Made by a program: the position numbers and the translations under genes. A DNA stretch of 64,000 nucleotides from Bacteroidetes bacterium GWF2_35_48 (lineage in GTDB: Bacteria; Bacteroidota; Bacteroidia; Bacteroidales; GWF2-35-48), in contig MEOG01000088.1 in NCBI GenBank assembly GCA_001769125.1, positions 1 to 64,000 of the forward strand, in the 5' to 3' direction. Below are positions 1 through 64,000 of this stretch, in pieces. Each line of letters begins with the position of its first letter. The first letter of the stretch is position 1. The notes under the pieces are model-generated. The model saw nothing but the letters and a program-made list of their open reading frames with translations, had not been told where the DNA came from and did not search any database.

Positions 1-3
1 TTA

Positions 4-150
4 CGGTGCTCTGCACCTTAGATTTTCTATACTTTTTTAGTTTTACAAATATTATGCGGCTCTGCCGCTGCATTCCAAATATAGCAGCGATAGCTGCGAT
101 AATATTTGTAGCAGCGATAGCTGCGTTGTTTACAAAGGTGCAGAGCACCG
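4..150. repeat. Nested palindromic repeat element
   Basis: A perfect 16-bp inverted repeat (4-19 and 135-150, cggtgctctgcacctt and its complement) encloses a second perfect 12-bp inverted repeat (44-55 and 99-110). Inside are a small gcggc...gccgc hairpin and two direct copies of agcagcgatagctgcg (83-98, 110-125). No credible ORF spans it. The rest of the stretch to 460 shows nothing clear. It looks like a dispersed palindromic (MITE/REP-like) element; function unknown. Confidence 0.7.
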
Positions 151-459
151 GAATATTATCATTTTGATTCCAGCCTTAATTTTTCATAAAAACAGAAAAA
201 GCAAAAAATATTTTATTATTCTCTTGAAAAATGGCTGCTGATATCATTTTTTAGCGAATTAAATTATGCGAAAGCTGAGTTATTAACAATTTATGCTGCA
301 TAATTACATAAATCAGCATAAGGTGTTCCTCTTTTAATTACTGCAAAATCCTTGATAACAATTTATTTCTATAATAATGTAAATTATCTTTCTAATGTAT
401 TACTTGAAGCATAAATAAAAAAAGAAGAAAAAATAATAGGTTACGACTTCTGCGATTTT

Positions 460-840
460 TTAATCCACAGCTCTTAATTCGAAAGGAATTTTAACAAGGT
501 TCATAAATTCCTTACCTTTTGCCATAATCATCTCATCGTCTTTTCCATAACACCAAATAACTTTTACCTCGTTCTCTGTTCCATCTAATTTTTCAAGAAG
601 GAATAATATTTCAATTATTTTTCTTGCAGAAGAAGAATTAAAATATTCAAGCTGAAATTTAAACTCAGTATAAGGATTCGGTTGTGTTATATACTCTTTT
701 AACCACTCAAGAATAGGCATATAAAGGCGTTCGACATTTTCAGGAAATGACCTTCCGACAATTTCAAAAATTCCGTCTTCTGCATCAAGGAGGATAGTGG
801 GTACTTCCTCTGTTCCTATTATTTTTATTACTTCTGCCAT
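460..840 (-). CDS. SiaC-family regulatory phosphoprotein (DUF1987)
   Basis: A protein of about 126 aa of the DUF1987/SiaC type. SiaC proteins are small partner proteins phosphorylated by SiaB-type kinases and, in Pseudomonas, bind a diguanylate cyclase. The IXGTEEVPTILLD start and the FEIxGRSFPEN and FKLEYFNSSSARKI-like motifs are characteristic; the Ser/Thr-rich YFNSSSAR segment is where family members are phosphorylated. The ATG at 840 is preferred to a TTG three codons upstream. The gene lies 11 nt after the SiaB-like kinase gene, so the two form an operon. No SiaA phosphatase or SiaD cyclase is seen in the window. Confidence 0.8.
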   Translation of the reverse strand: MAEVIKIIGTEEVPTILLDAEDGIFEIVGRSFPENVERLYMPILEWLKEYITQPNPYTEFKFQLEYFNSSSARKIIEILFLLEKLDGTENEVKVIWCYGKDDEMIMAKGKEFMNLVKIPFELRAVD

Positions 841-851
841 AACAATCAAAA

Positions 852-1961
852 CTATGAATAATTTACTCCTAATGAGAAAAATGTGATATTATTATCTATA
901 TCTGTAAGTTTGTATACAAATTTACTTTTAGTTTCACGGGCAATATCAATAAGCCCCAAACCAGCTCCGCCATTGCCGGTAAGAACCCCTGTTTTTAAGA
1001 TAACCCGGTAAAGACTGTTCCTTTCTTCCATTTCAAGACTGTTGATCTGATTAATTTGATCTTTCAATTTACGCGCCTTTTCATACTCAATAAAATTCCC
1101 TGTACTAATAAAAAACCCTTTTACATTTTTACCTACTAGAAAAATTCCTTTTTTCTTCCCCTCCTGAGCAACAGAATGTCTGCTGATATTTTGCAAAAGT
1201 TCAGTTATAATATGAAACATAATCTTACGCTCGCTGATGTTTTCAAACTGTGTCTGCTGCATATTTTTTTCCAACAACCTGAGTATGGCTATAACCGACT
1301 TTTGCGTGAAATCGCCTTTGTAAATAAGGAAAATATTTTTATCGCGCATTTTCTTGTAAAATTCACGCGCTGTTTCAATGTGAAGGTTATATCGGGTCAG
1401 TGTATCTGCTGTAACATTTAACCCACTGATTACTGTTTGAAGAAAAAGATAGGACCAAGAATCTCCGGCAGATTCAATCGCGTATTCCAATTTATTGCCG
1501 GATTTCTTTGCAAGTTCAATAACCTTTTGCATCATGTCTTTTTTCTCTGACAATCCCGATTTATTTACCATCTCTGTAAAAAAAGAATAAAATTCTTCCA
1601 TATTTTCCTGATTCAAAAGATCAAGACGGTTTTTCAGGTCTTCTATATAATTATTTTCTATTAGATAAGCAGATGTTGTACAAAAAGTATCTGCAATACT
1701 GCGAGTCAGAAAAATACCAGGTTTGCTAATAAAACTGGGAGTAGAATTTTCTCCTTGCCTTACAAGGTTATAAAGACATTCTGCCATCAGAACAGAAACA
1801 CTTTTTTTCAGACTGTTCGTATCCTTAGGCATATCAAGACTTGTGCTGCCTATCTGAGCTGCTTTGTCCGTTATTGCATCGCTAAAGCTACCCTGATACA
1901 TAAAACTGATGTTATCATCATTCAGGTTGCTAAAAAAACTGTATGTTGATTCTATATCCAT
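852..1961 (-). CDS. Tandem-duplicated SiaB-like (DUF6272) kinase
   Basis: A 369-aa cytoplasmic protein made of two SiaB/DUF6272-like halves. The C-terminal half (about 210-369) has the GHKL features of the family: the N-box-like ELLQNISRHS and a glycine-rich GGAGLGLIDIAR box. The N-terminal half (about 15-200) follows the same plan (ISFMYQGSF then MAECLYNLVRQG then GIFLTRS) but lacks the His of the N-box and the glycine box, so it is probably a non-catalytic copy. SiaB proteins are normally about half this length. It is co-transcribed with the SiaC-like gene downstream, its likely phosphorylation target. Kinase activity is inferred from the family. Confidence 0.75.
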   Translation of the reverse strand: MDIESTYSFFSNLNDDNISFMYQGSFSDAITDKAAQIGSTSLDMPKDTNSLKKSVSVLMAECLYNLVRQGENSTPSFISKPGIFLTRSIADTFCTTSAYLIENNYIEDLKNRLDLLNQENMEEFYSFFTEMVNKSGLSEKKDMMQKVIELAKKSGNKLEYAIESAGDSWSYLFLQTVISGLNVTADTLTRYNLHIETAREFYKKMRDKNIFLIYKGDFTQKSVIAILRLLEKNMQQTQFENISERKIMFHIITELLQNISRHSVAQEGKKKGIFLVGKNVKGFFISTGNFIEYEKARKLKDQINQINSLEMEERNSLYRVILKTGVLTGNGGAGLGLIDIARETKSKFVYKLTDIDNNITFFSLGVNYS

Positions 1962-1980
1962 TTTTAAAGCTTCTTATGCT

Positions 1981-2177
1981 TAATTAGTGTTTGCGAGAAA
2001 ACATCAATTTCATCGTTACGCTTGACCTGAAAAGTAGTCATGTACATTAGTACACTCCTAATTTTCAGGTCTTCGCAAGCCTTGAACTTGACGTTTTCTT
2101 ATCAAGCACTGACACTGTCAATCAAAAAACATGAGTTTTCTTGCTGACACTAATTAGTGTTTGCGAGAAAACATCAA
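1981..2177. repeat. Direct repeat pair with hairpin
   Basis: A 27-bp sequence beginning taattagtgtttgcgagaaa occurs at 1981-2007 and again at 2151-2177. Between the copies is a hairpin with perfect 10-bp arms (gacctgaaaa 2024-2033 and ttttcaggtc 2062-2071). Further on, 2310-2400 holds a cttcgactccgctca-type stretch typical of dispersed Bacteroidota repeats. No ORF is credible between 1962 and 2498. Confidence 0.6.
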
Positions 2178-2435
2178 AAACATGCTTTTTTGCTGAAACT
2201 AATTATGTTTCCCTAAAGTTTAAATTTTATAAACTTCAAATATATTAAAAAAAAATATATATCGAAATTTTTTTATTGACACAAATCAATTTTGTGAAAA
2301 TTTATGTTAATCGTTGTCTTCGACTCCGCTCATACAACCTAAAATCCAATCAGACAAGGTTCGGCTTCACTCAGAAACCAATTAGTATATTCAAAAAAAT
2401 CTATCAATGCGTATTTTATCCCATTGATTTATTTT

Positions 2436-2463
2436 TTTGGGTATAAAAAGTTTTGTATTTTTG
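2436..2463 (+). promoter_or_regulatory. Bacteroidota-type promoter for the secreted protein
   Basis: TTTG (2436-2439), a 16-bp spacer and TATTTTTG (2456-2463) resemble the TTTG/TAnnTTTG promoter of this phylum. Transcription would start near 2470, which excludes the ATG at 2424 and supports the ATG at 2499. Confidence 0.5.
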
Positions 2464-2498
2464 TTCGGGGAAAATGGGTTATTCTATTAATGCTATTT

Positions 2499-3173
2499 AT
2501 GAAATTCTTATACACTCACATTACGCTTATATTACTTGCAGCACTTCCTGTAATGAACAGTTTTCTTTTTATTAATACTGAATTATTTTTTAAACCAAAT
2601 CAGGAATCTTTTAAAGAAAATACTTCAACCTCTACAGAGCTGGGGTATTTCAATATTAACGCCCATAAAAACAATGTCGCTTTAAGCTGGTCTACAATTA
2701 AAGAAATAAAGAACAGTATCTTCCTACTCGAAAGAAGCCATAATGGAGGCAAATTCAGTACCCTGAAAAAAATGAAAAACACAGGAAACAACGCTACCGG
2801 AGCTATTTACAAATACTATGACCAGAACCTTACTCAAGGTGTCTATTATTACAGACTAACTGAATTATTGGACGATGATGAATACTGGTATCACACTATT
2901 GAAGTACTGAATATTCCTGAAGAAAATAATATTTGTTTTTATTCTACAGAAGCAAATCCATGTGTAGGAAAATGTACTATTTTATTTTCTAAATGCCCTG
3001 ACATGAAAGAAAAAGCTAATGGCATATACATTCTCGATGCCTTTGGAAATAAAGTTTTTTCAGAAATTGATAGGAATAATACAGCTAAAATGCAAATATT
3101 ATCTGATAAGACCAACCAGTTGAAACCCGCTGTATTTATTGTTCGCAGTCCAATTAAAAAAGAAGGAATTTAG
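2499..3173 (+). CDS. Secreted protein with fibronectin-like LSW domain
   Basis: About 224 aa. Residues 1-24 (MKFLYTHITLILLAALPVMNS) form a signal peptide. The middle has the pattern very common in Bacteroidota extracellular proteins: NVALSWSTIKEIKNSIFLLERSHNGGKFSTL...YYYRLTELLDDDEYW, a beta-sandwich that usually precedes a T9SS sorting domain. The C-terminal part (from about 160) is beta-rich and weakly like a type A sorting domain (NGIYILDAFGNKVF...AVFIVRS), but the usual YPNP motif is degenerate. The start is set at 2499 by the promoter position and signal peptide. It is a single-gene unit; substrate unknown. Confidence 0.6.
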   Translation: MKFLYTHITLILLAALPVMNSFLFINTELFFKPNQESFKENTSTSTELGYFNINAHKNNVALSWSTIKEIKNSIFLLERSHNGGKFSTLKKMKNTGNNATGAIYKYYDQNLTQGVYYYRLTELLDDDEYWYHTIEVLNIPEENNICFYSTEANPCVGKCTILFSKCPDMKEKANGIYILDAFGNKVFSEIDRNNTAKMQILSDKTNQLKPAVFIVRSPIKKEGI

Positions 3174-3182
3174 CACCTGCTC

Positions 3183-3208
3183 CCTACTCCTTAATCCTAC
3201 TCCTTAAT
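3183..3208. repeat. Short tandem repeat
   Basis: Two adjacent 13-bp copies of cctactccttaat lie just after the stop codon of the secreted-protein gene. No function is evident. Confidence 0.5.
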
Positions 3209-3290
3209 CCCAAAACTGACATGTATCAGTTTTCTATTTTTTCTTATCATTCCATTAGTACATTTGCAATAAATAATAATTGTAATCCCT

Positions 3291-4106
3291 ATGGAAACAA
3301 CAGATATTATCAATAAATTATGGGAAGATTATTCATCTCATAATCCTTCTGTAAAAAAAATTCATGAACTTTTTTCTTCAGAAGGAGAAAAAATACAGAA
3401 CGATCATATTGCATTCAGAACTTTTAATGATGAAAGAGTAAATATTAATGTTCTTTCAAAAACGTTTATCAAAGCCAATTTTGTTGAGAAAGACACCTAT
3501 TATTTTTCAGAAAAAAAACTGAATGCAAAGCATTTTGAACACACAACAGACACAAAAGCTCCCAAAATATTCATAAGTGAACTTATTCTTGAAGAGTTCA
3601 GCCCTTTTATGCAGAAAACAATTCATTCTATAATTGATAAAATACCAAGTAGGATGCTGAAATCTGAAGATATTATTTTTATGGGTAATATGTGGGAAAT
3701 ACCATCCTTTGAAACGTATGAGAAATTAAAGAATGAATCAGAATATGCAGCATGGCTGTATGTTTATGGCTTCAGAGCAAATCATTTTACAGTTTTGACT
3801 AATTCTCTGAAAAAATATAATCGCTTAGAAGATTTGAATTCATTTTTAAAAAACAATGGATTTTTACTGAATAATTCCGGTGGCGAAATAAAAGGAAATC
3901 CCGAAGAATTATTAGAGCAGTCAAGTACTATGGCAGATATTGTTAAAATAAAATTCAAAGAAGGATCATACGAAATTCCATCATGTTACTATGAGTTTGC
4001 AAGAAGATATATAAACAGTAATGGTAAATTATATTCGGGCTTTATCGCAAAATCTGCGGATAAAATATTTGAAAGTACGAACTATTATATAAAAAAAACG
4101 GCTTAG
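3291..4106 (+). CDS. DUF1338 / HglS-like non-haem iron enzyme
   Basis: A 271-aa protein of the DUF1338 family, which includes HglS/YdcJ 2-oxoadipate dioxygenase/decarboxylases (Fe(II) enzymes making D-2-hydroxyglutarate in lysine catabolism). The expected metal-ligand positions are visible: H39 in NDHIAFRTF, H165 in RANHFTVL and E235 in CYYEFARR. It is shorter than the large HglS enzymes (about 450 aa) but typical of the compact bacterial branch. A TACATTTG promoter -7 element sits at 3259-3266, and the ATG at 3291 follows it. No lysine-catabolic neighbours are visible, so the substrate is open. Confidence 0.75.
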   Translation: METTDIINKLWEDYSSHNPSVKKIHELFSSEGEKIQNDHIAFRTFNDERVNINVLSKTFIKANFVEKDTYYFSEKKLNAKHFEHTTDTKAPKIFISELILEEFSPFMQKTIHSIIDKIPSRMLKSEDIIFMGNMWEIPSFETYEKLKNESEYAAWLYVYGFRANHFTVLTNSLKKYNRLEDLNSFLKNNGFLLNNSGGEIKGNPEELLEQSSTMADIVKIKFKEGSYEIPSCYYEFARRYINSNGKLYSGFIAKSADKIFESTNYYIKKTA

Positions 4107-4134
4107 CTAATAAAAAATTATTTTTCTATTTTTG

Positions 4135-4668
4135 ATGCCAAAAAAAGCGGTGACAAGTTTTATCAAAGACAGGGAAATTTACGAAAAAGTTATACTGGAA
4201 TTGATTCCAAAAACCCGGCAATTTTTATGGATAGCAACAGCAGACATTAAAGACATGTATATTGAAAGGAAAGGAAAATCTGTTCCTTTTTTATCCCTTT
4301 TAAATGATTTGATTCTTCAAAAAAAATCAATTCGCCTAATACATGCAAAAGAGCCAGGAGAAATGTTTCGCAAAGATTTTGACAAATACCCTGCATTATG
4401 GGATAATCTGGAACGGGTTTGCTGCCCGAGGGTTCACTTTAAAACAGTTATTGTGGACGGGCTTCATACATACATAGGTAGTGCAAACCTTACAGGAGCA
4501 GGACTGGGAGCTAAAAGCAGCAGCAAACGAAATTTTGAAAATGGAATTCTAACAGACGATGAAAAACTGATTGAACCCGCCATGCTTCAATTTGATGAGC
4601 TTTGGATTGGAAAACACTGCAAATCCTGCCAAAGAAAAGAATATTGCGGGGATAGAATAAATTTATAA
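4135..4668 (+). CDS. Phospholipase D-fold protein, single HKD motif
   Basis: About 177 aa with one complete HKD motif: H101-F-K103-T-V-I-V-D108 followed by G115-S116-A-N118. One-motif members of the superfamily usually work as dimers and act as nucleases or phosphodiesterases. The C-terminus has a small Cys cluster (CKSCQRKEYC) that could bind metal. The ATG at 4135 is preferred to the TTG at 4132. A TATTTTTG box ends at 4134, directly against the start codon, so either the mRNA is leaderless or this box is coincidental. The gene ends 126 bp before the truncated tRNA and belongs to the host flank. Substrate unknown. Confidence 0.7.
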   Translation: MPKKAVTSFIKDREIYEKVILELIPKTRQFLWIATADIKDMYIERKGKSVPFLSLLNDLILQKKSIRLIHAKEPGEMFRKDFDKYPALWDNLERVCCPRVHFKTVIVDGLHTYIGSANLTGAGLGAKSSSKRNFENGILTDDEKLIEPAMLQFDELWIGKHCKSCQRKEYCGDRINL

Positions 4669-4776
4669 AAAATATTTACCAAACAATTTAAACTAAAATT
4701 AAAACATGGTTATTATTCAATAACCACTTTTTTTTAATTTTTTTTTCCATTTTCAAAAAATGAAGCAAAATATTTT

Positions 4777-4784
4777 TAAATTTG
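4777..4784 (+). promoter_or_regulatory. Native promoter -7 box of the split tRNA-Gly gene
   Basis: TAAATTTG matches TAnnTTTG exactly and ends 10 nt before the first base of the truncated tRNA at 4795. This is probably the original tRNA-Gly promoter, now stranded at the left end of the island. Confidence 0.5.
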
Positions 4785-4790
4785 CAAACA

Positions 4791-4835
4791 CAATGCGAGA
4801 GTAGCTCAGTTGGCAGAGCATTAGCTTCCCAAGCT
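4791..4835 (+). pseudogene. attL: truncated 5' half of tRNA-Gly
   Basis: The bases from 4795 match tRNA-Gly(CCC) at 44475 exactly through acceptor 5' strand, D-arm, anticodon loop and the first bases of the 3' anticodon strand, then diverge at 4836. There is no T-arm or 3' acceptor strand. This is the host tRNA fragment left behind by integration (attL), and it is non-functional as a tRNA. Confidence 0.9.
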
Positions 4836-4898
4836 TTTCAGGCTGATTCCCGACAAAAAAAGAAACCAGCACTAAATTACACCAAAAAGCATCAAAAA

Positions 4899-4930
4899 GC
4901 CCCTGAAATTAGACCTTCAGGGGCTTTTTT
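4899..4930 (+). terminator. Rho-independent terminator at the island left end
   Basis: A perfect 10-bp stem (agcccctgaa 4899-4908, ttcaggggct 4916-4925) with a 7-nt loop is followed by a T run. It would end a transcript started at the stranded tRNA promoter. A degenerate relative (agcccctgaaaatagacatttagg) lies just after attR at about 44577. Confidence 0.8.
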
Positions 4931-4995
4931 CTTACCCAATGTTGAAAATTATTTTAGCATTTTGGTGAACACTTTTACATAAAAATGTTAATTTT

Positions 4996-5018
4996 GTTAG
5001 GCACATTATTAGGCACAT
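4996..5018. repeat. Arm-type integrase site, left
   Basis: A 23-bp sequence with two tandem copies of ttaggcaca spaced 11-12 bp apart lies just before the integrase start codon. The identical 23 bp occur at 44424-44446, close to attR. Paired repeats flanking the core are typical of the arm sites of lambda-type integrases; the role is inferred. Confidence 0.65.
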
Positions 5019-5022
5019 TTTT

Positions 5023-6240
5023 ATGAAATCTTCCGCAAACTTAGTCCTTGATCTCAGGCGTCCGAAAAAAGACGGTTCATATTCCGTTTGCCTGAGAGTT
5101 GTACATGATAGTACATCGTCATATATTATTCTCGATTATTCCGTTCACAAAGAACATTGGGACACCGAGAATTTTCAGATTACCAAGGAATGTAAAAAGT
5201 ATTCCAATCTGGTAAGGATAAATAATTCTCTCACCAAAAAACGCCTTGAAGCAGCCGACATGATCGAGAAGCTCACGGCATCCGGCGAACTGCAAAACCT
5301 CACTATTGCAGACTTAAAAGCAAGAATCCTGAATCAGACGGAAAAGGTTACCTTTCGTGAGTTCAATCAGAAAATAGTTGATGAACTGAAGGTGGCAAAG
5401 AAGCTTGGTAATGCAGGGTGTTACGAACAGGCGCAGCGGTTCCTTGATAAACACACCAACAGCAAAGAACTCACTTTTGATGATATAAATTACAAATTGT
5501 TAAAAAGCCTTGAATCAAAACACCTTTCAAAAGAAAACTCCCTTAACAGTCTCAGTTTTTATCTTCGCACCATCCGGGCTGTTTATAACAGAGCCATTAA
5601 AGAAGGGCTTGCAAGTCGTGATGCATACCCCTTTGCCAACTATTCAATAAGGGAAACCAAAACAGTAAAACGGGCTATCCGCAAATCAGATATAGACAGC
5701 ATCCGGGATATAAAATTAGAGAAAGATTCAACCCTTTGGCATGCCCGGAATTTATTTATGTTTTCCTTTTATAATATAGGTATGAACTTCGCCGATATGG
5801 CGCTGTTAAAAAAATCTAACCTCATTGACGACCGCATGGTTTACGCCCGTGCTAAAACCGGAAAAAATTATTCTGTCAAACTCACTCAACCCGCTAAAGA
5901 TATTCTTGCACTATATTTAAAGGACCAGAAAAAAGATGATTTCATTTTTCCGATCATCAAGCGGAAGGAACTGGAATTGCAGCTTAAAGACCTGCAGAAC
6001 GAGCGGAAAAACTACAACAATTATTTAAAGAAGATTGCCAAAAAGTTAAAAATTGAAGCAAACCTCACATTCTATGTTGCCCGTCATTCATGGGCTACCA
6101 TTGCAAAAGATTTGAATGTTCCCATCAGTGTTATTTCCGAAGGCTTGGGCCATGAAGATATAAAAACAACACAAATCTACCTCGACAGCTTTGATGCGGA
6201 TGTTATTGATAAAGCAAACCAAATGATTTCAGGTTCATAG
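5023..6240 (+). CDS. int: Tyrosine recombinase (island integrase)
   Basis: 405 aa. An arm-binding domain (about 1-95), a core-binding SAM-like domain (about 105-210) and a catalytic domain (about 220-400). Catalytic residues visible: K278 (RAKTGK), R354-H355 (YVARHSWAT), H377 (GLGHED) and the nucleophile Y386 (TTQIYLDSF). The first catalytic arginine is missing: the usual G-[LM]-R position reads G253-M254-N255, as in IntDOT, which also lacks Arg-I. It starts 5 bp after the left arm repeats, the usual place for an integrase that controls its own excision. The protein should cut within the anticodon-loop core. The frame is intact, so it is probably active. Confidence 0.93.
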   Translation: MKSSANLVLDLRRPKKDGSYSVCLRVVHDSTSSYIILDYSVHKEHWDTENFQITKECKKYSNLVRINNSLTKKRLEAADMIEKLTASGELQNLTIADLKARILNQTEKVTFREFNQKIVDELKVAKKLGNAGCYEQAQRFLDKHTNSKELTFDDINYKLLKSLESKHLSKENSLNSLSFYLRTIRAVYNRAIKEGLASRDAYPFANYSIRETKTVKRAIRKSDIDSIRDIKLEKDSTLWHARNLFMFSFYNIGMNFADMALLKKSNLIDDRMVYARAKTGKNYSVKLTQPAKDILALYLKDQKKDDFIFPIIKRKELELQLKDLQNERKNYNNYLKKIAKKLKIEANLTFYVARHSWATIAKDLNVPISVISEGLGHEDIKTTQIYLDSFDADVIDKANQMISGS

Positions 6241-6258
6241 TTTTAAAAAAGTTCATGT

Positions 6259-7746
6259 ATGAAAATAGATTTAAACATATTCGATAGTATTCTCTTTGGA
6301 GACCTTCGCCCATGGTTGTCTGAGAATTTCCAGTCTGACAAATTTCAGGCAAAATTAACTCCGGTTTTTTGCTGTAAAGATGTTTCTATACAATCATGCG
6401 AAAAAGCGATTCATTCTGCAATAAAAATCCTTGCTCCAAACCTTAAAACGGACAATCCGATATATGAGATTGATGATGCAAAGGTAGTTTACAATGCAAG
6501 CGATGATCATGTTTCCGGTCCTCTGATTGAAATAGAGTATCAACATTATTTCAATAGCAAAACAGAATTTTATTATTACCTGATAAAGAATTTCACAACC
6601 TCTCAGGTTCGGAACTTATACCTTCTGATTAACTTTTCAAATGCGGATGGTATTGACAGGTACATTGTAAATAGTGCCTTTGCAAAGGTAAAAGCATTGC
6701 TTTGTGAGCTTCCCGAATTTATTCTGAAATACGGTTACGAAGACGAAATGCCGTTTGACCAGGCTGCGGATGATGCCGACCGCTTGGTAAGAAAAGATAC
6801 TGATTTTATTTTAAAAACCCTTCGGACAAACCTTATCCGTGCAATCTTTGAAATGCAGGAATTATTCAGCAATTTGTTAGATACTCCGGTTCTCACCGAA
6901 GACGAGGTATATTCGCAGCTTGCAGGGATTACTTCACCCAATCAGAAACTGATAAAAGACATTACCCTGCTTAATGAATTTCTGGTGAAGCGCTTTATTT
7001 CTCAAAGGCCGTACACAAAGAAGGATGCTATTTACAGGATCAACTACACAAAAGAATTTTACAACACATACAAGGTAATACCGCTTTCAGCAAAGAATGT
7101 CTCATTCCGTAAGGATGAACTCACTTCCCATATTCGTGTATTGGAAAATCTTATTTATGTACGTGAATTTTCAGGTGCAACTGTCAATCCATCCTATGAT
7201 GTTTTAAAGTCAGACGAGTTCATCGAAGAAACCCGGAAATCAGAAACCATCGCATTGCAGCAAGAACTAAACAACATTAAAAAACCGGTAGATAAAATTG
7301 ATTTTATCACTGGTAAGTTGGAATCTTTTTCTTTTTTCAATTCAGGTGTGTCTTTTGTAGAATCAGATTTTAAGCCATCTGTTCCCCGTAAAATATGCAA
7401 ATGGCTTGCTACGCAGGAAGCCTATATAAAAGAAAATTTACACATTGATCCTGCTTTGCTCGATACCACACCCTTACCAAAAATAAAAACAAATCTAACG
7501 GTTCAGCAGTTAGCTTATTTTTTCAGCCTGATGGAAAAGGCAGAATTATTCAGCACTTCAAACATTTCTGATATTTGCAGAACGGTTATCACTTCTTTTG
7601 AATCCAAGAAACAGGCGGATATTGATTTCAATAGTTTTCAATCAAAATTCTACAACAAAGAATTTGAGGCTATTGATTTTTGTCACGCCAAAATCAAAAA
7701 AATGCAGGAATTTGCATTCGCTGACAAGAAATATTTCGGCGCATAA
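6259..7746 (+). CDS. Unknown island protein, possible RteC-like C-terminus
   Basis: A 495-aa soluble protein with no signal peptide or membrane segment. I do not recognise the N-terminal three quarters. The C-terminus (about 425-495: LTVQQLAYFFSLMEKAELFSTSNISDICRTVITSFESKKQADIDFNSFQSKFYN) matches the pattern seen at the end of RteC-like and related proteins on Bacteroidota mobile elements, with a helical read-out of lineage-specific repeats. It lies 18 bp after the integrase gene, probably in one operon, so a role in regulation of excision or replication is a guess. Codon use is like the flanking integrase and primase. Confidence 0.45.
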   Translation: MKIDLNIFDSILFGDLRPWLSENFQSDKFQAKLTPVFCCKDVSIQSCEKAIHSAIKILAPNLKTDNPIYEIDDAKVVYNASDDHVSGPLIEIEYQHYFNSKTEFYYYLIKNFTTSQVRNLYLLINFSNADGIDRYIVNSAFAKVKALLCELPEFILKYGYEDEMPFDQAADDADRLVRKDTDFILKTLRTNLIRAIFEMQELFSNLLDTPVLTEDEVYSQLAGITSPNQKLIKDITLLNEFLVKRFISQRPYTKKDAIYRINYTKEFYNTYKVIPLSAKNVSFRKDELTSHIRVLENLIYVREFSGATVNPSYDVLKSDEFIEETRKSETIALQQELNNIKKPVDKIDFITGKLESFSFFNSGVSFVESDFKPSVPRKICKWLATQEAYIKENLHIDPALLDTTPLPKIKTNLTVQQLAYFFSLMEKAELFSTSNISDICRTVITSFESKKQADIDFNSFQSKFYNKEFEAIDFCHAKIKKMQEFAFADKKYFGA

Positions 7747-7749
7747 TCC

Positions 7750-7872
7750 TTATTTATCAAGCCTTTCACTCATGGTTGTACAACCATGTGCAACTACCAC
7801 ACGTTCATCGCTTGGCATAATTTCGCTTCCATAATCTTTCAATTGGGCCCTTTTGGAGATTTCAACAAACAT
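7750..7872 (-). CDS. Possible 40-aa antisense ORF over a palindrome
   Basis: A minus-strand frame of 40 codons (MFVEISKRAQLKDYGSEI...CTTMSERLDK) fills the gap between the 495-aa gene and the HTH gene. I do not recognise it and see no convincing ribosome site. It overlaps a perfect 18-bp palindrome at 7771-7788. It may be chance, a gene remnant, or a small regulator. Confidence 0.2.
   Translation of the reverse strand: MFVEISKRAQLKDYGSEIMPSDERVVVAHGCTTMSERLDK
7771..7788. promoter_or_regulatory. Perfect 18-bp palindrome, possible operator
   Basis: catggttgtacaaccatg is its own reverse complement and lies 113 bp upstream of the excisionase-like HTH gene. A palindrome of this length in a 154-bp gap suggests a dimeric-regulator site. 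No test is possible from sequence alone. Confidence 0.4.
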
Positions 7873-7900
7873 TTTGTTAAATCTTTAAAATTATTGAAGA

Positions 7901-8218
7901 ATGGAAACTGTAAATATTCCTGCTGATGTCTATAATGACCTTATCAGCAAAGTTGACAACATTGTAAGCAGGCTCGAAAGCCCGCTGGAAACATACCCCA
8001 TGAAAGAGCGTTGGCTCGATATTCAGGAAACCTGTCTGTTGCTGAAAATTTCAAAACGCACCTTACAGGCTTACCGGGATAACGGCATACTCAGCTTTTC
8101 CCAGATTGGCGGTAAAATCTATTTTAAGGTGGTTGACCTCGAAGAACACCTGCGAAAACATTACGTCCGTGCTTTTTCATCTAAAAAGAATAAACGCTAT
8201 GAACGTAACAGTATTTAA
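7901..8218 (+). CDS. Excisionase-like helix-turn-helix protein
   Basis: 105 aa. After a short N-terminal helix, residues 40-95 form a winged-helix (HTH_17/MerR-like) domain: WLDIQETCLLLKISKRTLQAYRDNGILSFSQIGGKIYFKVVDLEEHLRKHYV. Such small proteins on Bacteroidota elements act as excisionases or regulators of the adjoining replication genes. The 3' end overlaps the start of the primase gene by 20 bp, indicating translational coupling. Confidence 0.75.
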   Translation: METVNIPADVYNDLISKVDNIVSRLESPLETYPMKERWLDIQETCLLLKISKRTLQAYRDNGILSFSQIGGKIYFKVVDLEEHLRKHYVRAFSSKKNKRYERNSI

Positions 8219-10286
8219 AAACTTCAACGAGGTCATAGTACATTTGCCCCTGTCTGCTATCCTTGAACATATCAGGGATGGCAGATACAGGGCGCAGGTC
8301 GAAACCTTGCGGAAACTCATTGCATCCGGTGATCAAAAGGAGTACGACAAGCAGAAAAAATCTCTGCTTGCCTTCACTCCATCCGGTTGTTTCGATGGTG
8401 GCCGCAAACTTCAATACCTTATTCAATATTCAGGTTTTATCATCCTTGATATTGACAAGCTCTCTGCCGAACAGTTGGATGTTGCTTTCAAAGTAGTAAC
8501 CGAAATTCCCTTTACGTATGCATGTTTTCGCAGTCCAAGCAACAACGGGCTGAAAGTGCTGGTGCATTGCGACAACTCCAAATTTTCGCATTATCAGGCA
8601 TACAATGAAGTAAAGGCTCACTACGAACAACTATTAAATCTGCCTGTTGACCCTTCCGGTAAAGACATCACACGCCTGTGTTTCTTTTCCTGGGACGAGG
8701 GTTTATACTTCAATAAAGAATCCGAAATTTTTAAAACGCATATTAATATGGTAGAAACCGATATTCAAAAAGTCGTTGAGCAAATCGAATCTGCACAACT
8801 CGACATTACTAATGGGTACAAGGACTGGCTCAGTATTGGCTTTGCGCTTGCCGATGCTGTGGGTGAAGCTGGTCGGAATTATTTTCACAGGGTGAGCCGT
8901 TTCAGTTCTCAATACAATGCTGCCGATTGTGATAAACAATTCGATAGTTGCCTAAAATCTAACAAATCCGGCATCACTGCAAAAACTTTTTTCTTCATAG
9001 CCAAAGATCACGGTATTGATATTTCACCAGTGAAATCAATCCCTCTGGAAACTGAGAAAAAAGAATCCGGCGAAAAAAAAGAGAAGGAAAAAGACAAAGA
9101 GAAACCGAAAAACAATCTCTTTGACATTATCGAACGCTTTTTGCTTCGCTCTTATACCTTGCGGTATAACGTGGTTACAGCAAAACTCGAAATTAAACGT
9201 ATTGGTCAGGATTGCTACGAACCTATGACCGACTATATTGAAAATTCAATATTCCGGCAGCTTCACAAATCAAATATTTATGTAAGCATGTCAAAGCTCC
9301 GTAGTATTCTTCAATCTGATTTCTGCACCCGCTACGATCCTTTTCAGGAATATTTCGACAGCCTTCCCCAATGGGATGAAACAACCGACTACATTCAGCA
9401 GCTTGCCGAAACCATCAGCACCACCGATGATGAACTGTGGCAGCGTTGTTTCAAAAAATGGATTGTGGCCGTTGTAGCTTCGCTAATCGACCCAAAGGTG
9501 GTCAATCATACCGCTATCATTTTTTCCGGTGCTCAGGGCATCGGGAAAACAACATGGATGGAAAAACTTTGTCTGGGAGTGCTTCGCCCTTACTTGTTTT
9601 CAGGCACCATCAACCCCAATAACAAGGATACGCTTATTCATCTTGCTGAATGTATGCTTATCAATATGGACGAACTTGAAAACATGAACCGTACTGAAAT
9701 TGGCACTTTGAAAGAAATCATTACCAAGTCTGCTATCCGCATTCGCAGGTCTTATGGGCATAACAACGAGAGTTTAACCCGCCGGGCTTCGTTTATGGGT
9801 TCAGTAAATACAAGCCAATTCCTGAACGATTCAACCGGCTCACGCCGCTTTCTCTGTTTCGAGGTAACCGACATTCAGTATCAGCACAGCGTTGATTTAA
9901 GCAGGGTATATGCTCAGGCAATTTCCCTTTGGAAAAGTGGTCTCCGTTTTTATTTCGACAAGGAAGAAGTCGGGCAGATTTCCGAGAACAACGAAAAGTA
10001 TCAGATTCGTACCACTGAAGAAGAACTTTTGCTTGCATGGTTCCAGCCGGTGGCTTTGTCCGAAGCAAACTGTTTTCTTTCTGCAACGCAGGTCATTTCC
10101 AAGCTGGCTGATAAATCCCGTATCACCATTTCAAACGGTTCACTTATCAGTCTGGGCAAGGCCCTCAAAAAGCATGGTTTCACCAAAACCAAAAAAGGCG
10201 GTGTCTATGTCTGGGCAGTTAAGGAGCTAACCTACGACGAAGTAGATGCCAATTCCCGAAGGGCACCAGACGAAATGCCCTTCTGA
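8199..10286 (+). CDS. VirE-N / VapE primase-helicase
   Basis: About 695 aa from the ATG at 8199, which overlaps the HTH gene; the longer frame to 8106 is out of context. Domains in order: BT4734/VirE N-terminal primase-like domain (about 10-170, with SGFIILDIDKL and FRSPSNNGLKVLV), a PriCT_2-like segment (about 185-270), a Lys/Glu-rich linker, then a VapE-type superfamily 3-like ATPase (about 370-680) with Walker A GAQGIGKTTW near 445 and LINMDELENMNRTEIGTLKEIITK after it. Such proteins initiate replication of islands and satellites. The 3' end is copied at 18.0-18.15 kb, and the gene ends in a strong terminator. Confidence 0.85.
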   Translation: MNVTVFKNFNEVIVHLPLSAILEHIRDGRYRAQVETLRKLIASGDQKEYDKQKKSLLAFTPSGCFDGGRKLQYLIQYSGFIILDIDKLSAEQLDVAFKVVTEIPFTYACFRSPSNNGLKVLVHCDNSKFSHYQAYNEVKAHYEQLLNLPVDPSGKDITRLCFFSWDEGLYFNKESEIFKTHINMVETDIQKVVEQIESAQLDITNGYKDWLSIGFALADAVGEAGRNYFHRVSRFSSQYNAADCDKQFDSCLKSNKSGITAKTFFFIAKDHGIDISPVKSIPLETEKKESGEKKEKEKDKEKPKNNLFDIIERFLLRSYTLRYNVVTAKLEIKRIGQDCYEPMTDYIENSIFRQLHKSNIYVSMSKLRSILQSDFCTRYDPFQEYFDSLPQWDETTDYIQQLAETISTTDDELWQRCFKKWIVAVVASLIDPKVVNHTAIIFSGAQGIGKTTWMEKLCLGVLRPYLFSGTINPNNKDTLIHLAECMLINMDELENMNRTEIGTLKEIITKSAIRIRRSYGHNNESLTRRASFMGSVNTSQFLNDSTGSRRFLCFEVTDIQYQHSVDLSRVYAQAISLWKSGLRFYFDKEEVGQISENNEKYQIRTTEEELLLAWFQPVALSEANCFLSATQVISKLADKSRITISNGSLISLGKALKKHGFTKTKKGGVYVWAVKELTYDEVDANSRRAPDEMPF

Positions 10287-10287
10287 A

Positions 10288-10318
10288 AAAGTCCCGCTCT
10301 GGTGCGGGATTTTTTTTT
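10288..10318 (+). terminator. Terminator of the primase gene
   Basis: The stem tcccgc/gcggga (10292-10297, 10304-10309) is followed by nine T residues. A similar terminator follows the duplicated primase tail at 18155. Confidence 0.8.
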
Positions 10319-10501
10319 GATATTTTTCATTCTGCCCTTCATTCCTGTTTCCCGTTTTTAACTTGTATTTTATTTTTCTAAAAATTATTCTGCCTATCTG
10401 TACTAATAAGGTTGAATGTCTTCCTTTTCAGTCAATATATACTCTTTATTTCGTCGAAACTATTTTTTCAGGAACCCATTGATTTACTTCGTCAGTATTC
10501 C

Positions 10502-10521
10502 TGTTACAATTTGTTACAATT
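10502..10521. promoter_or_regulatory. Tandem 10-bp repeat, likely response-regulator box
   Basis: tgttacaatt occurs twice in a row (10502-10511, 10512-10521) about 65 bp before the first gene of the efflux operon. A 10-bp period is what OmpR-family dimers bind. The operon encodes such a regulator as its sixth gene, so autoregulation is likely. The rest of 10319-10501 shows nothing clear. Confidence 0.45.
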
Positions 10522-10584
10522 CTGAAATGATTAAATCACAATAGGTATGTTTCTTTGTTGCCGGAACATTTATTAACTGAAAAA

Positions 10585-11868
10585 ATGAAGCTTTTTTTTA
10601 AAATATTTATTATTACAATTTTATTAAGCACGTACAGCAGAATAGTGTCGGGTCAGTCTGACTCCTTACCTGTTTTAGATCTTAGTACCTGTATAAAAGC
10701 AGCACTTAATTATTCACCTATACTTAAAGAAGGCTATACAAAAACCGAAATAAAAAAAAACACAATATCCCTGACAAAATCATCTCAATTGCCGTATTTA
10801 TCGTCATCCGTCTCATACAATCTCACCAATCAAAATAAACTTGATAATAATTATAATTCTGCCAGCTATGGCATTAACGCAAGTCAGGTAATCTGGCAAT
10901 TTGGCAAAAATAAGGCAATAACAGAGCAATCAAAGTATCTATATCAGGCAGAGGTTTCGAACTATACAGCCCTGCAACTCGATGTGATCGTCCAGGTAAA
11001 ACTTTTTTATTACGAATATCTGAAATATGCAAAATTACTTGAACTCGCTAAAAATAATGTGGAGCAGGCAGAATTATTTCTGAGTGCAGCTAAAGAAAAA
11101 AAAGATTTAGGAATAGGGAAAAACAGTGATATTTTGAAATCAGAATCGGATGTAGCAGATGCAAAATACATTTATAGTGTAAATGAGAATTATATCACAA
11201 AATTGAATTTTGAATTAAGGTGTCTTACAGGATTAAACATAACCGACAGAACAAAACTACAGGATGATTTATTTAAAGCTGACATTGCCTATAGTGCTAC
11301 CAACTCTGATACTTTGATTTCAATGGCTAAAAAGAATTACCCCGAATTAAAAATGATAGATGATTTGATTTTATCACAGGAAGCCTACATAAAGTCAGTA
11401 AAAGCAGATAATTACCCAAAAATAAGTGCAGGGGCAGGTTACAACTGGTATTATAATCCTCTCTTTAAAGCCAATGATTTCTGGAATGCAGGGATAACAA
11501 TATCCTGGGATATTTTTAGCGGGTATCGAAAAAAGTATCAGTTGAAAATTGAAAACCTGCAAAGCGATGCATTTACATATCAGAAAGAAAATCTGCTTTT
11601 AAATCTCAGTAAAGAAATTAACAATCAATACCTGCTCTTAAATGAAAATTTGACACTGATAGGGATCATTGAAGTGCTTCTGAAAAGCACAACTGAAAAT
11701 CTGAATATTGTTCTGGAAGAATACAAGCAGGGCGTTAGTTCAATGCTTGAATTGGCAAATGCACGCACTGAAAATTTTCGTGCAAATGAAAGATATATAA
11801 ATGCATGGTATGTATATCAGGTTTCAAAAGTTCAATTAGAAAGAACACTTGGTTTAACAAATAAATAG
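10585..11868 (+). CDS. TolC-family outer-membrane efflux channel
   Basis: About 427 aa. A signal peptide (MKLFFKIFIITILLSTYSRIVSGQ) is followed by two TolC/OEP repeats: the first with LSTCIKAALNYSPILKEGYTKTEIKKNTI and a beta segment, the second from about 225 with PELKMIDDLILSQEAYIKSVKADNYPKISAGAGYNWYYNPLF. The length and long helices fit the family. The ATG at 10585 is preferred over a TTG at 10555. It is the first gene of an operon with the membrane-fusion protein, an ABC exporter and a two-component system, with only 10 bp to the next gene. It should form the outer-membrane exit duct. Confidence 0.88.
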   Translation: MKLFFKIFIITILLSTYSRIVSGQSDSLPVLDLSTCIKAALNYSPILKEGYTKTEIKKNTISLTKSSQLPYLSSSVSYNLTNQNKLDNNYNSASYGINASQVIWQFGKNKAITEQSKYLYQAEVSNYTALQLDVIVQVKLFYYEYLKYAKLLELAKNNVEQAELFLSAAKEKKDLGIGKNSDILKSESDVADAKYIYSVNENYITKLNFELRCLTGLNITDRTKLQDDLFKADIAYSATNSDTLISMAKKNYPELKMIDDLILSQEAYIKSVKADNYPKISAGAGYNWYYNPLFKANDFWNAGITISWDIFSGYRKKYQLKIENLQSDAFTYQKENLLLNLSKEINNQYLLLNENLTLIGIIEVLLKSTTENLNIVLEEYKQGVSSMLELANARTENFRANERYINAWYVYQVSKVQLERTLGLTNK

Positions 11869-11878
11869 TTCACACAAA

Positions 11879-12913
11879 ATGAAAAAGTATTATCACATAT
11901 TTCTTTCCATCATTACAGTTTCATTTTTTGCTTCATGCAGCAGTGATATTGATAAGAAGCAGTATGACACAATGATTATAAATCAAAAAACGATAAAAAA
12001 TACAGTGGTGGCAACAGGTGTAATAAAACCACAGGTTGGTGCTGAGGTAAGAGTCGGGTCTCGTGCATCGGGCATTGTGAAAAAATTATATGTAAATGTT
12101 GGCGACAATATAAAAAAGGGCGATATGCTCGCTAAACTTGACGATACAGAACTGACAGCCCAATATAACCAGGTGCTCGCCAATCTTGAAAATGCAAAAA
12201 CTAATTTAAAATACACAAAACAAGAAAAAGAAAGACAGGAAAACCTTTTAGCTAAGGGATTCACCTCACAACAAAATTATGACCTGTCTGTGAAAAATTA
12301 CGAAATAGCACAGGCTCAGCTTGCTCAATACAATGCAAGCCTCGACTACTCAAAAATTCAACTTGATTACACCAACATAATTGCGCCTGTTAGCGGTGTG
12401 ATCGCATCAGTATCTACACAAGAGGGGGAAACTGTAACAGCCATGTTTGCTGCACCCACATTTGTTACAATTATTGATACCAGCCGGATTGAAGTTAAAG
12501 CCTATGTAGATGAAACAGATATTGGTAAAATAGTGGTAGGTCAAAAAGCCGAGTTCACTGTTGATACTTATCCAGATGTTATTTTTGAAGGTAAAGTTGT
12601 TTCAATTTATCCGAAAGCAGAAATTTTAGATAATGTAGTCAATTATGATGTTATCATTGAGATTACTGATAAAAAAGGGAAAATACTTCGCCCTGAAATG
12701 ACTACTACCGTGAATATTTTAATGGATACATTAAATAATGTTATTGCTATTCCTGAAAAAGCAATAGTCAAAGAAAACGGGGTATCTTTTGTTTTTATAC
12801 TTGAAGGGGACAAACCCGTAAAGAAAATTATTACAACAGGTACGAAGAATAACTCTCAGGTTCAGGTTTTAAGTGGTCTGAAGATAAACGATAAACTGAT
12901 TTTAAACAATTAA
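11879..12913 (+). CDS. HlyD/MacA-type periplasmic adaptor lipoprotein
   Basis: 344 aa. A lipoprotein signal (FLSIITVSFFASCSSD, lipidated Cys near 20) anchors it to the membrane. Then come a barrel-sandwich half (GSRASGIVKKLYVNVGDNIKKGDMLAKLD), a coiled-coil hairpin (about 90-145), the second sandwich half (IIAPVSGVIASVSTQEGETV) and a beta-barrel domain with a DETDIGKIVVGQKAEFTVDTYP segment. It links the MacB-type permeases to the TolC-like channel. Start ATG at 11879, 10 bp after the channel gene. Confidence 0.88.
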   Translation: MKKYYHIFLSIITVSFFASCSSDIDKKQYDTMIINQKTIKNTVVATGVIKPQVGAEVRVGSRASGIVKKLYVNVGDNIKKGDMLAKLDDTELTAQYNQVLANLENAKTNLKYTKQEKERQENLLAKGFTSQQNYDLSVKNYEIAQAQLAQYNASLDYSKIQLDYTNIIAPVSGVIASVSTQEGETVTAMFAAPTFVTIIDTSRIEVKAYVDETDIGKIVVGQKAEFTVDTYPDVIFEGKVVSIYPKAEILDNVVNYDVIIEITDKKGKILRPEMTTTVNILMDTLNNVIAIPEKAIVKENGVSFVFILEGDKPVKKIITTGTKNNSQVQVLSGLKINDKLILNN

Positions 12914-12928
12914 TAAAATTCAACTAAT

Positions 12929-13654
12929 ATGATTCAGTTAAAAAATCTTTCTAAAATTTATGGCAAAGCAAATAGCCAGCAGGTAAAAGCCCTGGATGAC
13001 GTGAGTCTTACTATAAAAAAAGGAGAATTTGTTGCCATTGTTGGTGCATCCGGTTCAGGGAAGACCACCATGATGAATATTCTTGGTATGCTCGACAGAC
13101 CCACTTCAGGCGAATATTATTTTGAAAATAAAGTAGTAAGTACGCTTTCCAATAATGAACTTGCAGCTATTCGATCTGGTAAAATCGGTTTTGTATTTCA
13201 GAAATTTCATCTCCTGCCAAAAACAACTGCAATTGAAAATGTTGAACTTCCGCTGATATATACCAATCATAAAGAAACACGCCAACTGGCGCTGTATGCA
13301 TTGGAAAAGGTTGGGTTGTCTAATAGGATAAAACACCGTAACAATGAACTTTCAAGCGGGCAACAACAAAGAGTAGCTATTGCAAGGGCATTGGTTAATA
13401 ATCCGGAAATGATTTTGGGCGATGAGCCTACCGGTAACCTTGATTCTCAAACCGGCCTTGAAATTGTTGATATTTTTCAGAAGCTTAACCAGACCGGGAA
13501 AACAGTAGTTTTAATTACACACCAACAGTTTATTGCTGAGCATGCAAACCGGATAATTCAAATTCATGATGGAAGAATTGTAAAGGATTATCAAGTAGAA
13601 AATCCAAAAAATGCTGCCAATGAATTATTGAAATCAGGTTTAATTAATATATAG
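12929..13654 (+). CDS. MacB/LolD-type ABC transporter ATPase
   Basis: 241 aa with Walker A GASGSGKTT (about 38-46), Q-loop FVFQKFHLLP, signature LSSGQQQRVAIARAL, Walker B ILGDEPTGNLDSQT and switch His in LITHQQ. The family powers MacB-type mechanotransmission exporters or lipoprotein release. Genes either side encode the adaptor and two FtsX-like permeases, so the exporter is probably a heterodimeric MacB-like pump for a peptide, antibiotic or siderophore; the substrate cannot be told. Confidence 0.9.
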   Translation: MIQLKNLSKIYGKANSQQVKALDDVSLTIKKGEFVAIVGASGSGKTTMMNILGMLDRPTSGEYYFENKVVSTLSNNELAAIRSGKIGFVFQKFHLLPKTTAIENVELPLIYTNHKETRQLALYALEKVGLSNRIKHRNNELSSGQQQRVAIARALVNNPEMILGDEPTGNLDSQTGLEIVDIFQKLNQTGKTVVLITHQQFIAEHANRIIQIHDGRIVKDYQVENPKNAANELLKSGLINI

Positions 13655-13679
13655 TCTACAAACAATAAAACATACAATC

Positions 13680-14891
13680 ATGAATAAAAAAATAGTAAAG
13701 AGTGGAGTAAAATTCCTGCTTCGTCATAAGCTGCAATCCTTTTTTATGATATTTGGCGTAATGATTGGTGTAATATTTTTATGCCTGACATTTGCTGTAG
13801 GTTCGAGTACAGAAAAACAAATCATGGATAAAATGAAAAGTTTTTTCAGCTCAAATAACATTTTTATCATGGCAGGTAAAGGAATACAAAGGGGTGGTCC
13901 AAGGTCAGAAGGTCAGGTAACAACTCTCAAACTTGATGATATGGAAGCTGTGCTTAATTCAGTGCCAGGTGTAATCAGATATGACCCCATGCAGACATTA
14001 TCCCCATGTGAAGTAATATACGGAAATGTAAATATTTCAACCACTATTCAAGGTCGTTCTGTTGAAGGTGAGGTTGTATGGAACAGGACAGTAACGTCTG
14101 GTGAATTTTTCACAAAAGAAGATATTAAAGGTGTTGCAAAAGTAGCATTAGTTGGTTCAAAGATCGTTAAACAATTGTTTGGCGAAGCAAATCCTATTGG
14201 CGAACAGGTCAGGGTTGGAAACGTACTGTTTACGGTAAAAGGTGTGCTGGAAGAAAAAGGTACTGACCCTCATGGAAATGATCTTGACATGGAAGTAATT
14301 GTACCCATAACAACGATGATGAGCAGGCTTAAAAATGTAGATTATATTACAGCAGCCAAACTTGAAGTTGATGAAACAAAGATGGCTGAAATAGCAGAAA
14401 AGATTAAGACTGTTCTAAGGGAAAGGCATTCACTGAATGCTGACGTATCGGAAGATTTTTCAGTTATGACACCCGTACAGGCACAGGAAATGATACAGAA
14501 AATGAAGAAAATATTTACACTTTATCTGCCCATGATTTCAGGTGTTATTTTGCTTTTAGGTGGTATTATTATTTCTATACTGATGCTCATATCTGTTTCA
14601 AAAAGAGTGAGTGAAATAGGCTTGCGTAAAGCAGTTGGTGCGAGTCCTAAAGATATTATGCTACAGTTTGTTTTTGAATCTGTTCTTATATCATTAATCG
14701 GGGGTATTCTCGGCTTGCTCTTAGGATTAATAGGTACGTGGGCAATTATAACTAAATTAGGATATATATTTTATGTTCCCTGGCAACCGATTGTACTTGG
14801 GGTGTTGCTCCCAGTTATAGTAGGTATTTTAGCAGGCATTATTCCGGCAAGAAAAGCTGCTAATCTTGATCCTGTAAAATCATTGGCCTGA
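13680..14891 (+). CDS. MacB-like ABC permease, first subunit
   Basis: 403 aa with four membrane segments: one at about 18-40, then a periplasmic MacB_PCD domain (about 45-270) and three C-terminal helices with the FtsX-domain pattern VSKRVSEIGLRKAVGASPKDIMLQFVFESVLISLIGGILGLLLG and IIPARKAANLDPVKSLA. A GIQRGGP stretch follows the first helix. It has no fused ATPase domain, so it works with the separate ATPase upstream and probably pairs with the next permease. Confidence 0.88.
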   Translation: MNKKIVKSGVKFLLRHKLQSFFMIFGVMIGVIFLCLTFAVGSSTEKQIMDKMKSFFSSNNIFIMAGKGIQRGGPRSEGQVTTLKLDDMEAVLNSVPGVIRYDPMQTLSPCEVIYGNVNISTTIQGRSVEGEVVWNRTVTSGEFFTKEDIKGVAKVALVGSKIVKQLFGEANPIGEQVRVGNVLFTVKGVLEEKGTDPHGNDLDMEVIVPITTMMSRLKNVDYITAAKLEVDETKMAEIAEKIKTVLRERHSLNADVSEDFSVMTPVQAQEMIQKMKKIFTLYLPMISGVILLLGGIIISILMLISVSKRVSEIGLRKAVGASPKDIMLQFVFESVLISLIGGILGLLLGLIGTWAIITKLGYIFYVPWQPIVLGVLLPVIVGILAGIIPARKAANLDPVKSLA

Positions 14892-14948
14892 GAATGCATT
14901 ATAAGTGTTTTGGTTTTTAATTATGGATAGTTTGTATCTGTGCTTTTT

Positions 14949-16175
14949 ATGAAATTTATTAAAAATATCCGGCTGTCATGGAAGGCGTTATTACTTCATA
15001 AAATCCGTACTTTTCTTGCTATAGTCATTCTTGCTATTGGTATATCAACGGTTATGGTGTTAACTTCTGTAAGCAAAGGTGCAGAAGTTAAAATTTCCGA
15101 TCAGTTTGGGATTATGGGAACAAACCTGATAATAGTTAACGCGGGAAAAATATTGAAAGTAATGGGAAGGAAGCAAAAAATCAATCAGGTAACAACACTT
15201 ACATTACAGGATGCTGAAGCTATCCTGAACGTATGTCCATCTGTTAGCAGGGTTATTCCTTCATCTGAAAAAATGGCCGGTTCGGTAAAATATGGCAATA
15301 TTTCCACTAGATCAATGCTGCAAGGTGTTACAGAGCATTACCCGGAAGTAAAAAGTTTCACTATTGCCAAAGGTCGCTTTTTTACTGATGACGAAGATAA
15401 AGAAATGAAAAGAGTAGTGGTTATCGGGAACAAAATTCAAAAGAATCTTTTTGGTAGTATCGACCCAATAGGTGAAACAATTTTTGTCGGTGTAGTACCC
15501 TTTGAAGTCGTTGGTGTTTTATCCCCTAAAGGGATAAGCCCGGAGGGTAGCGATGAAGATAATATTTTGCTGGTGCCAGTTAACACTGCTCTGAGGAGAG
15601 TGTTGAATGTTGATTTTTTAAGCAGAATTTTTGTTCAGGTAAAATCAAAAGAGGCAATGAATACAGCAGAAAATGAAATTGAAAAATTATTACGGGAGCG
15701 TCATAGACTAAACCAGTTCAATAAAAAAAACGATTTTACACTCGAAAATAAATTGAATGCCATCAAAGCAGAAAATGAATCGCTTAAATCTTTTAACTGG
15801 CTGGTTCTGTTAATAACCGGGATTACATATTTTATAGGGGGCATTGGTGTCCTTGCTGTTATGTTGCTGTCCGTTCGGGAAAGAGTTTCTGAGATAGGGC
15901 TACGTATGTCAATTGGTGCCCGTGAGCGGGATATTCTTCGTCAATTTCTTACCGAGGCAGCCATGTTGGGTTTAACTGGCGGCGCATTGGGGATATTTCT
16001 CGGGGTATTGTTATCATTAATCATTGGGCAAACAACTCAATGGGGTACAAGTTTATCAGTGCAAACAGCGCTACTTTCTATTGTTCTTTCTATTTTTATT
16101 GCTTTGTTTTTTGGTGTATATCCGGCATATAAAGCAGCTAAATTAGACCCGATACTGGCATTACAAAAAGAATAA
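14949..16175 (+). CDS. MacB-like ABC permease, second subunit
   Basis: About 408 aa with the same plan as the preceding permease: N-terminal helix, MacB_PCD periplasmic domain and three C-terminal helices with VRERVSEIGLRMSIGARERDILRQFLTEAAMLGLTGGALGIFLGVLL and VYPAYKAAKLDPILALQKE. The two permeases are diverged paralogues, so a heterodimer is likely. The ATG at 14949 (MKFIKNIRLSWKALLLHKIRT) is preferred to the GTG at 14940. Confidence 0.88.
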   Translation: MKFIKNIRLSWKALLLHKIRTFLAIVILAIGISTVMVLTSVSKGAEVKISDQFGIMGTNLIIVNAGKILKVMGRKQKINQVTTLTLQDAEAILNVCPSVSRVIPSSEKMAGSVKYGNISTRSMLQGVTEHYPEVKSFTIAKGRFFTDDEDKEMKRVVVIGNKIQKNLFGSIDPIGETIFVGVVPFEVVGVLSPKGISPEGSDEDNILLVPVNTALRRVLNVDFLSRIFVQVKSKEAMNTAENEIEKLLRERHRLNQFNKKNDFTLENKLNAIKAENESLKSFNWLVLLITGITYFIGGIGVLAVMLLSVRERVSEIGLRMSIGARERDILRQFLTEAAMLGLTGGALGIFLGVLLSLIIGQTTQWGTSLSVQTALLSIVLSIFIALFFGVYPAYKAAKLDPILALQKE

Positions 16176-16216
16176 ATTGAATACTTTTGTAAAATATGCT
16201 TTTACAGAATAAATAT

Positions 16217-16906
16217 ATGAAAAGTAAAATATTTGTTATTGATGATGATGAAAAACTAAATGACCTGCTTCAAAATTATCTGTCTAAATTCGGGTATCAT
16301 GTAGTTACATTCACGAACCCAAGAATAGGGTTGGACAAAATAAATCATGAATTGCCCGACCTGATTATCCTTGACGTAATGATGCCTGAAATGGACGGTT
16401 TCACAGCTTGTAAAGAAATTCGAAAAGCACATTCAATACCTGTTATTTTATTAACGGCAAGAGGGGATGTAACAGATCGTATTGTCGGGCTTGAATTGGG
16501 CGCTGATGACTATTTGCCAAAACCTTTTGAGCCACGTGAATTAGTGGCCAGAATACAGACAATTTTAAGAAGAACAATGCAGGGCAATTTGAAGCAAGGC
16601 GTTCTTAAATCTGGCCGCTTTGAAGTATATCCGGATATGCATATCATAAAACTCGACAATAATGAGCTCGATTTATCATCACTTGAATATGAAGCTTTAT
16701 ATTTATTTATTCGGAAAAAAGGGAGTGTACTTTCCCGGGATAATATAATGGAAAATCTTAGGGGTATTGACTGGTCTGCATTTGACCGCTCCATAGACAT
16801 TCTGGTTAGCCGGCTTCGACAAAAACTCAATGACAACCCCAAAAATCCGGTATTTATTAAAACAATCAGGAGTTCAGGTTATAAATTCTTAGACCATGAA
16901 GAATAA
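16217..16906 (+). CDS. OmpR/PhoB-family response regulator
   Basis: About 229 aa. The receiver domain has the acidic pocket VIDDDE, the phosphoacceptor D53 (LIILDVMMPEMDG), the Thr of LLTARG and the Lys of PKPF. The C-terminal winged helix (about 130-228) ends SIDILVSRLRQKLNDNPKNPVFIKTIRSSGYKFL, typical of OmpR-type DNA-binding domains. The ATG at 16217 gives the normal N-terminus. The 3' end overlaps the sensor kinase gene by 11 bp. It probably controls the efflux operon through the tandem repeat at 10502. Confidence 0.92.
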   Translation: MKSKIFVIDDDEKLNDLLQNYLSKFGYHVVTFTNPRIGLDKINHELPDLIILDVMMPEMDGFTACKEIRKAHSIPVILLTARGDVTDRIVGLELGADDYLPKPFEPRELVARIQTILRRTMQGNLKQGVLKSGRFEVYPDMHIIKLDNNELDLSSLEYEALYLFIRKKGSVLSRDNIMENLRGIDWSAFDRSIDILVSRLRQKLNDNPKNPVFIKTIRSSGYKFLDHEE

Positions 16907-17906
16907 AAAAATACATATCGGGCACTCTGTGATATTAAAACTTTCTGTTGTTATTGCAATACTGGCTGTATGTGTAATTCTGCTGGTGTATATCTTTTCC
17001 AACCTTCTGTTACCCGAACAAGCAGATATACATACAAAGCAATTTGTCCATCTGGTGCTAATGTTTCTTGTTGCCCTTATGTTTTTTATTGGCTTTATAT
17101 TTATTCATCATATCCTGAATCCGGTTAAGAAATTGATTGTGGCAGTGAATGAAATCCGCAAAGGCAATCTTGATTATAAAATTTCATTTAAGGGGAAAGA
17201 TGAATTTGGCCACCTTGCAGAAGCTTTCAATGCCATGTCTGCTGAGTTAAAAAAAATGATTCAGGCAAGGGATCAACTTTTGCTTGATGTCAGCCATGAG
17301 CTAAGAACACCCATCACGCGATCAAAGCTTGCCCTTGAAATGATGGATGATTCAAAGGGAAAAACTTCTGTTATTGAAGATTTAAAGGAAATGGAATTAA
17401 TGATTACGGATATTCTTGAAACAGCTCGTTTAAAGAACGGCCAGATTTCACTCAATGCTAAAGTGGTGAGTATTAAGGAGCTTTTTTTGAAAACACTTTC
17501 ATCATTTGAAAATCAGAAAAGCAGGATCATTGTAAATCCGGTTTCTGAAAACTTAATTATTAAAGCAGATGAGGGTAAGCTCATAATTGCACTTCGGAAT
17601 ATCATTGAAAATGCTTTAAAGTTTTCATCACCGGAAGGCCGGGAAATTGAAATCAGTGTATTTGACCATCCTGATAAAATCAATTTACAAGTTGAAGATT
17701 TCGGGCAGGGAATCCCTGAAGATAAAATCCCTTTTGTTTTTGAACCATTCTATAGGGTGGACGATTCCCGATCAAAAAAATCAGGTGGATACGGTCTTGG
17801 GCTGCACCTTTGCAAACGGATAATGGAAGCACATAGGGCTGAAATTACAATCAAAAACAAAAATGACAAAAGCGGTATTATCGTTTGTTTAAGTTTTGCA
17901 AAGTAA
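16896..17906 (+). CDS. HAMP-containing sensor histidine kinase
   Basis: 336 aa. Two membrane helices (about 12-36 and 50-72) enclose a very short periplasmic loop of some 14 residues, so sensing is likely within the membrane or by contact with the exporter. A HAMP domain follows (about 73-125), then HisKA with H134 (DVSHELRTP), and HATPase with N-box IIENALKFS, G1 VEDFGQGIP, F-box FVFEPFYR and G2 GGYGLGL. It is the last gene of the efflux operon and phosphorylates the adjacent regulator. CpxA/BaeS-like kinases with this layout report envelope stress. Confidence 0.9.
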   Translation: MKNKKIHIGHSVILKLSVVIAILAVCVILLVYIFSNLLLPEQADIHTKQFVHLVLMFLVALMFFIGFIFIHHILNPVKKLIVAVNEIRKGNLDYKISFKGKDEFGHLAEAFNAMSAELKKMIQARDQLLLDVSHELRTPITRSKLALEMMDDSKGKTSVIEDLKEMELMITDILETARLKNGQISLNAKVVSIKELFLKTLSSFENQKSRIIVNPVSENLIIKADEGKLIIALRNIIENALKFSSPEGREIEISVFDHPDKINLQVEDFGQGIPEDKIPFVFEPFYRVDDSRSKKSGGYGLGLHLCKRIMEAHRAEITIKNKNDKSGIIVCLSFAK

Positions 17907-18029
17907 GTTCGAGTATTATTTACTTGTAGGTATCATCTCTATGGTAGTAAAGTGCGGGTCATCATTTATGATAAAAACATTTTATTGTTACTTATCATGG
18001 TATTTTATTCTGCCAGGTTGTGTATAGCT

Positions 18030-18150
18030 TCAAAAAGCATGGCTTCACCAAAACCATGAAAGGTGGTGTGTATGTCTGGGCAGTTAAGGAGCTAACCTAC
18101 GACGAAGTAGATGCCAATTCCCGAAGGGCATCAGACGAAATGCCTTTCTA
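18030..18150 (+). pseudogene. Duplicated 3' end of the VapE primase gene
   Basis: About 120 bp match the last 40 codons of the primase gene ending at 10286. A 60-bp block is identical (18071-18130 and 10206-10265); the rest differs mainly at silent positions and at the stop codon (TAA here, TGA there). The upstream part is missing, so it is a fragment. Together with the intact copy it brackets the whole efflux/two-component cassette, which suggests the cassette entered by recombination between related islands. The remaining bases from 17907 show nothing else. Confidence 0.85.
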
Positions 18151-18154
18151 AAAA

Positions 18155-18180
18155 AGTCCCGCTTCGAGGCGGGACTTTTC
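18155..18180 (+). terminator. Terminator after the duplicated primase tail
   Basis: The stem aagtcccgc/gcgggactt with a ttcga-like loop is followed by tttt. It is the counterpart of the terminator at 10288, with different loop bases. Confidence 0.75.
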
Positions 18181-18229
18181 ATTTCTACTGGTGGAGGGCA
18201 TTCATTCTTTATTTGTCCTCTCCTTTAAT

Positions 18230-19018
18230 TTAATCATTCCCTGCTTTAAGCTTCTTCCCAATATAGAACACGTAACCATAGTACTCTTTGTACTTTGCGT
18301 ATAAATCAGCTTCATGCTTTAAATAGGTTACAAGTTCTTCTGCTGCCTTGTTTCCTTCATACTTTTTCAGGAAAGCTGGTTGCACAGCAATCTGCGGTTT
18401 GAAAAAATGCTCTGTCCAGCAATCTTCGGGGAGCATAAATGTAGCAACAGGCAAATATCCAGCCTTTTGCATCAGCGCAACTTTATTCGCAACTGTGTCA
18501 ATTTCCGGGTATGCATCATTCCAGAATTTATCTATTTCAGCAGGTCGTTTCTCTGTAAACCAGGTTGCTTCTGTCACTGCAATATACCCACCGGTTTTTA
18601 GAAACTTCCTCCATTCATATAATCCTCTTTCAAAGCCTATATTATATATAGCTCCTTCCGACCAGATAAGATCTAATTCCTCAACCTGAAAAGGCAGGTT
18701 TTCCATAGACGTTACTACTCCGGTGATTCTTCCCTGCAAATTATTATCAAGTGCATTTTGGGTCAACTTCTTTATGAAATCAGGAAACAGGTCTATGCAG
18801 GTAATTGAACCGGGTGCATTTTGGGCTAATACGATTGTTTGTCCGCCGGTTCCACAACCAATGTCTGCTATTTTTGATTCATCAGTCAGGTTGCCGATAA
18901 ATTCCAATGCTTTAATGGTTACATGAGGGCTTCCGGGTCCCTGTCGTTCAATACTGGCAAAATATTCACAGATTAAACTGAAATCAAATTCGTGTATTGT
19001 GTTATTTTCGTTACTCAT
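18230..19018 (-). CDS. Class I SAM-dependent methyltransferase
   Basis: 262 aa. A Rossmann methyltransferase with motif [13 protein letters not shown] (about 54-65), the acidic end of strand 2 CIDLFPDF, and motif IV-like [13 protein letters not shown]. The family (YcgJ/YrrT-like) methylates small molecules, and its substrate is not predictable here. It is the only leftward gene in this part of the island and faces the efflux operon, meeting the duplicated primase tail. A TATCTTTG promoter box on the minus strand (19230-19237) predicts a leader of roughly 200 nt with several hairpins, so it may be controlled by RNA structure. Confidence 0.8.
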
Positions 19019-19039
19019 GATGTTATAATTTTTGTTTTT

Positions 19040-19237
19040 TATGCCTTGGTTTCAGGGAATAATTTTTTCCCTGATAGGCATAAAACGATTAATAAAATAT
19101 AAAAATGCAAAGCACCCCGACAAGAATATGTCCGGGCTTAATTTGTGTGTAATCTCGGGCGAAACACCTAAGATTATTTACATTACACGATCCGAAAAAA
19201 TATTAAACATCCAATGTTTTTAGTAACTGCAAAGATA
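19040..19237 (-). promoter_or_regulatory. Promoter and structured 5' leader of the methyltransferase gene
   Basis: On the minus strand TATCTTTG lies at 19230-19237. Downstream of it the transcript can form three hairpins: 19150-19175 (aatct/agatt), 19114-19137 (cccggaca/tgtcggg) and a two-step stem at 19040-19082 (tatgcct/aggcata enclosing tcaggga/tccctga). No known riboswitch consensus was recognised. The last hairpin lies about 20 nt before the start codon and could affect translation. Confidence 0.45.
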
Positions 19238-19328
19238 GATATTTTTATAATCATTCTTGATTTCTGAAGTAGAAAAGTAACTTTTAATAACATGTTTTAG
19301 GGTAATTAGGTATTTTTAGAAAACAATA

Positions 19329-19488
19329 GGGTAAGGTGGGTAAGGTGTTTTCACCAAAAAGATAATTTTCTTTTCCGGCTGCTTTTTAATTTAACCTAAC
19401 TCGCAGTGTTTCAACACCGTTTTTACACCCATTCCGTTTTTTCTTTTAAAACATTTCTTTTACCCTTTTTATCTTACCCACCTTACCC
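19329..19488. repeat. Inverted repeat with iteron-like units
   Basis: A perfect 16-bp inverted repeat (19329-19344, gggtaaggtgggtaag, and 19473-19488) brackets 128 bp. Each arm is itself two copies of a ggtaagg unit. Smaller hairpins (ggtgttttcacc, gtgtttcaacac) lie inside. It sits about 90 bp upstream of the XRE regulator gene. It could be the operator of that regulator or an island replication site. Confidence 0.6.
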
Positions 19489-19578
19489 GAATAGTTTTTA
19501 ACATAGTTTTTCACAGATTTTCTTTGTATTTCTTTTTTTGTTATTTTTGTCAATAAATGTCAAGACAACGATAGAACT

Positions 19579-19878
19579 ATGAACAGATTTGGTGAAAAGG
19601 TTCGAAAACTTAGGGAAGAACATAACTTACTCTTGCGGCATCTTGCCTCAAAACTCGATATTGATTCAGCCCAGCTCAGTAAAATTGAACGGGGCGAACG
19701 TAGAGCAAAGCGGGAACAGGTGCTTTTAATAGCAGAGATTTTTGAGGTAGATAAAGAAGATTTACTTTCTCTTTGGCTTGCAACAAAAGTTTATGAAATG
19801 CTGAAAGATGAAGATTCTGCTCAAAGTGCTTTAAAGGTGGCAGAAAAAGAAATAACACGTAAAAAGAAAAGCCGATAA
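19579..19878 (+). CDS. XRE-family regulator of the restriction operon
   Basis: 99 aa. The N-terminal HTH_3 domain (FGEKVRKLREEHNLLLRHLASKLDIDSAQLSKIERGERRAKREQVLLIAEIFEVDKEDL) is followed by a short helical tail. It is placed 4 bp before the type III mod gene, the usual position of controllers that delay restriction after entry into a new host. A broken homologue lies just outside the island at 44707. Confidence 0.85.
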   Translation: MNRFGEKVRKLREEHNLLLRHLASKLDIDSAQLSKIERGERRAKREQVLLIAEIFEVDKEDLLSLWLATKVYEMLKDEDSAQSALKVAEKEITRKKKSR

Positions 19879-19882
19879 CATT

Positions 19883-21475
19883 ATGCCAACTCTCAACTGG
19901 ATAGGAAAAGAAAAAGTAATAAACCATCATAGGGATGTCCCTTTTAAAATATTGGAGCATAAATACGGCTTTAATGAAACGGATGGAGAAGTTAAAGAAG
20001 CTGTAAATAGCGGCAATAAAATAATTCATGGTGATAATCTTGAAGCTCTTAAAAGTCTATTGCCGGAATACGAAGGAAAAATAAAGTGCATCTATATTGA
20101 TCCTCCTTATAATACAGGTAACGAAAATTGGATTTATAATGACAATGTAAACCATCCGAAAATTAAAAAGTGGTTGGGTAAAGTTGTAGGAGGTGAAAGC
20201 GATGATTTAAGCCGTCATGACAAATGGCTTTGTATGATGTATCCGCGGTTGAAACTTCTTCATAAATTACTTTCATCTGAGGGCGCTCTACTAATTTCAA
20301 TTGATGAAATAGAGTTGTTTTATCTTAAAAATATTTGTGATGAAATTTTTGGCTCATCTGGATTTAAAGCAAACCTTATTTGGAAAAGTAGGCAAATAGT
20401 TGATAGTAGAAATCAATCAATGATTTCAAATGATCACGAATATGTTTTAGTATACGGCAAGTCAAGCAAGTTCAAGTTTAGAGGTAAATATTCAAGTAAA
20501 GAAAAGTACTCTAACCCAGATAAAGATATACGTGGCCCTTGGATGAGTAACAGCATTCTTGGGTTAGCAAATGCAGAGCAGCGTCCAAATCTTCATTACT
20601 CAGTTATCGATCCTGAAACAGGTATTGAATATCCTTGCCCTCCAAATACAGGTTGGCGTTATTCAAAAGAAACGATGCAAAAAAAGATTGAGGAAAAGAG
20701 AATCTTTTTCCCTTCAAAAAAAGGTGGTCGTCCGAGAGAGAAAAAATATCAATACGAATTAGCAAGTGAATTTACTGGATTTTCTTCAATTCTATCAGAA
20801 GAAGTAGGTTATACAATGCATGGGACGAGAACAGTTCGAGAAATTGTACCAGACTCAAAATTTCCATTTCCTAAACCCTACGAATTAGTACAAACAATCA
20901 TTGAACAAATCACAGACGTTGATTCTGTTATTCTTGATTCATTTGCCGGCTCAGGCACGACTGCTCATGCTGTTTTGAATCTTAATAGAAAAGATAATGG
21001 TAATCGAAAATTTGTACTAATTGAAATGGAGGATTATGCTAATTCTGTAACTGCTGAAAGAGCAAAGAAGGTAATAAAGGGGTATAGTTCAAATGAAGGT
21101 ACAGGGGGCAACTTTGATTATTACGAATTAGGCAAACCTCTTTTTGTTGGTGAAAATAGCGAGTATCTGAATGAGGAAGTAGATACAGAAAAAATCAGGG
21201 AATATGTTTGGTACAGCGAAACAAGAACTGCCTTTGACCCTCTGTCAATAAAGAAGGATACGCAATATTTGCTTGGTAAAAAAGACGGTACTGCGTATTA
21301 TTTTATCTACGAAAAAAATGCACTCACTACACTCGATTATGATACACTGGCTTCAATAAAAACAAAAGCAGGGCAATATGTGATTTATGCTGATAATTGC
21401 TTGCTCCCAAAAGATTTTATGCTGAAAAAGAATATAGTTTTTAAAAAAATCCCACGTGATGTAACCCGTTTTTAA
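19883..21475 (+). CDS. mod: Type III restriction system modification subunit (Mod)
   Basis: 530 aa. A beta-class adenine-N6 methyltransferase: motif IV DPPYNTG at 73-79 precedes motif I FAGSGTTAHAV near 354, with the variable target-recognition region between (about 170-320). C-terminal segments fit Mod proteins. Mod recognises and methylates a short asymmetric site and is also needed for cleavage by Res. The stop codon is 1 bp before the res start, so translation is coupled. Confidence 0.92.
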   Translation: MPTLNWIGKEKVINHHRDVPFKILEHKYGFNETDGEVKEAVNSGNKIIHGDNLEALKSLLPEYEGKIKCIYIDPPYNTGNENWIYNDNVNHPKIKKWLGKVVGGESDDLSRHDKWLCMMYPRLKLLHKLLSSEGALLISIDEIELFYLKNICDEIFGSSGFKANLIWKSRQIVDSRNQSMISNDHEYVLVYGKSSKFKFRGKYSSKEKYSNPDKDIRGPWMSNSILGLANAEQRPNLHYSVIDPETGIEYPCPPNTGWRYSKETMQKKIEEKRIFFPSKKGGRPREKKYQYELASEFTGFSSILSEEVGYTMHGTRTVREIVPDSKFPFPKPYELVQTIIEQITDVDSVILDSFAGSGTTAHAVLNLNRKDNGNRKFVLIEMEDYANSVTAERAKKVIKGYSSNEGTGGNFDYYELGKPLFVGENSEYLNEEVDTEKIREYVWYSETRTAFDPLSIKKDTQYLLGKKDGTAYYFIYEKNALTTLDYDTLASIKTKAGQYVIYADNCLLPKDFMLKKNIVFKKIPRDVTRF

Positions 21476-21476
21476 T

Positions 21477-24119
21477 ATGGAACTGAAAAGCTATCAACAT
21501 AAAGTAATAAAAGACCTCGAACTGTATCTCGAATATATTCAGAGGTTCAAAAAAACCGATACTGCATTTAATAAATTTTGGGAAGACCGCATAGGCCCTT
21601 TCAATCCGATTAGCGGCGATGGTATGCAGCCATATAAAAATACCATTCCGAATGCAGCACATGTTTGCATCAAAGTACCAACAGCCGGAGGAAAAACATT
21701 CATTGCCTGTAATGCTTTGCATACAATTTTTTCTGCTTATTCATCCGATCTGCCACGCCTTGTTATCTGGTTAGTTCCGTGGAGTAATTTGCTTGACCAA
21801 ACAGTAAATAATCTGAGCAATCCCGATCACCCATACAGGCAAAAACTTGATTCTTTATTCAATCACCGTGTAGAAGTCTATCAGAAAAAAGATGTAAATC
21901 AGGCATCAAATTTTAATCCCTCAGTAGTCAAGGAGCAGCTTTCAATCATTGTAATGAGTTTTTCAAGTTTAAGGGCAAGGAACAAAGAAGATCGCAAAGC
22001 ATTTCAGGAAAATGGCTCTTTACAACCCTTTGCTGAACAATACAAAGATAAATCACACCTGTTAGAAGATACAGACGATACAGCTTTAATCAATGTTATT
22101 CGCAGTTTAAATCCGGTGTTAGTTGTTGATGAAAGCCACAATGCCGAAAGCGATTTAAGTGTAGAAATGCTCAATGCTCTCAATCCTTCATTTGTATTAG
22201 ACCTCACGGCAACACCAAAAGACAACAGCAACATTGTAAGCCTTGTTCCTGCAATAGAATTGAAAAAGGAACACATGGTAAAACTTCCGGTCATTGTGTA
22301 CAACCATCACGATAAAACAGAAGTCATAAACAGTGCGCTGCACCTGCAACACAAATTAGAATTACTCTCTGTTGAAGAAGAAAAAAACGGCGGTAAATAC
22401 ATTCGCCCGATTGTTTTGTTTCAGGCACAGCCCCGTATAGGTGAGGATAGCACTACATTTGACAAACTGAAAGAACAATTGTTAAAGGTTGGTATTCCCG
22501 AAGATCAAATAAAAATTAAAACTGCTGAAAAAGACGAATTAAAAGGCATTGATTTAAGTTCAAAAGATTGTCAGGTACGTTACATTATTACTATCAACGC
22601 ATTGAAAGAGGGCTGGGATTGCCCGTTTGCTTATATCCTTGCATCATTGGCCGACAAATCATCTGCCGTTGATGTGGAACAGATTTTAGGCCGTGTACTT
22701 CGTCAGCCCTATGTAATGAAACATTCCGCTTCGCTTCTGAATGTTTCTTATGTACTCACTGCATCCGCAAAATTCAATGATACTTTGCAAAACATTGTAA
22801 GAGGTTTACAGGCTTCCGGTTTCAGCGAAAAAGATTACCGGGAAAAAAATGTGATGCTCGAAGATGAAACGAAAAAAATCATTGCAAAACCGCTTGAAAC
22901 ATTCTTATTTCCCGAACAGGAAGAAGTAAGTACAACAAGTGCCGATGAAATTGTACCGGAAAGAATATCATTCAATCCCAATGCAAAACCATCAGCAGAT
23001 ACAAAGGTTCCGGTAATTGATGAAATTGAAAACATGGCCGAAACCCAGAACAGGGAAATGGAAGCAGTTATAGAAAAACAAAGTCAGCAACCTGTTGACG
23101 AAAATATATTTCAGGAAATGGGCGATAAAGTAAAGCGTTATAAAATTGCAGATGTCAACAAAGAACTGGCATCAGGCATTAAGCTGCCTCAATTCTTTTT
23201 AGAAGTGAAGGAAAGCGATATTTTCGGAACAAATAAAATCTTGCTCAATCAGGAATCTTTATTGAAGAATTTTAAACTGAGTAACAAAGATTCAGAGATT
23301 GATTTCGACCAGATAACATCAGACTTGTATAAGGTAGATATTGAGCAGATAAAGAAAGACGAGTACGCACCACGCTTTACCAAAATTGAGGATATGCAAG
23401 TAAAAGACCCTATTGTTGATTACATACTTGCAAAACCAAAAGAAGGCCAGATAAAAGACATTTCACATCAGTTAGTTCAGTTGGTTGGCGACATGTACCC
23501 TATTCCCGATCAGGAAATACGGGTGTATGTGGAAAGAATTTTAAGTCAGTTGAACGCCGAACAGTTACAAGATATATTGGTGAGAAAATGGAGTTATTCT
23601 GATAAAATCAAAGCAAAAATTCGCCAACATGCAGACAGTTACGCCGAAGGTCAATTCAATGATTTAATAAAAATCCGGAAAGTGGTTGCAGAACCGGCAT
23701 GGAATTTTCCTGAAATGATTGTTCCTGGTCCGTTGGGTGCTTCCATCGGTCATTCTCTTTATGAACGTGAAGGAGCAATGAATAACTTTGAAACAACTGT
23801 AATAACAGACATTGCAAGTCTATCAAACATTTCGTTTTGGCATCGTAATTTAGGCAGGGGAAAAGGCTTTTCAATTAATGGCTTTAAATCCAACCACTAC
23901 CCTGATTTCATTGTGGTTTCAAAAACAGGTAAAATAATAATCGTTGAAACAAAAGGCGACGACCGTGATAATTCCGATAGTGCCGCGAAATGTCGTTTGG
24001 GTAACAAATGGGCAGAATTAGCCGGTAAGGATTTTTCATATTTCATGGTTTTTGATAAAAAGGCTATTGACGGGGCTTATAATGTGGATAAAGCGAAAGA
24101 ATTGATAAAACAGTTATAG
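21477..24119 (+). CDS. res: Type III restriction system helicase-nuclease subunit (Res)
   Basis: 880 aa. An SF2 helicase with motif I VPTAGGKTF (about 67-75), motif II DESHN (near 217), motif III LTATP, and motif VI-like EQILGRVLRQPY. The C-terminal PD-(D/E)XK endonuclease shows D-F-I-V-V...I-I-I-V-E-T-K-G-D-D near 820. This is normal type III Res length and order. Together with Mod it makes a complete, apparently intact restriction system. Confidence 0.92.
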   Translation: MELKSYQHKVIKDLELYLEYIQRFKKTDTAFNKFWEDRIGPFNPISGDGMQPYKNTIPNAAHVCIKVPTAGGKTFIACNALHTIFSAYSSDLPRLVIWLVPWSNLLDQTVNNLSNPDHPYRQKLDSLFNHRVEVYQKKDVNQASNFNPSVVKEQLSIIVMSFSSLRARNKEDRKAFQENGSLQPFAEQYKDKSHLLEDTDDTALINVIRSLNPVLVVDESHNAESDLSVEMLNALNPSFVLDLTATPKDNSNIVSLVPAIELKKEHMVKLPVIVYNHHDKTEVINSALHLQHKLELLSVEEEKNGGKYIRPIVLFQAQPRIGEDSTTFDKLKEQLLKVGIPEDQIKIKTAEKDELKGIDLSSKDCQVRYIITINALKEGWDCPFAYILASLADKSSAVDVEQILGRVLRQPYVMKHSASLLNVSYVLTASAKFNDTLQNIVRGLQASGFSEKDYREKNVMLEDETKKIIAKPLETFLFPEQEEVSTTSADEIVPERISFNPNAKPSADTKVPVIDEIENMAETQNREMEAVIEKQSQQPVDENIFQEMGDKVKRYKIADVNKELASGIKLPQFFLEVKESDIFGTNKILLNQESLLKNFKLSNKDSEIDFDQITSDLYKVDIEQIKKDEYAPRFTKIEDMQVKDPIVDYILAKPKEGQIKDISHQLVQLVGDMYPIPDQEIRVYVERILSQLNAEQLQDILVRKWSYSDKIKAKIRQHADSYAEGQFNDLIKIRKVVAEPAWNFPEMIVPGPLGASIGHSLYEREGAMNNFETTVITDIASLSNISFWHRNLGRGKGFSINGFKSNHYPDFIVVSKTGKIIIVETKGDDRDNSDSAAKCRLGNKWAELAGKDFSYFMVFDKKAIDGAYNVDKAKELIKQL

Positions 24120-24168
24120 TGAATGAATGCATCTAAAATTTGAAATATATTGTTAATAATGTAAACGT

Positions 24169-25377
24169 ATGGAACAAACTCACGATCCAATTCGCCATTT
24201 AAAATTCTTCCGGCAGGCGTTATCACAAGATAAAAAGATAGGTTTCTTAATCTCCGCAGGTTGTCCTTTAGGTGTTGATATGCCAGCCGGTAAATGGCCT
24301 CTAATTCCTGACATTGAAAACCTCACAAAACTTACAAGTGAAACAATTATTAAGAGTGCCAATAAAGTTAAATATGAAAAACTATTAGAGGAGCTTACTA
24401 AAACTGGAAAGAGTAAGGATAACATCGAAGATATTTTAAGTTTCTTACGTGGGTTAAAACAAGTTGCTAAAGGTGGTACTGTTCGTGGTTTCTCCTTTGA
24501 TGATTTAGAATTATTAGAAAAGGAAGTATGTAAAGTTGTTGTTACTTCAATGGATGTGGTACTTCCCGATTCTGAAACCTCATATCATAAACTTGCAAAC
24601 TGGATTAACTCAATAGAACGGGAATATCCGATTGAAATTTTTACCACGAATTATGATTTATTGATGGAGCAAGCCTTTGAAGAAATAAATGTTCCTTACT
24701 TTGATGGCTTTGTTGGTTCAAAAAATACTTTTCTTGATCTAAGAATATTAGAAGACGATTCTCAAATTTTACCAAAGCATTGGACTTGTCTATGGAAAAT
24801 TCATGGCTCTATAAATTGGTATCACGAAAAGGGTAATGTCACACGACTTTCTTTAGTTAATAAAGATGGAAATAATCTTATTTATCCCTCTCATTTAAAA
24901 TACGAAGAAAGCCGGAAAATGCCGTATCTGGTATTTATGGACAGGTTAAGCAAATTCATAAGAAGACCTTCTTCATTGTTAATTGCATCAGGCTATTCAT
25001 TTCGTGATGAACACATAAACAATACAATTTTTAACGCTCTTAAAAGTCAACCAAATTCAATGGTTATAGGTTTATTTCATGGCTCCTTGGATAAGTACCC
25101 GGAAGCAATAAAAGCGGCTTCAAGAACTTCAAATCTTAGTCTTTTATCAAAAGACGAAGCAATAGTAGGTACAATAAGAGGGAAATGGAAATTATCAAAG
25201 ACGTTAGAGCCTGATGAAAACATTGCAGATTGTATAAAAATTGAGAAAACGACTGTTGGTACACCGCCAGTGGATGTTGAAAATATTTATTGCAAATTAG
25301 GTGATTTCAAAATGTTAGGTGATTTCCTGCAATTCATTATTGGCAGTAATAAAATTCTTGATACAGATGCAAAATAA
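24169..25377 (+). CDS. SIR2-domain protein of a SIR2-HerA defence pair
   Basis: 402 aa. A SIR2-like NAD-binding fold: GFLISAGCPLG (about 24-34), FTTNYDLL (near 157) and KIHGSINW (near 210) correspond to the nucleotide loop, the TTNYD motif and the catalytic HG. The C-terminus is unassigned. SIR2 domains paired with HerA ATPases form an anti-phage complex that degrades NAD+. The gene follows res by 49 bp and overlaps the herA-like gene by 11 bp, so the two are translationally coupled. NADase activity is inferred. Confidence 0.85.
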   Translation: MEQTHDPIRHLKFFRQALSQDKKIGFLISAGCPLGVDMPAGKWPLIPDIENLTKLTSETIIKSANKVKYEKLLEELTKTGKSKDNIEDILSFLRGLKQVAKGGTVRGFSFDDLELLEKEVCKVVVTSMDVVLPDSETSYHKLANWINSIEREYPIEIFTTNYDLLMEQAFEEINVPYFDGFVGSKNTFLDLRILEDDSQILPKHWTCLWKIHGSINWYHEKGNVTRLSLVNKDGNNLIYPSHLKYEESRKMPYLVFMDRLSKFIRRPSSLLIASGYSFRDEHINNTIFNALKSQPNSMVIGLFHGSLDKYPEAIKAASRTSNLSLLSKDEAIVGTIRGKWKLSKTLEPDENIADCIKIEKTTVGTPPVDVENIYCKLGDFKMLGDFLQFIIGSNKILDTDAK

Positions 25378-27157
25378 ATCTACATATATTGGTTCAGTTC
25401 AGGATGTAAATGGTTCGTGCATTAAAATTATAATGTCAAACGAATCTCTTTTTGGGCTTTCTTATATTGACGGACAAGGTTATAAAATTGGTCAGATAGG
25501 TAGTTTTATTAAAATCCCTATTGGTTATATTGATTTATATGGTGTTATTTCTCAAGTTGGCGCAAGTGCAGTACCAGAGAGAATGCTTCAAATTCAACCT
25601 AATGGAAATAGATGGATTACCGTTCAATTAATTGGAGAAGCAACAAGAACAGGTAATTTTCAAAGAGGCGTTTCACAATATCCAATTATCGGGGATGAGG
25701 CTCATGTAGTAACCGAGAAAGACCTTCATGTTCTATATGGTTTACCTGATGAACCGCAATACGTCCAAATTGGGAACATTGCAAGTGCTGAGGCAATTCC
25801 AGCATTGTTGGATATTGATAAATTTATTACACGTCATAGTGCAATAGTAGGGAGTACAGGTTCAGGCAAATCAAATACCGTTACATCTATTCTTAAATCT
25901 ATTACATGCGGCAAATTTCCAAAAGCGAAAATCATTTTAATTGATCCACATAGCGAGTATAAAAATGCACTTTCTTCCGTTGCAAAAATTTTCTCACTTG
26001 ACAGCACTGAAAATCCATTATCAATTCCATTCTGGGGCCTTTCATATAATGAGCTTGCATTAATTCTATTTGATAAGAAACAAGCGGCAGATACTCAGCA
26101 AGACCTTGCAATTCAAGATAAAATCTTAAATGATAAATTAGAAATATCCTCAAAACTAAAATTAGGTGCACTTACAAAAGAAGATATTACAATTAATTCT
26201 CCTATCCCTTTTAATTTAAAAAAAATATGGTACGACTTATTTGTTGAAGAATATGCAACTGTAAATACAAAGGCCGATTTAAAAACAATTGCATACAAAA
26301 AAGATGCTGCTGGCAATGAAATAAAAGGGAATTATAAAAATTTAATTCCGCCTGAATTTTTACCTCCAGGCGCTGGTAGTAGTGTACCTTTTAAATATAA
26401 AGAAAATCGAATTTTATCTTCACCGCTTAATAAACTTCATGGAAAACTTAAAGATACAAGATTAAAATTCCTTTTTGATACTGACGAATTTGACGGTATT
26501 ACAAAAGACTTGAACGATTTATTAGACACATGGATAAATCACGACAAGCCTATAACTGTGCTTGATTTAGGAGGTGTGCCATTTGAAATAATGGATTTAG
26601 TAGTCGGCTTGATTTGCCGTATTACTTTTGAAAGTATGTTTTGGGGTAGGTATATAGATGGTTTTGGCAGGAAACGACCTATTCTTATGGTGTTTGAAGA
26701 AGCTCATTCTTATTTGCCTCGTGGTGGCAGCAATCAATTTGTTGTTGGATATGCGTGTAATGCTGTAAGACGAATTTGTAAAGAAGGTAGGAAGTATGGT
26801 ATTGGTGCTTCAATTATCAGCCAACGGCCATCCGAGTTAGATGAGTCTATTCTTTCTCAGTGTGGTACTTTTATTTCGTTGCGTTTATCAAATTCAAACG
26901 ATCAGGGAATAATAAAATCTTCCATTCCTGATTCTTCATTTAGTTTGTCTGAATTATTACCTTCACTCAGAACTGGAGAGGCAATTATCGTTGGCGAAGC
27001 TGTGAAAATTCCTTCACGTGTAATGATTCCTTTAATGCATCCAAGACCTGACAGTTCTGATCCTATTCCCTCAAAAGAATGGAATGATACTTCAATTGAA
27101 AACCCGGATTTTCCTAAAGCAATAAATAGTTGGCGTAAACAAATAACTTTAAAATAA
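25367..27157 (+). CDS. HerA-like ATPase of the SIR2-HerA pair
   Basis: About 596 aa from the ATG at 25367. An N-terminal HAS-barrel (about 1-120) is followed by a HerA/FtsK-type ATPase with Walker A GSTGSGKSNT (near 161), a PHSEYKNAL segment, Walker B PILMVFEEAHSYLPRGG (near 440) and IISQRPSELDESILSQCGTFISLRLSN. HerA proteins form hexamers on DNA. Its start lies inside the SIR2 gene. Confidence 0.88.
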   Translation: MQNKSTYIGSVQDVNGSCIKIIMSNESLFGLSYIDGQGYKIGQIGSFIKIPIGYIDLYGVISQVGASAVPERMLQIQPNGNRWITVQLIGEATRTGNFQRGVSQYPIIGDEAHVVTEKDLHVLYGLPDEPQYVQIGNIASAEAIPALLDIDKFITRHSAIVGSTGSGKSNTVTSILKSITCGKFPKAKIILIDPHSEYKNALSSVAKIFSLDSTENPLSIPFWGLSYNELALILFDKKQAADTQQDLAIQDKILNDKLEISSKLKLGALTKEDITINSPIPFNLKKIWYDLFVEEYATVNTKADLKTIAYKKDAAGNEIKGNYKNLIPPEFLPPGAGSSVPFKYKENRILSSPLNKLHGKLKDTRLKFLFDTDEFDGITKDLNDLLDTWINHDKPITVLDLGGVPFEIMDLVVGLICRITFESMFWGRYIDGFGRKRPILMVFEEAHSYLPRGGSNQFVVGYACNAVRRICKEGRKYGIGASIISQRPSELDESILSQCGTFISLRLSNSNDQGIIKSSIPDSSFSLSELLPSLRTGEAIIVGEAVKIPSRVMIPLMHPRPDSSDPIPSKEWNDTSIENPDFPKAINSWRKQITLK

Positions 27158-27163
27158 ATCATT

Positions 27164-27376
27164 ATGGAAATGCAACCAGTATCATCATCAAATCTTGCAG
27201 CTGTTGGTTATGAAGAATCATCATCAACATTGCGTGTTGATTTTTTAAATGGCACATCATACGAATACTATAATGTACCAAAAGAAGTTTTTGACGACCT
27301 AATAAATGCAGGCTCTAAAGGTCAGTACTTTAATGCAAATATTAAAAAAGGTGGTTACCCATATTCAAAATTATGA
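27164..27376 (+). CDS. KTSC-domain protein
   Basis: 70 aa: VSSSNLAAVGYEESSSTLRVDFLNGTSYEYYNVPKEVFDDLINAGSKGQYFNANIKKGGYPYSKL is a full KTSC domain (with K replaced at one position). KTSC domains occur alone or fused to nucleases and phage proteins and may bind nucleic acid or protein. It is 6 bp after the HerA-like gene and overlaps the next gene by 4 bp (ATGA), so it belongs to the same defence operon. Confidence 0.8.
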   Translation: MEMQPVSSSNLAAVGYEESSSTLRVDFLNGTSYEYYNVPKEVFDDLINAGSKGQYFNANIKKGGYPYSKL

Positions 27377-28407
27377 AAGAAATACTAAAAATAAATCAGC
27401 AGTTAAAAAGGTTGGAGATAACGGATTTTGAAATTTCCAATGAGATTGTTTTTACATATTTCAGGGGTTTGCCAACTTCTGTAAGAGAAGAAAAATTTCT
27501 GAAAGCTATTTACATTGGTGTACTTGCTCTAATGGAGGATCGCATTTCTGCTTTTCTTTCCAAAACACAGAACGAGTTAGGCACAGAACTCGAAAGTCTG
27601 AAAATGATTTTTGAAATGAAAAAAGAACTGTTTTATAAAACCACAGTTAAAGGAATATTGGCAGAAGATGAAATCGCCGAATTTCTTAATGATTATTTTT
27701 CTGAAAAACGATTAAATGACAAGGCTCTTCTTACTGGAAATACTGCTGGCGAAATCAAAAAAAATAAAACTGGTGATATTGTTTGCGAGGTTAATGGTAC
27801 ATCGGAATTAAAAATTGTTATTGAGTGCAAATTTGATAAAAGCATAAAACTTGGCGACATTTCTTCTAAAGATGTTTTTACTAAGAAATTTGATACTGCA
27901 TGGAGTCAACTAATAGAGGCACAAGCAAACCGAAATGCTAAAGTCGGAATTATAGTTTTTGACCGCTCACTTGTGGACGGAAGCATTATAAAGGCGTTTG
28001 ATAATGTTGGGTTCATCCCTGACATTGGTTTTATTGTAATCATTGATTCACAAAAAGGTGATTATTCAAACCTTGCTATAGCATACATGCTGGCTCGTGA
28101 CATTGCTGTTAATGCAAAAGTTCCTGATGTAGATTTTGATTTTCTTTCAATCCTTTTAAACAGGATTATAAAAGACATAAATGAAATTCTTTCAATAAAA
28201 ACACTTGTAGTATCTAATATTGAAACCAACAAGCAAATACTTAAACAGCTTGATAAATCTATGCTTTTGATGGAGTTTAATCAGGAATATTTGAAGAAAT
28301 ATTTAAACGAAGGCAAAATATCAAAAAATGATTTGTTGAGTTTTTATTCTGCGGAAGAAGTCAAAGAAAAATTTAAACCATTGGAGAAAGATATTTCCAA
28401 TTTATAG
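27373..28407 (+). CDS. PD-(D/E)XK nuclease-like protein, unknown family
   Basis: 344 aa. An N-terminal helical region (about 1-90), then a region resembling a PD-(D/E)XK core: GDIVCEVNGTSELKIVIECKFDKS (about 134-157, D-x(n)-E-C-K) followed by a strand-helix pattern KVGIIVFDRSLVDG and IGFIVIIDS. A helical, coiled-coil-like C-terminus (about 250-344) follows. I do not recognise a named family. The 4-bp overlap with the KTSC gene and proximity to SIR2-HerA suggest an additional defence effector. The nuclease call is a motif reading only. Confidence 0.5.
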   Translation: MKEILKINQQLKRLEITDFEISNEIVFTYFRGLPTSVREEKFLKAIYIGVLALMEDRISAFLSKTQNELGTELESLKMIFEMKKELFYKTTVKGILAEDEIAEFLNDYFSEKRLNDKALLTGNTAGEIKKNKTGDIVCEVNGTSELKIVIECKFDKSIKLGDISSKDVFTKKFDTAWSQLIEAQANRNAKVGIIVFDRSLVDGSIIKAFDNVGFIPDIGFIVIIDSQKGDYSNLAIAYMLARDIAVNAKVPDVDFDFLSILLNRIIKDINEILSIKTLVVSNIETNKQILKQLDKSMLLMEFNQEYLKKYLNEGKISKNDLLSFYSAEEVKEKFKPLEKDISNL

Positions 28408-28423
28408 TAATAGTTGAATAGAT

Positions 28424-29743
28424 ATGTTTACATGCAAGGACATATATAAAATTATTAATTCACCTGAAAAGGAGAATCTTACTATCGAACTCAAATCCTT
28501 TAGGAAATTATTTGATGATGACCATAAGGATGGTAGTGTGAAACGTAAAGAAATTGCATACACAATTGTTGCATTAGCAAATCGCTTCGGAGGTAAATTA
28601 ATTTTTGGCATAAATGATGACGGTTCTTTTGATGGGAAAAATAAGATTGATATTGATAAAGCAAAGGAATCAATTAATCAAATCTGTACTGGAAATATTA
28701 GTCCGATAGTTGAATACCAATCGCAGTTTTTAGAATGCCCAGAGGGAGACCTATTAATTATTCATATCCCAAAAAGGAAAGGAATTCCATTTGCATATAT
28801 CAATTCAAAAAACAGCATAGGTGAAATCACGAACAGAGTTTATTACATAAAAACTTATCATGGCAAACAATTGGTTAGTGACTCTCAATTAGCTTGGCTG
28901 TTTAATAATACTGATGATCCAAAATTTGATTATAAATTCCGGATTGCTATTGAATTTAATAAAAATTTAGAGTTACTTAATTTTATTTCTGATCAGTGTT
29001 CAAGGGAAGTTTGCTGGTTTATGCCATATATTTTGAAAAGGGATAATACTCGTTTAAAAACAGATTCTACATACTTTTCCGTATTTTTCATACAGCTTTT
29101 TCCGTATTTTGTTTTAAAATCATTTTCCGTCTTTTTTTCTCATTCATGGTATATACACATTTCTAAAGGCTTTGACCGAATGTCTTCGGGTCCGATTATT
29201 TCAAATTTTATCTCAAACCCTTGCCCTGTTAGAATTGAAAACATTCCTGTTACTGGGGTTAGTGTTTTAAATGATTATTTTGGAGATTTCAAACAAATAT
29301 TAACTGAACAATTTCAAAATGATTTTCATCTACCACCCGAATCATCAATAAATATTTTTTACGAGGAAGAAAATAAAATATCGGGATTATTAATAAAAAA
29401 TCCTAAGTTTTCAATTAAGATACGATTTGCGTTACAATCTGCTGGTTCTGGTATGCATCAAAGTAATCCGTATTTTAAACTTCTTGTATCTCGCGATGCT
29501 TTTAAAGGTCATGAAATATCTATGCACAATTATTATCACCTTGATGCAGTTGGATTTTTAGAGGCATCCTTTGATTATCCTGAATATGACATGGATGAAT
29601 TTGATAAGTATTATCATTATTATCAAACTATAAAAGTATTACTGGATGACAATTGGAATTATGAGTTATCATTAAATAATTTTCCGTCAAAAGACACCCT
29701 GATTATTAATGATAAACTGGATCAGCTTTTAAATCGCACTTAA
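28424..29743 (+). CDS. AlbA_2 / Schlafen-type protein with unknown C-terminus
   Basis: 439 aa. Residues about 18-150 form an AlbA_2 (Schlafen AlbA) domain: ENLTIELKSFRKLFDDDHKD...KEIAYTIVALANRFGGKLIFGINDDGSFDGK and LLIIHIPKRKGIPFAYI. This domain binds nucleic acid or nucleotides. The remainder (about 160-439) is beta-rich and not recognised; it contains no HATPase_c_4 domain, the usual partner. The gene starts 16 bp after the nuclease-like gene. A role in defence is inferred from position. Confidence 0.65.
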   Translation: MFTCKDIYKIINSPEKENLTIELKSFRKLFDDDHKDGSVKRKEIAYTIVALANRFGGKLIFGINDDGSFDGKNKIDIDKAKESINQICTGNISPIVEYQSQFLECPEGDLLIIHIPKRKGIPFAYINSKNSIGEITNRVYYIKTYHGKQLVSDSQLAWLFNNTDDPKFDYKFRIAIEFNKNLELLNFISDQCSREVCWFMPYILKRDNTRLKTDSTYFSVFFIQLFPYFVLKSFSVFFSHSWYIHISKGFDRMSSGPIISNFISNPCPVRIENIPVTGVSVLNDYFGDFKQILTEQFQNDFHLPPESSINIFYEEENKISGLLIKNPKFSIKIRFALQSAGSGMHQSNPYFKLLVSRDAFKGHEISMHNYYHLDAVGFLEASFDYPEYDMDEFDKYYHYYQTIKVLLDDNWNYELSLNNFPSKDTLIINDKLDQLLNRT

Positions 29744-29793
29744 AATTATTATTTTTTAATATTTATAAATGACAACCTTTTTTTTCAAATAAT

Positions 29794-31290
29794 ATGGCAC
29801 AAGGAAAACGAAAATTACCACGGGATTACATGAAATTGGCTATTGAAGTCATGCAAAAATCCAAGATGGAAAAAAGAGTAGATAAATCCAGTCCCTATGT
29901 CGGGGCTGTTCTTGTTTTTCCTGATGGTACAACCGATACAGCCTGCCGTGGCGAATTTCGTGATGGCGATCATGCTGAATATACGCTATTGGATAAAAAG
30001 AACCGTGCAAAGGATTTATCAGGCTGCTGGCTCTTCGCTACACTTGAGCCTTGCGCCCCCGGTTCCCGGAATGCCCCTAAAATTCCCTGTTCAGAACGTA
30101 TTGTCAATGCCCGTATTTCAGAGGTATGGTTCGGCATCGAAGATCCCGACCCCAAAGTAGATCACGGTGGTATTAATCATTTAATTGAAAAAGGTATAAA
30201 GGTGCATCAGTTCGACGGCGATTTGCACAAAATCATTGAAGATGTAAACAAGGAATTTCTGAAAGGTGCATACAAACGAAAAAAGGAAGCGATAGAAACC
30301 AAACTTAAACCAACGGATAAACTAAATGAACAGGCTGCTAATACTGATTTTTCAGACCTTTCAAAAACCGCCTTACAGAAATTTCTTGACGAATCAGGCA
30401 GTAAACTAAAGGTTGGCTCTGAGGCTCTGACCAAAGAACTCCTGCAAATGGAATTGGTGGAGAAAGATAAAAAATCCGGTACTATTATTCCTACAGGTAA
30501 TGCCATTCTGCTATTTGGAGAAAAGCCCCGCCTTAAATTTCCTCAGTCTTCAGTAAAAGCAAAAGTTGCCTATGGCGATGGAAAAACTGATGTTCAGAGT
30601 TTCGATGATGCCCTGGTATTAATCCCCGATTTGGTAGAAGCATGGGTAAAAAAGGTCATTCCCGAAAGTTTCGACCGTTCCAAATTTCAACGTAACAAAG
30701 TACCCGCTTTCCCCACAGAAGTAATTGACGAGGCCATTATAAACGCCATTATTCACAGGGATTACAGCATTGATGGTGCAAAAGTTCAATTGGAAATAAC
30801 ACCTGATAAAATTGTGGTAAAAAGTCCCGGCAAGCCGGTTCCCCCGATCAAACTTGAAGATTTGCAGGGTTTCACAGCAACATCTATCAGCCGGAACAAA
30901 TCGCTGGCATTGGTATTTAATCTTATGCGATACATGGAAGAAACAGAGGTAGGGATGGAAACATACAGGGAAATGAGAGATAAATACAAGCTGCCATTGC
31001 CTGTTATTACGTATGTAGAACCTAATCTTATTGTTACTTTTCCTCGTACTCCTGATGCAGTTCGTAGTTTAGATGATACTGATGTTCTTTCACAGCTTAA
31101 TGATGAAGAACTGGCAGGATATGATTTTGTAAAGACTCGTAAAGCAGTTACTAAAAGGGAATATGCTGAACATTTTAATTATCCTGAAAAGAAAGCTCAA
31201 AGACATTTAAGTGAATTAAAAAAGCATGGCCTTATAACAACAGAAGGTAAAGGACCTTCTACAACATATATTTATAATCCTAATGTATAG
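29794..31290 (+). CDS. Deaminase - GHKL ATPase - winged helix fusion
   Basis: 498 aa. Residues 1-150 are a cytidine/RibD-type deaminase domain with H60-A-E62 and the zinc ligands P86-C87...C99 (PCAPGSRNAPKIPC, a longer spacing than the usual PCxxC). Residues about 185-430 resemble the RecG-like ATP-binding (HATPase_c_4) module: PTEVIDEAIINAIIHRDYSIDGAKVQLEITPDKIVVKSPGKPVPP. A winged helix ends the protein (KREYAEHFNYPEKKAQRHLSELKKHGLI). In ordinary relatives an AlbA_2 domain occupies the first position; here a deaminase replaces it. Possible roles are nucleotide or nucleic-acid deamination in phage defence. Confidence 0.7.
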   Translation: MAQGKRKLPRDYMKLAIEVMQKSKMEKRVDKSSPYVGAVLVFPDGTTDTACRGEFRDGDHAEYTLLDKKNRAKDLSGCWLFATLEPCAPGSRNAPKIPCSERIVNARISEVWFGIEDPDPKVDHGGINHLIEKGIKVHQFDGDLHKIIEDVNKEFLKGAYKRKKEAIETKLKPTDKLNEQAANTDFSDLSKTALQKFLDESGSKLKVGSEALTKELLQMELVEKDKKSGTIIPTGNAILLFGEKPRLKFPQSSVKAKVAYGDGKTDVQSFDDALVLIPDLVEAWVKKVIPESFDRSKFQRNKVPAFPTEVIDEAIINAIIHRDYSIDGAKVQLEITPDKIVVKSPGKPVPPIKLEDLQGFTATSISRNKSLALVFNLMRYMEETEVGMETYREMRDKYKLPLPVITYVEPNLIVTFPRTPDAVRSLDDTDVLSQLNDEELAGYDFVKTRKAVTKREYAEHFNYPEKKAQRHLSELKKHGLITTEGKGPSTTYIYNPNV

Positions 31291-31292
31291 CA

Positions 31293-31693
31293 ATCTGGAC
31301 ATAAATCTGGACATGATGTCCAAATTATTCATAATACTACTAATTGTGGTACTGAATCTGGACATTAATCTGTACATAGTGTCCAGATTATTGAATAGAA
31401 TGAAGATGATACCAAAAAACATGATGCTTCGCGTGGTCAATCACTTATCCATAGTGTCAAAGCTAAAGATGAAAAAAGGGGTCTTTAAGCATTACTTTGA
31501 CACAAACATTGACATAGTGTCAAAGCTCATGCTAATGAATAAAATCATGGTAAAACTGTCAATGCAATTGATGTTATTACTATACAAGATGCTCCGCATG
31601 GTCAAACGCATGGTCATAGTGTCTATGCAGGAGGTAATAAACAAGGTTCTAAAGGCGAACCTCGACATAAACCTCGACATAGTGTCGAAGTTG
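31293..31693. repeat. Degenerate hairpin repeats with covarying stems
   Basis: Five or six copies of a 30-40-bp unit, 60-90 bp apart (about 31293, 31354, 31438, 31497, 31590, 31657). Each carries an arm, a short loop catag/catga and the complementary arm: tggacat..atgtcca, ctggaca..tgtccag, ttgaca..tgtcaa and tcgaca..tgtcga. The stem bases change together between copies. Frames on both strands stay partly open but look like translations of the repeat. The third frame (SGHKSGHDVQ...) could be the decayed repeat tail of the upstream protein. No gene is called up to 31795. Confidence 0.65.
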
Positions 31694-31795
31694 AAGAAAG
31701 AATATCTGTTGATACCCATAAAGGTATTAAAACAGAATATAGTACAAACCAATACCAGAAAGGCTCTTATTGTAAATCTTTAGAATCCTATAACA

Positions 31796-33838
31796 ATGGC
31801 AACACCCAATCTTGTTTTAAACATCCTCACTTTTGATCACCCTTTTGAGAAAAAGTGTTTTGCAGTTTACGATACTGATGCCCCCGGCCTTTGCCGCTTC
31901 CACAGGAAGAAACTCCCGGAATCAGTAAACAATTTATTTCCCCTGAATGAAAGCGAGGACAACATTTTTCTGTATCTCGATCTGAATAAAGAAACTACTT
32001 CAGGGAGCTTTGTTACAGTTAATTTTAAAGAGTACCCTTCTTTTGCCAAGCACTACTATTCATGGCTCATTCAGAAACATTTTAAAGGCATTGCAACCGT
32101 AACGCACTCCAACTTTGTTAAGGATATTGACCTTTGGTTCTCCGAAAAGTCGCTTTCAAATAACTTCATTTCAGCTTACAAGGTATTTTCTGTCCGTGTA
32201 CAGATAGCCCGAAGTTCAGAAAACCCCGAACTGGTAATTTCTTACGCCGGTATTAAGGTTGCCCATAAAAAAAGTGTCATGGCTCTCGATGTGGATACAA
32301 AAAAATATTCATGGGTTATTTACAAAAATGAACTTTATCGTCACAAATACCTGCCCGAAACGGCAAAGTCCGACTGGGGTAATGTTTTTCCGGTATTGAG
32401 CAACGAACTGAAAACCGAACTTGATGTAGTTATTAAACGTCCACGCACGGCAAATAAATACAAACCTTACTATGAACAGTTAAAATCGTTTGTAACAAAC
32501 TACCTCAATGTTCCCGAGTTTAAAAAAATCATCCCTGTAACGAACCCCGATTTTCTGAAAGTTGAAGAAAACGAAATAAACAATACTTCGCCGGGCAGTA
32601 ACCTTCTGCAGTTTGGAAAAAACCAAACAAGCAGAGTTCCCTTCGATGGCCTTGTAACAAATGGCCCCTTTGGTCATTGTCCGCACGAGCATATTAACAT
32701 TTTCTTCATCAGCCATCCCAAATTCAAAGAAGAAGCAAACGCACTTTATACGCACCTTTCAAAAGGCATGGGAAAAGTTCCTTCTTTAAGAAATCTTGTG
32801 AACCGGCCTTTAAATATAAGTAAGGACACTTCGATTTCTTTCAATAATCTCCTGAACCCGGTTCCTGAAATAATGCAGGTTATTGAATCACGTACATACG
32901 ACAAAAACACGCACTACCTTGCAATCTACGTCAGCCCTTATGATAAAGACGAGAAAGACCCGGCATTGCGTCAGATTTATTATAAACTCAAACAGAATCT
33001 CCTTAAATACCGCATTTCCTCACAGGTAATCAATGCAAAGAAAATTACCGACCAGTACTTTAACCTTTATTATGTAAACATTTGTATTGCCATCCTCGCA
33101 AAGCTCGGTGGCGTTCCCTGGCGTTTGGATAGGGAAGATCACAACGAACTGGTTATTGGAGTAGGTGCTTTTAAATCTAAAATATCAGGAGTACGTTACA
33201 TTGGCGGTGCTTTCTGCTTCTCAAACGATGGCCGTTTTCATAATTTCGAGTGCTTTTCAGAAGCTGCATCCCACATGCTGGTGGGGCCAATCTCAAAAGC
33301 AATAAACAGTTTCAGGGCTCAATTCAAAGATGTAAAACGCTTGGTGATTCATTATTACAAACGCATGAGTGAAGAAGACCTGAAACCAATTACAAAACTT
33401 TTATACAATCTTGGTCTTGATATTACTGTAATTGTAATATCCATCAACAAAACAGAAAGCAGCGACTATGTTATTTTCGACACCAATTGTCCGGCTATCA
33501 TACCCATCAGCGGAACCTTCATTGGTATTGGAAACGATCAATACCTGTTATGCAATAATACAAGGTATTCCGATACGCTGCCAAAAGACAGCGACGGTTT
33601 CCCGTTCCCGATAAAACTTACAATCAAATCAGCTCAGAAGGATGAAACTGTAACCGAAGCCGACAAAAAAGAACTCATTGATCAGGTATACCAGTTCAGC
33701 CGTATGTATTGGAAATCCGTCCGTCAGCAAAACCTTCCGGTAACCATCAAATACCCCGAAATGGTCGCTGCCTTTGTTCCATTCTTCCCCAATCAAACAA
33801 TACCGGATTACGGAAAAGATAATTTATGGTTTTTGTAA
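31796..33838 (+). CDS. Long prokaryotic Argonaute, catalytically dead
   Basis: 680 aa. N-terminal half (about 1-360) is unassigned N/PAZ-like. MID domain at about 370-445 has the 5'-guide pocket pattern YYKLKQNLLKYRISSQVI then NICIAILAKLGGVPWRL. PIWI domain at about 450-680. The first catalytic Asp (VIGxDV in active proteins) reads VIGVGAF near 455, and the RDG-type Asp reads LVIHYYKRM near 515, so the DEDX tetrad is lost. Guide binding should persist, cleavage should not. Inactive long Argonautes act by recruiting effectors. The nearest upstream gene is the deaminase-GHKL fusion, across the hairpin repeats; no effector is directly fused. Confidence 0.8.
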   Translation: MATPNLVLNILTFDHPFEKKCFAVYDTDAPGLCRFHRKKLPESVNNLFPLNESEDNIFLYLDLNKETTSGSFVTVNFKEYPSFAKHYYSWLIQKHFKGIATVTHSNFVKDIDLWFSEKSLSNNFISAYKVFSVRVQIARSSENPELVISYAGIKVAHKKSVMALDVDTKKYSWVIYKNELYRHKYLPETAKSDWGNVFPVLSNELKTELDVVIKRPRTANKYKPYYEQLKSFVTNYLNVPEFKKIIPVTNPDFLKVEENEINNTSPGSNLLQFGKNQTSRVPFDGLVTNGPFGHCPHEHINIFFISHPKFKEEANALYTHLSKGMGKVPSLRNLVNRPLNISKDTSISFNNLLNPVPEIMQVIESRTYDKNTHYLAIYVSPYDKDEKDPALRQIYYKLKQNLLKYRISSQVINAKKITDQYFNLYYVNICIAILAKLGGVPWRLDREDHNELVIGVGAFKSKISGVRYIGGAFCFSNDGRFHNFECFSEAASHMLVGPISKAINSFRAQFKDVKRLVIHYYKRMSEEDLKPITKLLYNLGLDITVIVISINKTESSDYVIFDTNCPAIIPISGTFIGIGNDQYLLCNNTRYSDTLPKDSDGFPFPIKLTIKSAQKDETVTEADKKELIDQVYQFSRMYWKSVRQQNLPVTIKYPEMVAAFVPFFPNQTIPDYGKDNLWFL

Positions 33839-33914
33839 GTTCGTAGTATCTCCATATTTAATGCCTTATATTGCCCTTTGCTATTGGCGGTTTCAATATT
33901 TTTTTTTAAAATGT

Positions 33915-33951
33915 TTTGCTGTATGGAATATAGTTTATATCTTTGTAAACT
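33915..33951 (+). promoter_or_regulatory. ArsR-cluster promoter with overlapping operator dyad
   Basis: TTTG (33915-33918), exactly 19 bp, then TATCTTTG (33938-33945): a full match to the phylum consensus. The inverted repeat agttta-N8-taaact (33932-33951) covers the -7 box and is a natural operator for the ArsR repressor encoded 24 bp downstream. A further half site (ataaact) follows near 33961. Confidence 0.75.
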
Positions 33952-33975
33952 ATTAAACAGATAAACTGCTGAACA

Positions 33976-34299
33976 ATGAAGGATAAAACACTGTATTCGT
34001 TACATGCCAATATATGTAAGGCACTGGCTAACCCTATCAGAATAGAAATCATTGATGTTTTAAATAACAGAGAATTGACTTTCGGTGAATTACAGACAGA
34101 AACAGGGGTGTTAAAATCAAATTTATCTCAGCACCTTTCCCTGATGGTTGCAAGTGGCATACTGGTTCAACGCAAAGAAGGTTCTAATGTGTTTTTTCAA
34201 TTAGCTACTGAGAAGATTGCAACAGCATGTCAGATTATGCGTGAGGTTCTCATTGAAAATATTAAGAAGCAAAGTCAGTTGGTCAAAAAATTTGAATAA
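33976..34299 (+). CDS. ArsR-family winged-helix repressor
   Basis: 107 aa. HTH_5 domain: ANICKALANPIRIEIIDVLNNRELTFGELQTETGVLKSNLSQHLSLMVASGILVQRKEGSNVFFQL, with the recognition helix at KSNLSQHLSLM. Cys occurs at two places (ICKALANP and TACQIM), which might sense a thiol, sulfide or metal, although the classic CxC metal site is absent. It is the first gene of the 33.98-38.77 kb cluster and probably represses it through the dyad at 33932. Confidence 0.85.
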   Translation: MKDKTLYSLHANICKALANPIRIEIIDVLNNRELTFGELQTETGVLKSNLSQHLSLMVASGILVQRKEGSNVFFQLATEKIATACQIMREVLIENIKKQSQLVKKFE

Positions 34300-34331
34300 A
34301 TTCTATTAGTTGAAATCAAAATTGTAAAGCC

Positions 34332-34751
34332 ATGAAAAAAATCGTTGTAGTATTATTTTTACTTGGAAGTCTTTTTATAAACGCTTCCTTTGCTCAATTT
34401 GATGGTCAAAAATCTGCTATAAAAAAACCAACATCTATTGGAATGGTTATATCCACCAATGATGTAGAAACAATGTGGAATGTTTTACGCCTTGCTAATT
34501 TCGCAAAAGAAGAAGGCGATACAGTTTCAATTTTTCTGCTTGGTAAAGGTGTAGAGCTTGATTTATTAGTAAAGCAGAATAAAGATTTGCAAGAACAGTC
34601 CGATGCATTTCTCGAAAAAGGAGGCACTATACTTGGCTGCGGAACCTGTTTGAGCAGCAGAAAAAACGATGCACCACAGGTATGCAAATTCTCATCTATG
34701 AGCGATTTGTATAACCTTGTTAGAAAAAATGCTATTGTTTTAACTTTCTAA
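34332..34751 (+). CDS. Exported DsrE-like protein
   Basis: 139 aa. A signal peptide (MKKIVVVLFLLGSLFINASFAQ) precedes a DsrE/DsrF-like fold: IGMVISTNDVETMWNVLRLANFAKEEGDTVSIFLLGKGVELD, with two Cys in GGTILGCGTCLSSR. Family members carry or transfer sulfane sulfur through a conserved Cys. Its periplasmic location is unusual compared with the cytoplasmic copy at 35894. Confidence 0.75.
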   Translation: MKKIVVVLFLLGSLFINASFAQFDGQKSAIKKPTSIGMVISTNDVETMWNVLRLANFAKEEGDTVSIFLLGKGVELDLLVKQNKDLQEQSDAFLEKGGTILGCGTCLSSRKNDAPQVCKFSSMSDLYNLVRKNAIVLTF

Positions 34752-34793
34752 TTCAAAGTAAACTTTACACATTGTAATTGCTTCTTTTCTTTT

Positions 34794-35426
34794 ATGTCTG
34801 TTAATTTCAAAATATTTGATGCCATCGCAACCGATTATGATAATTGGTTTGAGCAAAATGATAATATTTTTCGCTCTGAAATACGGGCATTAAAACTTTC
34901 TATTTCTCCACATAAAAAGGGCATCGAAATAGGCACCGGCACAGGACGTTTTGCAAAAGCATTAAAAATTCCTGTTGGTGTTGAACCTTCCGAAAACATG
35001 GCAAGTATTGCAATGAGTAGAGGTATTAATGTTGTAAATGCCTGTGCTGAAAATTTACCCTTTCACAATAATTCTTTCGATTTCGTTTTATTCGTAACAA
35101 CAGTTTGTTTTCTCAATGGTATTGAAAAAGCATTCTCCGAAACGAACAGAATTTTGAACACAAACGGGGCTGTAGTTATTGGATTCATTGATAAGAATAG
35201 CCCTTTGGCTAAAGTATACAAAAACAGTAAAAACAAAATTTATCAGAAATCGCATTTTTATTCTGCTGAAGAATTAACAGGCATTCTTTCAAAATCAGGC
35301 TTTAACAATTTTACTTTTCTCAATACATTAAACGATACTTACAAAAACGAAGAGATTGCAACGCCTATGGTAGGGCAGGGTTGCGGTAAAGGAAATTTCA
35401 TAGTACTAAAAGCAATAAAAAAATAA
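34794..35426 (+). CDS. SAM-dependent methyltransferase of the ArsR cluster
   Basis: 210 aa, class I Rossmann fold with motif I GIEIGTGTGRFAKAL, strand-2 VEPSENM and motif IV SFDFVLFVTTVCFL. The C-terminal motif GQGCGKGNFIVLKA is recurrent in homologues next to DsrE-like genes. It could methylate a thiol, sulfide or metalloid; the short sequence lacks the three Cys of ArsM arsenite methyltransferases, so ArsM is unlikely. Confidence 0.75.
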   Translation: MSVNFKIFDAIATDYDNWFEQNDNIFRSEIRALKLSISPHKKGIEIGTGTGRFAKALKIPVGVEPSENMASIAMSRGINVVNACAENLPFHNNSFDFVLFVTTVCFLNGIEKAFSETNRILNTNGAVVIGFIDKNSPLAKVYKNSKNKIYQKSHFYSAEELTGILSKSGFNNFTFLNTLNDTYKNEEIATPMVGQGCGKGNFIVLKAIKK

Positions 35427-35429
35427 ATT

Positions 35430-35870
35430 ATGGAACAACAGGAAATGCAGGGGATGATGTCCTCAGAAAAAATGATTGAAATGTTTACTTTGAAAATAAT
35501 AAGTAATCTGCCAATCGAATCCATTACAAAAAAAGTGACAGACGCTTGTGTCGAATACAAGTTTTCACTGCTTCAAACGTACATTTATCAGGAAATTCTT
35601 GAAAGCAAAGGATTCCCGATAGATCGCAAAGTATATATTTATGAAATCTGTCAGGCAAAAACGGCCTCACTGATGTTAACTTCTAATCCCGAATTTTCAT
35701 TATTCATGCCGTGCAAATTAGCCATTTATGAGCATGAAGGTAAAACAGTCATTTCAACCATGAATATGGGTATTATGCTTGATGCTGTGAGTTCAAATAA
35801 AGAGCTTTACGCTTCAGCAGTTTCTTTGTTCAATACATTGCAAACCTTAATGAATGCATTAGCCGTTTGA
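35430..35870 (+). CDS. DUF302-family protein
   Basis: 146 aa without signal peptide. The region VTDACVEYKFSLLQTYIYQEILESKGFPIDRKVYIYEICQAKTASLMLTSNPEFSLFMPCKLAIYEHEGKTVISTMN has the DUF302 pattern, ending in the MPCKxxIYE motif. DUF302 proteins often sit near sulfur, heavy-metal or redox genes; their biochemical role is unknown. It begins 3 bp after the methyltransferase gene. Confidence 0.75.
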   Translation: MEQQEMQGMMSSEKMIEMFTLKIISNLPIESITKKVTDACVEYKFSLLQTYIYQEILESKGFPIDRKVYIYEICQAKTASLMLTSNPEFSLFMPCKLAIYEHEGKTVISTMNMGIMLDAVSSNKELYASAVSLFNTLQTLMNALAV

Positions 35871-35893
35871 TAATCATTTTAAATAAAATCATT

Positions 35894-36253
35894 ATGCAAA
35901 AAATACTGATTATTTTTAATCGTGAGCCCTACGACAATACAGATGTAACCTGGAATGGCCTTCGTCTTGCCGAAACACTGAGAAAAAACGGGCAGGAAGT
36001 CAGGATATTTTTAATGAACGATGCTGTGGATATGGCAAGAGACGCATGTAAACCACCGGAAGGCTACGACCAAAATTTAACTCAAATGTTAAAAAACCTA
36101 ATTGCTATAGGTGTACCTGTTAAAGTATGTGGCACTTGCATGGCTCGCTGCGGAATATTTAAAAACCAACCCTATTTTGATGGTGCAGAAAAATCCACTA
36201 TGGGTGCTTTATCCGAATGGGTAGTTGATAGCGAGAAGGTCTTAACATTTTAA
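35894..36253 (+). CDS. Cytoplasmic DsrE-like sulfur-relay protein
   Basis: About 119 aa from the ATG at 35894 (MQKILIIFNREPYDNTD). DsrE/F fold with TWNGLRLAETLRKNGQEVRIFLMNDAVDMA and Cys residues in VKVCGTCMARCG, the likely persulfide-carrying position. It is a paralogue of the exported protein at 34332. Together with DUF302 and the methyltransferase it suggests handling of reactive sulfur or a metalloid. Confidence 0.78.
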   Translation: MQKILIIFNREPYDNTDVTWNGLRLAETLRKNGQEVRIFLMNDAVDMARDACKPPEGYDQNLTQMLKNLIAIGVPVKVCGTCMARCGIFKNQPYFDGAEKSTMGALSEWVVDSEKVLTF

Positions 36254-36375
36254 TTGGGCATTACTATCTTGTAAAATATTTTTCTCGAATTAACACTTTC
36301 TTAACACGTCTGCCCTTGTCTTTTTACAATATTTGAAAATTGCAATTATGAATGAATGCCATGTTCGGAGGGTTA

Positions 36376-38769
36376 ATGATTAAGTTAGTAAAATATACGG
36401 TTGTTATTGCTTTTCTGTTTTTTTATGTAAGTGCTGCCGCACAGGTAAAAAGCAATTTTTCTATTACAGGTTCATTGGTTGATTCTCTTAGTAAACAACC
36501 AATGGAGTATGTTTCAGTCGCACTGTATAAGTCCGTTGATAATTCTTTGGTTACGGGGACTATCACAGATGTTAAAGGTTCATTTACTATCAAAAATGTT
36601 CCTTCCGGTAAATTTATTTTAAAGTCCAGTTTCATGGGCTACAAAATAAAATCTGTTCCAGTAGAAGTACAGGCAGCACCCGTTAATCTGGCTGAACCTA
36701 TTGCTTTGTCGGCTTCTTCCACATCGCTTAACGAAGTACAAATAACAGGTAAACAAAACGAAAAACAGGTAAGCATTGAAAAAACTAAAATCAATGTAGC
36801 ACAAAACATTTCCTCTGTATCAGGTAATATTACTGAGGTTTTAAAAAGTCAACCATCTGTCAGCATTGATGGCGATAATACCATTTACCTGAGAGGAAAT
36901 AAAAATATTCTGATCCTCATGGATGGAATACCTACTACCATTTCTTCGCTCAATTCCATTCCTGCCTCTAATGTCGAAAGCATTGAAATAGTTACCAATC
37001 CCGATGCAAAATACGATGCCGAAGGTACAGGAGGTATAATAAATATTGTAACTAAAAAACAAAACATAACAGGATTCAGTGGAGCTGCATCGTTGAATTA
37101 TGGTTTCAACAACAGGCTTAACGGTGGCATAAGTTTTAATTACAGTAAAGGAATCTGGGATATTGGGTTTAACTATAATGGAAAATACGAAAACGCAAAT
37201 GTCAGCAGTAATCTGATACGTCAGTTATATACAAACCCGGTTTATGTAGATCAGAAAATAAACTCTGAACAAAAAAATATTACACATATTGCCGCATTAT
37301 TGCTGTCTGCAAAACCAAACAAAAAAAACAGCATTTCTTTAAATGTAAAAATGATGCTGCCTGATTTTTATAACATTCAAAATATCTCTGGCAATCAAAA
37401 AAACGACACTTTTCCTGCAATACTTTTTAACCGCAAAAACGATATTACTTTTTCAAGAAAAACGATTGAAGGCACGTTATCTTACAAAAAAATATTTGAG
37501 AAAAACAAACATGAAATTTCTTTTGATGCTTCTTTATCAAGAACGAAAGGGAGCAGACCTGCAACGTATTACATTGAAGATGTTCTGATGCAAAAATCCG
37601 AAGGTGGCGGAGCGCCGACTAACATAACTTTTCAAACCGATTATTTTAAAACTCTTTTTACATCAGGTAAAATTGAATGCGGGTTAAAGGGTTTTTCAAG
37701 ATGGAATAATTTCAACTATTACTTTTATAACTTAGATACAGTTTCCGATCAATGGATTTCAAACGCTGCATTCAGCAACGATTTGCAGCATCAGGAATAT
37801 ATTTATTCAGGGTATTTGATGTATTCCGATACCTTGTTAAAAAAACTGTATTATAAGATTGGTGCCCGTGTGGAATATAACACTTCTGAACTTGTCCAGA
37901 AATCACTTAATGAAACAATCAGCAGAGAATACTTTTTTCCCTTCCCTTATCTGTTACTCAAACACAATATAAACAAATCACAAAGCATTGCATTAAGCAT
38001 TAACCGCCGGATTACACGACCAACCTATCCGCAGCTAAACCCTTTTATCAATGTAATTGACCAGATGACTTACGAAACAGGGAACAAAAATTTAGAACCG
38101 GAAATTTTAGATAAGGCAGAAATAAATTATTCCATCATAAAAGAAAAATTTCAGTTTAAAACAAATGTATTTGCCAGTACTACAAAAGATTTTATTACTC
38201 AGGTATCTTTGCTTTCTTATCCCGATAAACTAATTGTTACTTACGTAAACGGTAACAGGCAAAACAAAGTGGGAGGTGATATAGACTTTAATTACAAATT
38301 CAATAAATACATTTCTGTAAATCCTGCCGTTTCTGTTTTCTATACAAAATCAAACGGCACTTACAACGAAATTAATTTAAACACCGATAATCTGGCATGG
38401 ACAAGCAATTTCAAAACAACAATCAAACCCGAAGAAAAAACCGAAATTCAAATCTTTCTGAACTATAACTCGCCCATTGCCTTACCACAGTTCAATTTAA
38501 GCGAAATCTATTACGCCGATATTGCTGTAAAAAGAACCTTTTTTAAAAATAAATTGTCAGTAAGTCTAACCCTCACAGATGTTCTTAATACCCGTGAATG
38601 GAAAATAAATTCCGATAATGCTGTTTACAATTTAAACAACTACAGCAAAAGCCAATCCCGCATATTCTGGATAGGTTTAGCTTATAATTTTAATTCCTAC
38701 AAAACCACAAAATCAGCAAAAACGGAAGGCTCCGAAAACGATAATGGAATTATTAAATTAGGTCAGTAA
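36376..38769 (+). CDS. TonB-type outer-membrane beta-barrel protein
   Basis: About 797 aa from the ATG at 36376. Signal peptide (LVKYTVVIAFLFFYVSAAAQ), a CarboxypepD_reg-like domain (about 24-110), a plug domain (NISSVSGNITEVLKSQPSVSIDGDNTIYLRGNKNILILMDGIP...ASNVESIEIVTNPDAKYDAEGTGGIINIVTKK) and a C-terminal OMP_b-brl_3-type barrel ending near residue 780. No N-terminal TonB box is obvious. It is the last gene of the ArsR cluster and may import or export the compound concerned. Confidence 0.85.
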   Translation: MIKLVKYTVVIAFLFFYVSAAAQVKSNFSITGSLVDSLSKQPMEYVSVALYKSVDNSLVTGTITDVKGSFTIKNVPSGKFILKSSFMGYKIKSVPVEVQAAPVNLAEPIALSASSTSLNEVQITGKQNEKQVSIEKTKINVAQNISSVSGNITEVLKSQPSVSIDGDNTIYLRGNKNILILMDGIPTTISSLNSIPASNVESIEIVTNPDAKYDAEGTGGIINIVTKKQNITGFSGAASLNYGFNNRLNGGISFNYSKGIWDIGFNYNGKYENANVSSNLIRQLYTNPVYVDQKINSEQKNITHIAALLLSAKPNKKNSISLNVKMMLPDFYNIQNISGNQKNDTFPAILFNRKNDITFSRKTIEGTLSYKKIFEKNKHEISFDASLSRTKGSRPATYYIEDVLMQKSEGGGAPTNITFQTDYFKTLFTSGKIECGLKGFSRWNNFNYYFYNLDTVSDQWISNAAFSNDLQHQEYIYSGYLMYSDTLLKKLYYKIGARVEYNTSELVQKSLNETISREYFFPFPYLLLKHNINKSQSIALSINRRITRPTYPQLNPFINVIDQMTYETGNKNLEPEILDKAEINYSIIKEKFQFKTNVFASTTKDFITQVSLLSYPDKLIVTYVNGNRQNKVGGDIDFNYKFNKYISVNPAVSVFYTKSNGTYNEINLNTDNLAWTSNFKTTIKPEEKTEIQIFLNYNSPIALPQFNLSEIYYADIAVKRTFFKNKLSVSLTLTDVLNTREWKINSDNAVYNLNNYSKSQSRIFWIGLAYNFNSYKTTKSAKTEGSENDNGIIKLGQ

Positions 38770-40328
38770 AACCGGCTTTCGCTCTTTGCTCCATAAAAAT
38801 AAAAATAAATCCCTCGTACAGCAAAAATCCCCGCCCTTCCCTTGAAATAAAACGGTCAGGGCTTGCACGGTCTTTTTGCTGCACTCCCCACGCTATCCCT
38901 TCTGTTGTTTTTACGCTGTCACATTTTTTGCACAGCCCACATCGTGCATAGAGCATTCCAGTCCTCATGGCTTCCGGGCTTCATGCACTATGCACTTCAC
39001 CGCAATCACTTTCCAGTCCTCATGATATTCCGGGCTTCAAGTCATTGCTTTTTCCCACCGCCATAAGCAAAAAAACAGGCTGCCTCCAACCACCACCACC
39101 GGCAGCCTTTGCGCCAGCGATAAAAACAACCCAAAGCTATTTAACATAACACGTTCTTATGGTACTGCCACACGATGCCACCACACGACCAAAGCCGTCC
39201 CATAAGTCAATTATGTTAAATAGCCCGCACAGCCTACCCACCAAAGGCCACCGCACTTTTCCAACCGCACCCTGACGCTTCTGGGCTGTCATGGTTTTTG
39301 CAACCAACCCATCGTAACGGCTCATCCTGCGCACAAATCAGCAGAACAGCCCCAACCTGATACAAAGCCAAAAGCCGCAATGAATCTGTTGTTAAAATTT
39401 GATATTATCGTATTCCGCCGGAAAGGTCATAGAGGTTCACTCATTCCGCTTTCACTACCATTCCGCTAACGCCTCCATTTCATTCCGGCAACGCTGCATT
39501 CCGTTACAGCTCCATTCGCTTCACCACTATTTGCATTTGCGCACAATCCTACAATCCTTTCCGTCGGTATTGCCGCTTTTAGCTTTGTGCCTATGAATGC
39601 TGTCCGCTGATTTTTCCTACCTAAAGCCGATACCCATTCGCACAGGCAAAAACACATACCAGCCCCCTGTCACACTGCCGGAAAAAACACACTTCCCACC
39701 GCTCAATAAGGTGCTTCGCGATTTAATTATTCCCAAACAGGCCATCCTTTCTGTTTTGTCATGGTTTTTGAATCCCTTGCTGCTGCAATCATAGCTCTTT
39801 CTCTCCGTTACGCTCCATTCGGACTGTCCGCAAGCTACCAGACACTCATTGCGCTTCGCTTCGTTCTTTCGCTATCATTGCACAGCCGCACCCCAGCAGG
39901 CTGCTCCGTTCCTCCGACAGCCAGCTTCCTGTTCCCTGCCTGAATCAAAAACACACGCCAAAACCCCATCTGCCGCCGACCCCCACCCAACCACCCTTTA
40001 AAGACAAAAACAAAAGATGATGAATAGATGAGCAAAAACTCTGGTGATGAAATATTAATAAAACCTTAATCAAAGATAAGCCCCCAACGCCCTTGCAAGG
40101 TCAAGCCCTCCGGGTTTTGCAAAAAAAATCTCCACACCCCTGCGAATTAATTGATTTTTTATTGTTGCAGGGGGTAGTATTTTTTTTGACAAAAACCTTG
40201 CAATTCAGCCACCGCACCGCTTTTTGGTTGCTTAAGGTTTCATTAATGGTTTTCTTTTTTTATTCGGCGGCGAAGCGTCAGCGAGCCTCACAGCGAAAAA
40301 TAGTTATTAATATTTATTCACAGAACCT
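38770..40328. other. C-rich apparently non-coding region with repeats
   Basis: About 1.55 kb with base use unlike the neighbours (C-rich top strand, fewer A). Open frames on both strands are short, overlap and resemble no protein I know. Repeats: ttccagtcctcatg at 38956 and 39011 with ttccgggcttca after each; a gctgtca..tttttgca module at about 38915, 39285 and 39755, the first two followed by ccatcgt-like bases; about five cattccg(ct) units from 39442 to 39530. A large cruciform lies at 39136-39224. It could be a transfer or replication origin, or decayed genes. Confidence 0.5.
39136..39224. repeat. Long imperfect cruciform
   Basis: Perfect 14-bp outer arms (gctatttaacataa 39136-39149, ttatgttaaatagc 39211-39224) and perfect 7-bp inner arms (cttatgg 39156-39162, ccataag 39200-39206) enclose a 37-nt loop rich in cca/cac. 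Two interrupted stems in register indicate a folded single strand rather than chance. Confidence 0.7.
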
Positions 40329-40805
40329 ATGAAAACACAGTACTTTCAGAATTGTTGCACACTCGAAGAAGTGAAACGCAGGTACAAAGAACTTGCTATG
40401 CAACATCACCCGGACAGGGGCGGAAACACTGCAACCATGCAGGAAATTAACAGCGAGTATGAAAGCATAATCAAAAATCCGTTCTTTGATTTTGCCAAGC
40501 AACCGGAACAGGAACAACAGGAATTTATTAAATATCCTGAGATCATTAACCAGGTGATCGGGCTGCACGGCATCATCATTGAATTAATCGGAAACTGGAT
40601 TTGGCTTTCTGGTAATACTTACCCTTACAGGTGCCAGTTAAAGCAAATAGGCTTTTATTTCGCGCCGAAAAAAATCATGTGGTATTACCGGCCACCTGAT
40701 TATAAAAGCAGCAATAAAAGCCCTAAAACAATCGAATACATCCGGGCAAAATATGGTAGCGATACCATAAATATGAAGTCAGAAAAGTTTGAACTGCAAA
40801 ATTGA
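40329..40805 (+). CDS. J-domain (DnaJ-like) protein
   Basis: 158 aa. The N-terminal J domain (FQNCCTLEEVKRRYKELAMQHHPDRGGNTATMQEINSEYESI) has the HPD tripeptide that stimulates Hsp70 ATPase. The C-terminal half is unassigned, with an aromatic-rich segment (IGNWIWLSGNTYPYRCQLKQIGFYFAPKKIMWYYRPPDY). Small J-domain proteins of this form are common on Bacteroidota plasmids and islands. A terminator follows directly. Confidence 0.82.
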   Translation: MKTQYFQNCCTLEEVKRRYKELAMQHHPDRGGNTATMQEINSEYESIIKNPFFDFAKQPEQEQQEFIKYPEIINQVIGLHGIIIELIGNWIWLSGNTYPYRCQLKQIGFYFAPKKIMWYYRPPDYKSSNKSPKTIEYIRAKYGSDTINMKSEKFELQN

Positions 40806-40808
40806 AAC

Positions 40809-40836
40809 AGGGGAGTTAGCCACTCCCTTTTTTATT
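40809..40836 (+). terminator. Terminator after the J-domain gene
   Basis: The stem gggagt/actccc (40811-40816, 40822-40827) is followed by tttttt, just after the stop codon. Confidence 0.75.
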
Positions 40837-40900
40837 TGTAGCAAACGAATGAAAACGGATTCATAATTCATCACAAACCCTTGTCAGTGCTGTATTACCG

Positions 40901-40931
40901 TTGATTTATGCGTCTTATAGCAGTATCTTTG
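40901..40931 (+). promoter_or_regulatory. Promoter of the DUF6266 block
   Basis: TTGA (40901-40904), 19 bp, and TATCTTTG (40924-40931) match the phylum promoter with one change in the -33 box. It lies 23 bp upstream of a 24-codon ORF and 143 bp before the first DUF6266 gene. Confidence 0.65.
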
Positions 40932-40954
40932 TTTTGAACTTTTAAAAAGCAGAT

Positions 40955-41029
40955 ATGAAAACTTTGAATCCACATCAACGCCGTATCAAGTCCGTATCAA
41001 AGCCGCTTAAAGGTCGCAAAATAAAGTAA
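40955..41029 (+). CDS. 24-aa basic peptide
   Basis: MKTLNPHQRRIKSVSKPLKGRKIK has 9 Lys/Arg in 24 residues and starts shortly after a good promoter. A purine-rich stretch (aaaaagcaga) precedes the ATG. It could be a real small protein or a leader peptide for the DUF6266 genes. It is not recognisable as any family. Confidence 0.35.
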   Translation: MKTLNPHQRRIKSVSKPLKGRKIK

Positions 41030-41074
41030 AGTAGTGAACAGTAATTTTAGTATTAATCTTTAAATTTTAAAAAA

Positions 41075-41719
41075 ATGGCAATCGTACAGAATCCCATCAC
41101 TGGCAGAACAAAGAAAAAATTTGGAACTGCCGTTTTCTCCAAACAGTTTGGAAAGAACACCATGCGGACAAAACCTATTGAAGTCCGTAACCCCAAAACG
41201 CTTCTGCAAAAGCAACAGCGTTCAAAATTCACCTTAATGGTTGAACTTTCAAGAATGTTTCTGGGCTTTATCCGTATCGGATTTAAGCAGGTTTCAACAA
41301 GTATGTCGCAATTTAACTCGTTTATGAAAACAAACATTTACGACGTGATCACCGGCACATACCCGAACTATTCAATTGATTTCACAAAGTTAATTGTAAC
41401 CAAAGGTACATTGACAGGCGCCGATGAAGGTATTGTTACTGCAGAAGCTGGTCATAAAGTTAGTTTTGCTTGGACAGATAACACCGGTACTGGTGATGCT
41501 CAGGCAACCGACAAAGCAATGCAGCTTATTATCAATTATGATAAGGGCGCAGTAGTGCAGGATACCACAAACAAAACCCGTGCAGATGGTTCAAGCCAGC
41601 TTACTGTTCCTCTGTCCTGGGTAGGCGATCAGGTTCATGTTTACCTTTCATTCATGACCCCGGCAGCCGACAGGGTAGCTGACAGCACCTTCCTGGGCAC
41701 GATAACAATCGTAGTTTAA
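41075..41719 (+). CDS. DUF6266-family protein
   Basis: 214 aa. The family N-terminus is clear: a MAIVQNPITGRTKKKFGTAVFSKQFGKNTMRTKP opening, then NPKTLLQKQQRSKFTLMVELSRMFLGFIRIGFKQ. The C-terminal half is a beta-sandwich-like region (VSFAWTDNTGTGDAQATDKAMQLIINYDKGAVVQ...VHVYLSFM). DUF6266 proteins are found in small gene clusters of Bacteroidota; function unknown. No signal peptide. It is preceded by aaaaaa-rich leader sequence and followed by a strong terminator. Confidence 0.75.
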   Translation: MAIVQNPITGRTKKKFGTAVFSKQFGKNTMRTKPIEVRNPKTLLQKQQRSKFTLMVELSRMFLGFIRIGFKQVSTSMSQFNSFMKTNIYDVITGTYPNYSIDFTKLIVTKGTLTGADEGIVTAEAGHKVSFAWTDNTGTGDAQATDKAMQLIINYDKGAVVQDTTNKTRADGSSQLTVPLSWVGDQVHVYLSFMTPAADRVADSTFLGTITIVV

Positions 41720-41750
41720 TTTCGGTTTCTTTTTAGGCAATTCGGCTCTC

Positions 41751-41790
41751 AGGAAGTTGTCCGCTCACCCCGGCAACTTCCTTTTTTTTC
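41751..41790 (+). terminator. Terminator after first DUF6266 gene
   Basis: The 9-bp stem aggaagttg/caacttcct (41751-41759, 41774-41782) is followed by a T run. Confidence 0.8.
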
Positions 41791-41819
41791 AAAAATTATT
41801 AATCTAAAAATTTAAAAAA

Positions 41820-43295
41820 ATGGCACGTTTAAACAATGGTTTCCTTGGTAATGCTTCCGGTAAGATCGGAAACGTAGTCTTCGCAAAGTGGCGTGATATA
41901 TACACCGCCCGTCAGTATCAACCCGATGTGCATGATGCTAATTCACCAGCACAGAAAAAGCAGCGCTCCCGAATGGTCGCATTGCTTCAGTTCCTCAAAC
42001 CCTTGAATAAAAATTTCATTAAAATGTTCAACACTTCACTTGCCAAGGGTTCAACACCCTGGGCAGTGGCAATCAAAGCAAACATGTCAGGCGTTTCCCC
42101 TGAAGGATGTTTCCCTTTGCAAAATCTGCGTTTGGGAAATCCTACAATTCCGCCTTTAGACCTGTCAGAAATTGTTTATAATCCATTCATTGATTGCTTG
42201 TCTTTCAAATATGGTCCGCTTCCTCATCCGAATCCTCAGAATCCTTTTCCACTGATGGCTGTTTCAGTACTGGGTAAATACGCATCAGAAAATGGTGTTC
42301 ATGAATTTGACATAAGGCACCCAAAATGCTTTTTCCCCTATGGTCGGTTTTGGTGTTCCTATTACGATGATAACCACGAGCACGTATTCGAAAACTATTG
42401 GGATGGGTTCATTTTCTGGTTTATGTATTATGATACCTATGATATTGAAAGCTTCTATGACCCAAACAACGGCTTATCAGAGCCTACATTCGGCAAACCT
42501 GTACCACTGATTGAAGGTTTCAACACCAAGGTCAAAGAAAATCCGGTTCCCAATGATGCTATTACATGGGAATACATCGTAAGAGAAGGAAAAACATCTT
42601 TAGTCTTTTCTGTTGACTATAAAAAAATTTCTTTTAAAAATCCAAAAGATTACACCGCTATTCTTTGGGGTGTTGCTCTTCAGGATGGTAAACACAGCCA
42701 GTCAGATCCCATTGAATGGAACTTGTCTAACAAAACACACAGTATAGAATTGATTGATTCGATTGCAAAGGCTTCCTTTATTATATTGTATTCTATTTTC
42801 GACAAAAAAGGTGAACAGGTTGGTCGCTTCAATCGTTTTTACATCAACAAAAACAGCGAAGGCAAAGAATTTTCGTATTTCAATCAGCTTTTTGATACTA
42901 CTTACGGTTATCCTGCTTCATTTGTTCTGTCCGGTAATCAGTGTGGTTTCTGTGGGAACATCCATGAACTGTTTTCTGATTTTATTGAATTATGGGAACA
43001 AGGTATTATTAACAATGGCGATGAACCTGTACCACCAAAAGAATTCATGCTTAGCAGAAGCGACAGCCCTAATGGCAATGTAGAAGTGAAAGACTTCACG
43101 CATGAGGCAGGTGATATTTTTTATTTCAGTGAAAATGCCAAAGCAAAGCTCGAAACGAAACCTGATTCTGGTTATCAATTCTCTCGTTGGTTCGGTGCTG
43201 ATGCTGCTGATATAGTAAAAACAGCAGATAATGCTTATGAATTACTTATGTCGAAAGACCGTAGTATCGCCGCCGAGTTTATACAAATCAAATAA
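41820..43295 (+). CDS. DUF6266 protein with C-terminal InlB-type repeat
   Basis: 491 aa. The N-terminus (MARLNNGFLGNASGKIGNVVFAKWRDIYTARQYQPDVHDANSPAQKKQRSRMVALLQFLKPL) is a DUF6266 module. The middle (about 110-400) is aromatic-rich and unassigned. The C-terminus (about 410-491) is a bacterial-repeat/InlB B-repeat domain: NGNVEVKDFTHEAGDIFYFSENAKAKLETKPDSGYQFSRWFGADA...DRSIAAEFIQI. Such repeats are usual in surface proteins, but no signal peptide is present here. Confidence 0.7.
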   Translation: MARLNNGFLGNASGKIGNVVFAKWRDIYTARQYQPDVHDANSPAQKKQRSRMVALLQFLKPLNKNFIKMFNTSLAKGSTPWAVAIKANMSGVSPEGCFPLQNLRLGNPTIPPLDLSEIVYNPFIDCLSFKYGPLPHPNPQNPFPLMAVSVLGKYASENGVHEFDIRHPKCFFPYGRFWCSYYDDNHEHVFENYWDGFIFWFMYYDTYDIESFYDPNNGLSEPTFGKPVPLIEGFNTKVKENPVPNDAITWEYIVREGKTSLVFSVDYKKISFKNPKDYTAILWGVALQDGKHSQSDPIEWNLSNKTHSIELIDSIAKASFIILYSIFDKKGEQVGRFNRFYINKNSEGKEFSYFNQLFDTTYGYPASFVLSGNQCGFCGNIHELFSDFIELWEQGIINNGDEPVPPKEFMLSRSDSPNGNVEVKDFTHEAGDIFYFSENAKAKLETKPDSGYQFSRWFGADAADIVKTADNAYELLMSKDRSIAAEFIQIK

Positions 43296-43321
43296 TTCAG
43301 TAACCATTAAAAAATAAAATT

Positions 43322-43777
43322 ATGGAAACTCGTAACAAAATAGATTACAGTAAATTTCTGATCGAGATTTACACCTATTCCGGTGAAAAACTCAAAGATG
43401 CCCGCATCAATCAGAAAAATGATTTCTTCGGTGATGGTCTTGTTCCTGGTACAGAGTATAACATTCTGTTTACTTATGAAGATATTTTCCTTTTCTGGGC
43501 TGCTTTTATTTGTGATAACACCGGTAAAGTCGTTTACCTGTGCCCTGCACATTTCATGATTGTTAATGAAATCTCGAAACATTCACTAAAAGCAGGTTCT
43601 GATCTGGCTAATAAAGTAAAAAGTCTAAGAATAAAAGATATTCCATTATCACGCTGGGAGAAAATTATTGTGGATCATTACAACCAATCCCATCACGACA
43701 CAATGAGGGCTTGTATCAAAAACATTAAGCCCTTAAAATTTAAGGCAGGTAGTGATCTTGCTTCAAAAGTTAAATAA
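43322..43777 (+). CDS. Unknown island protein, paralogue A
   Basis: 151 aa. It shares its layout with the next gene: KIDYSKFLIEIYTYSGEKLKDARINQKNDFFGDGLVPGTEYNILFTYEDI...GKVVYLCPAHFMI. Within the protein a LKAGSDLANKVK motif occurs twice (about 92-105 and the C-terminus). No known family is recognised. It has 26 bp to the upstream gene and the same orientation, suggesting one operon with the DUF6266 proteins. Confidence 0.6.
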   Translation: METRNKIDYSKFLIEIYTYSGEKLKDARINQKNDFFGDGLVPGTEYNILFTYEDIFLFWAAFICDNTGKVVYLCPAHFMIVNEISKHSLKAGSDLANKVKSLRIKDIPLSRWEKIIVDHYNQSHHDTMRACIKNIKPLKFKAGSDLASKVK

Positions 43778-43796
43778 CTCATAAATTCTGGTATCA

Positions 43797-44318
43797 ATGG
43801 GACCTTACAAGAAAATAGATTATAGTAAATTCAAATGTGAAGTTTACAGCCCTGAAGGGATGTTACTTCAGGAAGCCCGTATAAACGCCCTGAATGATTT
43901 TTATTGTTCGGGGCTTGTTCCGGGTCATGATTATTATGTTGTGTTCTCTTATGACGATATAATGATCGAGAGCCTATTATTTAATTGCGATGACAGTGGT
44001 AAAGTAGTTTTCATTTCTCCAGCTCACATTATTTTCAATAATGGAGTATACATTCCACCACGTACATTTGTGAACGGTGTTAAAGGGAAAGTAAAACGTC
44101 GTGAAGAATACAATGTGCCTCGTATGCGTTGGGCAAAAAAAGCCATTGATGCTTTCATAGATTCAACTCATGAATCCAGCAGCAGGAAAAGGCGTAAGTC
44201 CAAGCATGCTCTTGATTCATTCATTGAATCAACGCATGAAGGTGTTAAAAGGGGCGTGTGCCCATCGCAATTTCTCGTATTTAAAGCTGGTGCAGGTCTG
44301 GCTAAATCAGTCAAATGA
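43797..44318 (+). CDS. Unknown island protein, paralogue B
   Basis: 173 aa. Its N-terminal 90 residues match paralogue A (KKIDYSKFKCEVYSPEGMLLQEARINALNDFYCSGLVPGHDYYVVFSYDDI...GKVVFISPAHIIF) and it ends with the same FKAGAGLAKSVK tail. Between are two copies of a KKAIDAFIDSTHES / KHALDSFIESTHEG unit. A tandem duplication followed by divergence and internal repeat growth is evident. Function unknown. A short hairpin with a T run (44344-44362) follows. Confidence 0.6.
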   Translation: MGPYKKIDYSKFKCEVYSPEGMLLQEARINALNDFYCSGLVPGHDYYVVFSYDDIMIESLLFNCDDSGKVVFISPAHIIFNNGVYIPPRTFVNGVKGKVKRREEYNVPRMRWAKKAIDAFIDSTHESSSRKRRKSKHALDSFIESTHEGVKRGVCPSQFLVFKAGAGLAKSVK

Positions 44319-44423
44319 TTTATTCAGCTTTTGTAACATTTGCGCTGTTTTGCAGCATTTTTTTGGTAGTAACATTTTAAATTCTAATTTTGCATGATAA
44401 TAAGGCAGACAGAAAATAGAAAA

Positions 44424-44446
44424 GTTAGGCACATTATTAGGCACAT
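44424..44446. repeat. Arm-type integrase site, right
   Basis: The same 23 bp as at 4996-5018, again with two ttaggcaca units, ends 24 bp before the attR core. Identity at both island ends and nowhere else noticed in the window supports a recombination role. Confidence 0.65.
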
Positions 44447-44474
44447 AAATTTTCAACGCTCTGAAAGCCGCAAT

Positions 44475-44547
44475 GCGAGAGTAGCTCAGTTGGCAGAGCA
44501 TTAGCTTCCCAAGCTAAGGGTCGCGGGTTCGAATCCCGTTTCTCGCT
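44475..44547 (+). tRNA. tRNA-Gly (anticodon CCC), attR
   Basis: A full cloverleaf of 73 nt without encoded CCA: acceptor gcgagag/ttctcgc (one G-U pair), D-arm gctc/gagc, anticodon stem ttagc/gctaa with loop ttcccaa (anticodon CCC, reading GGG), T-arm gcggg-ttcgaat-cccgt and discriminator U. The first 41 nt derive from the island and the rest from the host. The upstream bases belong to the island; the nearest -7-like box is TAAATTTT at 44446-44453, so promoter strength may differ from the original. Confidence 0.95.
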
Positions 44548-44706
44548 CGCATCAGAAAGCATCAAATTGCTCTCAAAAGCCCCTGAAAATAGACATTTAG
44601 GTTTTTTTTGTTTAGAACCTTCTTATAAATAATTTAGCATTTTGAATCTCATTGTATTTCATTTTTAGTACATTTGTTTTTTATAAACAAGTCCGTAATA
44701 AACAAT

Positions 44707-44996
44707 ACGGCACAACTTTATAAATACATCAGAAAACTCAGGGAACAAAAAAAATACTGCAACGCCAGCTTGCAGCCCTATTAGAAACCGATACAGCTTT
44801 TATTAGCAAACTCGAAAAAGGCAATAAAAAAGCCTTCAGGGAACAGGTATTGAAATTAGCCGATTATTTTAATATTGATAAAGACGAATTGCTTACCCTT
44901 TGGTTAGGCGAAAAAATTTATGATGTAATAAAAGATGAAAGCGTTACTCAAAAAGCTCTGAAAATTGCAGAAAAACGAATTAAAAATCATAAATAA
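44707..44996 (+). pseudogene. Broken XRE regulator, homologue of the island controller
   Basis: The translated product matches the regulator at 19579 throughout: KYIRKLREQKK, then after one frameshift ILQRQLAALLETDTAFISKLEKGNKKAFREQVLKLADYFNIDKDELLTLWLGEKIYDVIKDESVTQKALKIAEKRIK. The start codon position reads ACG, and an 8-A run lacks one A, shifting frame after codon 16. It overlaps the end of the convergent OmpA gene by 17 bp. It lies outside attR, so it is probably left from an older related island. Between 44548 and 44706 the DNA resembles the island left end. Confidence 0.75.
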
Positions 44997-47100
44997 CCTT
45001 GCTGTATTTTTCTTTTAAAGAACCCAAAATTTTAAATTCTGTTCTGCGGTTTTTTGCTCTTCCATCCGGATTATCTGAGCCATCGTGATTTTCGTTTTGC
45101 GCTATAGGATTTGTTTCGCCGTATCCTTTCGCAACAAGCCGTTCGCGGGAAATACCTTTTTTTATTAAATAGTTTACTACACTTTCTGCCCTTTTTTGTG
45201 AGAGTTTGATGTTGTAATCGTCATTCCCTTTGCTGTCGGTGTGCGAGCTTATTTCAACAATAATTTCAGGGAGTTTGGTCATCAGAAAAAACAGGGTTGT
45301 ATCAATTCTTATTTGAGATTCTGGAGTCAGATGCGCTTTGTCAAAAGGATAATAAATATTTTTTATAACAATGGGTTCTTTGGGAATATCCATAAGCTCT
45401 ACAGGTTTTAATCTGAGAGTATCTGATTTAACTATATCTTTAGTTGAAACAGGAATTTCGCGAGAAAAAAAACCGGTAGTATCGAATGTCAGCAGGTACT
45501 CTTTTTCCGGTTCTAGCTTGAACAAAAATTCTCCGTTCCCATCTGTTTTTTCTTTTTTTACAAGAAAGCGTTCCTTGGTTTCTTTATCAACTAAAAACAC
45601 AGAAACCAGCACATTTTTCAATCGTAATTTTTTAGGAGGCCAGCCGCGTAGGGTATCTTTCATTTCTTTATCATTCAGCAAACCGTAAATGATATTGCTA
45701 TCAACAGCGAGCACTTCTCCTTTAACATGTATATTGATATATTCTGTCCAACTGTAGGTATAAATATCATCACAGCAGGTTTCGTTGCGTAACGCCACGC
45801 TTCCTTTTCTGTTTGAAACAAAAAACCCTTCTTCCCTTTTTTTACTTATGCTGTAATAGATATCATCCGCGCAGGAATTAACGGGAGCGCCAATGTTTTC
45901 TGGCTTTGACCATTGTTTCATTTCACCGGTTGTTCTGAAAATATCCATTCCTCCAAGACCGGGCAGCCGATTGGAACTGAAATATAAGCTTCTTGTTTCA
46001 TAATCAAAATAGGGAGTCATTTCATTGCCGGGCGTATTAATAATTCCCCCGCAATTTTTTACAGTTTTGAAAATATCTTTTCTAATATCGTATTCCACAT
46101 ACCAGAGATCCAGTCCGCCTTTTCCTTCTTTTCTGTCAGAAATAAAATATAAAATTTCATTGTTGTTTTTAGAATTGAGACCTAAGGCCGGCTGTGTGGA
46201 AGTGTATCCGAAAATATTCACAGGAGATTCCAGCTTCACAGGCTGTTCCCATATATTCTTATTTTTTTTACTCATGAAAATTGCGCAGATAAGCTTTCCT
46301 CGATGATTGTCGTTGCAGCGTGTATAATAAAACCTATTTCCGTCGAGTGAAAAAACGCCGTTTCCCACGTTTACATTTTTATCGTTAAAAGGGAAGGGGA
46401 TGTCGTAGCCTCCAATCCATTGCCCTCTCTTCTTAATTGCCTTATAAAATTCGCGTACCGGAATCTGAATATAACCCTTTTCATCGGTATAATATTTAAC
46501 AGAGTCTGATTTCAGGGACGCATACATAAACGTGTTTTCATCAATAGATACAGGAGATAATTCAATGTGTGCCTTGTTAATACTCGTGTCGGGATGCAAT
46601 ACTTTGAGCTTTCCCGCTTTATTGGATTGTTTTTCTGCAAACAAAATTCCCTCCAGTTCGTTCGTTACTTTTGCTGCAAAGATTTTATCTTTTTTCATAA
46701 AATTTTTGTCGTTATAAAATTTTTGTAAAAAGAATTTTGCTTCATCGTAACGGCAATCCATTTTAAGCATAACAGCATGATGAAAAAGCGCTTGTTTGAA
46801 CTTAATGGAATCAGTTTTATAAACATCAAGATAAAGTTTTCCGGCTTTAATATAGTCTCTTGATTTTTCATAAAGATTTGCAAGGGTGAAAAGCGCTTTT
46901 ACGTCTTTTGGTTTTTTCTCACAATAGCTTTCAAAATAATCGAGTGCAAGAAAAATATCTCCATTGCGCAGCGCGGCATTTCCATAATATTTTAAACGCC
47001 ATGGGCTGATGTCGGAAAAATCGGGTGATTGGGCGGGAGAGGAAATAGATAAAAGAAGAAAGGCAAAAATAAAGAGGAGGAGATTGTAGAATCGCTCCAT
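44980..47100 (-). CDS. T9SS-associated OmpA-family protein with TPR and PD40 repeats
   Basis: About 706 aa from the ATG at 47100. Signal peptide (MERFYNLLLFIFAFLLLSISSPAQS), TPR-like repeats (about 35-170), a WD40/PD40-type propeller (about 190-440: SPVSIDENTFMYASL, FSLDGNRFYYTRC, LYFSSNRLPGLGGMDIFRT), a carboxypeptidase-regulatory-like segment, and a C-terminal OmpA domain (about 590-700: YYPFDKAHLTPESQIRIDTTLFFL...ISSHTDSKGNDDYNIKLSQKRAESVVNYLIKKGI). This architecture matches PorE-like proteins tied to PorP. A longer start at 47172 would lie in a palindromic repeat. It follows the porP-like gene. Confidence 0.82.
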   Translation of the reverse strand: MERFYNLLLFIFAFLLLSISSPAQSPDFSDISPWRLKYYGNAALRNGDIFLALDYFESYCEKKPKDVKALFTLANLYEKSRDYIKAGKLYLDVYKTDSIKFKQALFHHAVMLKMDCRYDEAKFFLQKFYNDKNFMKKDKIFAAKVTNELEGILFAEKQSNKAGKLKVLHPDTSINKAHIELSPVSIDENTFMYASLKSDSVKYYTDEKGYIQIPVREFYKAIKKRGQWIGGYDIPFPFNDKNVNVGNGVFSLDGNRFYYTRCNDNHRGKLICAIFMSKKNKNIWEQPVKLESPVNIFGYTSTQPALGLNSKNNNEILYFISDRKEGKGGLDLWYVEYDIRKDIFKTVKNCGGIINTPGNEMTPYFDYETRSLYFSSNRLPGLGGMDIFRTTGEMKQWSKPENIGAPVNSCADDIYYSISKKREEGFFVSNRKGSVALRNETCCDDIYTYSWTEYINIHVKGEVLAVDSNIIYGLLNDKEMKDTLRGWPPKKLRLKNVLVSVFLVDKETKERFLVKKEKTDGNGEFLFKLEPEKEYLLTFDTTGFFSREIPVSTKDIVKSDTLRLKPVELMDIPKEPIVIKNIYYPFDKAHLTPESQIRIDTTLFFLMTKLPEIIVEISSHTDSKGNDDYNIKLSQKRAESVVNYLIKKGISRERLVAKGYGETNPIAQNENHDGSDNPDGRAKNRRTEFKILGSLKEKYSKVIYDF

Positions 47101-47140
47101 ACTTCGGCTTCGCTCAGCACAGGTGGAGCGATTGTACAAT
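47083..47140. repeat. 58-bp dispersed palindromic repeat, copy 1
   Basis: A hairpin-forming sequence with atcgctcca/tggagcgat arms and a cttcggcttcgctcagcac centre. An inverted copy lies at 59980-60037 (56 of 58 bases the same). This copy contains the ATG and first codons (MERFYN) of the OmpA-family gene. Confidence 0.85.
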
Positions 47141-47158
47141 TTAGAATGCAATATGTAT

Positions 47159-48160
47159 TTATAATCGTTCACAGGGAATAGTTTTGTTTTTCAAAGCCGG
47201 AATTCCTGTAATATAGATAATGGAAATTTCAAATGCTCCTCTATTGTGTGTTGCAGTTTCGAGTGCAGACATATTTATGTCGTAGCTGATGCCGATTTCG
47301 AGATTAATAAATTTAATTCCTGCAATAAAAGCAATGGCATCGTAATTTCTTTTAACACCATCTCGAAAAAGACTTCCTGCAAAAATATAATTTGCATTCA
47401 GATGATTTCCCGGAAGCATAAATCCCAGATTGCTCCCTGCCATCAATGTGTTTGCTTTCTGATGCTGCATCATTATAATGTTTGGCCAAATAAAAATTTT
47501 CGGATGAATAAAAAATTTAGCTCCGCCATGTGCAACATTGCGCAGGGGTAATTTATTACTACCGGGCAAAAAAGTCTCGCGGGGCTGCGTCAGATGAAAG
47601 AGTGCGTACCCGATTTCAACTTCTGTTTTTTCTTTTTTCCATGTCCATAAAGCGCCTGCATTGAAATCCGGATAAAATAAATTTTGATCAAGATTCGCTT
47701 CACTGTTATTCAAGCCTGAATTAAAATATCCGGTACTCATATCAAACTGCTGGGGAAATGTCAGTTGATTCAATGGATAGCTTTTCATAACAAGTCCTCC
47801 CTGTAATCCGATATGTAGTTTTGTCGAACCAATTTTTACAGGCAAAGAAGCGGAGATATAAAATTTATTTACAGCGAGTATTCCCGCGGACTGATCATGA
47901 ATAGCAATTACGCCCAAGCTTAGTGGTTGTTCACTTTCTGTAATGTGTTTGTCTGCGCCAATCGTAACAGTGTTATAAGGAACAGGAATGGCTTTCCACT
48001 GCTTGCGTATGTTATTCATGATGCGCAGATTTCCTTCAAAATGACCGGTAGAAGCGGGATTTAGTGTTAGAGGAGAAGCATAGAATTGAGTAAAGTGAAT
48101 ATCCTGCGCATGGCACAGCGTATAGATTGTTATTAATACTATTAACGTAAAAAATTTCAT
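47159..48160 (-). CDS. PorP/SprF-family outer-membrane protein
   Basis: 333 aa. Signal peptide (MKFFTLIVLITIYTLCHAQ) then the family opening DIHFTQFYASPLTLNPASTGHFEGNLRIMNNIRKQWKAIPVPYNTVTIGADKHI, followed by a beta-barrel. PorP/SprF proteins anchor partner proteins of the type IX secretion and gliding machinery and receive type B sorting-domain cargo. Its operon partner is the OmpA/TPR protein downstream. No SprB-like giant adhesin is in the window. Confidence 0.88.
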   Translation of the reverse strand: MKFFTLIVLITIYTLCHAQDIHFTQFYASPLTLNPASTGHFEGNLRIMNNIRKQWKAIPVPYNTVTIGADKHITESEQPLSLGVIAIHDQSAGILAVNKFYISASLPVKIGSTKLHIGLQGGLVMKSYPLNQLTFPQQFDMSTGYFNSGLNNSEANLDQNLFYPDFNAGALWTWKKEKTEVEIGYALFHLTQPRETFLPGSNKLPLRNVAHGGAKFFIHPKIFIWPNIIMMQHQKANTLMAGSNLGFMLPGNHLNANYIFAGSLFRDGVKRNYDAIAFIAGIKFINLEIGISYDINMSALETATHNRGAFEISIIYITGIPALKNKTIPCERL

Positions 48161-48192
48161 CTGTGAAATAAACTGCTAAAATAATGAATTTT

Positions 48193-49356
48193 TTATCCCC
48201 ATATTCCGGAAATTTTTTCTCCGCAAGACGTACATTTGTTTTCTTTAATATTATTCAGGCTGATTTTATATCCTTTGCGTTCAATAATTTTTTTCTTGCA
48301 TTTCGGACAAAAAGTATTTTCCGCTTCATTTCCGGGAACATTGCCAATATATACGTATTTTATTCCTGCTTTTAATGCAATTTCCTTTGCTTTTTCAAGA
48401 GTAGCAACGGGTGTAATTGGAAGATGTGTTAGTTTATAAAGAGGAACAAATTTGCTGAAATGAAGCGGATATTCATGAAGATTATTTTTATACAACCAAT
48501 CACACATTTTTTTTATCATATCCGGTTTATCTGTCCAGCTTGGGATAATAAGGTTCGTAATTTCAAGCCATACTTTTTCTTCTTTTAAAATTTTCAATGT
48601 ATTTAATATTGGCTGTAGCGTTCCTCCGTTTAATTTTTTATACGTATCATCATCAAAAGCTTTCAGATTTATGTTCGCTGCATCAAGATATTTAGCAATA
48701 TCTCTCAATGGCTTTTCATTAATATAGCCATTTGAAATAAAAACATTTTTAATTCCTTTTTCATGCGCCAGCTTTGCAGTTTCATAAACATATTCATAAA
48801 ATGCAATCGGCTCTGCATACGTGTAGGCAATGCTTTTACAATTATTAGCAAGCGCTTCAGATACTACTTTTGCAGGAGGAAGATTGTAATTGCGTGTTTC
48901 CTTTGGAGAAACCTGTGAAATGTCCCAGTTCTGGCAATTCAGGCAGGTAAGGTTGCAGCCCGCTGTCGCAATTGAAAAAGCTCTCGATGCAGGATAAAAA
49001 TGATATAATGGTTTTTTCTCAATTGGGTCAGAATTTATGGCGCAGGGATTTCCAAAAGCCATGGTATAAAGTTTTCCTACTTTATTAAAACGGGTTCTGC
49101 ATAATCCTGTTTTGCCCTCTTTAAGAATACATAAATTAGGACATAATTCACATTGTACACCATTAGCCACAACCTTATAATGCATGGCTTCTCTTGTGTT
49201 TTTATCTGTATTCGTAGATGAAGAAAAAGTATCCATAGAAGAAGGGTTTGTTGATAAAATATTTCCGGATAATTTGTTGCCCAAAATAATTCCCGTTATT
49301 CCCAAAAAGCTTTTTTTCAGGAATGCTCGCTTATTGATATGTTTTTTTTCAGACAT
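48193..49356 (-). CDS. amrS: AmmeMemoRadiSam radical SAM enzyme
   Basis: 387 aa. A twin-arginine-like N-terminus (KRAFLKKSFLGITGIILGN), then Cys-rich GVQCELCPNLCILKEGKTGLC and the radical SAM cluster ligands C134-N-L-T-C138-L-N-C141. The C-terminus holds a zinc ribbon (FCPKCKKK...NKCTSCGEK). This is the pyruvate-formate-lyase-activase-like member of the AmmeMemoRadiSam trio, whose role is unsettled. The other two members are fused and encoded at 55051. It lies directly downstream of nothing recognisable on this strand. Confidence 0.85.
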   Translation of the reverse strand: MSEKKHINKRAFLKKSFLGITGIILGNKLSGNILSTNPSSMDTFSSSTNTDKNTREAMHYKVVANGVQCELCPNLCILKEGKTGLCRTRFNKVGKLYTMAFGNPCAINSDPIEKKPLYHFYPASRAFSIATAGCNLTCLNCQNWDISQVSPKETRNYNLPPAKVVSEALANNCKSIAYTYAEPIAFYEYVYETAKLAHEKGIKNVFISNGYINEKPLRDIAKYLDAANINLKAFDDDTYKKLNGGTLQPILNTLKILKEEKVWLEITNLIIPSWTDKPDMIKKMCDWLYKNNLHEYPLHFSKFVPLYKLTHLPITPVATLEKAKEIALKAGIKYVYIGNVPGNEAENTFCPKCKKKIIERKGYKISLNNIKENKCTSCGEKISGIWG

Positions 49357-49531
49357 AAATTTTATTTTACAAACATAGTAAATTTTCAGGGTTTTAACAG
49401 TTTGAAAAAATTCTACACCATGCGCAAAAATTTTGAAAATTCACCCAAAGCTACACAAATGTTCCTAAATTTATTTTTGATTTGTTTGCAAAAAAATGAA
49501 TAAACATCAAAATCTTGCTAAGAACTATATT

Positions 49532-50290
49532 AGCTCCGTAGGAGCGGTCTGTTTATAAAAACAAAATCGTTATGATTAATAAGCTCCGAGCGTTCTGTTG
49601 CTTTTAATAGAAAAGACATTACAGTTTGTACAGGGCGCACCTACGGAGCTTCCAAAAAAATTCATGTGATAATTTTCCATAAACAGTATGCTCCTACGGA
49701 GCAATATCGTATTCGTTCTTTTCCACAACGAATCACAGGGGGAGTGATCAAAAACAGAAAAATTTGTTTCGATGTATTTAGCTCCGTAGGAGCGCCCTGT
49801 GTATCGCAATTAATTTGCATTGATTTTAATAAGCTCCATTAGGAGCGCCCTGTTCCCCAAAGAAGAATTTATATACAAGTATTCGACCTGCCACAATTAA
49901 CAGGGCGCACCTACGGAGCTTCCAATTTTTTTTTAAAATGACAATTTCCATAAACAGTATGCTCCTACGGAGCAATTCGCAAACAAATTAGCTCGTTTCT
50001 GAATTAGCTCATGTTAGAAAACAAAAATCTAAGCATAATGCCGTATAATAAAAAAGAATGTGTTTTCCCATACTATCCCTATGTTTTGCGAATCTGCTAA
50101 ATTTCTATTAATTTTGCAGTGCAAACAAAAAATATGATTGATAATTAATAAGCATTCCTCTTTATTTAAAGCTCCGAGCGTCCTGTTTATAGCAAATTTA
50201 TTTGCGTTGATATTAATAAGCTCCATAGGAGTGCCCTGTTTATAAAAACAAAATAGTAATAATTAATAAGCTCCATTAGGAGCGCCCTGT
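49532..50290. repeat. REP-like repeat field
   Basis: About ten copies of an agctccgtaggagcgccctgt-type sequence in both orientations: near 49532, 49581 (short), 49630 (reverse), 49690 (core only), 49780, 49831, 49900 (reverse), 49957 (core only), 50170 (short), 50218 and 50268. Each contains a gctcc..ggagc stem. Spacing and mixed orientation resemble bacterial interspersed mosaic elements. The last copy ends 13 bp before a RAYT gene. No protein is called in 49357-50303. Confidence 0.8.
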
Positions 50291-50303
50291 AAAAATATTA
50301 GCC

Positions 50304-50765
50304 ATGCCAAACACCTATTCCCAAATGTACGCCCAAATTGTTTTTGCAACCAAAGGGCGTGAAATATCAATACCACAAAAACATAAAGAAGAATTGCATA
50401 AATACATAACCGGAATTGTAAGCAACCGGAAACAAAAATTATTAGCGATAAATGCAATGCCTGAGCATATTCATATTTTTATAGGGTTTAAACCTAATAT
50501 TTGCATTTCAGATTTAGTGCAGGATATTAAAACAGCAAGCTCATTATTTATTAAAGAAAAACAATGGATAAAGGGTCGGTTTTACTGGCAAGAGGGTTTT
50601 GGTTCATTTACCTATTCTCATTCTCAATTGACCAATGTTATTAATTACATCAATAATCAGGAACAGCATCACAAGCGAAAAACATTCAAAGAAGAATATT
50701 TAGAAATATTACAGAAATACGACATTGAATTCAACGATGCCTATTTGTTTGAATGGTACGAATAA
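50304..50765 (+). CDS. REP-associated tyrosine transposase (RAYT, IS200-like)
   Basis: 153 aa. Y1 HUH transposase: H55-I-H57 in MPEHIHIFIGF and likely catalytic Y115 in VINYINNQEQHHKRK, with FYWQEGFGSFTYS before it. RAYTs bind and process REP hairpins. The surrounding palindromic repeats are the obvious substrates. The frame is intact. Confidence 0.88.
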   Translation: MPNTYSQMYAQIVFATKGREISIPQKHKEELHKYITGIVSNRKQKLLAINAMPEHIHIFIGFKPNICISDLVQDIKTASSLFIKEKQWIKGRFYWQEGFGSFTYSHSQLTNVINYINNQEQHHKRKTFKEEYLEILQKYDIEFNDAYLFEWYE

Positions 50766-50785
50766 CATGGCGCTTATAATTAAAA

Positions 50786-51400
50786 ATGAAGTTTATCTAC
50801 ATCATATTATTGTTATTTATCCTGTGTTTTGACTGTAATTACGCAAATGCCCGCAACAAACTTGCACAATTACCAACATCCGACCCTGCTGTTGCCGATT
50901 TTATTACTTTAACCACCCTAATGATTGAGCTTGGCGAAAACAACAATACACTATTTGATCTCAATAATGAACAATTACAAGTAGTTTTAAATTTAGCTTC
51001 AAAATGTCCGTCTTCAATTGCAACTGCAAATGCACAGGCAATACTGACTTTATTATTTAATGCAGAATTTGATTTATGCGAAGATAATGTTGCCCGTTAT
51101 ATGAACCCTGAAACTGTTTCAGATTTTCTTGATATTGAAACCGATGATTGGTACTTAGGGAACAACTATCCAAACCCTTTTAAAGATGCAACAATTATTC
51201 CATACTATTTGCCAATTGGTTCAAAAGGGAAAATATCTATTTCTTGTATAAATGGTAATACACTATTATATTTTCCAATAGAAGAAGGATATAATACATT
51301 GCAAATTCAAAATGAAAAATTAAGTTCAGGGGTATATTTATATTGCATTGAAATAAATGGAATAAAGTTGCAATATAAAAGGATGACAATTGTTAAATAA
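50786..51400 (+). CDS. Secreted protein with T9SS type A sorting domain
   Basis: 204 aa. Signal peptide (FIYIILLLFILCFDCNYANA), a helical domain (about 30-115: DFITLTTLMIELGENN...LNLASKCPSSIATANAQAILTLLF) and a C-terminal sorting domain (about 125-204: LGNNYPNPFKDATIIPYYLPIGSKGKISISCINGN...LSSGVYLYCIEINGI) with the diagnostic NYPNPF. Export across the outer membrane by T9SS and C-terminal cleavage are expected. Confidence 0.8.
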   Translation: MKFIYIILLLFILCFDCNYANARNKLAQLPTSDPAVADFITLTTLMIELGENNNTLFDLNNEQLQVVLNLASKCPSSIATANAQAILTLLFNAEFDLCEDNVARYMNPETVSDFLDIETDDWYLGNNYPNPFKDATIIPYYLPIGSKGKISISCINGNTLLYFPIEEGYNTLQIQNEKLSSGVYLYCIEINGIKLQYKRMTIVK

Positions 51401-51418
51401 CTTTATACCCATTTAATC

Positions 51419-52780
51419 ATGAAAAAGGTTATTATATATATATTTATTATGTATTCGTTTACTTTATATTCACAGGAATGGCGTAATATACATCCATATC
51501 TAAATACTCCGAATGGCACTGTTTGTGTTATGGCATTACATAGTTTTAACGACCAACTATTTATTGGTGGTGCATATAAAAAAGCTGGGAATTTAATTGT
51601 CAATAGAATATCTATTTGGGATTCATTGATTTTTTATTCATTAAATAATGGCATAACTTTTGGCTCTGTAAATACTATTAATAATTACAATAATCTTTTA
51701 TATATTGGGGGGGACTACAGTGGAATAAATGGAAATTTAACACCTAATTATTTTGCGTCCTGGAATGGTATTGAACTAGATTCCGTAAGTACAAATGGTG
51801 AGGTGAATGGTCAGGTTTATTCCTTAAAGGTTTTTAATAACAAATTATTTATTGGCGGTAGGTTTCCAAGTGTAGGTGGTATTATATGCGGCAATATTGC
51901 GCAATGGGATGGTTCTACTATAGCAGATGTAGGTGGTGGTGTGAGTGGCGGAATAATGTATGTCAAAGCAATGGCAGTTTACAATAATGAACTTTATGTT
52001 GGAGGTAATTTCTATTCTGCAGGTGGACTGCCTGCATATTATATTGCCCGTTGGGATGGTTCTCAATGGCACGATGTGGGAGGTGGTTTTAATGATAGAG
52101 TAAATACTCTATTTGTAGATTCAATTGAAAATGTTTTATATGCGGGCGGGGGTTTTACTCTTGCAAATAATTCAATATCTGCAAATAGAATTGCAAAATG
52201 GGATGGAGCAAGTTGGAGTAGTTTAGAAAATAATTTTGGGAGTGAGATAAATGCTATTACAACTTATCGCGGTCAACTTTATGTTGGGGGTTATCATTAT
52301 AATGACTCAATTGCGCCGTTTTCAGGTATTGCAAAATGGGATGGGGTCAACTGGAATTCTCTCGGAAGTGGTGTTAATTGGGATGTTTATGCGTTAAGTG
52401 AGTATAAAGAAGAATTGTATGTAGGCGGGTCTTTCACCATCGCCGGTGGTGATTCTGCTTATGGTCTTGCAAAATGGTATATTCATCCTGATTCTGTTAA
52501 TGTTACTACAGAACTACAAGCCACTACAAATGAACAACAATTAAAAATTTATCCCAATCCGACAAATGGAAATATCACAATAGAATTCACTTTACCGGAA
52601 AAGCAAAAAGCCTTACTGAAAATATACAATTCCAAAGGAGAGCTTTTCAGAAAATTTATTGTTGCTGAAAATGAAAATCAGAAAAATATTGACACATCAA
52701 AATGGGCAAAGGGGGTTTATTATTGTGTGTTGGAGCAGAAAGAAAAAAGGTTTTCGCAGGTTAAATTTATTGTTGAATAA
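51419..52780 (+). CDS. Secreted beta-propeller protein with T9SS sorting domain
   Basis: 453 aa. Signal peptide (KVIIYIFIMYSFTLYSQ) then seven or more repeats of about 45 residues with the consensus LYxGGxFxxAGG...IAKWDGxxWxxLGxGV..V.AL, a propeller fold. The sorting domain (about 375-453) has LKIYPNPTNGNITIEF and ends KGVYYCVLEQKEKRFSQVKFIVE. It is 18 bp after the previous T9SS gene, so both are co-transcribed. Possibly an adhesin or surface enzyme scaffold. Confidence 0.82.
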   Translation: MKKVIIYIFIMYSFTLYSQEWRNIHPYLNTPNGTVCVMALHSFNDQLFIGGAYKKAGNLIVNRISIWDSLIFYSLNNGITFGSVNTINNYNNLLYIGGDYSGINGNLTPNYFASWNGIELDSVSTNGEVNGQVYSLKVFNNKLFIGGRFPSVGGIICGNIAQWDGSTIADVGGGVSGGIMYVKAMAVYNNELYVGGNFYSAGGLPAYYIARWDGSQWHDVGGGFNDRVNTLFVDSIENVLYAGGGFTLANNSISANRIAKWDGASWSSLENNFGSEINAITTYRGQLYVGGYHYNDSIAPFSGIAKWDGVNWNSLGSGVNWDVYALSEYKEELYVGGSFTIAGGDSAYGLAKWYIHPDSVNVTTELQATTNEQQLKIYPNPTNGNITIEFTLPEKQKALLKIYNSKGELFRKFIVAENENQKNIDTSKWAKGVYYCVLEQKEKRFSQVKFIVE

Positions 52781-52849
52781 AACAAGAAAGTATGAAACGA
52801 TTATTAGTATTGTAAAGTGTTTCATCTGAATTCACTAAAAAAAAAATCA

Positions 52850-55006
52850 TCAACGCCTGAAATGCAGCAACAGCACACATATCAAATTCATTCCTGCAAG
52901 AACAAAACAAACATTATTGATTCCAAGTAAGGGAATAAGTAATACAGAAGATAGTAACGCCCCAATTGCAGAGCCCAGCAAATCTGCGCTGTAGTTTACT
53001 GCCGCACTTTTATTTACTGAACCTGTGTAAAGCTCAGAGGCAAAGGCAAACTGAGCGCCTGTGAGGATAGAGATATCTAAAATTACGCTTACAAATAATA
53101 AGTGAATTAAAACAGTATAATGACTGAATTGATTAAAAAATAAAAGCACAAGCGGAATCAATAAACAATATAAGCCAATAAAGATTTGAATTTGTTTGTA
53201 GGTTTTTAAATTAGTTTTAAAAAATATAGGAGCGCTCCATGCTCCGATAGCCAGTCCTGCCATAAATGCCGTAATAATAACTCCCGTCATCCAAAATGCA
53301 TAGCCGTAAATTATTTGGAATGTCATTATCAATATAATTTCAATGGAAAGGCCTGTGAAACCTGTAGTGAACAATGCGAGTGTAATGGACTTCATTCTTA
53401 TTAGAATCCAAATAAGCAATACAAATAGTATTACTGCAATTGCGAATAATAATCCTGCATGATTTTTAAAATAGGAAAGCCAGTAATTTATTTGTTTTTG
53501 ATAGGCAATGGGCTTGAAATCTGTATTAATAGCTGCTTCTTTTTGAATTGCAGAATGAATCATTTCGCTTTTTCTTATCAACCCGGGCTCGTCAATATAG
53601 TATGAATTAACATAATTGGTTTGAATTTTAAAGGAATCTAAATGATCAAAAATATCAAGAGAGAGTGGAGCATCTGAAGCAAGAAAATAATTCTTTCCTC
53701 CAGGAAAAATCAAAACATTTTTGAAAACTTTTTTTAATGTATTGAAAAGAATCGAATACATTTCTGCGGCAGCTTCATTTACGTAATTTTCAGAAGGGGA
53801 TAGGGCAATGGAAGCAACAGCTTTTTCATCCATTACATTATAAATTTTCTCAAAAAATTCCAGAGTATAAAAACGATTCAAAGCAAGATTTGAAGGAGCA
53901 GGCACATTGATAAGCACTGCATCATATTTTTTATTTGTTGTTTTTAAAAACCTTGCCGGATCTTCGGTAATAATATTTACTTTTTTATTTGTTAACTCAG
54001 GAGTAAATTTTTTTCCATTCTCCAACAGCCATGGATCAAATTCAAGATAGTCAATTTGTACATCTTTATATTTTAAAATTTCTGTTAATGCGCCGGAAAC
54101 TCCTCCAGAAATTAACAAAATATTTTTTGGCGCAGGATGTTGTAAAAGAGCATAGTGAACCGATTCTTCGCTTTCTGTAGTATTTCCTGTTGAAAAATAA
54201 AGTGATCCGTTTCCGAAAAAATTATATTGTCCGTATGTGTCTGTAATAACAATTGTGCCCAAAGGTGTTTCTTTATGAAGATGGATTTTTTGATCGGGAT
54301 AAAGCCTTGCCATAGATTTTGAATTAAAATCAAATGCTAAAGAACCAGATATAATTACTGCAAAAATCAGAAGTAACGCTATTTTAGCCGCTAATGATAT
54401 TTTAATTTTCTCTGATGGAATTAAGAAAATAATAAATGCAAGAGTTAATAAATTTAACGTTAGTAATAACGCAAGAGAATGAAATGAATGGAAATAAAAC
54501 AATAGAATAAAATTAAACAGCAATCCGCCTGCAAAGCTTCCTACTGATTCCAGCGCGTACACCTGCCGGATTTTATTTTCAGCATATAAATCATGAAAAA
54601 TTGTGCAGAAAAAAGTAAACAACATACCTGAAATAAAACAGAAAGGTAATAGTAAAAAGAATGAATAAAAAAAGATTTCTGATAAACCAAGCATACTTCC
54701 AACAGGAAAAAATTCATTTTTAAAAATTCGCAGAAAAAATACAAGAACAAAAGGTAACAGCACTAAAACAAATTGCAGAATGAAAAGAAGTTTGTATTTT
54801 CTGTTTCCATCAGGTTTGATGAATTTACCAACATAGGCTCCAAGCGCAGTTAGCAGCATCCAGTTAGCGAATAGGATACCTGTAACAAGTTCATTTCCGT
54901 TAAATACAGATAGGAATTCACGAATGATAATAATCTGGGTTATTATCAAAGTAATTCCTAAAACTATTACCGATATTTTTAAAGAATTTTTAAATGTAAA
55001 AATCAT
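52850..55006 (-). CDS. Membrane-fused spermidine-synthase-like protein
   Basis: 718 aa. An N-terminal membrane part with about six to seven helices (1-215), a central spermidine-synthase-like Rossmann domain (about 235-470: LGTIVITDTYGQYNFFGNGSLYFSTGN...HPAPKNILLISGGVSGALTEILKYKDVQIDYLEFDP, AVLINVPAPSNLALNRFYTLEFFE) and a second membrane block of about seven helices (500-718). The G-G-x-x-G motif reads ISGGVSG. This fused form is common but its product is unknown; polyamine synthesis is not certain. Diverges from the Memo-AMMECR1 gene over 44 bp. Confidence 0.78.
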   Translation of the reverse strand: MIFTFKNSLKISVIVLGITLIITQIIIIREFLSVFNGNELVTGILFANWMLLTALGAYVGKFIKPDGNRKYKLLFILQFVLVLLPFVLVFFLRIFKNEFFPVGSMLGLSEIFFYSFFLLLPFCFISGMLFTFFCTIFHDLYAENKIRQVYALESVGSFAGGLLFNFILLFYFHSFHSLALLLTLNLLTLAFIIFLIPSEKIKISLAAKIALLLIFAVIISGSLAFDFNSKSMARLYPDQKIHLHKETPLGTIVITDTYGQYNFFGNGSLYFSTGNTTESEESVHYALLQHPAPKNILLISGGVSGALTEILKYKDVQIDYLEFDPWLLENGKKFTPELTNKKVNIITEDPARFLKTTNKKYDAVLINVPAPSNLALNRFYTLEFFEKIYNVMDEKAVASIALSPSENYVNEAAAEMYSILFNTLKKVFKNVLIFPGGKNYFLASDAPLSLDIFDHLDSFKIQTNYVNSYYIDEPGLIRKSEMIHSAIQKEAAINTDFKPIAYQKQINYWLSYFKNHAGLLFAIAVILFVLLIWILIRMKSITLALFTTGFTGLSIEIILIMTFQIIYGYAFWMTGVIITAFMAGLAIGAWSAPIFFKTNLKTYKQIQIFIGLYCLLIPLVLLFFNQFSHYTVLIHLLFVSVILDISILTGAQFAFASELYTGSVNKSAAVNYSADLLGSAIGALLSSVLLIPLLGINNVCFVLAGMNLICVLLLHFRR

Positions 55007-55050
55007 ATTGTAAATTTGTAAAACAGTATGAGATACAAAAATAGGGAAAT

Positions 55051-56598
55051 ATGAATCAGATAAAAATAATAATTATGGCTTTAATATTAATGGTAACAAC
55101 CGGCTGCTCCGGACAGGAAAATAATTCGGAAGAAAAACTTCTTAACCGTAAACCCGCAGTTGCAGGGAAATTTTATTCTTCCAACCCTGCTGAGCTGAAA
55201 AATACTATAGAATCTTATTTTAAAAGCGGCGAAACAAAAAAAGTAAAAAATGTTTTAGCCATTCTGGCACCTCATGCAGGTTATGTTTTTTCCGGGCAGG
55301 TTGCTGCCTCTGCATTTAATCAGATTGATGAAAATAAAAATTATGAAAATATTTTTTTGATTGGATCGAGCCACACCACTTCTTTTTCGGGCGCATCTGT
55401 TTACAATCATGGACACTGGGAAAGTCCTCTCGGTACTGTTGAAGTAAATAGGGAGCTTGGAGAAAAACTTACGAAAGATTGTGAGCTTATTCATGCTTAC
55501 AGTGATGTGCATCGCTTTGAGCACAGCCTTGAAGTAATGCTGCCTTTTCTCCAATGCAAACTGAAAAATAAATTTCAAATAGTCCCGATAATTCTGGGTT
55601 CGCAAACCAACGACGACACTAAAAAACTAGCAGAAGCCCTGAAACCTTATTTGAATTCAAATAATTTATTTGTGATTAGTACAGATATGTCGCATTATCC
55701 CAAATACGAAGATGCTTTGAATGTTGACAATCTCACAACAGAAGCCATTCTTTCAGGTTCTCCTGAAAATCTTGCCGACGTTCTTTACGACAATTCAAAG
55801 AAAAAAATTAATAATCTGTCCACAAGTTTGTGTGGCTGGACATCTGTGTTAACACTTCTGCATATAACAAGTGATGTGCAGGAACTTAGTTATACAAAAA
55901 TTCAATATCAGAATTCCGGAGATGCGAAAGAATATGGCGATAAAGAACGTGTTGTGGGATATGTAGCCATTGCATTGTCTTCAAAAAATGAAAATTTCAA
56001 ACCTGTGATTGTTGAAAAAAAACAAGAGCAAGAGTTTGAAATTACAGAACAGGATAAAAAAAATCTGCTCTTTGTAGCCCGCAAAACTGTTGATGAATAC
56101 ATAAAAACCGGGAAAGAACCTAAAATTGATCCCAAGCATTTTTCTGACAATATTAAAACAAGTTGCGGTGCATTTGTAACACTTCATAAAAAAGGAAATT
56201 TACGCGGTTGCATCGGCAGGTTCATAGCAACAGAACCTCTCTGGGAAATAGTTGTACAAATGGCTGTGGCTGCTGCAACGCAAGACTATCGTTTTCCGAA
56301 AGTTACAAAAGATGAATTAGAGAATATTGATATTGAAATTTCGGTATTAACTCCCTTGAAAAAAATAAAAAATATTGATGGATTTGAACTGGGAAAACAC
56401 GGTATCTATATTTCTAAAGGAGGCAAAACAGGAACATTTCTTCCTCAGGTTGCAAAAGAAACAAAATGGAACAAAGAAGAATTTCTGGGTCATTGTGCGC
56501 GTGATAAAGCCGGTTTAGCTTGGGATGGATGGAAAGAGGCTGATTTATTTACTTATGAAGCGATTGTTTTCGGAGAAAAAGATTTTGAAAAAAAATAG
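55051..56598 (+). CDS. Memo-AMMECR1 fusion (AmmeMemoRadiSam A+B)
   Basis: 515 aa. Lipoprotein signal (IIIMALILMVTTGCSGQ), a Memo domain (about 33-300; LAPHAGYVFSGQVAASAF, VIGSSHT-like LIGSSHTTSFSGA and ISTDMSHYPKY metal-binding histidines), then an AMMECR1 domain (about 340-510) with the LRGCIGRF motif. The two domains are separate genes in many bacteria. They pair with the radical SAM enzyme at 48193. A TAAATTTG promoter box lies at 55011-55018. The system may modify a protein or lipid at the membrane; its substrate is not known. Confidence 0.85.
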   Translation: MNQIKIIIMALILMVTTGCSGQENNSEEKLLNRKPAVAGKFYSSNPAELKNTIESYFKSGETKKVKNVLAILAPHAGYVFSGQVAASAFNQIDENKNYENIFLIGSSHTTSFSGASVYNHGHWESPLGTVEVNRELGEKLTKDCELIHAYSDVHRFEHSLEVMLPFLQCKLKNKFQIVPIILGSQTNDDTKKLAEALKPYLNSNNLFVISTDMSHYPKYEDALNVDNLTTEAILSGSPENLADVLYDNSKKKINNLSTSLCGWTSVLTLLHITSDVQELSYTKIQYQNSGDAKEYGDKERVVGYVAIALSSKNENFKPVIVEKKQEQEFEITEQDKKNLLFVARKTVDEYIKTGKEPKIDPKHFSDNIKTSCGAFVTLHKKGNLRGCIGRFIATEPLWEIVVQMAVAAATQDYRFPKVTKDELENIDIEISVLTPLKKIKNIDGFELGKHGIYISKGGKTGTFLPQVAKETKWNKEEFLGHCARDKAGLAWDGWKEADLFTYEAIVFGEKDFEKK

Positions 56599-56649
56599 TC
56601 CCGAAATCTGTTTTATCTTCTTTGAAAAACTTTATTTATTAACTATTGA

Positions 56650-56702
56650 TTGCAGGTTACAGGTTGCAGGTTGATTTTATCCTACAACTTGCAACTTGCA
56701 AC
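56650..56702. repeat. Imperfect inverted repeat of caggttgc units
   Basis: Three caggtt(g/a)c units (from 56651) face two or three caacttgc units (from 56683), forming an imperfect hairpin just after the fusion gene. It ends in a poly-A run. Confidence 0.6.
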
Positions 56703-56735
56703 AAAAAAAAAATTAATTTCTAAATTTTTATCATT

Positions 56736-58070
56736 ATGAAAATTATTTCTTTATTTTTTATCTTAATAAATTTTACGGGTTTTTCGCAGGAATGGAATGT
56801 TAGAACAATTGGAACATGCCCTAAAGATAAAGCTTACAGCATTTGTGTGGCAAATGGCAGAAACGATGGTTTGAACCGAATATATGTATCTACTCGTGGC
56901 GAATCTTTAGACGGATCTATTTATGAGTACACATTTAATGGGCAACAGTGGGCATTATCGTCAACTGTAACAGGAACTTTAAAAAACCTTGTAACCATAT
57001 CTGTTGGTAAAGGTAGAAATGATAGCATTAACAGAATCTATGCAGTCGAATGGGGTAGCACAACTTCAAGAGTATTTGAATATACATGGAATGGCTCTGC
57101 ATGGATTGCTTCATTAATAGCAACAACAGGAAAAGGCATGTTATCGTGTATCATTTCTGATGCGCATGGAGATGGTATTAACAGGCTTTATGTCGGAGGA
57201 TGGATCATTCACAGGGAATATACATGGAATGGAGTTTCATGGGATGCAATTGATATTTCTACTACTCATGGTTCTGAAGGTCCAGTCGCTATTGGAAAAG
57301 GAAAAAATGATGGTGTATTCCGATATTATGCGCCCGGAAAAAGAGTTAAAGAATTCTCCTGGAACGGAATTACCTACGATGAATCCGATTCTATCTCAAA
57401 TGCAAGCGGGTGGCCTGAAACTGTTGTGATAGAACAAACCCGTAATGATGGTATCTATCGCCTGTTGACTCAGGATAATTCAGGGATATGGGAGTATACA
57501 TGGGATAATACGGTTTGGAGTGGTCAGAAAATTGATGGACGCAGGGGACGTTCTTTTTTGTTTAGCGGAAAGACAAAAAGTGATGGGAAATCTTACACTT
57601 ATAGTACGGATATTGATTCTGCTTTTCGTGAGTTTAGCTACGACTCTGAAATTTCAGGATATACATCTCAAAATATTGATGCAGCAACCGGTGCCACAGC
57701 ACTTTTAGATATTGGTGTTGGCAGAAATGATGATACATTTCGGATTTATACGCCAAATTATGCAACCGGTGCTGTTTATGAAATTACCAATATATCTCCC
57801 TATGTTATTAATACTACTTTTTTAAAGGAAAATCAAGAAAATATATTTTTTATTAGAACAAGTGATAAAGGTCAAATTACAGTTGCTTCTGATAAATCAG
57901 AAAGGATAAAAATTAATATTATCTCATTAGATGGAAAATGCGTGTATCAAAATATACTTTTTCTGAACAGACAGTATACGTTCAATTCAAATTTAAAATG
58001 CGGTGTTTATATTGTTACAGTTGAATCAAAGCAAGAGCAAACAACAACAAAAATTGTGATTTACAATTAA
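56736..58070 (+). CDS. Secreted repeat protein with T9SS sorting domain
   Basis: 444 aa. Signal peptide (KIISLFFILINFTGFSQ) then about seven repeats of 45-50 residues: GKGRNDGxxRIYVxxxGS...VFEYTWNGxxWxxS, a propeller. The C-terminal 70 residues form a sorting-like domain (FIRTSDKGQITVASDKSERIKINIISLDGKCVYQN...LKCGVYIVTVESKQEQTTTKIVIYN). It resembles other Bacteroidota cargo proteins with this repeat. Role unknown. Confidence 0.78.
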   Translation: MKIISLFFILINFTGFSQEWNVRTIGTCPKDKAYSICVANGRNDGLNRIYVSTRGESLDGSIYEYTFNGQQWALSSTVTGTLKNLVTISVGKGRNDSINRIYAVEWGSTTSRVFEYTWNGSAWIASLIATTGKGMLSCIISDAHGDGINRLYVGGWIIHREYTWNGVSWDAIDISTTHGSEGPVAIGKGKNDGVFRYYAPGKRVKEFSWNGITYDESDSISNASGWPETVVIEQTRNDGIYRLLTQDNSGIWEYTWDNTVWSGQKIDGRRGRSFLFSGKTKSDGKSYTYSTDIDSAFREFSYDSEISGYTSQNIDAATGATALLDIGVGRNDDTFRIYTPNYATGAVYEITNISPYVINTTFLKENQENIFFIRTSDKGQITVASDKSERIKINIISLDGKCVYQNILFLNRQYTFNSNLKCGVYIVTVESKQEQTTTKIVIYN

Positions 58071-58097
58071 ATCTTTTAATTTTCTTAAATTTTAAAT

Positions 58098-58685
58098 TCA
58101 TTGCATATTGTCAATTTCAATATCGTATTTGTTTAAAAGTCCTGAAACTCCTTGTATAGAAAATTTAGCTTTTTTTATCCTGTTAATTTCCGGATTAATT
58201 GAGTAATAATATGAAGTGCGAAAATCAGCTTTTTCAATAATTGAATTATCAAATGTTGCATTGCTTAGATTGCAATTATCAAATTGTGAATTTGTAAGGT
58301 CGCACTCTGTAAAATCTACTTCTTGCAATTGAACATTTTTGAACATTGTTTTTTTAATTTTTCTCTTATAAAATGAAGAATGATTTAAAATACAATTTTC
58401 AAAACTAAAAGAAAGCCCGAATTCGTTGCAATTTTCAAAGTGCAATCCCAACATTTTGCAGTCTGTAAATTTAATGTCCCGGAATGCAGTTTTTGAAAGT
58501 TTAACTAAAGATAAATTACATCCTGAAAACTCGGATTGAATGAATTTATAATCCGACAAGTTGCAATCTGAAAAGTCGCAATTGAGAAAACGGCAGTTTT
58601 CATATTCCCCTGATATCAAAGGATTGCTTCTGCAGTCAATATTTAAAAATGTTTTTCCTTCAATGTATACTTTTTCCATGCTCAT
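58098..58685 (-). CDS. Pentapeptide-repeat protein
   Basis: 195 aa made mostly of A(D/N)LXX-type pentapeptides: CRFLNCDFSDCNLSDYKFIQSEFSGCNLSLVKL...FTECDLTNSQFDNCNLSNATFDNSIIEKADF, forming a right-handed quadrilateral helix. No signal peptide. Family members can mimic DNA or protect gyrase, but many have unknown roles; the Cys-rich repeat faces are notable. Convergent with the T9SS gene. Confidence 0.85.
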   Translation of the reverse strand: MSMEKVYIEGKTFLNIDCRSNPLISGEYENCRFLNCDFSDCNLSDYKFIQSEFSGCNLSLVKLSKTAFRDIKFTDCKMLGLHFENCNEFGLSFSFENCILNHSSFYKRKIKKTMFKNVQLQEVDFTECDLTNSQFDNCNLSNATFDNSIIEKADFRTSYYYSINPEINRIKKAKFSIQGVSGLLNKYDIEIDNMQ

Positions 58686-59058
58686 GTTTTTATTTGTTAT
58701 TTATTGCTATATTATTGCAATATTTATCAATTCCAGTAGCTTTCAGGTTTCTTATAAATATACTTTTATGGAAAACAAATTTAATACATTTTAATCAAAA
58801 TAAAAGAAAAGTGTTCGTATCCATTTTCACATTATTTCCGCTACATTGAAAAAATTTTCTACTCATAAACCCTATCTGTAAATTGAACCTCCACAAGATG
58901 TCCCATATCATTGGGCAGAGAAAAACATTAATTCATGTTGCAAGATGAAGAACATCTTGTTGCGCTGTACATCTGATACACATCATGTTTATAAGAAAGA
59001 TTTTCAAATTTTATTTTTGCTATGATTTCTATTTATATTTTTGCTAAAATATAACAAT
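58686..59058. other. Intergenic region with one hairpin
   Basis: No credible ORF. A hairpin with 7-bp arms (caagatg 58941-58947, catcttg 58953-58959) lies within. At its end TTTG...TATTTTTG around 59019-59043 resembles a promoter for the proline dehydrogenase gene. Confidence 0.4.
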
Positions 59059-59979
59059 ATGCTGAACCAGATTATTGTGAAAATTTTGCCTTATCTGCCT
59101 GAAAAATTTGTATGGATTTTTTCTAAAAAATACGTTTCAGGAAAAACAAAAGAAGAAGCCCTACAAGTTTGTAAAGACCTTAATGCGCAGGGAATTAAAT
59201 TCACATTAGATATTCTTGGGGAGTTCATCAAATCCTTGGATGAAGCTGAGAAAAATAAAAAAGAATATCTTGATTTAATAGAATATATTCAAAAATTCTC
59301 ATTAGATGGAAATTTCTCATTAAAACCAACCATGTTTGGTCTTTTGCTGAATGAAAATATTTGTTATAATCATATTCGGGAAATTGTTCAAAAAGCAGTT
59401 TCTTTCAATAATTTTATTCGTATTGACATGGAAGATTCACAATGTACGGATAAAGAAATTTCACTTTTTCTAAAATTGAAAAAAGAGTTTCCATATAATG
59501 TTGGTTTGGTTTTGCAGGCTTATCTTAAACGTACAAAAAATGATATTGAAATGATGATGGATATCAACAACAAAAATAACCCGCTTAATTTTAGATTGTG
59601 TAAAGGAATATATATTGAGCCGGAACAAATTTCTTTTAAAAAATATAAAGAAATTAATGATAGTTATATCATAAATCTGGATTTCATGCTAAGGAATAAT
59701 ATTTATGTTGCCATTGCCACACACGATAAAACTCTTGTTGAATATGCTTACCAGTTAATAACAAAATATAATGTTCCTAAAAACATGTATGAATTTCAAA
59801 TGCTATTTGGAGTAACGTTGAAATTAAGATCTTCAATTATTGAAAAAGGACATGTAATGAGGGTTTACGTACCCTATGGCACAAAATGGTTTTCTTATAG
59901 CATTCGGAGGTTGAAAGAAAATCCGAAAATGGCAGGAATGATTCTCAAAGCAATTTTATTTAAAAACCATGGTAAATAA
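59059..59979 (+). CDS. Proline dehydrogenase
   Basis: About 306 aa from the ATG at 59059 (TTG at 59041 is less likely). A (beta/alpha)8 FAD enzyme: FTLDILGEF, SLKPTMFGLLL, FIRIDMEDSQCTD, VGLVLQAYLKRT, FRLCKGIYIEP, ATHDKTLVEYA, YEFQMLFGV, RVYVPYGTKW. It oxidises proline to pyrroline-5-carboxylate, feeding electrons to quinones. It is a stand-alone monofunctional form, without the P5C dehydrogenase domain or gene. Confidence 0.9.
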   Translation: MLNQIIVKILPYLPEKFVWIFSKKYVSGKTKEEALQVCKDLNAQGIKFTLDILGEFIKSLDEAEKNKKEYLDLIEYIQKFSLDGNFSLKPTMFGLLLNENICYNHIREIVQKAVSFNNFIRIDMEDSQCTDKEISLFLKLKKEFPYNVGLVLQAYLKRTKNDIEMMMDINNKNNPLNFRLCKGIYIEPEQISFKKYKEINDSYIINLDFMLRNNIYVAIATHDKTLVEYAYQLITKYNVPKNMYEFQMLFGVTLKLRSSIIEKGHVMRVYVPYGTKWFSYSIRRLKENPKMAGMILKAILFKNHGK

Positions 59980-60037
59980 ATTGTAAAATCGCTCCACCTG
60001 TGCTGAGCGAAGTCGAAGTATGGAGCGATTCTACAAT
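59980..60037. repeat. 58-bp dispersed palindromic repeat, copy 2
   Basis: The reverse complement of the repeat at 47083-47140 with two mismatches. It starts directly after the proline dehydrogenase stop codon, so it may serve as its transcript end. Confidence 0.85.
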
Positions 60038-60124
60038 ACAAAAAATGGTTTTTAAAATACCAAAAAAATATTTTTTAAATAAATTCATTATGTTTGTAAG
60101 AAAAAATTTAATACGGTCTATAAT

Positions 60125-61573
60125 ATGAAAACATTAAAACCAGAATTAATCTGGAAATATTTCTATGAAATATGCCAGGTGCCCCGCCCTTCAAAGAAAG
60201 AAGAAAAAATCATTAAATATCTTCTTGATTTTGGAAAACAACACAAACTCGAAACCAAAAAAGATGCAAAAGGAAATGTTTTGATTTGCAAACCTGCAAC
60301 AAAGAAGTACGAGGGATTGCAATCCGTTATTTTACAAAGCCACATGGACATGGTTTGCGAAAGTCTGCATGGGGTTAAATACAATCAGGATAAGGATCCG
60401 ATTATTCCTGTAATTGAAGGCGACTGGATGAAAGCAAAAGGAACAACGCTTGGTGCTGACGATGGCATTGGAATGGCCGCGCAACTTGCACTTCTTGCTT
60501 CCAATGATGTGGAACATGGCCCTATTGAATGTCTTTTTACGGTTGATGAAGAAACAGGACTTACTGGTGCAAAAGCATTGCAAAAAGGTTTTCTCAAAGG
60601 CAATATCTTATTGAACCTCGACTCAGAAGATGAAGGCGAAATTTTTATCGGATGCGCCGGCGGTTATGATACTTCTGCAAGTTTTGATTTCAAAAAAGAA
60701 AAATTATCCGCAGGATATTCTACGTTCACGCTTTCTGTTCTTGGCTTAAAAGGCGGTCATTCGGGAGATGAGATTCATAAAGGCCTGGGAAACTCCATTA
60801 AAATAATGAACCGGTTTTTATGGCATACAATTTTTTCATTGAAAGGAAAAATTTCAACAATAGATGCAGGAAACAAGCGCAACGCAATACCGCGCGAAGC
60901 TATTGTTTCGTTATCTGTTCCCGATAAAAATGTAAAGGCATTGCAGGATTTCTTTACGAAATTTGAAAAAGACGTTAGAACTGAAAACCAAGTGGTAGAG
61001 CCGACTTTAGTGCTGAAACTTGAGAAGGCAAAAAAAACTGCTTTTGTGATAGACAACAAAACAACAGATAAGCTTGTAAAAGCACTGTATGCTTGTCCGC
61101 ATGGAGTAATTGCAATGAGTCAGGATATACCGGGATTGGTAGAAACCTCTACAAATCTTGCATCCGTAAAAATGGTAAAGAATCAGATTGTTGTAGCCAC
61201 CAGCCAGAGAAGCTCTGTAGAATCTTCAAAATACGATATTGCAAACATGGTAGAAAGCGTATTTCTGCTTGCCGGAGCAGAAGCCAAACATTCCGACGGC
61301 TACCCGGGATGGGCGCCCGACACGAAATCAAAAATTCTTGCTATTTCAAAAGCTTCTTACAAGAGATTATTTAAGAAAGAACCCGTAATCCGCGCTATTC
61401 ATGCAGGTTTAGAATGTGGATTATTTTTAGAAAAATATCCTACATTAGATATGATTTCATTTGGACCGACACTCCGTGGAGTTCACACACCCGATGAAAA
61501 AATTGAAATTCCAACAGTTCAGAAATTTTGGGATTTGATGCTTGATATTTTAAAAAATATTCCGAAAGCATAA
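60125..61573 (+). CDS. pepD: Aminoacyl-histidine dipeptidase (PepD)
   Basis: 482 aa, M20 family. Metal ligands and catalytic residues are in place: H73-M-D75 (QSHMDMV), LGADDGIGMA near 111-120, DEETGLTGA near 142, and a C-terminal HAGLECG motif with a late His region (FGPTLRGVHTPDEK). A dimerisation lobe lies at about 190-390. It cleaves Xaa-His dipeptides such as carnosine and related short peptides in the cytoplasm. A TATGTTTG promoter box is at 60089-60096, and a terminator follows. Confidence 0.92.
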   Translation: MKTLKPELIWKYFYEICQVPRPSKKEEKIIKYLLDFGKQHKLETKKDAKGNVLICKPATKKYEGLQSVILQSHMDMVCESLHGVKYNQDKDPIIPVIEGDWMKAKGTTLGADDGIGMAAQLALLASNDVEHGPIECLFTVDEETGLTGAKALQKGFLKGNILLNLDSEDEGEIFIGCAGGYDTSASFDFKKEKLSAGYSTFTLSVLGLKGGHSGDEIHKGLGNSIKIMNRFLWHTIFSLKGKISTIDAGNKRNAIPREAIVSLSVPDKNVKALQDFFTKFEKDVRTENQVVEPTLVLKLEKAKKTAFVIDNKTTDKLVKALYACPHGVIAMSQDIPGLVETSTNLASVKMVKNQIVVATSQRSSVESSKYDIANMVESVFLLAGAEAKHSDGYPGWAPDTKSKILAISKASYKRLFKKEPVIRAIHAGLECGLFLEKYPTLDMISFGPTLRGVHTPDEKIEIPTVQKFWDLMLDILKNIPKA

Positions 61574-61590
61574 AAAAAACATACAAATAG

Positions 61591-61616
61591 AAAAGGCGCA
61601 GAATCTGCGCCTTTTC
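61591..61616. terminator. Bidirectional terminator between pepD and selD
   Basis: A perfect 12-bp stem aaaaggcgcaga/tctgcgcctttt with a minimal loop, A-run before and T-run after. It can serve both convergent transcripts. Confidence 0.8.
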
Positions 61617-61644
61617 TATTTGTATAAAACCTCTATTCATAATA

Positions 61645-61719
61645 CTAAACGCAACATATAGCTCCTACTAACTGAACCATTTCAGGAGTACAAATTTCTA
61701 CTTGCTGGGTTTCTTTCAT
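61645..61719 (-). CDS. 24-aa peptide coupled to selD
   Basis: MKETQQVEICTPEMVQLVGAICCV begins in the ATGA overlap with the selD stop codon (minus strand), a sign of translational coupling. It has three Cys, two adjacent near the end. No family is recognised. It may be real or a chance frame. Confidence 0.35.
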   Translation of the reverse strand: MKETQQVEICTPEMVQLVGAICCV

Positions 61720-62759
61720 AACATTGCACTGAAAACAATATGTTTCTCTTTCAGTTCTGTTACTTCTCCAATAACTGAGGCATGAATAAATCCTTTTTGA
61801 TACAGCTCCAGTAGCATGGCTTGAACGTTTTGAGGCGGGCAGCACATCAGTATTCCACCGGAAGTCTGCGCATCCATCATCAGCATTTTGTGTTCAAAAG
61901 AAATGTCAGGAGTTACCTCTATATTATTTTCAACATACTCAAGGTTGCGAAAACATGCTCCGGGTAAACACGCTATTTTTGCCAGATCCTTTGCTCCATC
62001 AAACAGAGGGACTTTTTCAGGATTTATTTTAATGCAGACCTTACTCGCCATCGCAAGTTTCAAAGCATGACCGGCAAGACCAAAACCCGTTATATCTGTA
62101 GCAGATTTCACATTGTATTTTTGCATCAGGTCGGCAACAGTATTCAGTTGTTTCATACTTTCCAACACTGTCTGATAGTAACTCTGTGAAATCTCACCCA
62201 ATCTTTTTCCAGCTAAAATAATTCCTGCTCCTATTGGTTTTGTAAGGATAAGAACATCTCCCGGACGCGCATTTGAATTTGTAATAATTTTTTCTGGATG
62301 TACTGTCCCTGTAACTGCCAAGCCATATTTAGGAATATCATCAACTATTGTATGTCCACCCATCATTACCCCACCTGCTTCAATTAATTTATCAATACCA
62401 CCGTGTAAAATTTCTTTTAAAACGTCAAGAGGGATGCTGGCTGGAAACGCAACAATATTCATTGCTGTTAGAATTTTACCGCCCATTGCATATACATCGC
62501 TGAGCGCATTTGCTGCAGCTATTTGTCCGAATTCATACGGGTCAGAACAGACAGGTGGAAAAAAATCTGTAGTCTGTATCAACGCTAATTCATCATTAAT
62601 TTTATATACGCCGGCATCATCGTGAGTTTCGATATCTACGAGTAAATTGGGATGTGGTGTTCCCGGAAGTCCCTTAAGAGTTTCAGATAATTTTCCGGCA
62701 GGAAGTTTAACAGAACATCCCCCGTATTCTATTGTGGACAACAAATCAAATGAACTCAT
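61716..62759 (-). CDS. selD: Selenide, water dikinase
   Basis: 347 aa. AIR-synthase-like fold: catalytic Cys C15 with K18 (YGGCSVKLP, aligning with Cys17 and Lys20 of E. coli SelD), HDDAGVYKIND, TTDFFPPVCSDPYEFGQIAAANALSDVYAMGG, and C-terminal GFGLAGHALKLA. It makes selenophosphate from selenide and ATP. The operon has yedF, DUF3343 and an aminotransferase class V gene, so selenium is used for a cofactor or modified protein even if selenocysteine incorporation genes are not seen here. The stop codon is TGA, coupled to a small ORF. Confidence 0.92.
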   Translation of the reverse strand: MSSFDLLSTIEYGGCSVKLPAGKLSETLKGLPGTPHPNLLVDIETHDDAGVYKINDELALIQTTDFFPPVCSDPYEFGQIAAANALSDVYAMGGKILTAMNIVAFPASIPLDVLKEILHGGIDKLIEAGGVMMGGHTIVDDIPKYGLAVTGTVHPEKIITNSNARPGDVLILTKPIGAGIILAGKRLGEISQSYYQTVLESMKQLNTVADLMQKYNVKSATDITGFGLAGHALKLAMASKVCIKINPEKVPLFDGAKDLAKIACLPGACFRNLEYVENNIEVTPDISFEHKMLMMDAQTSGGILMCCPPQNVQAMLLELYQKGFIHASVIGEVTELKEKHIVFSAML

Positions 62760-62977
62760 ATCTGATAAAATTGATGTATTATGTTATTTTGAATTAATAT
62801 TTCAGAAATTATTTTAATATCAAATTTAGTGCTATCAATACGCATTGACATTCCGCAATCGCTTGAAATATTTTTCGGTGTAGGAATAATATCAAAACGT
62901 ATACCCTGTTCCAGAAGAAGTTTCTCTGACTTCAATACCCAATGAACAGATTGAAATGTAATTATCTGAAACGCCAT
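62756..62977 (-). CDS. DUF3343 selenium-associated protein
   Basis: About 73 aa from the ATG at 62977: MAFQIITFQSVHWVLKSEKLLLEQGIRFDIIPTPKNISSDCGMSMRID. The PTPKNISSDCG motif and length are typical of DUF3343, which is repeatedly found next to selD and yedF. The Cys may bind selenium or sulfur. It overlaps selD by 4 bp. Confidence 0.82.
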   Translation of the reverse strand: MAFQIITFQSVHWVLKSEKLLLEQGIRFDIIPTPKNISSDCGMSMRIDSTKFDIKIISEILIQNNIIHQFYQI

Positions 62978-62978
62978 A

Positions 62979-63587
62979 TTATGCAAAAATCACTTTTGAA
63001 GCCTTGGTCATACTATCAAGAATATCATACATATTTGAAACGATTCCAACTCCGAGCTCTCCTTTTTTATTATAATAATCAAGGCATGTACCGCAAACTA
63101 AAATAGTAACTCCCATATTTTCTATTTTACGCAAACTTTCTATTACAGGAGAATCTTTTAATGCTAAGAAAATACCGGAATTGAGAAAAATAATTTTTTT
63201 TGGTTTTAAATCAATATCAGGAAGCGTATTGATACAAGCTTTTATCAGAATCTCGCCTAATTCTTCTGCGCCATCTCCCATGCGGTTTCGCTTAACAGTT
63301 AAAACATAATCTGAGAGTTTAGTGCTATCTATGCTGCAAAAATCTTCAACATTTGTTTCTTCAGGTATAATGCCGGCTTTACGCACGAAAATAGTAAAAA
63401 TATCGTCTTGTTTTTCTGTTGCAAATTCAATTTTATGCTCTTTTAAAAGCCGCACGACATTTTGGAATGAAGTTTCATTATTTAACAAAATTTGTAATGA
63501 TTCATTTTCCGCTAGTTCAGCCAGAGCTTTTTTTGTCATGATAAGAGGGACAGGGCATAATTTGCCTCTTGCATCTACAGTTTTCAT
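62979..63587 (-). CDS. yedF: Selenium metabolism protein YedF
   Basis: 202 aa. An N-terminal TusA-like domain (MKTVDARGKLCPVPLIMTKKAL, C11-P-V-P14) is followed by a DsrE-like domain (about 95-202) with VLVCGTCLDYYNKKGEL. It is believed to carry perselenide or persulfide between a cysteine desulfurase and SelD. It lies one base from the DUF3343 ATG and 1 bp from the aminotransferase stop. Confidence 0.88.
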   Translation of the reverse strand: MKTVDARGKLCPVPLIMTKKALAELAENESLQILLNNETSFQNVVRLLKEHKIEFATEKQDDIFTIFVRKAGIIPEETNVEDFCSIDSTKLSDYVLTVKRNRMGDGAEELGEILIKACINTLPDIDLKPKKIIFLNSGIFLALKDSPVIESLRKIENMGVTILVCGTCLDYYNKKGELGVGIVSNMYDILDSMTKASKVIFA

Positions 63588-63588
63588 A

Positions 63589-64000
63589 TCAGGTATTTTT
63601 TATTACTAAAATTTCCTTTAACGACTTTATAGTATAATCAATTTCTTCCTGTGTATTAAAATATCCAGGGCTAAAACGCAATGTTCCTTGCGGAAAAGTT
63701 CCTGCAGCTTTGTGCGCAAGCGGAGCACAATGCAATCCGGGTCGGGTCATAATTTCATAATCTTTATCTAATATTTCAGCAAATTTTGATGGAGTAATCA
63801 ATGGAGAAGTAACAGAAATGACTGGTAACACTTCATTTTCCGAATCATATCCATGTATTTTTATTTCATCTATTTTCAAAAGATTATCAATAAAATATTT
63901 TGATATGTTGTGTGAATGCTGACGAATTTTATCAATACCCTCTGAAAAAATAAATTCCAATCCTGCTTTCAATCCTGCAATACCAACAGTATTTGGAGTT
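63589..64000 (-). CDS. Class V aminotransferase / cysteine desulfurase (partial)
   Basis: The C-terminal 137 residues, cut by the window edge (the frame reads TPNTVGIAGLKAGLEF at the edge). The catalytic-loop Cys is in RPGLHCAPLAHKAAGTFPQGTLRFSPGYFNTQEEIDYTIKSLKEI, a signature of SufS/CsdA-like desulfurases and selenocysteine lyases. It would supply sulfane sulfur or selenium to YedF and SelD. First gene visible of the selenium operon. Confidence 0.85.
   Translation of the reverse strand, partial: TPNTVGIAGLKAGLEFIFSEGIDKIRQHSHNISKYFIDNLLKIDEIKIHGYDSENEVLPVISVTSPLITPSKFAEILDKDYEIMTRPGLHCAPLAHKAAGTFPQGTLRFSPGYFNTQEEIDYTIKSLKEILVIKNT

Follow-up and report, generated by a model that had tools for sequence, protein, structure and literature searches.

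The repeats that lie between a deaminase gene and an Argonaute (pAgo) gene in the 64,000-nt stretch of Bacteroidetes bacterium GWF2_35_48 DNA analysed here (the window) are most probably double-stranded DNA sites for the protein encoded immediately upstream, which would read them with its own winged helix (wHTH). Comparison of homologous loci at the sequence level reveals that the array goes with this gene, has a defined architecture, bears half-sites that co-vary with the wHTH, is swapped together with it and leaves older units behind; we infer that the protein binds the array physically, and what purpose this binding serves. The best explanation, which we hold to be fairly probable as a whole, combines doublet sites read by the wHTH, exchange of cassettes and docking of the protein at its own 3' array.

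Six 33-nt units, forming three doublets, follow the deaminase gene at start-to-start distances of 63, 75, 63, 102 and 63 nt, the 63-nt step being that within each doublet (Table 1). A unit is laid out as A–N3–A–N3–A′, a half-site of ~9 nt in direct repeat followed by its reverse complement, with the 5' arm present twice, 12 nt apart. The initial annotation had counted at least five degenerate units whose paired arms change; these five were found as reported, the arm changes tgga/tcca, ttga/tcaa and tcga/tcga included, together with a decayed sixth. Unit 3 keeps the exact register, 63 nt before unit 4, and its arms match the reverse complement of the 3' arm at 6/9 and 5/9 positions. A strict unit scorer recovered 4 units in the 460-nt region, whereas 1000 dinucleotide shuffles gave 0.002 units on average and never more than 1; elsewhere in the 64 kb, both strands included, it recovered only 2. 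Further copies of the array DNA were not found in its own genome, and the palindrome adjacent to the gene was found only here and in one likely chance match.

Table 1 Features in and around the repeat array of the window. Domain limits are residues of the encoded protein; all other positions are nucleotides of the window.
Feature	Position	Strand	Description
Gene of the cognate protein	29794..31290	+	Predicted RibD-like zinc deaminase + HATPase_c_4 + C-terminal winged helix (Pfam/NCBIfam, PDB sequence/fold matches, AlphaFold2)
Deaminase domain	about 10-158		Product of 29794..31290
HATPase_c_4 domain	328-415		Product of 29794..31290
Winged helix	437-494		Product of 29794..31290
Recognition helix	465-477		Product of 29794..31290
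166-aa ORF overlapping the array	31283..31783	+	Judged not a gene
Unit 1, doublet 1	31293..31325	+	ATCTGGACA taa ATCTGGACA tga TGTCCAAAT; type matches the wHTH of the adjacent gene
Unit 2, doublet 1	31356..31388	+	ATCTGGACA tta ATCTGTACA tag TGTCCAGAT
Unit 3, doublet 2	31431..31463	+	Decayed copy: GCGTGGTCA atc ACTTATCCA tag TGTCAAAGC
Unit 4, doublet 2	31494..31526	+	ACTTTGACA caa ACATTGACA tag TGTCAAAGC; other half-site type
Unit 5, doublet 3	31596..31628	+	GCATGGTCA aac GCATGGTCA tag TGTCTATGC; other half-site type
Unit 6, doublet 3	31659..31691	+	ACCTCGACA taa ACCTCGACA tag TGTCGAAGT
pAgo gene	31796..33838	+	PADLOC PDLC02385 E=7e-241; adjoins the array but does not regularly belong to the module

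That the region is selected for structure and not for coding, as had been proposed from the window, is borne out by compensatory changes at 7/10 pairs, by doublet spacings (61, 62 and 63 nt) without regard to the reading frame and by the lack of homologues, outside the repeats, of the overlapping ORF. A repeat-encoded protein tail, suggested at the same time, was rejected: the spacings, like the arm periods of 11 and 12 nt, break the frame, and the 166-aa ORF has no Pfam match and matches elsewhere only via the repeats. Partial coding overlap does occur, the first unit of L034 overlapping the last codons of the gene.

By its zinc motif (H60-x-E62, P86-C87 and C99, invariant in 40 homologues) and its modelled RibD-like fold (AlphaFold2, pLDDT 86; fold match to RibG/RibD), the upstream protein is predicted to be a zinc-dependent deaminase of the RibD/dCMP class. 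Identity with the riboflavin enzyme RibD itself was rejected, the match to NCBIfam TIGR00326 being partial (46.8 bits vs a cutoff of 156, residues 14-158 only). The COG2865-type AlbA_2-HATPase_c_4-wHTH proteins (PDB 3lmm) have the same arrangement of HATPase_c_4 and C-terminal winged helix; there, however, AlbA_2 takes the place of the deaminase, and the deaminase-less HATPase relatives that were checked showed no downstream array of this kind. Just upstream of the gene (21477-29743) lies a defence island with a type III-like restriction subunit, a SIR2 + HerA pair, an unknown protein of 344 aa and a Schlafen AlbA_2 protein. The same genome encodes a second deaminase-fused protein (G000:C56, L180:2843-4321) with a P-loop kinase-like start (assigned by eye) and a deaminase-like end, an architecture that resembles the AvcD type.

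Homologues were gathered mostly via protein similarity alone, four being added from model hits. A canonical unit lies 3' of the deaminase-HATPase-wHTH gene in 55 of 69 homologous loci, and the array was present in 7/7 loci added later by protein alone; some homologues have atypical units, or none that was detected. The array-bearing genomes, many of them metagenome bins with approximate taxon labels, are labelled Bacteroidota, Planctomycetota, Verrucomicrobiota, Proteobacteria, Cyanobacteria, Armatimonadetes and others. Within 600 nt of the stop, the gene strand carries 59 exact A-A-A′ triplets, against 8 expected in whole-sequence shuffles of the loci (about 1.08 Mb), and a covariance model of the unit, run against 149 and 395 whole genomes, matched mainly at deaminase-gene loci. 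The consensus of the unit is ATCNNG[AC]CA–N3–(A)TCNNG[AC]CA–N3–TG[GT]CNNGAT. Its direct arms have a period of 12 nt in 80 units and of 11 nt in 15, the latter mostly of one type; neighbouring units are spaced by 61, 62 or 63 nt in 34 of 47 pairs, with free linkers of 28-31 nt. Within the first doublet one half-site is shared exactly in 25/32 cases, whereas different loci show 2.8 differences on average. Of 53 loci, 34 have their first detected unit beginning -12 to +27 nt from the stop codon. The matching half-site occurs 179 times in exact form in the arrays but not once in the 600 nt preceding each gene (28 kb in total), hence the array does not represent ordinary promoter autoregulation, and a classical autorepressor operator at the gene's own promoter was rejected. 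From these comparisons the conserved array element can be assigned to the upstream deaminase-HATPase-wHTH gene and not to the Argonaute.

The pAgo gene adjoins the array in two loci only, the window and L033 (L033:5001-8731), where the same order of deaminase gene, array and pAgo is found, the Ago being 46% and the deaminase protein 61% identical to those of the window. This adjacency is what speaks for a guide source for the neighbouring Argonaute, one of the suggestions of the initial annotation; nearly all loci have the array without an Ago, the arrays following the deaminase gene whatever gene comes next, and such a function can hardly be credited. The genes after the arrays vary (hsdR, DUF1156/methylase, dndC, DprA-like, an antisense gene, pAgo), and the neighbours are defence genes, with HsdM/HsdS upstream, HsdR downstream and DUF1156 anti-phage proteins; in L003:2980-4432 the deaminase gene and its array stand directly before dndC (phosphorothioation). 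A close rival of our reading, though an unlikely one, is that the array serves chiefly as the operator of the gene that follows (hsdR, methylase, pAgo), which the protein, as a controller, would delay or repress in the manner of C proteins or BrxR. Arrays are often found directly before HsdR (7 of 36 directly downstream genes), DUF1156/methylase or pAgo genes, and the next gene is codirectional in 42/56 cases. On the other hand, the position of the array is tied to the stop codon of its own gene, the downstream genes are diverse, and about a quarter of the next genes (14/56) are antisense, which weakens the case for pure control of a downstream gene. A short gene for a DprA-like Rossmann protein of about 155 aa directly follows the arrays at L004:702-1163, L163:1011-1478 and L179:4684-5148, and once such a gene occurs with an array in a locus lacking the deaminase gene.

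The covariation test on homologous loci that had been proposed with the first description of the repeats gave overwhelming covariation, which is not RNA-like. Units were picked solely by the inner G.CA-N3-TG.C and the outer arms were then scored, the same set serving as the covariation alignment. The outer positions match in 82-96% (first arm) and 76-89% (second arm), compared to 40-60% with shuffled partners; 90% of the cells of the first-arm pairing are paired, with a covariation score of 0.59 (0.15 when shuffled, at most 0.12 when slid), and 86% of those of the second-arm pairing, with a score of 0.52. Mismatches are symmetric (57 G·T vs 69 A·C, p=0.33), also with regard to the strands; in an RNA helix G·U would be expected to be tolerated, and what is seen is the pattern that DNA half-sites leave on either strand. 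Of the selected RNA or DNA structure put forward by the initial annotation the DNA part stands, while the RNA part is not supported, G·U being no better tolerated than A·C and the array type co-varying with the DNA-binding wHTH domain.

The same observations bear on an RNA antitoxin or structured 3' UTR, whose transcribed hairpins would inhibit the deaminase as AvcI RNA inhibits AvcD in the deaminase/RNA-antitoxin system AvcID (PMC10511110). This precedent, a nucleotide-type deaminase adjoining a non-coding element, resembles the present case in that the deaminase gene adjoins repeats which are able to fold and show strong compensatory changes. In contrast to AvcID, the element is DNA-like in its substitution pattern and lies downstream, and a RibD-like deaminase is joined to HATPase and wHTH domains in one protein. 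Moreover, G·U is no commoner than A·C on either strand, Rfam gave no match above threshold (best 18.6 bits vs a gathering score of 101), and the wHTH, not the deaminase domain, is what the half-site follows. Conservation extends to the second copy of the 5' arm, which a hairpin would leave in its loop; a single protein reading three half-sites would explain this. We thus regard an RNA antitoxin as quite improbable.

A CRISPR array was also rejected, since the units differ within one array and come as two-unit doublets; Cas proteins are absent from the Pfam families listed for the downstream genes. A single-stranded DNA hairpin or attC-like recombination site that moves the cassette would agree with the DNA-type covariation, the arrays of mixed type, the swapping of cassettes and the existence of orphan arrays. 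Nevertheless, no recombinase is constantly near, and the co-variation of the half-site with the recognition helix would be unneeded if structure alone were recognized, which makes this alternative very unlikely. Compared to integron attC sites, no cassettes lie between the units of a doublet, and one phage-integrase gene was found among 36 downstream genes.

What connects the sites with the upstream protein is the wHTH. Over 53 loci the half-site type correlates with the similarity of the wHTH (Mantel rho 0.55) better than with that of the deaminase (0.27) or HATPase (0.32) domain, and the partial correlation is 0.51 for the wHTH given the deaminase versus 0.10 for the deaminase given the wHTH. 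Coupling between residues and half-sites peaks in the recognition helix, with a mean best z of 6.0 (461-478) against about 3 in most other regions, although shared ancestry also gives high scores to some individual residues that are not in the wHTH. Half-site position 6 (A or C) is coupled to residues 466, 467 and 470, the start of the recognition helix in the AlphaFold2 model, and N470 occurs with C in 8/8 cases. The pairings are consistent among loci: KKAQRHL wHTHs go with TCTGGACA, the type of unit 1 (the window, L041, L043 and L160), KKAYRHL with CATGGACA (L040 and L164), RTAER(L/Y)L with TCTCGCCA at an 11-nt period, RTA(L/M)NHL with GCCA types and ARRHL with TCCGGACA. Since the half-sites change in step with the recognition helix of the wHTH protein encoded next to them, the array can be classed as a putative operator of that protein.

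Closely related genes provide natural swaps. The proteins of L056 and L058 share 89% identity up to the HATPase domain and 38% in the wHTH, and their half-sites are TCGCGACA and TCCTGCCA, respectively; the N-terminal part and the wHTH are 80% and 38% identical in L039/L040, and 73% and 25% in L035/L036. Conversely, L040 and L164 (N-terminal part 42%, wHTH 65%) both have CATGGACA, and array types are common to the pairs L036/L008 and L039/L007. Two loci were out of sample: L188 is like L044 and L007 in its N-terminal part and like L004/L163 in its wHTH and array, and L190, with an NRTALNHL wHTH, has TCCCGCAA, which differs by one letter from the type found with its wHTH neighbours and does not follow its N-terminal neighbour. 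The best reading is that the coding end of the wHTH and the doublet constitute one polymorphic specificity cassette, which would be exchanged between otherwise similar genes in many phyla; exchange of specificity in one piece would favour the tight linkage of the array to the stop codon.

Older doublets appear to remain downstream after such an exchange. The types of later doublets are first-unit types elsewhere (10 of 16 exactly, the remainder one letter off). In the window unit 6 and the bases preceding it match the L033 array before pAgo, the unit being nearly identical, and it is this type that directly adjoins the deaminase gene in L033; an older cassette was thus apparently left behind when a newer one arrived upstream. 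One suggestive remnant of an old gene before a later doublet, 'KYSAT*' in L004, like 'LRYSAT*' of L006, is not relied on. Across loci, decay is not clearly stronger in the later, non-matching units than in first units, so that the later units may have a role of their own; the window itself does show decay.

We propose that the winged helix of the deaminase-HATPase-wHTH protein would read three half-sites per unit, two direct and one inverted, and that two units about 62 bp apart would make up the working doublet. The protein would dock on its own 3' array, keeping the deaminase/ATPase local and restrained, and when docked it might block or tune read-through into the next defence gene; if docking is lost (phage takeover, DNA damage, ligand or ATP state) the protein would be released. 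Restraint or a roadblock as the purpose of the array is put forward tentatively, at somewhat less than even chances, and the orphan arrays behind other genes count against the proposal as a whole. According to another, rather unlikely possibility, the array would act as a self-tag or DNA antitoxin: docking on its own chromosomal array would silence a deaminase-ATPase that may be toxic, loss or occupation of the array would activate it, the wHTH-plus-array cassettes would diversify like polymorphic toxin-immunity pairs, and orphan arrays would confer immunity to foreign modules.

A protein with its own operators is of a known kind. The immunity regions of lambdoid phages comprise a repressor and clustered operators, and there too the specificity of a DNA-binding domain changes in step with that of its own sites, which are clustered and partly palindromic, the two being exchanged en bloc; in our case, however, the sites lie at the stop codon of the gene, with none in the 600 nt upstream, and the protein has deaminase and HATPase domains. 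Plasmid iterons are bound by winged-helix Rep proteins, and direct and inverted half-sites are likewise read by a winged-helix protein, but the arrays described here are found in chromosomal defence loci and no replication function or origin was seen. The WYL proteins BrxR/CapW are regulators of defence islands (PMC9122601, PMC9122588); similarly to the controller (C) proteins of restriction-modification (RM) systems, they are winged-helix/HTH proteins in defence loci with palindromic sites. They differ from the present protein in their domains, and here the sites are 3' of the gene, with three half-sites per unit and fixed doublets of ~62 bp. No description of the fused protein or of the array was found in the literature searched, which leaves out most subscription journals; within it, polymorphic doublets of three half-sites that are exclusively 3' and are swapped with the winged helix of a deaminase are an undescribed variant. 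A conserved DNA element thus travels, in many phyla, with an uncharacterised deaminase gene in defence operons (type I RM, DUF1156 loci, Dnd, pAgo). It offers a simple, testable recognition code between winged helix and sites, with natural swap pairs at hand, and suggests that some defence effectors may be under the control of DNA sites placed where their own gene ends.

Arrays also occur as orphans, away from any deaminase gene, in several contexts, some of the gene names being given by eye. Six units of mixed type (L177:5944-6410) precede a GIY-YIG/ATPase-like gene, four units (L178:3451-3694) follow an AbiEii-like gene, and single units (L181:4030-4060 and L182:4175-4205) follow DUF2130-like and SoFic-like genes, respectively.
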